Origin: Candidatus Woesearchaeota archaeon | GTDB taxonomy: Archaea; Nanobdellota; Nanobdellia; Woesearchaeales; GW2011-AR4 | Assembly: GCA_016185755.1 (NCBI GenBank) | Contig: JACPMX010000014.1 | Location: 53,868 to 117,867, forward strand | DNA length: 64,000 nucleotides | Reading direction: 5' to 3' | Shown here: in pieces, positions 1 through 64,000 of the stretch | Layout: every line of letters starts with the position of its first letter | How positions within the stretch are numbered: the first letter of the stretch is position 1 | The notes under the pieces: model-generated | Databases searched by the model: none | What the model was told of the DNA's origin: nothing | The model's input: the letters and a program-made list of their open reading frames with translations, nothing else | Position numbers and translations under genes: made by a program

Positions 1-1
1 G

Positions 2-796
2 TCAAGGCTAGTCCAGTTCAGGGAGAGATTTGAAAATGCAAAGGACGAATTCGACGAGGCCAAGGATGAATTAAAAGAGGCAAGGGAAAGGCTCAAGATA
101 GCAAAAGAAAAAAGAGATGACAATGCAACTTTAGAGGAAGCAAAGGATTATCTCCTGCACTCGGCAGATGCCCTGATAAGCCATCTTGAAAAGATAAAGG
201 CAAAGGTTCAGGAAAGCAAGAATATAGGAAATAATACTGAAGCAAGGATTGTGGCAGAAATAGATGCCCAGATAGCCGAAATCAACCAGATAAAGGCAGA
301 TGTGCAGGCATCAACAACCAAAGATCAGGTTAAGGAAGCTGCAAAAAAGCTGCAGGATAAATGGAAAAGGCTGAAGCACTTGATAAGGCTCCATGCGGAA
401 AGGGTTGTCTCGGCAAGAGTTGAAGGGATTGTCAATCAGGGCCTTGTGATGGAAAAGAGGCTTGACAATGTTTTGGCAAAGGCAAAAGAAAAAGGAATAG
501 AAATCAATGTGACTGCTGACGTAAGCGCTTTCAGCGAAAAAATAGCAGTTGCTAAAGACAAATATACCCAGGCACAGGCAAAATTGAATGCCGTAATTGA
601 GCTTAAGGCAGGAAATGCAACTGAAGAACAGATTAAAACAGCTGCTGACGAGGCAAAAGCATTGCTTAAGGAATCAAGAGATGCCATAAAAGAGGCTCAC
701 GGCATCCTCAAGGTAATCGTAAGGAAAATCAAGGAGGCAATGCCTGAAGCCGACATTTCATCCGATGTTGAAGTAGAAATAGAATCCGCCGCTTAA
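2..796 (+). CDS. Partial (5'-truncated by window edge) Lys/Glu/Ala-rich coiled-coil protein
   Basis: Frame is open from base 2 (SRLVQFRERFENAKDEFDEAKDELKEARERLKIAKEK...) through the listed 251..796 ORF; heptad-like K/E/A-rich sequence. Confidence 0.7.
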   Translation, partial: SRLVQFRERFENAKDEFDEAKDELKEARERLKIAKEKRDDNATLEEAKDYLLHSADALISHLEKIKAKVQESKNIGNNTEARIVAEIDAQIAEINQIKADVQASTTKDQVKEAAKKLQDKWKRLKHLIRLHAERVVSARVEGIVNQGLVMEKRLDNVLAKAKEKGIEINVTADVSAFSEKIAVAKDKYTQAQAKLNAVIELKAGNATEEQIKTAADEAKALLKESRDAIKEAHGILKVIVRKIKEAMPEADISSDVEVEIESAA

Positions 797-891
797 ATTG
801 GAAATATATGCTTAATTGGCAGAAATGTTTAAAAAAACTGCCAAAAGCATATGTTAATATAGAAAATAAAATTTTATGTGGGGTGTAATCC

Positions 892-2244
892 ATGAAAAAA
901 ATGCATGTGTTAGTCTTGACCATAGTTTTGTTTGTAATATCAGCCTGCGCGCAGCAAGTGAGCGTTGATGATGGCCAAACTGGCACTCAAGCCCAATCTC
1001 AGGAAGGAAGGGCTGTCTTCACAATAACTGATGCAGCTGCAAATATGGGAAGCGTGAGCAGCGTAAAAGTCACTGTTGACAGCATAAAGGTGCATAGCGC
1101 CCAAGAAGGCTGGGTTGATGTTTCTTCAACAGCAAAAACTTATGATTTATTGCAGCTAAAGGCGCAGGGAACTCAAGCTTTATTGGCTGATGTGCAGCTG
1201 GAAGAAGGCACATATGACCAGGTAAGGCTTGATGTATCAAATGTAGTTGTGACCGATGCCAACGGCCAGCAGGAGGCAAAATTGCCCTCTGGCGAACTGA
1301 AAATTGTTGGAAATCTTGTAGTTGACGCAAACTCGACATCGACAGCAACATTCGATTTCATAGCAGATGAATCGCTGCACATGACTGGAAATGGCAAGTA
1401 CATAATGGCTCCTGTTGTGCAGCTTGAAACAAGGGAAGATGCTGATGTAGATGTTGAGAGCAATAACAAAGTGGAAATAGAAGGCGGAAAAGTCAGCACA
1501 AGAGTAAAGGTTGGAATGGATATAAAGGGAAATGTAGGGATAGGATTGAACATTCCGTCAAACGCCGACATTTTGATTGATAATTCAGGCTCCATAAGCG
1601 TTGGAAGCGCTTCTGCAAAAGCCAAGGGAAACGCGATTTTTGCTATAACTGATGCAGCTGCAAATATGGGGAGCGTTACAAGCGTTAAAGTAACAGTCGA
1701 CAAATTGGCAGTCCATAGCGATGCGCAGGGATGGGTTAATATCTCAATAAGCCCGCAAACATTTGATTTGCTTGAGCTGAATGCAAAAAGCACAAATGAG
1801 CTCATTGCAGATGTAAGCCTTGAGCCTGGAACCTACAACCAGTTAAGGCTGGACATTTCCAAGGTCATGGTTACAGACGCTTCAGGAGAGCAGGAGGCAA
1901 AGCTTCCGTCAAATGAGCTGAAAATTTTCGGCACTCTTGTTGTAGGCGCAAATTCAACCTCAACAGCAACATTCGATTTCATAGCGAATGAGTCATTGCA
2001 CGTCACAGGAAACGGAAAATACGTGATGGCTCCTGTAGTAAAGCTGGAGACAAAGGAAAATGCCAATGTTTCTGTGAAGAGCGATAACACAGTTGAGATC
2101 AAAGGCGGAAACCTCAAGACAAGCGTAAGGGTTGGCATGGATGAAAACGGCAATGTCGGGGTTGGAAGGAAGATATCCTCAGACTCGGAAGTTTCGATAG
2201 AATCAAACAAGATAAAAGTAAAAGCAAAAGTGATGATAGGCTGA
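892..2244 (+). CDS. Lipoprotein with two tandem DUF4382-like domains
   Basis: Signal plus lipobox (VLFVISAC); FxITDAAANMGSVxSVKVTVDxxxVHS...GWVxxS...FDLLxLxA...L..GTYxQxRLDxSxVxVTDAxGxQEAKLPSxELKI occurs twice. Confidence 0.8.
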   Translation: MKKMHVLVLTIVLFVISACAQQVSVDDGQTGTQAQSQEGRAVFTITDAAANMGSVSSVKVTVDSIKVHSAQEGWVDVSSTAKTYDLLQLKAQGTQALLADVQLEEGTYDQVRLDVSNVVVTDANGQQEAKLPSGELKIVGNLVVDANSTSTATFDFIADESLHMTGNGKYIMAPVVQLETREDADVDVESNNKVEIEGGKVSTRVKVGMDIKGNVGIGLNIPSNADILIDNSGSISVGSASAKAKGNAIFAITDAAANMGSVTSVKVTVDKLAVHSDAQGWVNISISPQTFDLLELNAKSTNELIADVSLEPGTYNQLRLDISKVMVTDASGEQEAKLPSNELKIFGTLVVGANSTSTATFDFIANESLHVTGNGKYVMAPVVKLETKENANVSVKSDNTVEIKGGNLKTSVRVGMDENGNVGVGRKISSDSEVSIESNKIKVKAKVMIG

Positions 2245-2282
2245 CAAAAAAGTTTATATATTAGTAGCCTATATGCCTTTTC

Positions 2283-2501
2283 ATGAAAAAAGTGATACTG
2301 CCGGTTTTGATTTTTTTGATTATTTCCATCGCTGCATGCCAGCCCGCTAAAGAAGTGAAAGAAGCTCCAAAAGGAACGACAGGAGATGCTGCTGCTGATT
2401 CCAGCAGTGATCTGGGCAGCGCTGATGATGTTGAAAAAGACCTTGATTCCAGCGAGCTCAACGAGCTTGACTCAGGTTTTAATGACGTGCAAAGTATTTG
2501 A
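2283..2501 (+). CDS. Small acidic lipoprotein
   Basis: Signal peptide and lipobox (LIFLIISIAAC), then an Asp/Ser-rich tail. Confidence 0.6.
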   Translation: MKKVILPVLIFLIISIAACQPAKEVKEAPKGTTGDAAADSSSDLGSADDVEKDLDSSELNELDSGFNDVQSI

Positions 2502-2541
2502 TTGATAGGTTTTTTATATTATATTTGATTTCTTTTTATTT

Positions 2542-3639
2542 ATGATTAGTATTAACGGAAACTGGGGCGAAGCTGGCGGCCAGATTTGCAGGACAGCACT
2601 TGCCCTCTCCACAATAACCCAAAAGCCTTTTGAAATCCATGATATAAGGAAGGGAAGGAAAGATTCTGGGCTGAAGAGCCAGCACCTTTATTGCGTTAAA
2701 TCATTAAAGGAATTGTGCAATGCAGTTGCAGAAGGAGATGAATTGGGATCATTGTCATTAAAGTACTATCCTAAAAAGTTGGTTGCAAAAAACCTTGACA
2801 TTAATATAGAGACAGCAGGCTCCATAACTTTATTGCTTCAGGCCCTGCTTTTGCCGGCAATGTTTGTTTCAAAGCCGATCACAATAACCGCTCTTGGCGG
2901 CACTGACACAAAATGGAGCATGCCATTTGATTATTTCAGCAATGTTCTGCTGCCTCAGCTTCAGAGGTTTGCCAAAATCGAGGCAAAATTGCTGAAAAGG
3001 GGATACTATCCCAAAGGAAACGGAAAAGCAGAGATTAAAATAAGCCCAAAATTCAGGTTAAGCGATTTTCCAGGCTTTGATGAATTTCACGGGCAATTAA
3101 AACAAAATGTGCCAAAATATGACTTAACAGGGCAGCATCACTTAATCCAGATAAAAGGCGTCTCCCACGCTTCCAAAGATTTGCAAAATGCAAGAGTTGC
3201 AGAAAGGCAGGCGCATTCAGCACAGGCAGTTTTGGGCAAAAAGTTCAGTGTTCCGGTAAAAATAAGCTCTGAATACCGGGACACTTTGTCAACAGGCTCC
3301 GGCATTACTTTATGGGCAATATTCTCAAAAAGCAATGAAGACATTGACGAAACTAATCCGATAAGAATGGGATCTGACGCCCTTGGCGAGCAGGGAAAAA
3401 AGGCAGAGATTGTCGGGGAAGAGGCGGCAAGGAATTTAATAAGCGAGATTGAAAGCAAGGCTCCTGTTGACAGATATCTTGCAGACCAGCTCCTGCCTTT
3501 CATGGCGTTGGCCGGCAATTCAAAAATCAAAATCTCTGAAATCACAAATCACTGCAGGACTAACATTTACACTATACATCAGTTTATGGGGGAGATTTTT
3601 AAGATTGACGAGGAAAACAGGATAATATCAGTTAAATAA
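2542..3639 (+). CDS. rtcA: RNA 3'-terminal phosphate cyclase
   Basis: GNWGEAGGQICRTALALSTITQKPFEIHDIRKGRKDSGLKSQHL N-terminus; ALGGTDTKWSMPFDY; C-terminal NHCRTNIYTIHQF. Confidence 0.9.
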   Translation: MISINGNWGEAGGQICRTALALSTITQKPFEIHDIRKGRKDSGLKSQHLYCVKSLKELCNAVAEGDELGSLSLKYYPKKLVAKNLDINIETAGSITLLLQALLLPAMFVSKPITITALGGTDTKWSMPFDYFSNVLLPQLQRFAKIEAKLLKRGYYPKGNGKAEIKISPKFRLSDFPGFDEFHGQLKQNVPKYDLTGQHHLIQIKGVSHASKDLQNARVAERQAHSAQAVLGKKFSVPVKISSEYRDTLSTGSGITLWAIFSKSNEDIDETNPIRMGSDALGEQGKKAEIVGEEAARNLISEIESKAPVDRYLADQLLPFMALAGNSKIKISEITNHCRTNIYTIHQFMGEIFKIDEENRIISVK

Positions 3640-3787
3640 GTTAAGGCTTTAGAAGCGGCCACAGGTCATGTTTCTTTCAGAGGTCGCCTTTCAGAGTTTT
3701 TAAAATATGTTATCTCAATGCGCCAAAACAAATTCATAAATCAAAACAACAACCTTTTTAAATAAAATTCTTATCCCAAGAGCCAAT

Positions 3788-3964
3788 ATGGCGGAAAACC
3801 ATGCGGTATGCAACTCGTGCAAGAAGAGGATTTCAAACACAATAGGCTCCACAAGATTCATGTGCCCGAAGTGCGCAAAGGTTGAGATTGTAAGGTGCAA
3901 TCATTGCAGGCAGATAGCTGCCAAGTACAAGTGCAGTTCTTGCGGGTTTGAAGGCCCAAATTAA
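3788..3964 (+). CDS. Archaeal small zinc-ribbon protein (DUF1610/HVO_2753-like), 58 aa; below the cut-off of the supplied ORF track
   Basis: MAENHAVCNSCKKRISNTIGSTRFMCPKCAKVEIVRCNHCRQIAAKYKCSSCGFEGPN: four CxxC knuckles; directly upstream of aEF-1beta. Confidence 0.85.
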   Translation: MAENHAVCNSCKKRISNTIGSTRFMCPKCAKVEIVRCNHCRQIAAKYKCSSCGFEGPN

Positions 3965-3965
3965 T

Positions 3966-4244
3966 ATGGCAAGGGTAGTTGTTTCTCTTAGGATAATGCC
4001 TAACAGCCCGTCAGTTGATTTGTCCAGGCTGGAATCCCAGGCAAAAAAAGAGATTGTCAGGTTCTGCAGCTCAGAAGAGTTCAAGGCAAGCATAGAGCCG
4101 ATAGCATTCGGATTAAAGGCCCTGAACCTTTTGTTTGTCATGGAAGAAAGCATAGGCACGACAGAGAAGCTCGAGAAGGCGATTGCAGAGCTTGAAGGCG
4201 TCGAGTCTGTTGAAGTTACTGATGTGAGAAGGGCTGTTGGCTGA
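3966..4244 (+). CDS. Translation elongation factor aEF-1 beta (start moved to ATG 3966)
   Basis: MARVVVSLRIMPNSPSVDLSRLE...EPIAFGLKALNLLFVMEES...LEGVESVEVTDVRRAVG. Confidence 0.88.
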   Translation: MARVVVSLRIMPNSPSVDLSRLESQAKKEIVRFCSSEEFKASIEPIAFGLKALNLLFVMEESIGTTEKLEKAIAELEGVESVEVTDVRRAVG

Positions 4245-4296
4245 GTAATTTTTTGATTTTTTCTTATTTAGGTTCGTTAATGGTTTTTGATTAACT

Positions 4297-5424
4297 CTAT
4301 TGATTTTTTCTTAAAATCCTGATTAATCCCTTTAAGGACACACTGCTCCTTATCCCTTCTCCCCTAAAATGCGTCCCGCTTGCCTTGCATCCTTTTTTCC
4401 TGATTTTTGCCAGAATATCTTCTTTCTTGTGCAGTATTTTTATATTGTTCTTTCCGCATATGTAATGCAAATCGTAAAACCCAAACTGGCTTATTTTTGA
4501 CTCTTCTTTTATTGTGTCAAGGAACTTTATAAGTTCTTTATTATTTTTGAATGTCTTGCTGTTTATCGCATTCCTGCATATTTTGGCTGCCAATTCTTTA
4601 TCCCATAAATTTCCAAGCCACATTGGCCCTGCGCCATCAATCATCCTGTGCAATTTTAGAATTTCATCTGTTTTGTTCTTGCCCTTGTCATTCCTGAAGA
4701 ACACCCTCATGTAGTGCTCCTTTGAATAGGAAAAAATAGGAATCAATGCCTTGTCATATTGGGCTGCAACAAGCTGGACCTTCCTTATGAGAATTCTCAA
4801 TCCGGTTTCATGCATTATTGCGCCCTTTTTAGGCATCGCCCAGTACTTTCTTAGGCAGGCATTCGGAAAGGTGCCGCACAAGGCGCTCGTGTCAGTTGCA
4901 GTCACGGCCAAAATGCCGTCCCTTGAGAGCCTTTTGCACGCAGCGTCAAGAAACGGGTTGGGGGTTCCAAAAGGGTCGATGTCAATGTAGTCAAAGCCGC
5001 TTGATTTTAAAAGGAACAGGCTGGCATCCTCATTTGTGATTTCGATTTTTTTATTATTTTTGCATGCTATCCTGTTTAGTGAAAGGTTTTTCTTTATTGA
5101 GTCAACGGCTTTTTTGTCATTGTCGTTGATGCATATTATTTTTATTTTATTATTGCCCAGTTCCTTAAGAAACCTTATGCTCCTGACTCCCGATGCCGCC
5201 AGCGGGTCTGCAATCTGCATGCTGTTTTTGCTTATTGAATTTAAAAGCAAAATAGAAATGTCCCTGTTCATGCCCATGACAGGATTGTAGAACACCCCCA
5301 TCTCCCTGGAGATTTTCTTTATTGCAGGAATTCTTATTTCAGCCAGCCCTTCATTTATAATCTGCATGAGCTCAAGAATCGGGCTTCCAATAAAAATATT
5401 GTTATCAATGGGTAAGCTCTGCAT
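4297..5424 (-). CDS. trm1: tRNA (guanine26-N2)-dimethyltransferase Trm1
   Basis: EMGVFYNPVMGMNRDISILLL, DPLAASGVRSIRFLKE, YIDIDPFGTPNPFLDAA, VTATDTSALCGTFPNACLRKY. Confidence 0.92.
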   Translation of the reverse strand: MQSLPIDNNIFIGSPILELMQIINEGLAEIRIPAIKKISREMGVFYNPVMGMNRDISILLLNSISKNSMQIADPLAASGVRSIRFLKELGNNKIKIICINDNDKKAVDSIKKNLSLNRIACKNNKKIEITNEDASLFLLKSSGFDYIDIDPFGTPNPFLDAACKRLSRDGILAVTATDTSALCGTFPNACLRKYWAMPKKGAIMHETGLRILIRKVQLVAAQYDKALIPIFSYSKEHYMRVFFRNDKGKNKTDEILKLHRMIDGAGPMWLGNLWDKELAAKICRNAINSKTFKNNKELIKFLDTIKEESKISQFGFYDLHYICGKNNIKILHKKEDILAKIRKKGCKASGTHFRGEGIRSSVSLKGLIRILRKNQ

Positions 5425-5430
5425 ATCTAG

Positions 5431-5497
5431 GGCTCGCCTGTTAAAGAGACCTCACGGACTTTAGTCCGCAGATGAATTTAACATTAAAAGGCGAGCC
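5431..5497. repeat. Nested inverted repeat at the left end of the IS
   Basis: GGCTCGCC/GGCGAGCC (8 bp) enclosing TGTTAAA/TTTAACA (7 bp) enclosing CGGACTTTAGTCCG. Confidence 0.8.
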
Positions 5498-5623
5498 AGT
5501 TTAGTAAACTATTTCTACAAGAAAAATAAAAGATAAAGTGCGCAGCGTAGCTGGCGCACTCAATCTCATTCGCAATAGCGTTAGCTGCGCCCGCAATATA
5601 AAAACTTTGCGAGGTGTTCTACA

Positions 5624-6103
5624 ATGAAGACAGAACTTATAGCCAGCGCTCACGCCGTCGGCGAGAGCAACTACCACATACAACTAACGCCTGCCTACAG
5701 GCGCGAAATATTCCGCGACCCGCTCGTTGCTGAACTGACATTAGCTTACATGGTCGAAAAACTAAGAAAGCACAAAGTAATCCTGTCGGGTTACGGATAT
5801 GGTCCCGACCATATGCACCTTTTTGTTTCAAACGTAAGATTCGTCAGCGAAATAAATCTTGTCCAACAAATAAAAGGTTTTAGCTCTTACATGATGCGCA
5901 AAGGGCACAGGTACATGTTCCATGACAAGCTCTGGGGCAAGAAATTCTGGTCGGAAGGACACTTCTACAGAAGTGTCGGCGCAGTTACAAAAGAAAGCAT
6001 GCAGTGGTACGTTACAGAGGGGCAGAAGAAACACTGGAAGAAGTACACTTACGAGCAATACAGCCAGATGAAAAATCAAAAGCAATTATCAGAATTCAAT
6101 TAG
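5624..6103 (+). CDS. tnpA: IS200/IS605 family transposase TnpA (Y1/HUH)
   Basis: GYGYGPDHMHLFVSN (HxH), FWSEGHFYRSVGAVTKESMQWYVTEGQ (catalytic Tyr region); no tnpB nearby. Confidence 0.9.
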   Translation: MKTELIASAHAVGESNYHIQLTPAYRREIFRDPLVAELTLAYMVEKLRKHKVILSGYGYGPDHMHLFVSNVRFVSEINLVQQIKGFSSYMMRKGHRYMFHDKLWGKKFWSEGHFYRSVGAVTKESMQWYVTEGQKKHWKKYTYEQYSQMKNQKQLSEFN

Positions 6104-6591
6104 AAACGCTGTGGTGCTTTAGCCCGCAGTAGTTTACAAGCGTGTTGAGGATACAAGCCCATTTGCGAAGTGACATCAACAACCATTCGCGCTAGTTCCG
6201 GCTTGTCAGCATGATTTCTCATCCTTAGCAGCATATCATCGAGTGTAAGCCAGCCTGATCCAAAATGCACTTTGGGGTCCACAACAATAGGCTTGTAAGG
6301 GTCAAGAACAAATCCAGGGATGGCAATAACATGCTGCCTTTCATTTCCTGTTTTTCGGGTAACCGGATATTCCGCCTCGGCCTTTATCCAGGGCATAATC
6401 TGCAAGTCTGGCAATCCTGTTTCCTCAAGAACTTCTCGCCTAGCAGCTTCTAGAAATGTCTCCCCAGGCTCTATTCCTCCCTGAGGGTTTTGAGGATAGC
6501 CATTTTTATTGAATAAAACCAAAAATTTAGGTTCAATCTCATCGCCCCATCTATGTAGTATGACCCTGACTATCTCCCTGTCATAACCCAT
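6100..6591 (-). CDS. NUDIX hydrolase
   Basis: Nudix box GGIEPGETFLEAARREVLEETGL. Confidence 0.9.
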   Translation of the reverse strand: MGYDREIVRVILHRWGDEIEPKFLVLFNKNGYPQNPQGGIEPGETFLEAARREVLEETGLPDLQIMPWIKAEAEYPVTRKTGNERQHVIAIPGFVLDPYKPIVVDPKVHFGSGWLTLDDMLLRMRNHADKPELARMVVDVTSQMGLYPQHACKLLRAKAPQRF

Positions 6592-6692
6592 TATGCATAC
6601 TGCTTTCGCAGCATCTTATATAAAAACTTTGTGTATCTTCAAGGCAAAGTTTGTGCACAACGTTTAAAAACGAAATGCCTTTACTTTAAGCC

Positions 6693-8456
6693 ATGCTTAG
6701 GCAGCTAATAGTAACAGTGATGGGAAATGTGGATGCGGGCAAGACCCAATTGCTCGATACAATCAGGAACACCGCTATTGTCGAGTCGGAGCCGGGAAAG
6801 ATAACCCAGAGCATAGGCTGCTCGATAATAACGGCAGACACAATAAAAAAAATCTGCGGCCACCTGCTTGAAAAGCTGAATTTGCCGATAAAAATGCCCG
6901 GCTTCGTCATAATTGACACCCCGGGGCACGCGGCATTCACCAACCTCAGAAAAAGAGGAGGCAATCTTGCCGATATAGCTATAGTCGTCATAGACATAAA
7001 TGAAGGGGTCAAGCTGCAGACACAGGAATCAATAGAGATACTGAAGCAGTACAAGACACCTTTTGTCATTGCGCTCAACAAGATAGACTTGCTGCCCGGC
7101 TGGAATCCAAGCCCAAGCGCAGGCTTGCTTGAAAACATACAAAAGCAGAGGGAAAATGTCATGCTCCTTCTCGAGAAAAGGCTTTACGAGATTGTCGGTA
7201 AATTAAGCGAGATTGGCTTTAATGCAGAGAGATTCGACAGGATTGAAGATTATACGAAGCAGATAGCGATAATTCCAACATCTGCTGTCACAAAGGAAGG
7301 GCTTCCTGAACTGCTAATGGTAATGACCGGGCTGGCCCAGAAATTCCTGGAGGAAAGCCTGAAGTTCAACGTGAAGGGAAATGCAAAAGGGACTGTTTTG
7401 GAAGTCAAGGAGGAAAAAGGCCTCGGAACAACCATTGATGTCATTCTTTATGACGGCACCCTGAAGCAGAACGACACGATTGTCATAGGCTCTTTGAATG
7501 AGCCGGTTGCAACAAAAGTCAAGGCGCTTTTTGAGCCCGTGCCCCTGGCTGAAATGCGGGACAAAAAGGCAAAGTTCAGCCCGGTCAGGGAAGCCGCAGC
7601 AGCAACCGGGGTGAAAATATCGGCCCCGGAGCTTGACAAGGTTGTTGCAGGCATGCCGCTGAGGAGCTGCCTGCCGGATGAAGTCGAAAGGATAAAAGAA
7701 GAAATCAAGAGGGAGGTTGAAGAGGTCATAATAGAGACCGACAAGGGCGGAATTGTCACAAAGGCAGATTCCCTCGGCTCCTTGGAAGCGCTGATTAAAA
7801 TATTAAAGGAGAAGAATATCGAAATTAAAAAGGCATCCATCGGGAATATCTCAAAAAAAGACATCTCGGATGCGGAAATAAGCTTTGCAAAAGACCCCTT
7901 GCAGGGCGCAGTGCTCGGCTTCAATGTCGGACTGATGCCTGATGTCAAAGTGCACCAGAATGTAACTGTTTTCTCCCATAACATAATCTACAAGCTCATC
8001 GAGGATTTTGAGAAATGGCAGGAATCCATGAAAAAAGAGCTCGAGTCGAAAGAAATAATCGGGCTGCACAGGCCTTGCAAGGTGCAGCTCATGAAAGGCT
8101 ATGTATTCAGGCAGAGCAATCCTGCAGTTGTCGGCGTTGAAATCCTTGCAGGCACTTTGAAAACAGGAACTCCATTGATGAAAAGCGACGGCATTTCAAT
8201 TACAGAGGCGAAGAGCATGCAGCAGGAGCAGGAAAACATAGAGAATGCAGAGAAAGGAAAGCAGATAGCTGTTTCGCTGCCCAATGTCACAATCGGAAGA
8301 CAGCTCCATGAAGGCGACATCCTGTACTCTGCAATTCCCGAGGAGCAGTTCAGGAGATTCAAGGAGCTGAAGAAAACCCTGTCAGAGGAGGAAATAGCGG
8401 TTTTGAAGGAGATAACGGAGATAATGAGAAAAGCCAGCCCAATGTGGGGGATTTAG
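6693..8456 (+). CDS. infB: Translation initiation factor IF-2 / aIF5B
   Basis: VMGNVDAGKTQLLD, DTPGHAAFTNLRKRGG, NKIDLLPGW; C-terminal aIF5B domains. Confidence 0.95.
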   Translation: MLRQLIVTVMGNVDAGKTQLLDTIRNTAIVESEPGKITQSIGCSIITADTIKKICGHLLEKLNLPIKMPGFVIIDTPGHAAFTNLRKRGGNLADIAIVVIDINEGVKLQTQESIEILKQYKTPFVIALNKIDLLPGWNPSPSAGLLENIQKQRENVMLLLEKRLYEIVGKLSEIGFNAERFDRIEDYTKQIAIIPTSAVTKEGLPELLMVMTGLAQKFLEESLKFNVKGNAKGTVLEVKEEKGLGTTIDVILYDGTLKQNDTIVIGSLNEPVATKVKALFEPVPLAEMRDKKAKFSPVREAAAATGVKISAPELDKVVAGMPLRSCLPDEVERIKEEIKREVEEVIIETDKGGIVTKADSLGSLEALIKILKEKNIEIKKASIGNISKKDISDAEISFAKDPLQGAVLGFNVGLMPDVKVHQNVTVFSHNIIYKLIEDFEKWQESMKKELESKEIIGLHRPCKVQLMKGYVFRQSNPAVVGVEILAGTLKTGTPLMKSDGISITEAKSMQQEQENIENAEKGKQIAVSLPNVTIGRQLHEGDILYSAIPEEQFRRFKELKKTLSEEEIAVLKEITEIMRKASPMWGI

Positions 8457-8487
8457 ATGTTTGCATAATTAATTGGGACTTCAATCC

Positions 8488-8582
8488 GTTGCCTTCGGCA
8501 ACAAAAGTTACGCTCGGCGAAAATTGATTAGCACTAATTTCCGCCTCGATTTATTCAATGAATAAATAGATAAGCCCGAGCG
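8488..8582. ncRNA. Candidate structured RNA or decayed element: hairpin plus three-way junction
   Basis: GTTGCC-TTC-GGCAAC (8488-8502); CGCTCGG(8511)...CCGAGCG(8582) enclosing GCGAAAATT/AATTTCCGC and ATTTATTC-AAT-GAATAAAT hairpins. Confidence 0.4.
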
Positions 8583-8671
8583 ATGTGGCAAAACAGCGAG
8601 GTCTAACACAAAATGTTGTGAGCGAAGCGAACAGATTTAAAAATTAAAATTATTACAATACACAAACAAAA

Positions 8672-9124
8672 ATGCCAGAGCTAAAGATTCTGAACAGCAG
8701 GGAAATCAAGGAACTGCATTCCGTGATTGAAAAGCAGTGGGATGCCAAGATAAAGCTGGACTATGGGTTTCTTCAGAACAGCAAGGGCAGGATTTTCATG
8801 GTAAACAGGGGAATTTCAGAAATTGACATGTCAAAGCTGCGCATCAACTCGGTCGGAATGTACTTCTGCGAGCACGACAAAATCGGCATAAGGCTGAGCA
8901 TAGAAGGCTCGCAAATTGTCGGTACTTGTGCAAAGAAAAACATTATAGAAATTGATGATGGGCAGGCAAGAAAATGGTTCAAAGGCGAAGATTTGGAGCT
9001 AGAATGCAAAGATTGCACAGGATTTGTTATTCTAAAAAATAAAAGCGATTTTCTCGGCACGGGGAAATACAAAGAAGGGAAGATACTGAACTATGTGGGG
9101 AAGACGAGAAGGATTAATGCCTAA
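8672..9124 (+). CDS. PUA-domain RNA-binding protein (archaeal pre-PUA + PUA)
   Basis: C-terminal PUA-like EIDDGQARKWFKGEDLE...GFVILKNKSDFLGTGKYKEGKILNYVGKTRRI. Confidence 0.7.
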   Translation: MPELKILNSREIKELHSVIEKQWDAKIKLDYGFLQNSKGRIFMVNRGISEIDMSKLRINSVGMYFCEHDKIGIRLSIEGSQIVGTCAKKNIIEIDDGQARKWFKGEDLELECKDCTGFVILKNKSDFLGTGKYKEGKILNYVGKTRRINA

Positions 9125-9131
9125 GAATTAC

Positions 9132-9437
9132 TCATTCGAGTGCAGCTGTGATTAAGCTTATTGGACCCTTTTTTTCTTGAACTATTCTAGGAATATCCGT
9201 ACTTTGTGGAACTGCGCCTTGGTTTTCTATCTGAAACAATAGTGATGCAATCTGCGCTTCTGTTATAGGTTTTTGAGGCTCAGCCCTTTGTATGCCTCTT
9301 ATAGCAGGTTCATGGTTAGCCTTATGATATGCCCATCCAATACTTCCGTCTTTTGATCTATATATCTCAGCAGGCCCATAATCTACTATAGGAACCCACA
9401 CACCTTGTGGTCTTGATTTTACTTCAGACTCTTCCAT
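9132..9437 (-). CDS. Hypothetical protein, 101 aa
   Basis: Intact ORF with its own intergenic flanks; no family recognised. Confidence 0.45.
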   Translation of the reverse strand: MEESEVKSRPQGVWVPIVDYGPAEIYRSKDGSIGWAYHKANHEPAIRGIQRAEPQKPITEAQIASLLFQIENQGAVPQSTDIPRIVQEKKGPISLITAALE

Positions 9438-9495
9438 ATTAAATAAAAAATCATCCTAATATTTAAATTTTTCTTATTTTATTACTGTTTAGTAC

Positions 9496-10878
9496 TTATA
9501 AATGCAGCCCCTTACCTGCGCTTACTATTCGGTTGTGCCAGGCTTTAAGTAAACCAGGCTGTCTTATCTCCTCCATTCGTGCTTCCAAATCTCCCATTTT
9601 TTCCCGCATTATGCCGAATTTTTCAAGGTCTCTTCCCAAGGCTGTTTCTTTTTTCTTTCTACTTTTTAATTCGCCTACACGGGTTTCAATCATGTCTACA
9701 AGGTTCCTGTGCAGATATTCAACAGCTATTGCCAGCTTTCCATAAGTTTCATCTTGCCCCCTTAATGCCAAAGCCAAATCTATACCCTGCCCGATTTTTT
9801 CTCTTGCCTTTCTGTATATGCTTATTGCATGCGGCGGCTCAAGATCCATATTTGTTACAGTATCCGTGGTTTCTGCAATTGACTCTATAAAAGGTGCAAG
9901 GAAATCTATGCCAGAGCCATTAGCGCCATTTACAGGGGCACTGCGTTTGACGGATTCTGCTACTCTCCTGACAAAATCACGATAAAGTGTATTTTTGAGG
10001 GTAAGCCTGTACTCATTATCACCGGGCAATAAAAGGGTCCTGTCCACTTCGCCATAATCTTTATCTTTTATTACTGAAATTATATTGCCGTATTGATCTA
10101 CAATACTGGTGGATAATTGTTCTGCTCTTAGTCTTTCTTTGGATTTTTCTTTAACACTGCTTATCAGCCCTTCTAATACATCAATTAGCCTTTTTTTCTC
10201 TGCAAGAGGCATATAACTTTCATCGTTAATTCCTTCAACGTATGATTTGAAGTGCCCTAATGCCTGATGAACTCTTGTATACTCATGAGCAACTGATCTG
10301 TCACTGATTATTACTCTGGAGCCTAGTCTCACAGCAGCGCCAAAAATAGTTTCATGCTTCATCTCGTCTGCTTTTACAGCTTCTTCCAAGCCATCAAGCA
10401 GCAATGCATTTTTATTGGTTAGAAGATCAGCGTCATTTCCCGTATCATTCCCAAGAAGATAGCTTATGACATCATTTACAATCAAAGCTCCCATGAGGCT
10501 TTGTCCAAATTCCTCACCTAAATCATGAACTAATACCCCTCTGACTTCCCTAGGTGTCAAAATATATCTTGATGGTATCTTGCTTTCTTTAGTATCAGCA
10601 AACCTGTATAATGGCCTGAATGAAGCGTCAAAAGAATGCCTTTGTATAGCTTTCCTATCTCTCCTCTTATAATCAGGTGTGCTCGGGCTACGCCTGTGCT
10701 CAATAGCCCACAATAATGCATGCATTAAATAATAAGCTCGAACATTATCCTCTCCTAACACCATTGCTATTTTACTGGGCTGAGGAATTTTCCTATCCAA
10801 AATAGTGTTTGATACTTCTATGCCAATCCTTTGAATTTCAGGGTAATTAGCCGGTAATACTGGATTATAACTTTTCAT
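9496..10878 (-). CDS. Hypothetical 460-aa protein, possibly HD-hydrolase-like
   Basis: Long ORF; GVLVHDLGEEFG and later conserved-looking His/Asp residues; no confident family. Confidence 0.6.
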   Translation of the reverse strand: MKSYNPVLPANYPEIQRIGIEVSNTILDRKIPQPSKIAMVLGEDNVRAYYLMHALLWAIEHRRSPSTPDYKRRDRKAIQRHSFDASFRPLYRFADTKESKIPSRYILTPREVRGVLVHDLGEEFGQSLMGALIVNDVISYLLGNDTGNDADLLTNKNALLLDGLEEAVKADEMKHETIFGAAVRLGSRVIISDRSVAHEYTRVHQALGHFKSYVEGINDESYMPLAEKKRLIDVLEGLISSVKEKSKERLRAEQLSTSIVDQYGNIISVIKDKDYGEVDRTLLLPGDNEYRLTLKNTLYRDFVRRVAESVKRSAPVNGANGSGIDFLAPFIESIAETTDTVTNMDLEPPHAISIYRKAREKIGQGIDLALALRGQDETYGKLAIAVEYLHRNLVDMIETRVGELKSRKKKETALGRDLEKFGIMREKMGDLEARMEEIRQPGLLKAWHNRIVSAGKGLHL

Positions 10879-11045
10879 TTTTTTCCATTTTATGTCTATT
10901 CATTCTTACCTCTATTCTCCTCTTTTCTTTCCAAGAATCTATTAAATTCCCCTTTGAGCCGTAAGGCTTTAGCAATTTAAAAATCTATCTGTTCAATGCC
11001 AGCTTGTAAAGAAGTTTATGCATATACTCTCCATTTTCGCCGCTA

Positions 11046-11459
11046 TTAAACCTCATTTTCAATAATTACACTTATTTTATTCCCCTTTTCCTTCAAATAA
11101 CCAATTAAAGCCCTGTTTAGCCCAAAAGCAGCCTTGTTTGCGCTTATTGCGAATGTCCTTTTCGAAATGAAATTCGTCTTTCTGATTACGAATTCTGCAT
11201 CATCCTCAAAATCAGGGTTGATTTCAGCAAATATTTTCTCTTTGATATTTTTGTTATCCTGCGCTTCAATCGTTATTGAAACCTTTTTGCTTTTTGAATT
11301 CCTGATAAGCTCCTTTATTTTGCCCAGCTCAAAGTCAGCCTTGACTCCGATAATGCAGTCCCCTTTCAGGCTGGCTTCATCATCTTTTGTAAATTCCAGC
11401 GTAGTCTTGTGGGTGCCAAGAATATTGGGATGCCCATAGGCATGGAATTCATAAATCAT
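11046..11459 (-). CDS. DUF371 family archaeal protein
   Basis: AYGHPNILGTHKTTLEFTKDDEASLKGDCIIGVKAD. Confidence 0.85.
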   Translation of the reverse strand: MIYEFHAYGHPNILGTHKTTLEFTKDDEASLKGDCIIGVKADFELGKIKELIRNSKSKKVSITIEAQDNKNIKEKIFAEINPDFEDDAEFVIRKTNFISKRTFAISANKAAFGLNRALIGYLKEKGNKISVIIENEV

Positions 11460-11466
11460 CTTAGAA

Positions 11467-11679
11467 CTATCTCAAGGCATCCTCAATGGGCTTTTTGGGT
11501 TTTGCCTGGGATTGCTTCTGCAGGTCAACCCCCAGCTCCTGCAGGCTTTTTATGTGCATCTGCATCAGCTGCTCCACTATGGACAGTATCTTCATCATCT
11601 CTTCCCTTTCCTTTGCAAGCGTGGTCAATGCCCCCTTGTGAAAGCCTATCTGCTCGTCCTTGTTCTGCTCTTTTGCCAT
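11467..11679 (-). CDS. Small coiled-coil hypothetical protein (start placed at MAKEQNKDEQ)
   Basis: Internal Met start leaves an intergenic region holding the MITE-like element; Lys/Gln/Glu-rich helix. Confidence 0.55.
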   Translation of the reverse strand: MAKEQNKDEQIGFHKGALTTLAKEREEMMKILSIVEQLMQMHIKSLQELGVDLQKQSQAKPKKPIEDALR

Positions 11680-11732
11680 TAAGGGGAAAAAGTCAAGTTT
11701 GTATTTAAGGGTTTCTGTCAAAGCCTTTTATC

Positions 11733-11895
11733 GGCTCTGTCCCGAATCTCGCCAAGGCTCGGTTTTGCCATCGGTTCGCATGCAAAAAATATTGTCTTTA
11801 AGGCAAAAATTCCCATTGCAATTTCCTTTTTGCTGGATATTCCAGCTTTAGGATGCTCACATTTTGATGGCAAAACTGACTTTCGGGACAGAGCC
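11733..11895. mobile_element. MITE-like non-autonomous element (163 bp) with 9-bp direct repeats outside
   Basis: TIR GGCTCTGTCCCGAA (11733-11746) / TTCGGGACAGAGCC (11882-11895), second inner IR GTTTTGCCATC/GATGGCAAAAC; flanking CCTTTTATC at 11724-11732 and 11896-11904. Confidence 0.85.
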
Positions 11896-11939
11896 CCTTT
11901 TATCTAAACCTTTTTAAAAAAGGCAGATATTCAAAAATC

Positions 11940-12845
11940 ATGACGCAAATTTTGGAGATTGTAAAGGAAGGCAGGCTCATCCCGGAAGAATTATGGATGA
12001 AATTTGTGAGCGGCATTGAAAACAGCTTTGACAGCCTTGAAACCAACAATGAAAGGGCAAAGAGAGAGCTCGCAGAAGCAATAATCCAGGCCGTCAGGAA
12101 AAGGATTGTTCCCAAAGCAGGAATCCTTTTTTCAGGAGGCGTCGACAGCTCGCTCATAGCATTTGTCCTTAAAAAGCTTAATTGCAGCTTCACATGCTAT
12201 ACCGTTGGAATTGAAGGCTCTGACGACATTGAATGGGCAAAGAAAGTGGCAAACGAATACGGCTTCAACTTTAAATACAGGATTTTGAGCATGGACGAGC
12301 TGGAAATAATCCTTAAAGATACTATAAAAATTCTGGACGATGCTGACATTGTAAAGGCAAGCGTCGGCTCTGTCCTTTATGCAGGCGGCAAGCTTGCGCT
12401 TGCAGACGGCAACAGCACATTATTCGGCGGCCTCGGAAGCGAGGAGATATTTGCAGGCTACAAGAGGCATGAAGAATCCCTGAAAGAAAATGACTTTGAG
12501 GCATTGCACAAGGAATGCTGGAATGGCCTGAAAGGAATGTGGAAAAGGGACCTGGCAAGAGATTTTGCAATCGCAAAAAACCTCGGGCTTGACTTAAGGG
12601 CACCTTTTCTTGACAAAGAACTGATTAAAGCTGCCATGAATGTGCATCCAATGTACAAGATTGATAAAGTTAATAAAAAAATAATACTGAGGGAGGCTGC
12701 CGAATTCATAGGCCTGAAAAAAGAGTTTGCATGGCGCAAGAAGCAGGCAGCGCAATACGGCTCAAACTTCGTCAACGGCATTGAAAAACTGGCAAAAAGA
12801 AAAGGATTCAGGCTCAAGAAGGATTACCTGCAGAGCCTGTTATAA
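11940..12845 (+). CDS. Asparagine-synthase-like PP-loop amidotransferase/ATPase without a glutaminase domain
   Basis: GILFSGGVDSSLIAFVLKKL (PP-loop), FGGLGSEEIFAGY, LDLRAPFLDKELIKAAM. Confidence 0.85.
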   Translation: MTQILEIVKEGRLIPEELWMKFVSGIENSFDSLETNNERAKRELAEAIIQAVRKRIVPKAGILFSGGVDSSLIAFVLKKLNCSFTCYTVGIEGSDDIEWAKKVANEYGFNFKYRILSMDELEIILKDTIKILDDADIVKASVGSVLYAGGKLALADGNSTLFGGLGSEEIFAGYKRHEESLKENDFEALHKECWNGLKGMWKRDLARDFAIAKNLGLDLRAPFLDKELIKAAMNVHPMYKIDKVNKKIILREAAEFIGLKKEFAWRKKQAAQYGSNFVNGIEKLAKRKGFRLKKDYLQSLL

Positions 12846-12848
12846 AAT

Positions 12849-15800
12849 TTATTTTAGCTTATTGTACAGGTCCATCAAGTCCCCGTAAATCTCTTTTTTC
12901 TCCTTGTAGTCCAGTTTGACGTAAATGCCTCTTACCTCAATGTACAGCTTCTTTGCCTTTGCCGCATCGTTCTTTGCAGCGGCATCTTTAGCATCATCCA
13001 GCATTTTGTGGCATTTCTCAAATGCTTTGCTGCCAATGGCCTTTTTTCCAGCTTTTGCGCCTTCTTTCTTCAACTTTTCAGTAACGGGCATTCTATGGGC
13101 TGGCTTTTCCTTGATTTCCGTTTCTCTTTTCTCTTTTCTTGCAAATAACTTTCCAAAAATGCCTTTTTTCTCTTTTTCCGGCTCCCCCGCAGAAAGCTTT
13201 CCTAAACTCGGACCTTTTTCTTTTATGCTCCTGCCTTCTTCTATCTTCTTGAACAGGTCAAGGCTTTTTATTGCCTCCTCAAGCTCCTCAGCCTCGTTTT
13301 TGGGCTTTGATTTTTTTATTTGTTCAGGTGCCTCTTCTGCCGCTTCTTCCATTTTTTTCTTTTTTTTGCCGAATAGCCTTGCAAATACCCCGGGCTTTTC
13401 TTCTTCGGGCTCAGCAGCTTTTTCTTCAATATTCTTTTCTTCCTGAAATCCGGTTTTCGGCTCTTTATTGAAAAGTCCAAGCCAGCCTTTTTCAGCAATA
13501 CCCTCCTGCCCCCTTATCTTCTGCTTTCCCGGTTTTTTTTGCCCTTCTCCCGGTGCAGCCTGCTTTCCAGCCTCTTTTTGCTTTTTCTTTTCATCTTGCG
13601 ACTTTAGTTTTTCTTCAAGGGCCTTTCGCTTCTGCTCTTCTTTTGCAGCCCTTTCCTCTTCTTTCTTTTTTCTCTCGTCCTCGATTCTTTTTGACTTTTC
13701 CTCAAGCTCTTTTTCCTTTCTTGCGGCTTCCTCTTCCCTTCTTTTTTCGGCTTCAAGCCTTGCCCTTTCCCTTTCTTTCTCTCGCCTGGCCTTTTCAGCA
13801 TTCTCCCTGTATCCTGTTACCAGCCTTTTCAAAAAGCCGGTGTTAAAGCCGGACAATTCCGATTTTAACTTTGACAATTCCGCGCTTAATGACTCCCTTT
13901 CCTTTGCGCTTGTTTCCAGCCTTGCCAGCAATGACCGTAACTCATTTTCCTTGCTTTCAATATCCCTTGGAATATTTTTCTTTTCAAGAAGTATCTTCTG
14001 CTTCCGGCTTTCAAGCTGGGAAATGGCCTGCTTCAGCTCGACTTGCTTTTTGCCCAATTCCTCAACGGATTTTTTGTAGCTTTCATCTATTGCCTTGTTT
14101 TCTTCTGACCCTGTGCCGTATTTTTTTATTTCCTCTTCAACATTTTGCTCCTCTAGCTTCATCTTGGCCTTGATTTCAAGCCGCTTCCATTTTTCAGTTG
14201 ATTTTCTCTTTTGCGGGCTTAATTTGGACAGCTCATTTTCCAGTTCCTTTACCAAGGCGTTTTGCTTTTCTGCAAGGCTTGCCCTTATTTCTTTTATTTT
14301 GGCGTCCCTTTCAGCCTTCTGGCTCTCGCGCTTTTTTGCGAGCTCATTCAGCTGGTTTTGGTATTTCTCAAAAATGGAATTCTTCTGCATGCTCAGCTCT
14401 TCATTGTGCCTTGCTTTTTCAAGAATCTCATGGTCCAGTCCTTTTATTCTTGCTTCAATATCATTATCGGCGCTTGTAAGGCTTCTTTTTTCCTGCTCTG
14501 CCTTTTTCAGCTCATCCATAAGCTGCTCAGAGGCCTCTTTGTTTTTCCTGAGCTTTTCCTCTATCTGCTTTATTGCTTCAAGCTTCTGCGCCTTTAGCTG
14601 CTCCTGCTCCTGCCTTTCAATCTCCTTCTGCCTTTTTTCCTGCTCTGCCTCTCTATTTTTTTCCTCTTCAAGCCGCTTTTTCTCTTCCAAAGCTTTCTGC
14701 CTTTCAATCTCTTTCTGTTTTTTGAATTCTTCCTGTCTTCTTGCCTCTTCCAGTCTTTTCCTTTCGCTTTCAAGCTCTTCTCTCTTTTTTTCCTCTGCCT
14801 TTTTTCTTTCAGCTTCAATCTGCAGTTTTCTTTGCCTTTCCTCCTCCTGTTGCCTGCCCTTCTGCAGCCCTTCCATTCTTCTTGCTTCAAGCTCCTGCTG
14901 CCTCTTGTATTCCTGCTCTTCCCTAAGCTTTTGCTGCCTTGCCTTTTCGTTCAGGAGCTCTGCCTGCTTTTTTTCCTCTGGTGTTTTTAGAATGCCTATT
15001 TTATGCAGCAATCCTGCAAATCCATTTTTCCCCTTAGTTTCAATGGCCCCTTTCTGCTCTAAGGATTTCTGCCTCTCAAGCTGCTCTTTTCTTTTTTGTT
15101 CCGTCTCTTTTCTTTCTTCCTCAAGATGCTTCCTTCTCCCTTCCTGTTCGGCTCTTTGCTCAGCCTCGATTTCGAGCAGCTCCTGCTTTCTTTGAAGCTG
15201 CCCTTCCTCAGCCTTTCTCCTAAGCCTTCTTTGCTTCCAGGCTGCGATATTTCCCCTGAGCCTTGCAAAAAACCCCTCTCTTCCAGGCTCCTCTTTCTCC
15301 TTCCTCTTTTGCACGACAGAAGCGCCTGTGACCTTTTCATAAAGATAGGCCCCGATGAAGAAGTAAAAGTAGGCTGTTAAGGCAAACAGCAGGAGTATTG
15401 TTGTAAATGAGAGCCCCAGGCATAATATGCTGTTCTTGCAGAACTGCACGAAGCTTCCGTCCTGCTCGGGCCCGGTAACCTCAAACAAATAGCTTGCCGT
15501 CCCGATTGAATTTCCGAACCTTGACTTGGCTGCAAAAATATACGGCCCGGGCTTGAGATTTCTCGGGATGGAGATTGTCTTGAAGAATGAAGCCTGCGTC
15601 TTGGCCACAACTGTCTCGCTTTCCGTGATTATTGTGTTGCCGTTGATGTCCTTCACAAAATATTCCACATCAACATTTACCGATTCTATGCTTTCAAGGT
15701 TGAACAGCCTTACCTCGATCGTTGTATCAGTTCCCTGCTTTACTTTCCTCTCAAGCGCGACAGGGTTCAGGTTCATGTCAAACAGCACGTTCTTTGTCTC

Positions 15801-16367
15801 TATTTCGGCAACCATAGGTATATCCCTTGAGCCTTTTTCCGATCTGGCGATGAGCTTGCCGACATAAACCCCGGGCTGCTGCTCTATGTTGCTCGCCGGA
15901 ATTATGGATGAGAAATTCAGCTTGACTGTTTTTGTCTGGCCGGGCTTTATTGTAAAAGAGCTTGAGTCTATGCTTACAATGTCGGACAAACCCGACACCT
16001 CTATAGCTATGTTTGCCGGCTCGCTTCCGGTGTTCATCACTCTTATCTCCTTTTCTATGAACTCCGTGCTTCTTATCAAAACCTTCAGCAGTATCTGGTC
16101 AACTTCAAAGCCTGGGTCCTGCTGCCTTACCTTTCCGACAAGATATGACTTGTTCTGCAGCAAAAAAAGAGAGCCGCCTAAGATTAAAATAAGAATCAGC
16201 ATAAGTATTAAGAAAAATAACGGCTTTCGTATCCTGTGCCTTGGATGGTGGCCTGGATTAGTGCCAAGGTAGACGGACTTTACCCTCCCGTCATTGCTCC
16301 TGACATTCTCATAGTAATAAGGCCCGAGCTTTTTTCCGTGCTTGTGGATGTACCTCTTAAATGCCAA
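12849..16367 (-). CDS. 1172-aa membrane protein: short basic cytoplasmic N-terminus, two TM segments bracketing Ig-like domains, then a long K/E/R-rich coiled coil
   Basis: FFLILMLILILILGG TM; VLFDMNLNPVALERKVKQGTDTTIEVRLFN... Ig-like; TM LGLSFTTILLLFALTAYFYFFIGAYL; then RKEQLERQKSLEQKG... charged helix. Confidence 0.85.
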   Translation of the reverse strand: MAFKRYIHKHGKKLGPYYYENVRSNDGRVKSVYLGTNPGHHPRHRIRKPLFFLILMLILILILGGSLFLLQNKSYLVGKVRQQDPGFEVDQILLKVLIRSTEFIEKEIRVMNTGSEPANIAIEVSGLSDIVSIDSSSFTIKPGQTKTVKLNFSSIIPASNIEQQPGVYVGKLIARSEKGSRDIPMVAEIETKNVLFDMNLNPVALERKVKQGTDTTIEVRLFNLESIESVNVDVEYFVKDINGNTIITESETVVAKTQASFFKTISIPRNLKPGPYIFAAKSRFGNSIGTASYLFEVTGPEQDGSFVQFCKNSILCLGLSFTTILLLFALTAYFYFFIGAYLYEKVTGASVVQKRKEKEEPGREGFFARLRGNIAAWKQRRLRRKAEEGQLQRKQELLEIEAEQRAEQEGRRKHLEEERKETEQKRKEQLERQKSLEQKGAIETKGKNGFAGLLHKIGILKTPEEKKQAELLNEKARQQKLREEQEYKRQQELEARRMEGLQKGRQQEEERQRKLQIEAERKKAEEKKREELESERKRLEEARRQEEFKKQKEIERQKALEEKKRLEEEKNREAEQEKRQKEIERQEQEQLKAQKLEAIKQIEEKLRKNKEASEQLMDELKKAEQEKRSLTSADNDIEARIKGLDHEILEKARHNEELSMQKNSIFEKYQNQLNELAKKRESQKAERDAKIKEIRASLAEKQNALVKELENELSKLSPQKRKSTEKWKRLEIKAKMKLEEQNVEEEIKKYGTGSEENKAIDESYKKSVEELGKKQVELKQAISQLESRKQKILLEKKNIPRDIESKENELRSLLARLETSAKERESLSAELSKLKSELSGFNTGFLKRLVTGYRENAEKARREKERERARLEAEKRREEEAARKEKELEEKSKRIEDERKKKEEERAAKEEQKRKALEEKLKSQDEKKKQKEAGKQAAPGEGQKKPGKQKIRGQEGIAEKGWLGLFNKEPKTGFQEEKNIEEKAAEPEEEKPGVFARLFGKKKKKMEEAAEEAPEQIKKSKPKNEAEELEEAIKSLDLFKKIEEGRSIKEKGPSLGKLSAGEPEKEKKGIFGKLFARKEKRETEIKEKPAHRMPVTEKLKKEGAKAGKKAIGSKAFEKCHKMLDDAKDAAAKNDAAKAKKLYIEVRGIYVKLDYKEKKEIYGDLMDLYNKLK

Positions 16368-16756
16368 AACAGCTCACCCCCGAAGAGCAGTCAGAATACA
16401 TAAATCTAGGTAAAAAGCCGAAACCCAACAAAAATCACCTCTTTTTTATGTAGTGTAACAGTAATGTAAGAGTCAAGTCCAATATTTAAATATATTTCGG
16501 TATTTGCATCGTAATTAAAGAGCCAGAGCCTGAAGCAGCAATAAACATTCAATTAGCAGATAAAAGCCTAAAATAAGAGGCAATGCAAAGTCCATCTATA
16601 ATGGGTTCCCCCTGATAGCTGTTCCAGCAGCACCAACGGGCCACCTCAGGCCGCAATAATTTCAGAGGTCGTTAAAAATTTTTAAAAAGTTTATTTTTAA
16701 TTGTTGTAAGTTTTATTGGAATGTAGTTTATGTTACTTACTAAATAAAGAAATTAC

Positions 16757-17965
16757 TCATTTTGCTTTTTTCCTGCGCAAGCTTTTACCCTTGGGCTTAT
16801 CCATCCTGGCGCTTTTCGGCAGCATCAGGTACACAAACAAAACTGCAAACCCGACAAACAGCGCCAGTATAGACATCAATACGGCGTTTGACTTTGCAGC
16901 TCTCTGGACAATGCCCTTCCCCTTGGGAACCACCCTGAACAGCTCGCTTGAAACGGCAAACGAGTTCTCATACCTCAGCTCAATGATTGCCAGATAATCC
17001 CCTGGCTTCAGCTCTTTCGGTATCTTGAACGGCTTGACAAAAGAGGTTTGCTTTTCAACAGCGAATGTTTCTGTTGACTGGTAAACCGCATTTCCAAGAT
17101 TGTCTTTTATTATGTAAGTTGCCGTCACATCGACCTTCCTTGGCGGGCCGACATTAAGCAGCGTGATTTGTGTCTTTAATTCATCTCCAGCCTGCACTTC
17201 CTTGTAGCCTGAGGGTATGTCCAGCTTCGCATCAAACAGCACCTGCTCTGACTCAACCTCAATGATTATGCTTATTGATTTTTTAATGCCATCCGCTGAA
17301 GCTTCTATCTCCCCGATATAAGAGCCAAGCTTTTTTCCTATTATATTTGCCTCTATTGCCTTTTCCTCCCCAGATCCAAGGCTGAAGCCTGAATCGGACA
17401 GGAACACAAAATCACTTACTGCATTGACAGCCAGGTTGAAGCTTAAGACAGCCTCTCCTGTATTCTTTATCGTTATTGATTTAGTTTTTGCAGTGCCTAG
17501 CGCAAGCTGTTCCTTTATCGAGCCCGGACTGACGTCAAAATCCTTTTTCTTCTCAATTGGAGTCGGCAATGGTCCACCGCCTCCTCCGCCTCCGCCAGCT
17601 GCTGCCGCCCCCCCTCCCCCTCCTGAAGATGTTGTTGTGGGAGTCGAGCTTGCGCAGGCAGAGCTTGCGCAAAGATTGCTGCAGCAAAAATTGCCTTCGC
17701 ACTGGTCTGCGGCTGTGCAAGACTGGCCAGTGGCAAGCTTCCAGGTGTAGAAAAAACCAAGCTTGTTGATATAGGATGTTGAATTGATGATTCTGCTTAT
17801 TATTCCGATTGCCAGGCTGGTTTTGTAAGAGGAGCTGTTTACGCTTTCTCCCCCAACAGATACAATCACATTCTGCTTGTAGCTTGAGCTGTTTGTCTGG
17901 TAAGAAAATACGCTGAAGGACAGCAATAGGAATGCAAGCAGGAAAATGAACAGTATCTTTTTCAT
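16757..17965 (-). CDS. Exported/membrane-anchored Ig-like protein, paralogous to the ectodomain of the 12849..16367 product
   Basis: Signal peptide; Gly/Ala linker GGGGGAAAAGGGGGGGGP; VLFDAKLDIPSGYKEVQAGDELKTQITLLNVG...FKIPKELKPGDYLAII; C-terminal TM. Confidence 0.8.
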   Translation of the reverse strand: MKKILFIFLLAFLLLSFSVFSYQTNSSSYKQNVIVSVGGESVNSSSYKTSLAIGIISRIINSTSYINKLGFFYTWKLATGQSCTAADQCEGNFCCSNLCASSACASSTPTTTSSGGGGGAAAAGGGGGGGGPLPTPIEKKKDFDVSPGSIKEQLALGTAKTKSITIKNTGEAVLSFNLAVNAVSDFVFLSDSGFSLGSGEEKAIEANIIGKKLGSYIGEIEASADGIKKSISIIIEVESEQVLFDAKLDIPSGYKEVQAGDELKTQITLLNVGPPRKVDVTATYIIKDNLGNAVYQSTETFAVEKQTSFVKPFKIPKELKPGDYLAIIELRYENSFAVSSELFRVVPKGKGIVQRAAKSNAVLMSILALFVGFAVLFVYLMLPKSARMDKPKGKSLRRKKAK

Positions 17966-18048
17966 ATGCTTCTTTTTATATCCCTCTTATTTATATTTTC
18001 CTAATAGGAATGGGAAAGTATATAAATCTAATTTATCGCTTCGTTTTC

Positions 18049-18693
18049 ATGGCCAGGAACAGGCAAGACTCCCAAGGACAGTATCGGCATTTGCTTGAAA
18101 GGCCGGCATTCCGGTATTTCATTGTTTTTTCTATAATCGCAACGCTTGCGATAAGCGCATTCTCCCTATATGGGGTTTACCAGCTGAAAAAAACCCTTGT
18201 CCCGGAAAAAATAGACACGAATGATTTTCTTGAAAAGCTGACTTCCCATGAGGAGATGAAGCCTTACATCGGAATCTCTCCATTGAATATCGTGCAGATA
18301 AACAGCAACAATTTTGCAGGCCTCCAGTCACAAATCAGCGGCCTTGACATATCCTACATCGGCAGTTTTATCGTGCAGTATAAAGAAGGCATTGTTGTTT
18401 ATGACTACGAAAATGACATAGTAAAAGGCACTTTGGCTTTTGAGCAGCAAAGTCCGCAATTGCCTGCTGATTTCTTTCAAAAGCTGAACAAGCATCCGGA
18501 GCTTCAGGGGCTGCAGAATGAGCAGCCTGTTGGCGGCCAGCTTGATGAAGCATCGCTTGCAACATTAAAGCAGCAGTTTCCTGATGTGTATGCAAATGCA
18601 AAGGTTGGAGATTTCTTGCTGAGGTATAAGTCAAAATTGGTGATCTATGACTACATTTCTGACAGGATTGTGAATGCTGTAAATTTGCAATAG
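18049..18693 (+). CDS. Single-TM membrane protein with internally repeated segment (start revised from 18010)
   Basis: TATA-like AGTATATAAATC lies inside the 18010 ORF start, so MARNRQDS at 18049 is preferred; IGSFIVQYKEGIVVYDYENDIV vs VGDFLLRYKSKLVIYDYISDRIV repeat. Confidence 0.65.
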   Translation: MARNRQDSQGQYRHLLERPAFRYFIVFSIIATLAISAFSLYGVYQLKKTLVPEKIDTNDFLEKLTSHEEMKPYIGISPLNIVQINSNNFAGLQSQISGLDISYIGSFIVQYKEGIVVYDYENDIVKGTLAFEQQSPQLPADFFQKLNKHPELQGLQNEQPVGGQLDEASLATLKQQFPDVYANAKVGDFLLRYKSKLVIYDYISDRIVNAVNLQ

Positions 18694-18777
18694 AAATTTA
18701 TCTCAATCTGATATTTGTAGAGCCGGCAACATGCAAAGTTTGAATTTGCAGTTGTTCTGATGGCTGTGATGTTCTAA

Positions 18778-19005
18778 TCATTGATGCTTCTCGAAGTCTT
18801 CTTCCTTTATTTTTGCAAGTTCGAGTATCCCTTTAAGCGTGCCTGTTTTGAGTTCCTCGTGGTTTGGAACAACTGTGCCTACTGCACCTTCAGGCGTTTC
18901 TTTGCGCAAAATAACATGGCTCCCTCGCTGGCGCTTTATTTTAAAACCAAACTTATTGCACAGAATTTTAACGCACTCTTTGCCTGAGATTTTCTTAAGC
19001 GGCAC
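18778..19005 (-). CDS. hicA: HicA family mRNA-interferase toxin
   Basis: ISGKECVKILCNKFGFKIKRQRGSHVILRK...VVPNHEELKTGTLKGILELA. Confidence 0.92.
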   Translation of the reverse strand: MPLKKISGKECVKILCNKFGFKIKRQRGSHVILRKETPEGAVGTVVPNHEELKTGTLKGILELAKIKEEDFEKHQ

Positions 19006-19009
19006 AATT

Positions 19010-19207
19010 TCAGGCTACCTCAAAAGTTGTAAGAATAGGGTGTTTTGATTCTTCTAATGGGAATTCTTCCAGATAAAGTTCAGTAGCTTCTTTTAGGTTA
19101 GCGATAGCTTCATCTATTGTAGACCCCTGGCTCACTGTGCCTACTTCAGAGCATCTGGCTACGTACATATTCTCCTCTTTTTGAATAACTGCTGTAAATG
19201 TTTTCAC
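19010..19207 (-). CDS. hicB: HicB family antitoxin
   Basis: FTAVIQKEENMYVARCSEVGTVSQGSTIDEAIANLKEATELYLEEF. Confidence 0.92.
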   Translation of the reverse strand: MKTFTAVIQKEENMYVARCSEVGTVSQGSTIDEAIANLKEATELYLEEFPLEESKHPILTTFEVA

Positions 19208-19251
19208 GTTTCACTCACTATAATTATTAATGCCATTAACTATTTAAACCT

Positions 19252-20478
19252 TTACCCCAGCCTTATTATGACGCTTCCTGCCGCGCTGCTGATTGTCAAG
19301 TTGTTTCCTGTCGTGTTCATTACTGGATTTGGGGATGCGCTTGGATCTATAGTTACTGCATCTATTGTTCCGTTTATGCTTAGTTTTTTGGTTGGAGAAG
19401 TCGTCCCGATGCCGACATTGCCGGAACTATCAACAAACAAATCGCCGCTTCTTGTTGGCTGTGATGTTACATTCAAAGTCCCCTGAACAGTCAAAGTTTG
19501 AGCTGGAGTTGTCGTGTTGATGCCGACGTTGCCTGCATTTTTTACTATGAAATATACTGTTCCAGCACTTGACTGGGCTTGTATTAAATCACCGCTCTGG
19601 CTTTGATTCACCAATAAAGCAGGAATCGTGCCTCCTATCGGAGAAACATCAAGATATCCTCCTGGTTTTTTTGTTCCGATTCCAAGCTGGCTGTTGCCCC
19701 ACAATGTGAATATCCTGGCCCCATCAATATTATTCATCGATACAATATCTGAAGCGCCGCTCCCGCCTCCTGTAATATGCAGGGTAGGCTTGTTTGTCCC
19801 ATCTCCAATTTGCCCCATTGTAGCAGATGTAGAGCCTAAAATATGAAAAGTTGCATTTGGATTGTTCAATCCTATACCCACATTATTTGTGCTTCCGTTC
19901 ACATACAAAACATTGCTTAAGTTAACGCTTCTTCCATCAGTTCCAGAAGCGACTTGCAGTAAGTAGTTTGATGAAGGAGTTCCAATTCCAACCAAGTTAT
20001 TTGTGCTGTCTGCATAAAGTAAAGTTCCAACAGTCAAATTTCCAGCAACGCTCAAATTCCTAACGAAATAGCTTGCATTCGGGTTCAATCCCTCTGAAAT
20101 GTTTGCCCTGAATGAATAAGGGGAAGATGTCAGGTTTATCCTTGGCGAGCTTTCATTGTCAGCGCTTACTGTAATCCCCAGATAATACTGGTCTGCAAAG
20201 CTCAGATTAATCCCGCTCAGAATGACGTCATAGATTCCGTTTGCGTCTGTTGTTATGTTGTAATCGGTGAGCTGCCATAAAACATTTCCATTTGTTGCAG
20301 CGTCATAAATCTTAAAGGTAAAATTAAATGTCCCCTGCTGCGAAGCGCCTGCAAGATTTGTCAATTTGCCCTGCAAGGTCAATGAGTTTGGGATAGCAAA
20401 AGCTATTGAGGAAATAATAAGCAGCGCAAACAAAAGCAATATTATGAATTCTGCTTTTTTTTTGTTTATCTTTTTCAT
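19252..20478 (-). CDS. Exported tail-fibre/adhesin-like protein with VGIGTxxP repeats
   Basis: N-terminal hydrophobic signal; repeated NVGIGTTSPTKKLSINGT / LGIGTKKPGGYLDV / VGINTTTPAQTLTVQGT motifs typical of phage tail-fibre-like proteins. Confidence 0.8.
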   Translation of the reverse strand: MKKINKKKAEFIILLLFALLIISSIAFAIPNSLTLQGKLTNLAGASQQGTFNFTFKIYDAATNGNVLWQLTDYNITTDANGIYDVILSGINLSFADQYYLGITVSADNESSPRINLTSSPYSFRANISEGLNPNASYFVRNLSVAGNLTVGTLLYADSTNNLVGIGTPSSNYLLQVASGTDGRSVNLSNVLYVNGSTNNVGIGLNNPNATFHILGSTSATMGQIGDGTNKPTLHITGGGSGASDIVSMNNIDGARIFTLWGNSQLGIGTKKPGGYLDVSPIGGTIPALLVNQSQSGDLIQAQSSAGTVYFIVKNAGNVGINTTTPAQTLTVQGTLNVTSQPTRSGDLFVDSSGNVGIGTTSPTKKLSINGTIDAVTIDPSASPNPVMNTTGNNLTISSAAGSVIIRLG

Positions 20479-20609
20479 TTTTGCTTTTTCCTCAGGTCAT
20501 TCAGCACCAGGCTCCTTATGTAATCAGACTTGTCCACGCCCATGCTTTCTGAAACTTCAACTATCAAATCATCAAGCTTCTTCGTTATGTTAAACCTTAT
20601 TTCTGGCAT
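20475..20609 (-). CDS. 44-aa ribbon-helix-helix (CopG/MetJ-like) DNA-binding protein; not in the supplied ORF track
   Basis: MPEIRFNITKKLDDLIVEVSESMGVDKSDYIRSLVLNDLRKKQK*; stop overlaps the start of 19252..20478 as ATGA. Confidence 0.85.
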   Translation of the reverse strand: MPEIRFNITKKLDDLIVEVSESMGVDKSDYIRSLVLNDLRKKQK

Positions 20610-20610
20610 T

Positions 20611-20717
20611 TTGGCTTAAAATAGTATTAAATTCGGCTTAAACTCGGATTAAATACGTATTTCATTTGATATACTTGTTTTAATTCCGTACTAAAAACGG
20701 ACTAAATTAGTAGTAAA
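20611..20717. promoter_or_regulatory. 11-bp-phased direct-repeat array upstream of the RHH gene (candidate operator)
   Basis: Units ttggcttaaaa, tagtattaaat, tcggcttaaac, tcggattaaat, (acgtatttcat) at 20611/22/33/44/55, and cttgttttaat, tccgtactaaa, aacggactaaa, ttagtagtaaa at 20674/85/96/707. Confidence 0.7.
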
Positions 20718-20760
20718 TAAGGATGTTCAATATACTAACTTATATATAAATGTTACTATT

Positions 20761-20952
20761 TTGTATACTGGTATAGGATTTTTGTTAAAGAATTCTAATT
20801 GCGAGTTTGAAGCTAATCTTATATCGCAAATGTCCTATCTTAGAAACAGGCTCAATTATTACGGGAAGGAAATAGACTTCGGCTTTTATGGCAAAAACAG
20901 GGATGGATTTGGCAAAATTATAGGGCTGCTTAAAGAACTGGTCAAGAAATAA
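20761..20952 (+). pseudogene. Possible C-terminal remnant of a HEPN-like protein
   Basis: ISQMSYLRNRLNYYGKEIDFGFYGKNRDGFGKIIGLLKELVKK without a convincing start codon; resemblance judged by eye. Confidence 0.3.
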
Positions 20953-20969
20953 AAATAAGATATTCGATT

Positions 20970-23900
20970 TTATGGGTTGGCAAACTTCTCAACCAGCAAG
21001 CCTGTCAATTTCAAATTTCCGTTGCTGTCAACCACTGCAACAATCCTGTCATTGCTGTCCCTGAACTCAAGGTTAGTGCCTGTCGGAGTGATGCCTTCAT
21101 CTTCCGTAAGAACCCCTTTTAGGAACAGGAAGCCTGTGGAGTTTATGTATGCTATTGCATTTGCAGAGCTGTTTTGCACTATGAAGGAGATTGGAGTCGC
21201 ATTCAGGATTGTCAATGCCTGCGTCCTGTTCCCGAGCAGGTACATGTCGCCCTTGTCGTCAATCGAGGCAACATTTATGCCGGCAGCATCGGTTATCAAA
21301 AATCTTTTGGCCGAAGGGCTTCTTTCATTCAGGGAAATCTGCCTTGTTTCTGTTGTATTGGCGCTGCTGGCCCTGTCCCTTACAGTCACATTGTAGAAAT
21401 ACAGGTCGCTCTGCAGCCTTGTGAAGTTCAGGAAGTAGGTTGCTGCTGTGAAATTTGTCTCATTTACCAGGCCGCTCTTGTTGTATAAATAGAAAGTCAT
21501 GTTGGCAAAGTTGGCCTCGGTTATTGTCACGTTTATTGCAGTATAGTTTCTTGCAAGATGGGTGTCATTGGCTTCTGTATTCGGGCTTATAAAAGATACC
21601 TGCGGATTTGCAGTGTCAACTCCCACTAATTGCTCTGTGGAATTCGTTCCCATATTCTGCACTCCGCTTGTGTCGACTGCATTGTCCGTGCAGTTCACAG
21701 TCCACCTGTAGTAGCCGTCGCTTAAGTTCACGCTGAAAACGTTTGTTGAATTTTTCACCAGCTGGGATGCTGCCGCAGTCGCGTTGATGCTCCCGTTGAC
21801 AAGCAAAGTGCAGTTGTTCAGGTCATTGAATTCGAACACGGCAAATGTGAATGACACAAGCCTTGCAGCGCTCCATGAGTTGTTCGACGGGCTGTCAAGC
21901 CTTATTCCGGGCGCTGTGTTGTCCACGATTGCAAACCTCGGCTCGAACTTGATGTTGGCTGCCGTATCGTTTCCAAAGATTTTTATTACATATTCCTTGT
22001 CGCCGCTTGTGTTTGAGGTGTTCCAGTCATAGAAATAGTCACTTGTCACCTCAGGGGAGCTCCTGTTCATCGTGAAGTTTGAGCTGCCGTTGAATGCAAA
22101 CGTCAGGCCTGAGACATTGCTTAACGCGTCAGTTGCAGAGACATTGACCCTGAAAATCCCTCTTATGACCTGCCTTGGAGACGGCTTGTTGAATTCCACT
22201 ATAGGGGGTGTAAGGTCAATTACATATGTCAGCAGCAATGAGATTGAATTCCCGGCGCTGTCATTTGCTGTTATCGTGATGTTTGTCTTTCCCTCAGGAA
22301 AACCAGTTGTATTGATGCTGTAAGAGTCGATGAAATCCATGGAATCCAGTATATAATTGCTGCTCCAGCTTACATTGTACACATTTGACCCCCCTGAGTC
22401 CGTGACTGTGAAATTTATGGTCCTGTTGCCCCTTATGCTTGTGTCATTTGGAGGGTCAATCAAAGTGATGACAGGGGATATGGTGTCTATTTTTATGAGC
22501 CTGAAAGTGCCGTTGCTGTTGTTGTTTCCAATTGTGTCAGTGCAGTTCACATCCCACCTGTAGATTCCGTCTCCAAGCACGACATTTGAGAAGATGTTCT
22601 CAATGCCCTCTGAAATGCTGCTGTTTGTCCTGTTTATTGTGCCGTTTATCACCAATGAGCAGTTTGGAATGCCCGTTGTTATGTCATTTGGCACATAGAC
22701 AAAAGCCACGCTTGCATTCTTCCATGTGTCATTCAAAGGAGCGTCAAGCCTTATGCTTGGCTGGGTGTTGTCTATCGTAGCGGATATGTCAGCCCTCACG
22801 ACATTTCCGTTTGTGTCATTGCCGTACACATAGAGCTTTCTCTGGCCGTCCGTTACAATTGTTGTGTCAAAGTCGTAAAAGTAGTCTGTTCCAGCCTGCG
22901 TCATTGTGAAATTTTGCGCTGCTCCGTCATAAGTGAAATTGACGAATGCAGCATCATCAAGCCGCGCTGTTGAAGAGACATTAATCCTGAAAGTTGCCCT
23001 CACAGCCTGGTTCGGGCTCGGGGTGTTGAAGGCAACAACAGGCTGCACATTTGTAACTGTGAACCTGAAATAAGCTATTGCCAAGTTTCCGACGCTGTCA
23101 TTTGCGAAGATGCTTATATTTACATCTCCATCCTGCCAGAAGCTCGTGTTGATGTCAAAAGTCCCGTTGAAGTCGCTTCTGTTTGGCGCGTTTAAAGTCC
23201 CGTTGTTCCAGCTTACGTTTACCGCTCCAAAGTTGTCCGTTATTGTCAGGTTGATGAAAGTCCCGTTGTTGAAGCTGCTTCCGTTTGGGGGATTGTCAAG
23301 GGTTATTGTCGGCGCAGCGCTGTCTATGGTGAAGTCATTGTCGCTTGTGTCTTCTGCAAACTCGTAGCTGTCGTTTGCAACAGCCTTTATTCTTACCTTG
23401 TTGCTGTTGATGCTGGGCACAAGCCAGTCATAAGTGCCGTTGTTTTTCAGCCCGCTTGCAATTGCATTCGGGAAAGTCAATCCTGAGTCAGTCGAATAAT
23501 ACAGGTTTATTGTCACATTGTCATTTTCAGCATCGCTTGTCGAGTTAATCCATGACACGTTGTAAGTCTGCCCTCCCCTCAGCTTTATTCCTGTTGCATT
23601 CGGGGTTACAATTGCCGGAGCTGGCGGCTGGGTATTTATGGTGAACTGCCTTGTTGTCGAGTTGCTTGAGTTTTCAAATGAGTCGTCAGCATGCGCCTTC
23701 CAGTAATAAGTTGTTCCCCTTGCTGTCGATACAACAAATGTGGTTGATGTTCCCCTGTAAACTTGCGTTGATGGGTTTGCGTTCGTGTCGAAGTAGACAA
23801 TGTAATTGACTGTGTCGGTGTCGTTGTCCTGGGTTGTGTAGTTCAGTATTACGCTTGTAGTCAACAGCCTTGAGTTGTTTGCAGGCGCATTCAATGTTGG

Positions 23901-26900
23901 AATCTCCGGAACCGTGTTTTCCCTGAAAGTCAGGTTTTCTGTTGAGTTTGAGTTTTTTGCCGAGTCATTTACATAGGCCTTCAAAGTGTAATTGTAGCCG
24001 TCTATTGTATTTATTGTGACATTGCAGTCCAGTCCCCTCACTTCCATTGTGAAGTTTGTCGCATTGTCTGTTCCGTTATGCACTTGCAAAATGCAGGAGC
24101 TTATGCTTACATCCCTCATTGTTATGTTTATTTTTTGAACATTTCCCTTTGCCCTTGAGCTGTTTGCAGGCGTCGGAGGAACAAATGTAATGTTCGGCGC
24201 AGCCCTGTCAACAGTGAACAATCTTGTTTCTGTCGTGTTTGAATTTCCGGCGCTGTCATTCAAATAGCCGTAATAATTATAGAATCCTTCCCTTATCTCA
24301 GTCTGGTTGAAGAAGTATCTTCCAAACTCCGCGTTCATTGAAGCGTTGATTTCCTGCGCTGAAAGGTTTCTGTTATAGATTCTGATTTCGTCCATTGAAC
24401 CGTTCCATCCAAACGATGAAGTGATGCCTTTCTCAGCTCCAACAATCATATGGAAATTCGAAATAGAGCCGGATTGAGTTGCGCTATGTATCTCCACGCC
24501 ATTAACATAGAGCCTTGTTGTCCCTCCGCTTCTGGTGAGGGCAATTGCGTTCCATACATCTGTGCTTAGTGTATAGGTTGCGTCAGTTGTAGCGGAGCAG
24601 CAGGCCTGTCCTCCAACAGCATAACGGAACTTATTGGCGCCGCTCTCTTCTATATACTGTAATAAGAAATTGTTTCCTGCCCCCATTTCTATTATGTAAT
24701 GATTGTTCCCAGTCCCATGCTGGAAGAGGTTTGCCCAAAGGAAGACTGTAAAATCCCCTGTGCCGAAATTGAAATAAGGATTGCTGCTTATGTTGATGTT
24801 ATCATTAATTCCGTCTAATGTCACAGCAGCCCCTCCAAACCTGTAATCAGTCTTGTTTATTGCAGGGCATCTTCCCAAATCAAGCCTGCAAGTGCCACTA
24901 TTATTATACTTGCTCACATCAGCGAACAAAGAATCATTCTCTCCAAGATTTGTATCATTGTTGAAATGCATGTGCAATACTAAAGAGTCATCCCATACTG
25001 TTACATTAGTTCCGTTCCAGTTCACAATGAAAGTATTTGGATTTACTTCAGTAACAGAGAAGTTGATGTAAGTGAAGTTTCTTTGAGTAATTGTGTTGTT
25101 TGCATCTGTTGGAGTTGTGAAATTCAGCCTCGGGAAAATAGTGTCTATTGTGAAATTCCTTATTGTTGAATTCGCCCCTAAAGCAATTCCATCATCGCAG
25201 TTTGCCTTCCAGAAATAGATTGTGTTGTTCAAATTAGTCCAGTTGAATGTTGTAATTGTTCCGTTTGCAGTTACTGGATTTGACACATTAATCGTTCCGT
25301 TCGGCAAAGTTGAGTTGTCACCGTAGAAATTGCAGGTGAATAATTGTGCAAAAGTGTTATTGTCGCTTATTGTTACATTTAGTATAGTATAATTCACATT
25401 GAAGAATAAGCCGCTTGCAGGCGCATTTATTACCGGAGCGTTTGGAGCTGCATTGGATTCAGTATTGAAGGTTTGGAATGCCTCCCCTGATATGTTTGCG
25501 TATGTCGTGTTCACCTTTATCGTGAAAGTTCCGGCAGTTGTTGGCGCTGCAAAAGTGTAGTTGAAATTGCCGAAAGCGTCAGTGAATATTCCGGAATAGT
25601 TTATTGTCACATTGTTCAAGATTGGGGTGTACCTTGGGTCAGATGTGTTTAAGTCTATTTTGTACTGGAAGTACCTTGATAGCTCCCCTGTCGTGGACAG
25701 CGTATTGTTGCTCAGCCCTTTCCATTGCGAGAATGTGCTTGAATCATTTGAAGTTCTGTAGCTTACATTTAGCTTCAAAACTGCTCTTTCGTAATGCTTT
25801 CTTATTTCATCAGTGCTTAAAGAAATGTTCCAGATTAAGAGTTCGTCCATCTGGCCATTAAATCTTTCAAGGATGTTACATTGCTCGCACCATCCTATTA
25901 ATAATGGCTGGGTGTTGCTAATGCTCCCAGTCAAGCCCGATGTGCTTGTGCTGCTGTCCAATAATCCGTTTAGATAAAATTTGGCTAGGCCACTAGTTCT
26001 ATCCGCCACAACAACCCAATGCTGCCATTCATTAGCCCTGAAAACTGCATTTGAAGTTAATGTTATTTGTGTTGGGCCATCATCAATATTGAACCTCATT
26101 TGGTTGTTGATTGAAACCCATTGCAGTTGAGTTGTGCCGCCTATAGATTTGTCAAATATGCCCATCAAAGAGCCAAGAGATTTTGCATTAATCCATGCTT
26201 CTATTGTTACATCGCCTGTCCCAAAGTCAAGGCTGTTTGCATCACTAATATTCACATAATCGTTAAGTGCATCAAACACCAATGCCTTTGAAAACTTTCC
26301 ATCTGTGAAGTTCCTTCCAAAATCGCTAGTTGAATTGAAAATTCTTGTTCCATTGTTGCCGTACTGTGAATAATCAATTATCTTTGCGCCTGCGTGCTGT
26401 GCTATTTTGTCGCTTGACAATGTAATGTTCCAGATTGCGACTTCGTCAATCTGTCCGTTTATGAAGCTGTTCAAATTGGTGTCATAATTACCATTTCCTA
26501 TCAGCACAGTGTTGTCGCTCTTTGTTGCATTGTAAGTCAGCCTGAAAGTGGAATCATAGCCTCCGCTTAATGTGGCTGCTTGTTTTACACCATCAATATA
26601 AATTCCAAAGTCCCTTGCATCGCCAAATTCTGTGTGGTAGGTTGTTGCAAAATGATGCCAGTCGTTTATAGAATATGTTCCTGTTGTAACATATTGCATA
26701 CTGTTAATTGCAGGGTCCTGAATCTGCCACCTTATGTTTGGCCCAGCTTGTGAATTTACCTCATAAGAAACCCAGTTGCCATTTGCTAATTTCCTGCTTA
26801 CAAAGTAATGTGTGCCTGCATCAAATACCTTTGCCCAGAACTCTATTGTTATTGTGTCATTCGGCCTTAAAACAGGTGAATCAGTCACGTTTATGAACTT

Positions 26901-29900
26901 GTTTTTCCCAAACTGCATGCATTCGCCAAACTTGCAGCTTGTCTGGTTTATGGTGGCATTGTGAATCATGCTTGCATTCAGCCCATTGTTGCTCCTGTCA
27001 ATTCCGTATCCAGAATGCTCTGCAATGTCCGCTGATGAAAGCGAAATGTTCCAGATTGCGACTTCGTCCATTAATCCTTCAAAAAATCTGATATCCCCAT
27101 CATGGCTTCCTATTCTTAATGGCTTGTTGCTGTCAGAGATTGAGCCTGTAACTGCAGTTTGGCTCTGAAGAGAGCCATCCACATAAATCCTGATCTGGCT
27201 TTCGTCATAAGTTGCCGCTACATGCACCCATGTGTTGTTTTTCGCTGTAACTGCCGAGTTGACAGTGTATGTTGTTGGCGTAACATCCAGCCTGAATTGC
27301 CATGTGCCGTCTGTCTGTATCCAAATTCTGTATGCATTATCCTTGTCGGCAATATCCTCTATAGCTCCATCAACAGCTGTTGGATAAACCCAAGCTTCCA
27401 TGGATACAGATTTAGTCAAATTGATAGTCTCGTTAAACGGCACCTGCACGTCATCATCAACACCATCAAAGAAGAGGCATTTGCCAAACATGCACCTTGT
27501 TTCATTGTAAATTGGGGCATCGATAGTACCATTATTCCCGTAAATGGAGCTGTCAACAGACAAAGTATTATTCTCGCCTATTGAGCTGTCATTGTTAAAG
27601 TGGAACAATACAACAGTGCTTGCGTTTGCAGTTAATGGCTTTGCGCTTGATTTATCAAACGGCATGTACAGCACAAGATTTTGCTCATTTGCTATTGTGT
27701 GTGTAACATTCAACTGCCTCTCTGATTCCAAAGTGTCATTGTTGAACTTCATGTACAGGACAGTTGAAGAATTAATCAAAGAGCTCAAATCCTGCTGGTA
27801 CAGATTGCTTATTCCTTTGTTATCTGCCCCTTGATACCATGAGATATAGCTCCAGTTCACAACTGCCTGAGCATCAAAGACTTGGCTTGTAAAGTTTGAA
27901 GTGTTGAAATATCCCCATCCAAGCTGGTAGTGCTGCAAAATAGTTTCATTGCTTAAAGAAACATTCCAGATTGCTACTTCGTCAATTGTGCCGTTGAATT
28001 GGCTATCACCAGACTGTCCGCTAATGGTTAATGTTGGAATATTATTAATTGAAGCTACAGCTATACTTCCACTCGTTATCTGAAACCCATCTTTATAGAT
28101 TATTCCAGTGCTTCCATCCCAAGTGCCTGCAATATGCTGCCATTTGTTCAGCTCATAAGCGCTATTGCCTGTTGAGATGCAATTATTATTGATGCAGAAC
28201 TGTATTCTTGTGCTTTGGCCTGCAACCCCTGTTCCAAGCCTTAAAACTACAACATTTCCAGCTTGCTCCGCTATAATTGGCATGTATCCACCATTTGTTC
28301 CAAAGCTGTGTGGATAGACCCAAGCCTCAAAGGATGCTGAAGTTGCTCCGTTTAATTCAGTAAAACCGGTTGCGCTTGCATTTACAAAATCAGTTGTACC
28401 ATCAAAAGTCAGTCCGAATGAGCCAAACTTTGTTGTTGAGTTCCATGCAGGGTCATCGCTTGCAGCAGCATTGTCTTTCCCAAGCGTTGCATTATTTCCA
28501 TAAAATGACGAGTCATTTGTATATTGTCCTGTGCCTTCCTCAAAATGCAGCAATAAAACAGTTGAAGCATTTGGAGAAATAAATCTATCTCTTGGCATGT
28601 TCAATGTTTGATTTAATAAAGAGCTTACATTTATAGTAACATTCGCCCCTGCCCCAGTTCCAACAACCCTTGAGGTTATCAAGTTCAGGCCTGTAGTGAG
28701 ATTTCCTCTCACAAAATCCGTATCCGAATCATCAGTAAAAATTCTTCTTGAAGGGTTTGTTATGTTGAAGTTGATGTTTGACTCGTCAAGGAAGATGTCA
28801 ATTGGGTTGTTGCTTACATTTGTTCCATTGCTCAAGTTGATATGGCCTGAAACAGCCACATTGGAGCCGATTAATGCAGCGCTTAAGTTGAGGCTCATGT
28901 TAAGCTGCAGCAATTTAATCACGCCCTGGCTTGATATGTTCACCAAAAATCCATCGCTGTCAAAAACAGTGATGTTCCATCTCCAGGTTCCTAGCTGGGT
29001 TAAATTGAACGAGGAATTATACAAGTCTCCAACTGCTGCTGTGTCTGACAAGTTAAATATGCTTCCATCCGGGGCAAACAAAGTGAAATTGACATAAGTA
29101 ATTGTATTGTCTGAATCTGTAACATTCGCAACTATTGTTACATTCCTGTTAAATATCGGGAAAGACGGAATTGTATAATTTGCATTTATGACAGGAACTG
29201 AAGTGACCCTGAATGTTGTTAATGCTTCACCCGGGATTGTATCAGCATAAGTCGCATTGACTTTTACAGTGTATGTTGCTGCTGTTGTTTGTCCAGCTAA
29301 AGTGTAGTTGTAATTTCCATAAGAATCCGTATATATATTGGAATAATTCAAGGTTACATTGCTCACAATTACTGGCTTGGAAGAATCGTTTGTTGCAAAG
29401 TCCAATCTGTATTGTATGTATCTGGAAACGTTGCTCAATGGAATTGCACCGCCTATTCCGGCCGAAGCCCAACCAGAGTATGTTACATTGTCATCCGATG
29501 TCCTGACATTTGCTGTTATGTTTGCGCCCGGCTGGGTGACATTTCCGATAATGACTGCAGTCCAGTTTGTCTTGTAGCCTGCATCAAAGTATTGTGAGTA
29601 GAAAGTTCCTGTAAATGATTGGGATGAATTTGCAGGAAGTGCTCCGGAGCTTATAGATTGTGTTAATATTCTAATTCTTCCATCACCGCCTAAACCTCCT
29701 ATGCCTGGAACGTTTGACGCACCTGAATCACCTGAAGGATCGCCACCACATCCTGCTCCGCCAGAGCCTCCTGTAAGTCCTGCTCCTCCCCCTCCCCCTC
29801 CCCCCTTATCTGCTCCTTGGCATACCGATGCGCCCCCGTTGCCGCCATTGCCTCCTTGGCCGCCGGATGCACCTGTAGCGGCAATAGTTCCAATATTTAT

Positions 29901-32900
29901 TGAAGCTGTTGTTATTAAGATGCTTCCGCCCGCTCCTCCCCCTCCTCCTGAGCCTCCTGAGCCTCCACCACCACCACCACCATTGCCTACAGTCCCAGAG
30001 CCTGCATTTGAACCGCCTGTTCCGCTAGTTCCAGAGGTTCCATTTGCGATTATAAGTCCACTGTTAATAGTTGCATTAGAAAATATGATTATGATTCCTC
30101 CGCCATTGCCTCCTTGGCCTCCGTTGCCGCCATTGCCTCCTGCACCGCTTGTTCCACCTCCTGAAGTTCCGCCGCTGCCAGCACCATGTCCTCCTGCGCC
30201 CCCGCCCCCGCCTGAGCCTAAAAATATCTGTGATAAATTTGCTGAACCGTAAGTTGCTGCTGCCGTACCTCCTGTCCCTGTTGTTCCAGCAGGTGCAGCA
30301 GCGCCTCCCCCGCATTTGCCGCCAGCAGACGCAACTCCATCAGTTCCTGCATTTGAAGTCGAATAAGCGCCTCCTGCGCCCCCGCCTCCAAGTCCTCCTG
30401 AACCATATCCTGCTAAGCATCCTCCTGAACCTACTGCCCCAGAAGCCCCTCCTATGAATCCGCCTCCTCCGGCCCCAACTCCTAATCCAGATGTTCCGTT
30501 AAATCCTGATGTTCCGCTGTTTCCTGAGCCGCATGAAGCACAGCCTGAGCCGCCAGTACCGCCAGAGCCGCCAGTACCGCCAGCAAATCCTTTTGCAGTT
30601 GTGTTGATTGCCCCATTTATGGTGACTGTCCCGTTAGCCCTGAAAACTACAATCCCTCCCGTCAGATTATTATACGCGGGAGCTGTGATTGAAGCTCCTG
30701 AATTAACTGTAACATCAACAAAATTCGGAACCCTTACAATCTGAGTCCTGTTATCCCTTTGCTCATAACTATTTGTTAAGGGAGTTGTTATTGTGATGTT
30801 GTTGCTGCTCACAGAATTGATTATCCTGAATTCATAATTTCCTGAATAAGTCCCGTTCATTGAAATAATCAATATTTCATCACCTGACTTAAACCATGTT
30901 GATTGGTTAACCCCGATGACAGTAGCTCCAGCAGGCAAGCTATCATTTGCGATGTAAGTGTAATTATTCACAATAGAATTCACTGCAGCTACTGTAATGC
31001 TTCCATCGCTTCCATTCCCGACATTGACGGAAATGTTTAATGTTAAATTCTCCCCATCAGTTTTAGTCCCATTGTAAACTCCAAGATTGAAGTCAGCAGC
31101 AGCATTGTCTGTGAAGTTTTTGCTTATGGCCTGCTGGGTTGAATCAACAAAAATCCTGATTAAGTTGTTGCTCACATTAGTCCCGTTGCTTAGATTTATA
31201 TGGCCGCTGACAGCAATCGGCGAAGAGGCAGGAATAAGAGTGGCATTTAGATTTTCTGTTATCTGCATCAAGGTTATATTTCCAATTCCAATCATATTTA
31301 CTATAAACCCATCAGCATCCGTGACAGAAACATTCCAAAGCCAAGTGCCGTAATTTGTAAGATTAAAGCTGACATTGTACAAATCACCAACTCTTGCAGT
31401 GTTATTAGTTAAATTTATAATGCTTCCATTTGCTGGCTTTAAGGTGAAGTTGATGTAAAGAATATTATTGTCAGCATCAGTAACATTAACAACAAAAGTC
31501 ACATTCTGCCCAAATCTTGGATATGTTGGAATTGTTATGTTGGTATTTATTACAGGAACTGATGTGGCCCTGAATGTTGCCAAAGCTTCGCCTGGAATTG
31601 TATCTGAATAAGTTGTGTTGACCTTGACAGAGTATGTTGCTGCTGTTGTGCCTGCTATTATGGTAAAGTTATAGTTGCCATAAGAGTTTGTGAAGATGCC
31701 TGTATAATTGACTGTGACATTCTGCAAATAAGGAGTTCTGCTTGAGTTGCTTGAGTTGAATTTGGCAAGGTACTGGAAATACCTGTTTACTGCATTTGCT
31801 GTAATCTGGCTTAGCGCATTATCGCTTACTTGGGACCAATCGTTAAATGTTACATTGTCAGCGCTTGTCCTGTAGTAGAGACTTAGATTTGTATTGACAG
31901 GAGTTGCATTGCTCCATAATATATTGGTCCAATTTACAACAGCGCCTGCATCAAACACTTGGGACGTGAAATTCCCTTCTTTGGCATAGACTTCTGTTGT
32001 GTTATATCCGGAAATTGGGTTTGTATTTCCTGTTGAAGTTAAAAACTCAAGCTTAATTCTTCCAACGCTTCCATTGCCGCCGCTTGAAGTTCCAGTCAAT
32101 ATTCCTCCGGTTCCATTTGAAGCATTCACTAGGAAATTGCCCAAAGAAATGGAAACCCCTTTAAGCAATATTGCACCTCCTGAGCCTCCCCCACCATAAG
32201 CGTTGTTTGAAGTGCCTGTTCCCCTTCCGCCATCTGCCAAAATGCTGCCCGTCACAGATATATTGTTTGCAGCTATGAATATTATCCCTCCTCCATCTCC
32301 GCCTTTGCTGTCCGGCGAAACAGTTGGCCCTCCTCCGCCTGAGCCAAAAATCAACTTGCTTAAGTCCGAAAATCCATAGGGAGTTCCAGCCTGTCCGCCA
32401 TCTCCAGTTGTTTCAATGCTGCCTTTTGTTCCGTTGGTTGCGTAGCCTGCCCCTCCTCCTCCACCCTGGCCTTCGCAAGCTCCTGCACCTCTTCTTTCCC
32501 CTCCACCTCCGCCTCCATCATTATTTGCAGTTGAAGTATTTGTCCCAAGGCCTCTTACACTTTCTCCTGCAAAGGCCCAGCTGCAGCCATTTGAAGTTAA
32601 GCCGCCCCTGTATCCTTTTTCTGTGACATTGATTCCTCCGGCAACGCTGACATTTCCCCTGCTCCTGAATGCAACAATTCCGCCTTGGAAGCCTTCCCAA
32701 TCTAAAGCGGTAATGTAAGCCCCGCTCAATATAGTGACATTGGCATAATTTGGAACCCTCACTATTTGGGTTGAATTTGCTATGGTGCCATTAAATCCGC
32801 CGGAAGTATAATTATTTGCAAGTGGCTTATTCAATGTAATATTGTTATTGCTTAAAGCAGCAATTCTTTTGAATTCATAATTCCCTGTGTAAACTCCTCC

Positions 32901-35900
32901 GGAGCCATTCTGCATCTGTATTATCATGATTTCATCCCCGACCTTGAATTTGTTGCTTGAGGTGTCATTCACGCCAATCACCTGGCTGCCAACAGGCAGG
33001 CTTGCATTTACAACAAAAGTATAGTTGTTAATGACTGTTTCAGAACCATTGACTGTCAAATAGCCGTCTGCGCCATTGCCGAAATCATAGTCAAGCGTGA
33101 CATTTGCTGCATCAGTCCTGGTTGAATTGTAAATCCCCTTATCAAAATGAGTTTCATTGTCGTCAGTGAAGTTTCTGTTCAAAAATTGTTCAGTGCTGTC
33201 AACAAAAATCCTGATTAAATTATTGCTTACATTAGTCCCATTGCTCAAATTAATATGGCCAGAGACAGCAATTGGAGACGAAGCAGGAATAATACTTGCA
33301 TTCAAATTCTCTGTTACCTCCATCAAAATAATCTGCCCATTTCCTGTCATGTTCACAACAAATCCGTCAGCATCTGTCAACGAAATGTTCCACAGCCAAG
33401 TTCCGTATTGGGAGACATTGAATGTTGCATTGTGCAAATCGCCAAACTTTGTTGTGTTCGCAAATCTTGAAATTGCGCCGCTTGGAGCAGTCACAGTATA
33501 ATTAATGTAAAGAATGTTGTTGTTTGTATCAGTCGCATTGACTATCAAAGTCACATTCTGCCCGAATCTTGGATATGTAGGCACGGTATAATTTGCATTA
33601 ATCACAGGCAATGCAACAGTTGTGAATGTTGTAGTCTTCTCGTCTCCAAGTGTTGATTCAAATGTTGTGTTGACCCTTACTGTATGCGTTCCAAAAGTGC
33701 TTGGAGATGTCAATGTAAAGTTGTAAATGCCAAATTCATTAGTCAAAATGCCTGTGAAGTTCAAGGTTACATTGTTCAGCACAGGAGCATATTTCGCATC
33801 AGTTGTGTTGAAATCGGCTTTGTATTGAAGGTATCTTGAATAGTAATTAACTATTGACAAAGTCTTGTTTGTGTGCCTCTGCCATTGCGTGAATGTAGTT
33901 GAGTCATTTGAAGCTCTTGTTGACAATTCAAGCTTTGTGACTCCTCTTTCGTAATGATTTCTTATTTCATCAGCGCTTAAAGAAATGTTCCAGACATTAA
34001 CCTCGTCTATTCTTCCATTAAAAAATGCATTAGGGGAAGCTAAATGAGGCCTTCCTCCTATAATGAAGCTTTCAGGGCTGTTTGTCAAGCTGCCGGATTG
34101 TGCAGAGCTTGCATCCAGAATTCCGTTCACATAAAGCCTTTGTTGAGCACCATCATATACTCCAACAACATGCTGCCATTCATTTGTTCTTGGAACAAAT
34201 ACTCCATTAGTTTCAATTGTAGCGCCTGTGGTTGTCCTGAATGCAAATTGAGTGACTCCGTTAATGAATAGGTGGTAAACTCCATCAGTGTTTGCAGACC
34301 TCTGCTTTCCGCCTATTTCCATACTTGTTGGTAGCGTAGTTGGGTTAACCCAGGCCTCTATTGTAACGGCAGAAACAGCATCCAAACTATTGATGTCGCT
34401 AACATTCACAAAATCATTCACCCCGTCAAACAGCAAAGCTTTTGAAAACTTTCCGTCTGTGAAGTTCCTTCCAAAATCAGAGCTTGAATTGAATGTTCTA
34501 GTTCCATTGTTGCCGTATTGCGAATAATCAATAACTTTTGCGCCTGCGTGTTGCGCTATTAAATCAGAAGATAATGTTTTGTTCCAGATTGCAATTTCAT
34601 CCAGAGTTCCGTTCCAGTTTCTTGCAGGAGCATCATCTCGTGGAACGTCGCCAACAATGAAGGACATTCCGTCAGGAGTGAATTTAGGCTTTGTGCCTGT
34701 AACAGTCTTTGAGTTTGTCATCACACCATTAACGTAAAGCCTTAATGTGACATTGTCCCACGTCACAGAAACATGCTGCCATTGCTTTGCGATTACTGCC
34801 GGGCAATTTGGATCGCACAAGTCTGCGCCGCCATCATACTGGAAAGTCCAGACACCGGCAATCTGCTGCAACAAGCTGGCCATCTGCACAGATCCGCCTG
34901 GAACAAGATTTTCATTGCTCAAAATATACTTATTGCCCGGGCCCACAGTTTGCGTCTTTGGATAAGCCCATGCTTCCAAAGTGAATTTGCTTGAATTAGC
35001 GTCAAGGAAATAGCTTGTGTTGATCCAGCTTGTAAGCCCGTTGAACTCCATCCCTTCCCCAAACTTATAATTAGTGTAATTAACAGAAGTTATGTTCATG
35101 AAAGTCGCATTATTCCCGTATCTTGACATGTCAATCCCATATCCAGAATGCTCTGCAATGTCAGCTGATGAAAGCGAAATGTTCCAGATTGCGAGTTCGT
35201 CTATTGTTCCATTGAAGTTTGAGGTGTCAGCGTTCTTGTTCTTCCCTATAACCCAATTGTCCTCGGCATTGCCTCCTATAAGGCCTGTTGAGGCTTCCTG
35301 AACATCTAAAGCCCCATCAATATAAATTCGGTTGAAAGCCCCATCATAAGTTGCAGCCACATGATACCATCTGTTTGCCTCTAATACTTTATTTGAGTCT
35401 GTGGTGGAATCTGAGGGGCCATTTTCCATGATAAACCTGAGCTTGCCATCCAAGCCTCCTCCAAATCCAGCACCCATTACAATAAATATAGTTGACTCTG
35501 TGTTTCCGCTTGTTTCATGGTCAAAAATATAATGTCCAAGGTTCGTTGTAACGTCATTTAAGTAAATCCATGCTTCTAGAGTTATTCCGCCGCTGAAATT
35601 AGTCAAACTCTTTGAGGCATTTATTGTTATATTGTTCTTGATTCCATCAAATTCCATTCCAAATCCAAACTTTGAATTTGTTATATTGTAAACAGGACAG
35701 AATGTTGGATTGCCGCAAGTTCCGTTATTCATGTATGTTGAGTTGTCTCTGAAGAAAGTGTCATTCTCTCCCATTGCAGATTCGTTGTCAAAATGAAGTA
35801 ATAGAACGGTGCTTGCATTTGCAACCAACGGCTTCGCATTTGCAGAATCAAACGGCATATAAAGTACTAAATTTGTTTCAGCAGAAATGTTATGTGTTAC

Positions 35901-38900
35901 ATTCAACTGCCTCTCAGATTCCAAAGTGTCATTGTTGAACTTCATGTACAATACAGTAGAGGCATTGACCAAATCTGATAAATCATTCCCGTAATTATTC
36001 GGCACATTCCAGCTTATTGACGTCCAGTTTACAACACCGCTTTGCTCGAAAACTCTTGAAGTAAAGTTTCCTTTGTATGGCTTAAAAGTGTTGCCTGCTA
36101 CACTCCAGTTATTTGCGATTAAGCTCTGGTTGAATAAGACGTCTCTTTCCCTTTGTGTCAAAAGCCTCTTCCAGATTGCAACTTCATCAATCCTTCCATT
36201 AAAGAAGACATCTGGAGCTTGGACACTGCATCTTCCGCCTATTCTAAGTGAAACACCGCTGTCATAACTTCCTACTGTATGTCCGGCTCCCGTTGCAAGA
36301 TTATTGACTGAAATATTTATTGTATTAGCTGTTGAATCATGCCAAGCTATTACATGATACCACCTTCCCAAGGTAGGAGAGCCTGATGCATTGGCATCAA
36401 CTACAGTTCTGGATGAACCATCTCCTACAATAAATTCGAATCTTGATGCAGTGCTGTCATATTTAAGCCAGTACTCGGCTTGGTTACCTTGTATTTGCTC
36501 GCCTTTGCATAATATTGTCCCTTCATTGTTGCTGTCAAGATAAACCCATGTCGACATTGTAAAGTCAATGTCGCCCATGCTCAATTCTGCATTGTCTGAC
36601 ACATTCAGGAATTCAGAATTTGCAGATGTGAATTGTGCAGCATTATCCCTTATTCCAGGATTCGATGTCACAGTATTTTGATCTGCAAGATAGCTGTTAT
36701 TCTTGGCATCTTTTCTTGTGCTGCTGCTTTCATCCAGCTTCCAGTAAGCAGTCAAATTTACGCTTAAATTTCCATCAGGATCATAATCCCAGTCAGCTAA
36801 AGTTACATTCGCATCCGCTCCTGTTCCTCTTACAACAGTCGCATTTCTTGAAGTGCTTTTGTTGAAATCAGCATCTGAGTTGTCAGTAACATTCAATCCA
36901 AGATAATACTCGACATTGTCCAAAAACACCCTTACAAGATGATTGAATAAATTGCTTCCGTTGCTTAAATTGACTTTTCCAGAAACTCCAACAACAGCTC
37001 CGGTTAAGAAGTTAGTGCTTGTGTTCAAGCCCAAAGTCAAATTAATGCTTCCATTAGCCAAGGAAAAGTTGGAAAATGAAGTGACATTAAACGTTACATT
37101 GTTCCTTGCATAGCTTAATATAGCGCATGAAGGGGCTAAACATTCAACACCGTCCTTCAGTATTTTTGGAGTTACAACGTAAATATTGTAGATGCTTACA
37201 TTTGCGCTTGAATTTAATGTGCTGTGCAATGACTCTGCAATGATTCCAGCTCGGTTCAAGCTAATGTTGACATTTTTATTCAAGTCAGCCCCTGTAACAT
37301 TGATTGGAGCATTCCATACTATTTTTCCATAAACAGTGCTTTCAATAACAGCATTGCTTATGCTGTCAAATGCATTCAAATTGTTGAAATCTGTTGTTGT
37401 TCCGTTGAAACTTGAAACCCTTGCAACTGTCACATTGAAATTGTCAATTGTTCTCATCAGCCTGTATCCAAGCACAGTTCCATCACAGGTTACATTAAAG
37501 CTTGCAATTGTCCTGTTTGCAAAGGAAGCTTCATAATAGTAATATCTGTTTTGTGCAGAGAAATTCATCTTTATCGGAGCATTCCAATTGCCGCTTCCAT
37601 TATGGCTCAAGGTGCAGTTGATATTCGTTCCATTGATTGAATTGACGAAATCTGTAAAGTTGACAGTGAAATTAAACAGTTCATTCACAATAACTGTCCT
37701 TAATTCAGTGTCATCAAATATCGACAAGTTGCTCCTCAAGGAATAATTGATGCTCACATTGTTCAAGATTGGAGTGTACCTTGCATCAGTTGTGTTGAAA
37801 TCCACTTTGTACTGGAAGTATCTTGCTATTGCATTTGATGTTATTGAGCTTAATGTATTATTGCTTAACCCAGTCCATGCAGTAAATGTCACATTATCAT
37901 TTGAAGTCCTGTAACTCAAGTTTAATTTCAAAGCTCCTTTTTCGTATAATCTTTTTCTGAATTCTGGAGTTAAAGTCTGGTTCCAGATTGTCAATTCGTC
38001 AATTGTGCCGTTCCAGAATCTCTGGGTTGCCTGAGCGCCAACAACAATCTGATTATCTGTAGCCCCGCTTCCCGAAGAATATGAGGTAATGTCCTCCCCT
38101 CCCCCGTCAATCTGGATTCCAACCTGGTCGTTTGCAGCGTCATGCCATGCTGCAATGAAATACCACCTGTTTATTGACGGAGTTCCGATGCTATTTGCAG
38201 CTGCATCGCCGCTTGCTCCCGGCTTTGACACCCTGAATACAAACCTGTCATTGGCGTTAACATTGCTTGCATCATACCAAAGAGTGTACTCTGAAGGCTT
38301 TTCCATGACTGTCATCATCTTCGTGCTTGCATCAACTGGCTTGCCGTTCATGTAAACCCACGCTGTAACCGCAAAATCATTGTCGCCAAAGCTGAGGTTT
38401 CTTGCGCTGGTGACATTAATGTAGTCGTTTACGCCGTCAAACACCAACGCCTTTGAAAACTTTCCATCTGTGAAGTTCCTTCCGAAATCAGAGCTTGAAT
38501 TGAAATTTCTAGTTCCATTGTTGCCGTATTGCGAATAATCAATTATTTTTGCGCCTGCGTGCTGCGCTATTTTATCGCTTGACAATGAAATGTTCCAGAT
38601 GACTACTTCGTCGAGGGTGCCATTGTAAAAGCTACCTGTTGCTAGAGGTCTTCCTCCTATTACAAGTGAATGTATAGAGTTTATCAAGTCTCCTGATGCT
38701 GATGCTGTGTTTGTCTGAACACCATCGATATAAATCCTCGCAGTGCTGCCATCATAAGTTCCAGCAACATGCTGCCATTCTCCAAAAATCGGAGCTTTTA
38801 GTCCTCCAAGTTCGGTAACAGTACCAGCGCCTGTTCCTGTTTTTATCCTAAAATTATAAGATGTTGTAGGAGAGTTCAAAAATATTTGATAGGCATAACT

Positions 38901-41900
38901 ACCGCTTGTGCCATTTTGCTTGCCGATAATTTCTCCAGACTCGCCAGTTCCTTCTCTAAGTGGTCTTACCCAAGCTTCAAGTGTCACTTGTTTAGCATCT
39001 AAAAATGAATTATCACTAACTTCAACATAATCATCCACCCCATCAAACTGCATAGCCTCTTGGAATTTGCCAGTGAAATTAACCACACTTCCATTCATCA
39101 AACTCGCATTATTCCCGTAAATGCTCCTGTCAATTCCATACCCTGAATGCTGCGCAATTATTTGAGATGAAAGCGAAATGTTCCAGACTGCGACTTCGTC
39201 GATGCTATAATTAGATTCTCTAGAGTTGCCGCTATCGCCAATCTGCAAATCTTGGGTTACATCAGTTATTGTATCTGTGAACGCTGGGCTTCCAATTAAT
39301 GCGCCATCATAATAGAAATTTAGGATATTGCCGACTCTGCTTACAGAATAATGATGCCATTCATTTTGCGTTGGTACAGGGGCGTCAGCAGAAGCACCTG
39401 ATCCGCCAATAACATCAAAAAATACATCGCCGTTTTGTCCTGGTAAATTTAATTGGTAGAAGTCCCATGACCTTCCCGTACCGCTCCCATACTGGCCAAG
39501 GAAAGTCTGGCCATATCCTTTCCACTTGACCCAAAACTCAATTGCAAACTCTTTTGTTCCGAAAGCCCAATGAGGACTGTCACTTACATTTACAAAATCT
39601 TCAAATCCAGTGAAATCCAGCGAAGCCTTGCCAAAGCGCGGGCTGCTTTCGTTGAATATCGGGCATTGGCTCAAATCAAGCCTGCAAGTTCCATTAAATT
39701 TCTCTCCGACAGCCGCATTATTCAAAAACAATGAAGCATTCTCTCCAGTTCCGGTATCATTGTTGAAGTGCATCAGCAAGACAGTGCTTCCATTTGGAAC
39801 TAATTCTTTTGCCTGCGATGAATCAAACGGCATATACAAAACTAAATTTGTTTCAGCAGAAATATCGTGAGTGACATTCAGCGGCTTTTCAGATTCCTGA
39901 GTGTCATTGTTGAACTTCATGTACAAGATAGTTGAGGCATTAACCAAGCTGCTCAAATCCTGCTGGTAGCCTGCGCTTACTCCTTTATCATCTGCTCCTT
40001 GATACCATGATATATAGCTCCAGTTCACAATTGCATTTGCATCAAAAACTTGGCTTGTAAAATTGGAAGTGTTGAAATAGCCCCAGCCGAGCTGGTAAAA
40101 CTCTTTGATCGTGCTGTTCCCAAGCGAAATGTTCCAGATTGAAAGCTCGTCCAAAGTTCCGTTAAATGGGACACCGGTTTGATCATAAGTAAGTCTTCCA
40201 ATCATCAAATCATAATTGTTTTGTATTGTACCTGTCAGCGTGTTTGGTCCGGACTGATTGCTAATAACCCTATCTCCATCCAAAAACATATTTACGCTGT
40301 CACCTCTTACTTGCCCGTCATACGTGACAACCAGATGATGCCAATTGTTGTCGAATAGCGGAATCATCGAAAGGGTCCGGGTATTAAGGAAATTGGCGTT
40401 GTTGTCGTTCACTAGGTACATAGTTAAGTTCCTGTTTGCTATCACGAGATTGTACCCTCTATTTGGGCCGATGCTGCTGTCTGCATTTTTGCTTATTATA
40501 GAACTTTCCGCACCTATGTGGAAATCTCCTGTTTTTATCCACATCACGAAGCTGAAAGGGTTTGTCCTTTCAAAGTTGAGAGTTGCAGAGCTCGTTATGT
40601 TCAAGGCATCCTGATTTGCGCCGTCAAAATTCAGCCCGAAGCTTCCAAATTTTGTTGATGAATTCCATGTCGGATCATCGGCTGCAGCAGCATTGTTTTT
40701 TCCAAGAGTTGCATTATTTCCATAAAATGACGAGTCATTTGTGTATTGCCCTGTGCCTTCTTCGAAATGCAATAATAAAACAGTTGAGGCGTTCGGCGCA
40801 ATGAACCTTTCCCTTGGCAAATTCAGTGTTTGATTTTGAAGTGAGCTGATATTCGCAGTCACATTCGCCCCTGCTCCAGTTCCAACAACCCTTGAAGTTA
40901 TCAAGTTGCCTGCTGTGCTGAAATTCCCAAGCAGGAAATCTGTGTCTAAATCATCAACAAACCTTCCAACGCTTCCATTTGTTGAAACATTAGCCAAAGA
41001 GGCAAAATTATGCGCATCTGCAATCTGGTTGGAAAAATTAAATCGCTGGTTGTGAACTCCGGGAGTCAGGACACGAACTGTCCAGTATCCGGTCTTTGAG
41101 TCACAATTATAGCTTGGATAATAAACTCCAATTATTTTGTAAGAATGCCCTGTTAGCTGCTCTTTTGTAAGCAATGCATAAGCATGGCCATTGAAACTTG
41201 TTGTGCTGTAGTTCCCAAGGCCAACATGCAGGGCATAGGCTGACGGGATTATGGTGAAAAAGTCTCCATAACCTTTAAATACCTCCAAGTCATCAGTAGC
41301 CTCATGAGAGTCGAAATCAGCGAGCACATCGTTGCGGACAGCGAAATCTGCCACGGCAAGCCTACTTTCAATGGCACTAGGATATTGGTCAGCGATATCG
41401 TTGAATTGGTTGCTGCCGGCGAAAGTGTTGAACGCATAGTTGAAAGCTACCCAGGCTTGACTAAAGAGATGGTTAGGAATGCCTTGGAATATGCCGCCAG
41501 ACTCGTCAGAGGAGAACGCGGCTATGCCAAAATTCCTGCTTGATGAGAACATTAGAATAGAGGTTAAAGAATTTCTCAAATCAAAAGGGTTTTCAGCCGA
41601 GTATGCTGCCAAAGGTGTCAGTAATGGCAGGCTGGCTTCATTGGCCAAAGAGAAATCCTTAATTTTAGTCTCTCGTGATTCTGATTTTCTTAATAAATCA
41701 ACATTCCCGCCAAAAGAATTCTCCGGCATGATAGTTTTTGTTATCCATCCACCAACAGTTGAAAGGCTGGTTAAAGCTTTATCATTGCTTTTAGCTGAAG
41801 TTAAGGAATTTAAGGGCAAGCTATTTGTAGTTGACGAAGAAGATTTTGAGGCAGTTGACTGAGAGAATGCCGAAGACTTGTATTTCCCCTTATTAATTCC

Positions 41901-44900
41901 TTCCACAACATCCCCGCTTATTTCTTCTAATCCATCAAGCGATAAATTCCCAAAATCAACAATGTACAATGGCTCTAAAACATTATTATCGCATCTTAAT
42001 TCCAGAACATCCAAATCACTGATTGTCAAAGGCTCATCAATTTCTTTCTCGGCATACGAAGTCCCATCATAGCCATGAATCGTCAGATTTCCGGTGCCTG
42101 AAGTATTGAAAGCAACAGTCCAGTTGCCTACAACAGTCGGATAGCTTTGCACATTAAGCACAGTTATTGTAATTTCAAAAGTCTGGTTAGATAAATGCGG
42201 AACAAGCCACTCCAGCCTGTCAATCAAGCCATTTGAATTGGAATCAATGTAGTCGACATTCTCGAACAATATTCTTTCATCATTTTGCACCCAAAATAAT
42301 TTTATTGCGCTCTGCGGAACGTCATTCAAAGTTGTATAAGACAAAACATCCTCATAACTTGTCTCAGAAATAATCTTGACTTGCTTCGTATATGCATTGA
42401 CCTCATCCTCGATTGCAATAGGCGCTTCTGTCTCGTACTCAATTGAAATTTCTATATTTTTCCCGATGCTTTCATTGATGAACAGCAGAGGCAGAGAATC
42501 ATTTATTATTGTCTCAGTTATTGCAATCACATTTGCAGTTATCAGGTTTCCTGAGTTTGAAAGGGCATCAAGCTCCTGCTCCAGCTCAGCTTTCTTTGCG
42601 TAAAGCTCATCCAGTTTTGAATCAATTTCGCTGCTTTCAAACTCTTTCTCGTCAACAGAAATCCTCAGTGCATTTTTCTGCCTTGCCTCTTCAAGTATGC
42701 TTATCTTCTTGTCAAGATTCTCGAGCTTCTTCTCAAGCTCAAACATATCCTTGTCCTTGACTTTTCCGTCCTCGACAACCTTTATCTTTGCATCAGGAAT
42801 TTCAGTCTGCACTTCCTCATCCAGTATGCTGATGGTTATGTTTGATGCAGTCTCAGGCAATGAAAGGTTTACAGATGTCACATTGTTCGCATCCACAAGT
42901 ATCTTCTGCTGCCACTTGACATTTTTTCCGATTTCAACCTTTGGCCTGAACTTTCCTTCTGAAATGTTGACCATAAACAGATTGGAGACTGCAATATTCT
43001 CAGAGTCATTTGCCACAATGTAAGTAAACCTCTCTCCTGAAACGCCTTTGTCAGGCATTATTGTCGCAATATCATTGTCGAATAATATCGTGACATTATC
43101 TGGCTTGTAATACGAGTATTGCAAGGAATCTCCATCAGGATCTGCAAAGTACTCTGATAAGTTTATTGTCGCATTCCTGTTCCTCTGGACATTTACTGTT
43201 GTGAAATTCTTTACAAGCAGAGGGGCATTGTTTGCAACATCAACAAGCAAGCTATACTTTATCCTGTCAAGCCTCAAGACTGCATCATCTTCTATCTCGA
43301 ACACCAAAGTATAGCTGCTCCTGTTCAGCCCAAACAATGAGCAAGTCTCTATGCATTCGTCAAAGAACTCAGTTTCATCGTCAAAGAACTTTACGCTTTT
43401 GTTTGCCCATGTTGAATAAATTATCTCTGCATTGCCAAGGCTCACATTGACATCATAGTAAATAACCTGCGCAGACACAATGTTGTCATGCCCCGCCCCA
43501 TCTTTCCCAAAAGCAGAATAATAAGTTTCGCTCCAGTTTGTTTTGGTAGGCAACAAGTCAACAAAAGCACAGCAATCGCTATTCCCGTTGCAGAATGTTG
43601 TCAGGCTTTCTTCCTCTGCATTGTACACTTCCCATCTTGCGCATGATTTTGAATAATCGGCATCCCAGTTAAATTGAGTGCCTTCAACTGAAAGGTCAAC
43701 AACCCCGTTGATGCTTTCCTCCCCGTTGTCGTTGGCGTCATAAACAGTTCCGGATTTGTAACCCAGGCCAATAGTTATTGCTTTTGATATTGTTTCGTTT
43801 ACTGGAATTATCGTTAATGGAACAATTATTGAAATGTCTTTTTCAGCACTCAAATTGCCATCAGAAGCTGTTATTGTGAGTGTTGCATTGAAATTGTCTT
43901 TTTCTGTTGCCAACTCCAATGCGCTGCCAAGAAGGGATTCTGTTATATCTGCTGCATCGGAAACAAGGAAGCTTAATGTGTCATTGTCTTCATCCTCAAA
44001 ATACTGCGATAAATCAATAGAAAGGCTCTTGTTCAATATGAAAGAATCAATTCCCTTCCATTTTGGGGCATTGTTTATTGTCTGATTTGTCTCGTTTGAA
44101 GGCTCAGTTGCATTTATTGGCTCTGTAATGTTGGCCTTTTCCGGAACTGTCAAAACTATGCTCTTTATAGTCAAATTCCTGCCGTCATAGGCTGTGAAGG
44201 CAGTTGAAGCGCTTCCAGAATAGCCGTCAGCCGGAATTAAAGTCGCTATCGCATTGCTGATTGTTATTGTTATGTTGTCCACCAACCCAGAGCTGTAAGT
44301 TAATGAATCGCCGTCCTCGTCTGTAAAGTATTGTGAAAGGTCTATCGAAGTGCTTCCATTTATCAAGAATGTGTCAACTGGAGAATTCCACAAAGGAGCC
44401 TTGTTTTCCTCTGGGACAGGCTCTTCTTTCTTCACTAGGACAATAAGCTTGACCGTCTCCTTTTCACTGTCAATCCCGTCAGAAGCTGTAAATGTTATTG
44501 TCGTGTTGAAATCAGCGCTTGAGCTTGCGGTTATTGTGATTACCTCATTGCTTATTGTTGTTTCAATGTTTTCAACTGCAGAAGCTGAGTAAACAAGCTT
44601 GTCATTGTCCTCATCTGTAAAGTATTTTGAAAGGTTCAATGAAGCGCTTATGTTTATTGTAAACTCATCAGGCCCTTCCCAGTCCGGCTTGTGGTTTTTC
44701 TTTTTCTTGCCCTCGTCGCTTTCTGTCTTGTTTTCATCTTTATCTTTTTCCTTGTCTTCATCTTCTTTGACAGCAAAGCCGGTTATTAGGCTGGTTTCGT
44801 TGCTCTCTGCCGTCTCCGTTTTCTTGCCCTCGCCAATCCTTGTGCTGTCAAATATAAGGTATTTTTTATCATTGTCAATAATGTAAACTCTTGCCTTTCC

Positions 44901-47851: not shown

Positions 47852-47908
47852 ATGACTTATTTTTTCGACGCTTGGACGAATGAAATGAGGAGAAGTCCAA
47901 AAAAATGA
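47852..47908 (+). CDS. 18-aa micro-ORF duplicating the VapC N-terminus; ATGA-coupled to vapC
   Basis: MTYFFDAWTNEMRRSPKK*; its TGA overlaps the vapC ATG at 47905. Confidence 0.4.
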   Translation: MTYFFDAWTNEMRRSPKK

Positions 47909-48267
47909 CCTATTTTTTTGATAGTTATGCAATAATAGAACTTATGGAAGGCAATCCAGCTTATAAGAAGTTTGAGGATTTGAGGGTTATAACGGCTGTT
48001 CTAAATATCGGTGAAGTTTATGCAGTTCTGCTTAGAAATCATGGAAAAAAAGAAGCAAATGAATGGTTTGAAAACTTTGATTTAGAGTTGCTTGAAATAT
48101 TGCCTGAGAATATGGTGGAGGCAACCTACTTTAGATATACAAACAGAAAGAAGGATTTATCCATTACCGATGCAGTTGGTTATACTTTATCCATTAAGCA
48201 CAATCTAAAATTTTTAACAGGCGACAGGCAATTCGAAAATTTGCCAAATGTCGAATTTGTAAAATAA
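47905..48267 (+). CDS. vapC: PIN-domain VapC toxin
   Basis: MTYFFDSYAIIELMEGN...DLSITDAVGYTLSIKHNLKFLTGDRQF. Confidence 0.9.
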   Translation: MTYFFDSYAIIELMEGNPAYKKFEDLRVITAVLNIGEVYAVLLRNHGKKEANEWFENFDLELLEILPENMVEATYFRYTNRKKDLSITDAVGYTLSIKHNLKFLTGDRQFENLPNVEFVK

Positions 48268-48333
48268 TCTTTTCGTTATTGAAAATAAGCAGGAATAAAG
48301 TAAAGCTTTAAAATACCCAAATCATTCTATACT

Positions 48334-48630
48334 CTAGGAGGACTTTGCCGGGAGGTCAGCACTCTCCTGTCAGCGCAGACGTGCTTCAGGCGCGGTGAAG
48401 CTTAGGAAGCGGCAACAGGCTGTTGCAGTCAGTCTTGCTTTTGGCGTCGAAGCCCTGCCCCGTTGAGCTGTTGTTTTTGAAAATCCGTAAGGTCTGGAAA
48501 GAAACACACCCAAAGTGTGCTTAAGGCAGCGGTAATTAAGAGCAGCGGTGTTAATGGAAAACAGAGTGGAGCCGGAAGCAAGGTAGCTGATTGCAGTGGC
48601 TTCTGCCCATTCTTGGGCATGTCCTCCTAC
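48334..48630 (+). ncRNA. Probable SRP RNA (7S)
   Basis: Alu-like GCCGGGAGGTCAGCACTCTCCTGTCAGC; terminal helix TAGGAGGAC/GTCCTCCTA; S-domain-like GCCGGAAGC; upstream TATA GCTTTAAAATA; oligo-T at the 3' end; about 297 nt. Confidence 0.68.
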
Positions 48631-49592
48631 TTTTTATTCTGAAAGTGCTCAAACCCCATTTTCAATTCTGTTTTTTTATTGCCCATGGCCAGCTTCACTC
48701 CTTGTTCCCTGCCGACAATCTTACCAATGGCAGATACATCAAGTTTTTTCAGTCGGCTTATTTTATTTTTGCCTGCCGTGAACACCAGTTCAAAATCTTC
48801 CCCGCCGTAAAGCGCGAAATCAAGCGCATTTTTGTTTAATTTTTTGGCGTCGATTATTGTATTTTTTGATATCGGGATTTTGTCAGCGTAAATTACAGCC
48901 CCTACGTTTGACTCATTGCATATATGCCTTGCTTCTGATGCAACGCCGTCGCTTACATCGATCATGGAATTCACTCCAATCTTGACAAGCTTTCCTGCCA
49001 GCTCGAGCCTTGAGCTTGGCTCAAGATGTTTTTTGGCTGATTTTCCCTTTTTATTGTGCTTTAGCAACCCAAGCCCGGCTGCCGACTTTCCGACATCCCC
49101 GCTGCAGAAAATCAAATCACCTTTTTTTGCCCCGCTCCTTAGTGCCAGGTATTTTTTTTCAGCAATGCCGGTCATCGCAACGCTTACAGAGATTTTTTTA
49201 GAGCGCGTTATATTCCCCCCTACAACACTTATGCCGTATTTTTTGCATTTTTTATTTATTCCCCTGTACAGCCCGTCAATAAATTTGACATCAATATTAT
49301 TGGGCAATGCCAGCGATACAGCAGCGTATTTTGGAAGGCCCCCCATTGCAGCTATGTCGCTCACATTTTGCTCTATCGCCTTCATCCCGATCTGCCATGG
49401 CTTGGAATATTTCACCGAAAAATGCACGCCCTCAACAAGCGAGTCTGTTGTAAAAAGAAGATAATTGTTTTTGTCGTATTCCAAAACTGCGGCGTCGTCG
49501 CCAATACCCCTGACAACGCCTTTTTGATAGGGCTTCACCTTGTTTTTTATCCTTTCAATCAGCCCAAGCTCCCCAAGCAGTTTAATCTTCAT
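48627..49592 (-). CDS. thiL: Thiamine-monophosphate kinase
   Basis: IGDDAAVLEYD, TTDSLVEGVHF, AMGGLPKYAAVSLALP, DVSDGVASEARHI. Confidence 0.92.
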   Translation of the reverse strand: MKIKLLGELGLIERIKNKVKPYQKGVVRGIGDDAAVLEYDKNNYLLFTTDSLVEGVHFSVKYSKPWQIGMKAIEQNVSDIAAMGGLPKYAAVSLALPNNIDVKFIDGLYRGINKKCKKYGISVVGGNITRSKKISVSVAMTGIAEKKYLALRSGAKKGDLIFCSGDVGKSAAGLGLLKHNKKGKSAKKHLEPSSRLELAGKLVKIGVNSMIDVSDGVASEARHICNESNVGAVIYADKIPISKNTIIDAKKLNKNALDFALYGGEDFELVFTAGKNKISRLKKLDVSAIGKIVGREQGVKLAMGNKKTELKMGFEHFQNKK

Positions 49593-49630
49593 TTTAAGAT
49601 ATTATCAATATTTTAGTTAGCTAAAGCATT

Positions 49631-50527
49631 TCAGATAAAACTGAGCCATTTCCTGTATTTTTTGTCTTTACCCCTCACGATATCATCATATTTCTGCTTT
49701 ATACCAAGGGTTATTTTTCCGGGCTTTCCATTTCCGACCCTTTTCCCGTCGATTGATGTTATCGGAGCAATCCCTGTCCCTGTGCCGCAGAAAAAAAGCT
49801 CATTTGCAGCCCTTGCTTCTCCTGGCTTCACTCTTTTCTCGCAGGCCTTCAGCCCCAGGCCCCTGCTGATTTTTAAGACCGAATCCCTAGTTATGCCGGG
49901 CAGCGCGCTCCTGCTTAATGGAGATACTATCTCATTGTTTTTGACAATGAATATGTTCTCTGCAGGCCCTTCAGATACATTCCCGTGCAGGTCAAGCATC
50001 AATGCCTCGTCAAACCCCTTTTTCCTCGCTTCATACATTGCAAGGACGGAGTTTGCATAGTTGCCGCTTATCTTGGCTCCGTAAACTGATGATCTCTCGG
50101 AATTTCTCCTGAAGCTCGAGGTCATAATGCTCAAGCTGCCGGAGTAGAAATGCCCCCACGGGATTGCGGCAATGGCAACATTTGTGCTGACACCCTTTGG
50201 ATATACCCCTATGCTGCTGTACCCGTAATAGACTAACGGCCTTATATAACCGTCTCCGATCTTGTTTATCCTTGCAGCTTTTATGATTGCGCCTTTCAGC
50301 TGTTTTTTTGTGAGGCTTAATTTCATGCTCATTGCATTAACCGAACTAAAAAGCCTTTCAATATGGTCGTCAAGCCTGAAAATGGCAGTCCCCCCACCTG
50401 TCTTGTAGGAATGGATTCCCTCAAAAACAGCCGAGCCGTAATGCAGCGAATGGGTCATAATATGTATTCTGGCGTCTTTCCACTTGACGAATTTCCCGTC
50501 CATCCACACAAATTTCCCTAATCCCAT
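49631..50527 (-). CDS. ilvE: Branched-chain amino acid aminotransferase
   Basis: THSLHYGSAVFEGIHSY, SEGPAENIFIVKNNEIVSPLSRSALPGITRDSVL. Confidence 0.9.
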   Translation of the reverse strand: MGLGKFVWMDGKFVKWKDARIHIMTHSLHYGSAVFEGIHSYKTGGGTAIFRLDDHIERLFSSVNAMSMKLSLTKKQLKGAIIKAARINKIGDGYIRPLVYYGYSSIGVYPKGVSTNVAIAAIPWGHFYSGSLSIMTSSFRRNSERSSVYGAKISGNYANSVLAMYEARKKGFDEALMLDLHGNVSEGPAENIFIVKNNEIVSPLSRSALPGITRDSVLKISRGLGLKACEKRVKPGEARAANELFFCGTGTGIAPITSIDGKRVGNGKPGKITLGIKQKYDDIVRGKDKKYRKWLSFI

Positions 50528-51306
50528 ACCGCATTAAGATGCTTTTTCGACAATCCTATTTCTGCAATGCTGCCATTCCTGAAGCCGTATTCCTTCCCCA
50601 CAGAGTCAGCTATCAGAATCCCGTCCAGCATTTCCGAAACTATCCTTATTTTTTGGCTATTTTTAAGTATGCCGTACCTGAATTTGTAGTTCTTGAATAC
50701 CTGCCCTTCATAAGGCTCTCTTACCACAAACTGATATCCCTCTGAGCCAAGCGGCATTGTTTTTCCGCAGCATCCTTTTGCCCATGCATTGCTTCCGGCC
50801 GGAGTGGATATGATTATTCCGCTGCTCTTCTGCCTCTCTTTGCGCTTGCTTATTTCTATGGTGTACTTTGCAGCATGATAGGCTTTTCTTGAGCCTATGA
50901 AGAACTCATTCAGCGCAAGAGCTTCAATTTTTTTGCCGTTCAGGCGCGCTTCCAGCCTTGGCAGCTTTATGGTTCTGAAATTGCCATCCATTATTTCAGC
51001 CAGCTTTGCCTCGAAATTATTCTTGTCAGCTTTCATGAAAAACCCTTCCTTGTCCTTTACATCTGCATTCACTCCCAGCAGCAGCTGACTGCCTGTAAAC
51101 TGCGCGGCCCTCAGAAAAGTTCCGTCCCCGCCTGCGGCTATTACAATATCTTTACCGGCAAAAAGCCCCTTGTCCATCCTGTCCCTGTTTGCAAGGGAAT
51201 AAGAAACAGAGTGCTTTTTTACAGCTCCCTTTATCCTTTCAAGGGTGCTTTTCTGCTCATTATTCCTTGGTATGGTATAAACTATCAGCGCGTTTCCAAG
51301 CTTCAT
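50518..51306 (-). CDS. nadK: NAD kinase
   Basis: IVIAAGGDGTFLRAAQ, SSGIIISTPAGSNAWAKG. Confidence 0.88.
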   Translation of the reverse strand: MKLGNALIVYTIPRNNEQKSTLERIKGAVKKHSVSYSLANRDRMDKGLFAGKDIVIAAGGDGTFLRAAQFTGSQLLLGVNADVKDKEGFFMKADKNNFEAKLAEIMDGNFRTIKLPRLEARLNGKKIEALALNEFFIGSRKAYHAAKYTIEISKRKERQKSSGIIISTPAGSNAWAKGCCGKTMPLGSEGYQFVVREPYEGQVFKNYKFRYGILKNSQKIRIVSEMLDGILIADSVGKEYGFRNGSIAEIGLSKKHLNAVWD

Positions 51307-51331
51307 TAAGAATCCGAATCAAATTTTGTAT

Positions 51332-52225
51332 TTAAACATTTGTGTTTTTGTTTTCCATATCTTTTATTATCATTGCAAGAGCCTCATTGGCAGGGCACCC
51401 GATCCCATATTTCTTTCCAAGCTCAGCAACAGCCCCGTTCAGGTAGTCAATTTCAGTCTTTTTTCCTTTTATAATATCCTGCTGCATTGAAGAGATGTTT
51501 CTGGAATCCTTTATCGCCTCGTTTATTTCCTTTACAAAATCAACGTCAAAGCTGATGCCGTCTTTTTTTGCAACCGCAGCGCATTCTTCCGCAATCATAC
51601 CCTTCAGCGGATTCAGCCTTTCATCTGCAATGTATCTGTTCTCAACCTTCAGGATTGCACTCACAGGGTTAAGCACGCAGTTCAGAATCAGCTTCTTCCA
51701 CATGTCCTGCCTTATGTTTTCAGAAACGTATCCGTTCAGCCCGCAATTCCTGAAATTTTCCGCTATTTCTGCGCTTACAGGGCTTTTTTCAATTGCAGTG
51801 TAGCTGCGGCTGTTGTACTTGACAATCCCGGGCTCAAGGAAGGCAGCCCCGAAATTGGTCACTGCCCTAAGCACAAGGCACCTGTTTTTCACAATTTTCT
51901 TCACAATATTCTCGCCGTAAAGCCCGTTTTGCAGGCACAGGATTGTTGTGTCTTTCCTGAGCAGATTCCTGATCCCGCTTATTGCCTTTTCGCTGGAGTT
52001 CACTTTTGTAGCCAGCAAGATAAGCGTGTTTTCACCAATCTTGCTTATCCTTGCTGCAGCTCTTAATTTGTAGGTTTCATTTTCAATTCCGGTAATCTTA
52101 AGCCCGTTTTTTCTTATCTTATCAACATGCCCTTTCCTTCCAATCAGCGTGACATCATTCAGCTTTGACAGCTTGGCTCCGTACAGGCTTCCGATGGCCC
52201 CTGCCCCAAGTACAATTATTCTCAT
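51332..52225 (-). CDS. panE: 2-dehydropantoate 2-reductase
   Basis: IIVLGAGAIGSLYGAKLSK; LQNGLYGE; DMWKKLILNCVLNPVSAIL. Confidence 0.9.
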   Translation of the reverse strand: MRIIVLGAGAIGSLYGAKLSKLNDVTLIGRKGHVDKIRKNGLKITGIENETYKLRAAARISKIGENTLILLATKVNSSEKAISGIRNLLRKDTTILCLQNGLYGENIVKKIVKNRCLVLRAVTNFGAAFLEPGIVKYNSRSYTAIEKSPVSAEIAENFRNCGLNGYVSENIRQDMWKKLILNCVLNPVSAILKVENRYIADERLNPLKGMIAEECAAVAKKDGISFDVDFVKEINEAIKDSRNISSMQQDIIKGKKTEIDYLNGAVAELGKKYGIGCPANEALAMIIKDMENKNTNV

Positions 52226-52321
52226 TTTTGTTTTAACTTTTAGGCTTTTATCCTTTTTTTATAGTTTTATTAATGAGTTTTTTGTTATTTGATTTTTCGT
52301 TGATGGGTTCTTATTGAATGT

Positions 52322-53434
52322 TTAATCATGCAGTTCAACAAACCTGTCCAGGATTGCCTCTCCCATCTCGGATGTTGAGTTGTTTCCGTCAAGGTCTTGC
52401 GTCCTTGTTCTCCCCTCTTTCAGCACGGATTCAATCGCCTTGACTATCAGTTCACCTGCCTTCTGCTGCCCTATGGAATCAAGAAGCAAGGCGCCTGCCA
52501 ATATTGCCGCTATAGGATTCACAATTCCCTTTTCCTTTAATTTTTGGGCGCTTCCGTGTATAGGCTCGAACATCGAAATCCCGTCAGGATTTATATTGGC
52601 CCTTGCCCCGAAAGAAAGGCCGCCTTGCAGCACAGTCCCAAGGTCGCTTAGGATGTCGCCGAACATGTTTGGGGCGACAATCACATTGTATTTTTCCGGC
52701 TGCCTTATGAGGTTTACAACAGCCATGCCAATTAGATTAAACTCATATTCCACCCCCGGATACTCCTTTGCCGTTTTTTCAAAGGCCTCCCTCCATAGGC
52801 TGTACGATTCCATCATGTTGGACTTGTCAACAGCCGTTATCCTCTTGTTTTTCCTCTTCGCATACTCAAAGGCAAATTTTGCAATCCGCTCGCAGCCTTT
52901 CCTGCTCAGGATTCCCATCTGGAAAGCCAGTTCGCCTTTTGACTCAACATCAATGCACACCCTTGCCTTGCATTTCTCGACATCAATTTTCTGCCTGCTT
53001 TTCCCGCTCTTTGCCCTCCCCCATGCCCCAATGTAGAAATCCTCTGTGCTTTCCCTTATGATGGCAAAGTCGATGTCCTTGTGCGTCTTGCCTGATATCG
53101 CGCTTTCAACATTTGGAAACAGCTTGATCGGCCTCAGGCCCGCAAACTGCTCAAAATAATCCCTTATCATTGACGGAATCCCATTTGCATTTGCTGCAGA
53201 TGCGTCAAAAGTGCCGCAATATATTGCATTGCAGCTGTTTTTTATCTCTTTCAGGGTTTTTTCATTTAATGTTTCTCTTGTCTCGGCAAGATGCTCCGCC
53301 CCGTGGGGATATCTTGCCCATTCAACATCGAACTTGCCAAGCTCGGCTGCCTTGTCAATTATCCTTATGCCTTCATTTATCAGTTCAGGCCCCACGCCAT
53401 CTCCCGGAAAAACAGCAATTTTGTATCTCATTTT
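52322..53434 (-). CDS. Isocitrate/isopropylmalate dehydrogenase family protein (start probably at MRYKIAVFPGDGVGPE)
   Basis: FPGDGVGPELI, IIRESTEDFYIG, DKSNMMESYSLWRE, VAPNMFGDILSDLGTVLQGGLSFG, EPIHGSAQKLKEKGIVNPIA. Confidence 0.88.
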   Translation of the reverse strand, partial: KMRYKIAVFPGDGVGPELINEGIRIIDKAAELGKFDVEWARYPHGAEHLAETRETLNEKTLKEIKNSCNAIYCGTFDASAANANGIPSMIRDYFEQFAGLRPIKLFPNVESAISGKTHKDIDFAIIRESTEDFYIGAWGRAKSGKSRQKIDVEKCKARVCIDVESKGELAFQMGILSRKGCERIAKFAFEYAKRKNKRITAVDKSNMMESYSLWREAFEKTAKEYPGVEYEFNLIGMAVVNLIRQPEKYNVIVAPNMFGDILSDLGTVLQGGLSFGARANINPDGISMFEPIHGSAQKLKEKGIVNPIAAILAGALLLDSIGQQKAGELIVKAIESVLKEGRTRTQDLDGNNSTSEMGEAILDRFVELHD

Positions 53435-53506
53435 TGGCTTCAAATTCAGCCGAGCCCTCATTTATATTGCTTTTGATTTTCGATTTTCAGGTAAAATTTA
53501 AATATT

Positions 53507-53968
53507 ATGGCATTTTTAAAATCAATTATGAAAAAAGAGGACATAATGAAGATGGAGGAGGAAGAGCACAAAAAATACCACAGGAGGCTGGTTTATATTT
53601 TCATTGTAATCTTGTTCCTCCTGTTTTTAGGGGCCACTTTCTACTATTTCGTTGAAAAATGGACGTATCTTGATGCAGTGTACTTCTCTTCCTACACGAT
53701 AACAACAGTTGGCTATGGCGACATAACCCCGAAGACAGTTGCAGGAAAAATATTTACCATATTCTACATGTTTGCCGGAGTTGCAATGGCATTGTACGGG
53801 CTTTCGGTGATAGCGGCGCATTTTGTTGAAGTGAGGGAGGAATTCTGGCTGGAGAGGCTTGGCAAAATAAGGATGAGGCATCACACTGAAAATTTCCGGG
53901 GCAGGCTTGGCAGGCTGTTCGGCTTCCAGTCCGAAAAATTAACAAGGGGTTACGAGAAAAAAAAATAA
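53507..53968 (+). CDS. Two-TM potassium-channel-like protein
   Basis: Selectivity filter SYTITTVGYGDITPKT between two TM segments. Confidence 0.9.
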   Translation: MAFLKSIMKKEDIMKMEEEEHKKYHRRLVYIFIVILFLLFLGATFYYFVEKWTYLDAVYFSSYTITTVGYGDITPKTVAGKIFTIFYMFAGVAMALYGLSVIAAHFVEVREEFWLERLGKIRMRHHTENFRGRLGRLFGFQSEKLTRGYEKKK

Positions 53969-53971
53969 TAT

Positions 53972-56680
53972 TTATTCGACAAGTATTGCTGCCTTTCCCG
54001 GCATAGCCTGTTTTGCCTTCGGCTCTTTTGAGTTTTCTGCAGCGATGGCTTCAACATGACACTTGAATTCTTCCCCGTATTCTTTTGATGCGTCATTCAG
54101 CGCATGGAATTCCGTGTCCTGGTCCAATGCCATTACGGGGACCTTTGTCTGGTCATTGAGGAATTTAGGAATTAATCTGGATATTTCCTGCCCGTATATC
54201 TTGAGTTCTGTTGACATGATTTTTTTTATTATCTCCCCTGCATTCCTCGTTTTTTCCATCTCTTGCTTCAGGGCATTCATGAAGCCGTATTTCCATTTTT
54301 CAGCCACGAATACGGTTATTTTTTTTGGCTTTTCTATTTTTGCCAGCCTCAATATCTCGACTATGTCCTTCCTTGTGTTTTCAGCAAGCTCGGCAACTGC
54401 CTCTGCCTTTTTGTCAATTCTGCCTTCATCATATTCCGGCCACTTTTCAAGCGATGCAAATCCCTCCTTTTTTATCATCTCCCACATCTCCTCGCTTATG
54501 TGGGGGGTGAAAGGCGCCATCATCAAAATGAGATTCTTCACAGCTTCCCCAAAAACTTCCTTGCTCCTGTCCCTGTATTTTTGCAGCACATCGGCAAACT
54601 CCATTACCTTTCCGATTGCAAGGCTGAACTCAAACTTTTCAATATGCTCAGTTACTTTCTTAATGGTCAAATGCATCTTGCTCAGGATGTACTTGTCCTT
54701 GTCGTTCAGCTTGTGCTCGTCATAGCGCTTCAGTGAAATTTCATTCAGGTTGCCTTCAACAAGGCTATAAATCCTGTTCAGGAACCGGAAAGAGCCGTTA
54801 ACCCCCCTATCGTTCCAGTCCAGTTCCTTCTCCGGCAATGCAGCGAACAAAATAAAAAGACGTGCAGTGTCAGGCCCGTACTTGCCGCTTATCTCGGCTG
54901 GGTCAACAACATTCCCAAGTGATTTTGACATCTTAGCCCCGTCTTTTATCACCATTCCCTGCGTAAGCAGCCTTGCAAACGGCTCGTCAGCCGTTACAAA
55001 TCCCAGATCCCTCAATGCTTTTGTAAAGAACCTCGCATAAAGCAAATGCAATATTGCATGCTCTATCCCTCCAATATACTGGTCAACAGGCATCCAGTAC
55101 TCTGCAACTTTCTTGTCGAAAGGCCCTTTCTCATGCTTAGGGCTGCAGAACCTTAGGAAATACCATGACGAATCCACAAAAGTGTCCATCGTGTCCGTGT
55201 CCCTTTTTGCGTTCCCATGGCATTTTGGGCATTTTGCCTCAACAAAATCTTTGCATGTCTCCAAAGGATTTCCCTGTCCTGTAAACTTGCATTTGTCCGG
55301 CTTTGGCAGCCTTACCGGCAAATCCGCATACGGAACAGGAACAGTCCCGCATTTCCCGCAATATATAATAGGTATAGGCGTTCCCCAGTATCTCTGCCTT
55401 GAAATAAGCCAGTCCCTTATCTTGTAATTGACAGTTCTCTTTCCCAGTTTTTCCATCTCCATCCACTGGGAAATCGGCTCTATCGCCTCTCTATTGCCCA
55501 TGCCTGAAAACTGGCCTGAATTGAACAGTATTCCGTCCTCTGTGTGAGCCTCTCTCGCTTTTGCCGCATCAGCCGGCTTGCCGTCCTTTGAAATCACAAA
55601 CTTCAAAGGTATATTGTATTTTCCTGCAAACTCGAAATCCCTCTGGTCATGCGCGTCAGCCATTACAATCCCTGTCCCGTAGTCCATCAATACAAAATTT
55701 GCAAGGTAAATGGGTATTTCCTCGCCGTTAACCGGATTGACGGCGTATTTTCCCAGAAAGCAGCCGAGCTTGTCTTTTCCCTCGGCAGTTGTCCTTTCAG
55801 CTCTTGACTGCTGCTTTATCTTCTTTATAGTTTCAAGCGCTTCTTTCTCGTGCTTTGTGCCTTTCACAAGCTCGATGACAAGCGGATGCTCAGGAGCAAT
55901 CACAATGAAAGTTACGCTGTAGATTGTGTCAGGCCTTGTCGTGAAAGTCGGCATGATTTTTCCCGTTTCCTTCACCTTGAAAAAAATCTCGACTCCGTGG
56001 CTCTTGCCAATCCAGTTCTTCTGCATTGTCTTTACCCTTTCCGGCCAATGCTCCAGCTTGTCAATATCTTTCAGCAGCTCTTCAGCATAATCTGTAATCT
56101 TGAAGAACCACTGCTCCAAAAATGTTTCAGTCACTTCATTGTGGCACCGCCAGCATTTTCCGTCTTCAACCTGCTCGTTTGCCAATACGGTGTTGCAGCT
56201 TGGGCACCAGTTTACAGAAGCCTTTTTCTTGTAGGCCAGCCTTTTCTCATAGAATTTCAAAAAAATCCACTGGTTCCACTTGTAATAGTTTTCATGCAGG
56301 CTCGCAATCTCCCTGTCCCAGTCATAGGAAAACCCCATGTCCTTCTGCTGCTGCCTTATGGTGTCCATGTTAGTCAGTGTCCATTTTTCAGGATCAATGC
56401 CGTGCTTTATTGCAGCGTTCTCCGCCGGAAGTCCAAAGGCATCATACCCCATTGGATACAGCACATTAAAGCCCTGCATTCTTTTGTATCTTGCAAGCGC
56501 GTCACCAATTGAATAGTTGCGAAGATGCCCCATATGCAGGGTTGACGATGGATAGGGATACATCTCAAGGCAGTAGAATTTTTTTTTATTGAGGTCTTCC
56601 TTGGCCTTGAAGATATGCTTCTCTTCCCACCTCTTCTGCCATTTTTTGGCTATTTCGTTAAAATCAGCTTTTGGCTCCAT
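53972..56680 (-). CDS. leuS: Leucyl-tRNA synthetase, bacterial-type
   Basis: [61 protein letters not shown]. Confidence 0.95.
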
Positions 56681-56717
56681 TTATGGAAGTTTTGCTATTT
56701 GATTTTTAAAGATTATG

Positions 56718-57296
56718 CTAGAATTCCTTCCTGTTCCTCAGGTGCTCAACCAGCTTTTCAGAGATAACAAGCCTATTATTATCAACGACGTACCTGAACG
56801 GAAGGACAACGCTTTCATTCTCGTTGACCTCGATTTCAACTTCGTCAATGAACTTCAGGCCGCTTAATTTTGAGCCATCCAGAATTTTTTTTGCAGCGTA
56901 AACTGCGTTGTCCGTGGGCATCTGCACATTTCCAAGGCTTCTTTTCCCAAAACTTATTTTGGCTTCTCTCAGCTCATCAATTATCCAATCGGTCCTTTTC
57001 TTTGCAGGGTTGTCGCCAAGAATTCCCCCGAAAACAAAATATTTGAACTTGCTCTTGTCACCAGCCGTCAATGCTGTTTTTGAATATTGGGACAAAACGC
57101 AAATGTCTTGAAATTTCAGCTCGGAAACATTTTTTTCAAAAACACTGCCAAGTTTTTTCAGTTTTTTGAAATCATCACCCTTGATGTTGGTAAAAATCAG
57201 GTTATCCTTTCCAACAATTTCAGAAATGTGCCCGTACTCAATTAAACACCACTCATAAACCTCTGCTTCAAGATGCTCGATTATATATTTGGCCAT
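56718..57296 (-). CDS. DUF431 / SFM1-like SPOUT methyltransferase
   Basis: YIIEHLEAEVYEWCLIEYGHISEIVG...FGGILGDNPAKKRT. Confidence 0.8.
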   Translation of the reverse strand: MAKYIIEHLEAEVYEWCLIEYGHISEIVGKDNLIFTNIKGDDFKKLKKLGSVFEKNVSELKFQDICVLSQYSKTALTAGDKSKFKYFVFGGILGDNPAKKRTDWIIDELREAKISFGKRSLGNVQMPTDNAVYAAKKILDGSKLSGLKFIDEVEIEVNENESVVLPFRYVVDNNRLVISEKLVEHLRNRKEF

Positions 57297-57324
57297 CTTA
57301 ACAAAGAAAAAATCAAATAAAAAA

Positions 57325-57522
57325 CTAAAATTTCTTGAACTGCGCTGCCGTGTCTATGAGGTCGACATGGCCCAGGAACACGGACCTGCAGCAGTATCTC
57401 TGCAGCCCAAGCTCGTCCATCACTTTCTTCCTGTCCTCGCCTTTGTTTACCCTTTCGACATAGCTTTCCCACAAATGCGCTATCGGCTTTCCGCACGAAA
57501 AACAACGAATTGGTATTATCAT
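57325..57522 (-). CDS. rpoN: DNA-directed RNA polymerase subunit N
   Basis: MIIPIRCFSCGKPIAHLWESYV...LGLQRYCCRSVFLGHVDLID. Confidence 0.95.
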   Translation of the reverse strand: MIIPIRCFSCGKPIAHLWESYVERVNKGEDRKKVMDELGLQRYCCRSVFLGHVDLIDTAAQFKKF

Positions 57523-57533
57523 TTTTTGTCCTC

Positions 57534-57935
57534 CTATCTGTAAGATTTCTGAACTTTTGATCTAGCCTGCCCATGCCTGTTCGGCTTTGCAGGCTCTTTC
57601 CTTCTCACATCAGCAACCAAGAGGTTTCGGTCATAATTAAGGAACGCCTCTTTCAGCTTGTCGCTTTTCGTGAAGCTTAACAGCGCCTTTGAAATAGCAA
57701 GCCTTGACGCTTCCGCCTGGCTTGTAGTTCCTCCGCCTGCAACCCTGATATCAATGTCAACCTTTCCTGCAGCTTCTCCAGCCAGTATAAGCGGCTCTTC
57801 AAGCTTGAGCCTTGACATTCTTGGCTGCACAGACTCGATTGGTATGCTGTTTATCCTGATCAGGCCTTTTCCAGGCTTCAAAGTTGCCCTTGCAATAGCC
57901 CTTTTTCTCTTTCCCGATGTGTTTATGTGCTTCAT
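57534..57935 (-). CDS. rps9: Ribosomal protein uS9 (start at MKHINTSGKRKR)
   Basis: GKRKRAIARATLKPGKG; C-terminal RKEPAKPNRHGQARSKVQKSYR. Confidence 0.95.
   Translation of the reverse strand: MKHINTSGKRKRAIARATLKPGKGLIRINSIPIESVQPRMSRLKLEEPLILAGEAAGKVDIDIRVAGGGTTSQAEASRLAISKALLSFTKSDKLKEAFLNYDRNLLVADVRRKEPAKPNRHGQARSKVQKSYR

Positions 57936-64000: not shown

Follow-up and report, generated by a model that had tools for sequence, protein, structure and literature searches.

A gene for a 44-aa ribbon-helix-helix (RHH) protein in a 1.25-Mb Woesearchaeota genome is preceded by ladders of 11-bp repeats and overlaps the start of a gene for a large secreted protein, and we consider it likely that this locus is a cis-encoded autorepressor cassette in which the RHH protein would bind the ladders, repress its own promoter and thereby limit the co-translated partner. 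Many related archaea have the same combination of RHH gene and ladder, ahead of different genes. The locus lies in the window, i.e., the whole stretch of 64,000 nucleotides that was analysed (G000:C12:53868-117867), and those relatives carrying the RHH gene that have names are Candidatus Woesearchaeota MAGs.

The first-pass annotation had described a 44-aa RHH open reading frame that overlaps the start of the next gene, and both parts of this description hold: the frame at 20475–20609 on the minus strand (ATG at 20609, stop at 20475) encodes exactly the sequence that had been given (MPEIRFNITKKLDDLIVEVSESMGVDKSDYIRSLVLNDLRKKQK), and it shares the ATGA at 20475–20478 with a 408-aa frame on the same strand (19252–20478). 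Its codons are conserved. Compared with an 86%-identical homologue, the first 40 codons contain 20 synonymous and 6 non-synonymous differences, and 21 of the 30 base changes fall in third codon positions; because synonymous and third-position changes dominate in this pair, the frame is taken as a coding gene under selection. An AlphaFold2 model of the monomer (mean pLDDT 89.9) has helices at residues 10–23 and 27–42 and does not assign the N-terminal strand as a strand, as expected if the strand needs a dimer partner. The first nine Foldseek matches of this model were all P22 Arc (TM-score by query 0.78–0.84), with E-values of 0.07–0.25 that are as expected at 44 residues, and CopG, ORF56 and ParG were also among the structural matches. 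The RHH profile likewise had Arc as its best match in the PDB (E = 0.012, ungapped over 43 residues), while Pfam RHH_3 matches the 44-mer below the cut-off only. The predicted strand and two modelled helices place the 44-mer in the ribbon-helix-helix (Arc/MetJ) superfamily.

Homologues of the RHH protein were detected in 17 of 149 relatives in a six-frame search (E ≤ 0.01), and a profile search added further ones across the order and class. In clade A (MPEIRF-type), the strand residues E3, R5 and N, S, T or G at position 7 alternate with hydrophobic residues; in clade B (MAQINF-type), the polar positions are Q3, N5 and S7. By analogy with Arc, these polar residues probably contact DNA, and the base-reading residues Q9, N11 and R13 of Arc align with E3, R5 and N7 of the 44-mer (Q3, N5 and S7 in clade B). 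Tandem duplicates of the RHH gene occur at five loci (L050, L051, L047, L048, and L089), whose products could possibly form heterodimers, and one genome (G023) has an extra three-unit array between its two tandem copies.

Upstream of the RHH gene, the recurrence of TAA(A) every 11 bp that had been noted earlier was found again on the plus strand at 20617, 20628, 20639, 20650, 20681, 20692, 20703, and 20714. On the minus strand, nine 11-bp units, all in the same orientation, form two ladders within the 110 bp from the TATA box to the ATG. The archaeal TATA box (TTTATATATA, 20741–20750, minus strand) lies just 5′ of the ladders and would put the start site ~25 bp further 3′, near 20718. The TSS-proximal ladder (20674–20717, minus strand) comprises the four units TTTACTACTAA, TTTAGTCCGTT, TTTAGTACGGA, and ATTAAAACAAG, and the ATG-proximal ladder (20610–20664, minus strand) the five units TGAAATACGTA, TTTAATCCGAG, TTTAAGCCGAA, TTTAATACTAT, and TTTAAGCCAAA, the last unit of which abuts the RHH ATG. 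The two ladders are 2 bp out of phase because a 9-bp spacer separates them (20673–20665, minus strand). The autocorrelation of this promoter lies well beyond chance: against dinucleotide shuffles, z is 5.2 at lag 11, 4.7 at lag 22, and 2.8 at lag 33. When 110-bp segments across the entire 64 kb were scored at these three lags, positions 20613–20722 came out on top with 8.1, followed by 4.7 for the next distinct stretch, and none of the other periods from 5 to 20 stood out there in the same 110-bp scan. An explanation of the repeats through RNA structure seems unlikely, as the units are direct repeats and the leader has no dominant inverted repeat.

The periodicity was also checked in orthologous loci, and most RHH homologues have retained it: between a TATA-like box and the start codon lies an 11-bp array of co-oriented units, the last of which often touches the ATG. 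Loss of the periodicity in such loci was an outcome that the first-pass annotation had named as refuting its idea, and the idea withstands this check. Mean autocorrelation z values at lags 11, 22, and 33 are 2.5, 1.6, and 1.4 for clade A and 3.1, 1.9, and 1.7 for clade B, and these are the only lags that stand out in either clade; a more distant RHH clade has mean values of 2.5 and 1.4 at lags 11 and 22. The combined score averages 3.1 for promoters of RHH homologues with E < 1e-8 versus 0.0 for 129 control promoters, and 18 of these 27 homologue promoters exceed the 95th percentile of the controls. In most homologous promoters there is just one ladder; the two-ladder layout of the window is shared by one relative (G013). 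Most apparent exceptions are the second gene of a tandem RHH pair, which has the coding region of the first gene upstream of it, and three homologues (L015, L106, and L072) are genuine exceptions in which a clear array is absent. Tandem sites at a fixed helical spacing are thus found where an iterated operator would have them, in the RHH gene's own promoter.

The letters of the units differ between the clades together with the strand that would read them. In clade A, with E-I-R strands, 68 units from 15 promoters have the consensus TTTARTCC, with A at position 4 in all 68 and C at position 8 in 65; in clade B, with Q-I-N strands, 38 units from 7 promoters have the consensus TTAGTA, and none of the 38 has C at position 8. 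These consensus units come from motif fits with different seeds, and unseeded motif counts agree with them: TA[AG]TCC averages 2.4 copies per promoter in clade A and is absent from all six array-bearing promoters of clade B, and TAGTA averages 0.9 per promoter in clade A versus 4.3 in clade B. A distant homologue with an EIR strand (L101, MGDEIRV) again carries TTAATCC units. The unit thus covaries with the recognition strand at the sequence level, in the direction expected if the RHH strand reads the DNA directly, although the covariation amounts to few independent events because only a few clades underlie it, and the tree of the 45-residue RHH proteins is weakly supported. Together, the conserved arrays and the tracking of the RHH strand by the unit letters largely bear out the earlier suggestion of an autoregulated operator, as far as comparison of sequences can.

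In its own genome, the RHH protein looks like a regulator of one promoter. The three-unit pattern was found there only at the RHH promoter and at C12:215977-216016, and across the genomes with the RHH gene, strong three-unit matches fall at the RHH promoter and at one separate conserved array. This second array (G000:C12:215940-216016; L043, L133) has the 11-bp unit TWATTCCCAAW with the core TCCCAA, lies directly upstream of the BRE/TATA of a gene encoding a coiled-coil and winged-helix-turn-helix (wHTH) protein, and is kept before the coiled-coil/wHTH gene in G001, G002, G005, G009, G015, G016, and G020. Since its unit is different, its position is upstream of the TATA box and it is also kept in genomes without a close RHH match, it is probably the site of another regulator. 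In one relative (G022), a second array lies towards a divergent ORF. A wider RHH regulon in the same genome was therefore set aside, the sole extra match being judged to be that site. Separately, an orphan ladder of ~7 clade-A-type 11-bp units lies at a contig end of another genome (L111, G025:C64:128-200), with no RHH gene found downstream.

The second array also turns up in genomes that gave no close match to the RHH protein, which could be taken to mean that the repeats act through a different factor or through the shape of the DNA, such as archaeal histone positioning, A/T-tract curvature or a global regulator, and that the RHH gene is merely nearby; the A/T-rich, helix-phased units would fit this as well. 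We regard this as very unlikely, as the specific core of the unit follows the recognition strand of the RHH protein, the unit of the second array is a different one (TCCCAA), and the three top-scoring promoters among the 129 controls are the second array in G000:C12 and those of two genes with an RHH array in common.

The co-transcribed partner in the window had been called tail-fibre-like, a label we abandon: the 408-aa protein has an N-terminal hydrophobic segment, an SLTLQGKLT domain and VGIGT repeats, matches no Pfam family above the cut-off, and is a secreted protein of archaeal surface type that nothing links to a phage tail fibre. No relatives were found in IMG/VR contigs, and the neighbours are archaeal surface proteins and toxin-antitoxin (TA) genes, so that a phage tail-fibre or prophage module was rejected. 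At most homologous loci, the next gene overlaps the RHH gene by ATGA, a 4-bp overlap that recurs at many of them, or has its start codon no more than ~35 bases before the stop codon of the RHH gene. The partners are usually large, with an N-terminal hydrophobic segment, and of unrelated kinds, including SLTLQGKLT/VGIGT proteins, KYADLEK proteins, and proteins with NosD/Big_5, Laminin_G_3, or Big_13-like domains. In two genomes with clade-A arrays (G516, L138:1076-3616; G393, L139:1650-4644), the partner is instead an N-6 DNA methylase (N6_Mtase), followed in G393 by a type I specificity subunit (Methylase_S). Given these unrelated surface and methylase partners, the RHH-plus-array unit is portable.

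TA genes are common around the loci. Directly 3′ of the surface gene in the window and on the same strand lie a HicA toxin (above the Pfam cut-off) and a HicB-like antitoxin (18778–19207), and in G005 (L050:4194-4850) and G013 (L045:3052-3735) a convergent DUF433/DUF5615-like TA pair, recognized by eye, lies between the RHH and surface genes. The pair in G005 is flanked on both sides by AAAAATGAGAAA and G011 is without it; it looks like an insertion at the coupling site. RHH proteins are, moreover, often antitoxins, and with HicBA and the DUF433/DUF5615-like cassettes nearby, one could suppose a TA-like pair in which the RHH protein neutralizes the downstream product as an antitoxin and also autoregulates. 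This is extremely improbable, as the bare 44-aa RHH protein ends right after helix 2 without the C-terminal tail of an antitoxin, and the genes paired with it encode large secreted proteins of unrelated kinds or DNA methylases rather than small toxins. A type II TA system was accordingly rejected for the window, where the RHH protein has no toxin-binding C-terminal region and the partner is a secreted protein of 408 aa.

The autorepressor reading can be put as follows. The first gene of the operon would supply a minimal RHH protein that presumably forms an Arc-like dimer, and such dimers would probably occupy adjacent units of the ladder, a dimer to each turn of the helix, with cooperative binding. 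As the ladder covers the predicted start site and leader, a filled ladder would block access of RNA polymerase or the initiation complex; the earlier proposal that the operator overlaps the promoter is thus sound when meant as such occlusion, but the ladders do not cover the TATA box. With the RHH protein and the surface protein on one message and an overlapping stop and start, the output of the repressor would track that of its partner, and the resulting feedback loop would cap and steady expression of the downstream gene. Across the different partners, a sensible common purpose would be restraint of whatever is costly or risky, that is, dosage limiting. Alternatively, the RHH protein might be a concentration-dependent dual regulator that activates when scarce and represses on spreading along the array, in the way that AvtR stimulates at low concentration and does so more weakly as oligomerization along the DNA grows (PMC5569661); the two ladders of the window, being out of phase with each other, would suit such a scheme. 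It is nonetheless unlikely, as the ladders occupy the position of a repressor, 3′ of the TATA box and across the predicted start site and the leader, where the homologous promoters mostly have just one ladder.

Several known systems come close to the proposed autorepressor cassette. Arc of phage P22, encoded by the first gene of its operon, represses its own promoter and limits the downstream gene (arc-ant), with half-sites spaced by a single turn of the helix, about 11 bp. It resembles the 44-mer as a minimal RHH protein and as its best profile and structural match; however, its operator is a single inverted pair of half-sites in a bacterial promoter, whereas four to nine co-oriented units lie 3′ of an archaeal TATA box here, ahead of a surface protein or methylase. 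CopG (pMV158) and ORF56 (pRN1) are RHH autorepressors of 45–56 aa whose genes each open an operon that also holds the gene to be limited, but their operators are short and inverted or pseudosymmetric and their partners are replication genes. Cooperative filling of short tandem sites is known from MetJ, omega, and ParG, which are longer proteins with other partners, and in MetJ and omega the units are spaced 7–8 bp apart rather than 11 bp. Among archaeal viruses, F55 of SSV1 binds an 11-nt motif (ATAGATAGAGT) of which there are several copies in its own promoter and in others, at sites that overlap the TSS and BRE (PMC9608457, PMC5569661). F55 is, like the 44-mer, a small archaeal RHH protein (55 aa) with repeated 11-nt sites, the comparison being at the level of the fold, but it acts as a viral lysogeny switch on several promoters with two tandem repeats per site, whereas the ladders here are longer and belong to a cellular single-promoter cassette. 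SvtR of SIRV1, also an archaeal RHH protein, represses itself and a structural gene for the virion tail fibre (PMC5569661); it would share autorepression combined with action on another gene, but is viral and uses an imperfect inverted-repeat site and a target elsewhere in the genome.

Repeats with the same spacing also occur in the promoters of two putative RHH antitoxin genes, assigned to the family by eye (L137 and L119; TTAATCCCACA TTAAT...), so that ladders with 11-bp units may be a general feature of RHH genes in these archaea. The window further contains a second arrangement of DNA-binding protein, array, and surface gene (45131–46060): the gene for a 180-aa double-HTH protein (45131–45673) lies immediately 5′ of an 8054-aa surface ORF (20970–45134), the two overlapping by TTGA, and upstream of the double-HTH gene there is a 20–22-bp array of CTTATTATATAAG-like palindromes (45895–46056), with one further copy near 45800. 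The same gene pair with a similar array is found in G017. That Woesearchaeota have a general system, in which each surface operon has a DNA-binding protein of its own, coupled to it in translation and matched by an iterated operator, and which in the window uses two unrelated folds (RHH and double-HTH), is a speculative and rather improbable extension. In such a system, swapped cassettes with diverged operator specificities would permit mutually insulated or mutually exclusive expression of alternative surface proteins.

Neither the RHH fold nor the spacing principle nor autorepression is new. In the open-access literature that was searched, we found no description of this RHH family, of long co-oriented ladders in the leader, of swapped surface and methylase partners, or of covariation between strand and operator, and searches on DPANN with RHH proteins and on Woesearchaeota adhesins returned no title or abstract describing such a cassette. 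Knowledge of how DPANN archaea regulate their genes is very scant; many of these archaea live fixed to other cells, and those considered here spend a large share of a tiny genome on surface proteins. The RHH protein and its ladder are a sequence-defined candidate pair of regulator and operator that is easily tested, and since natural variants change strand and operator letters together, the code by which a beta-sheet would read DNA is testable as well. The unit could also serve as a marker for finding controlled surface operons in uncultured genomes.
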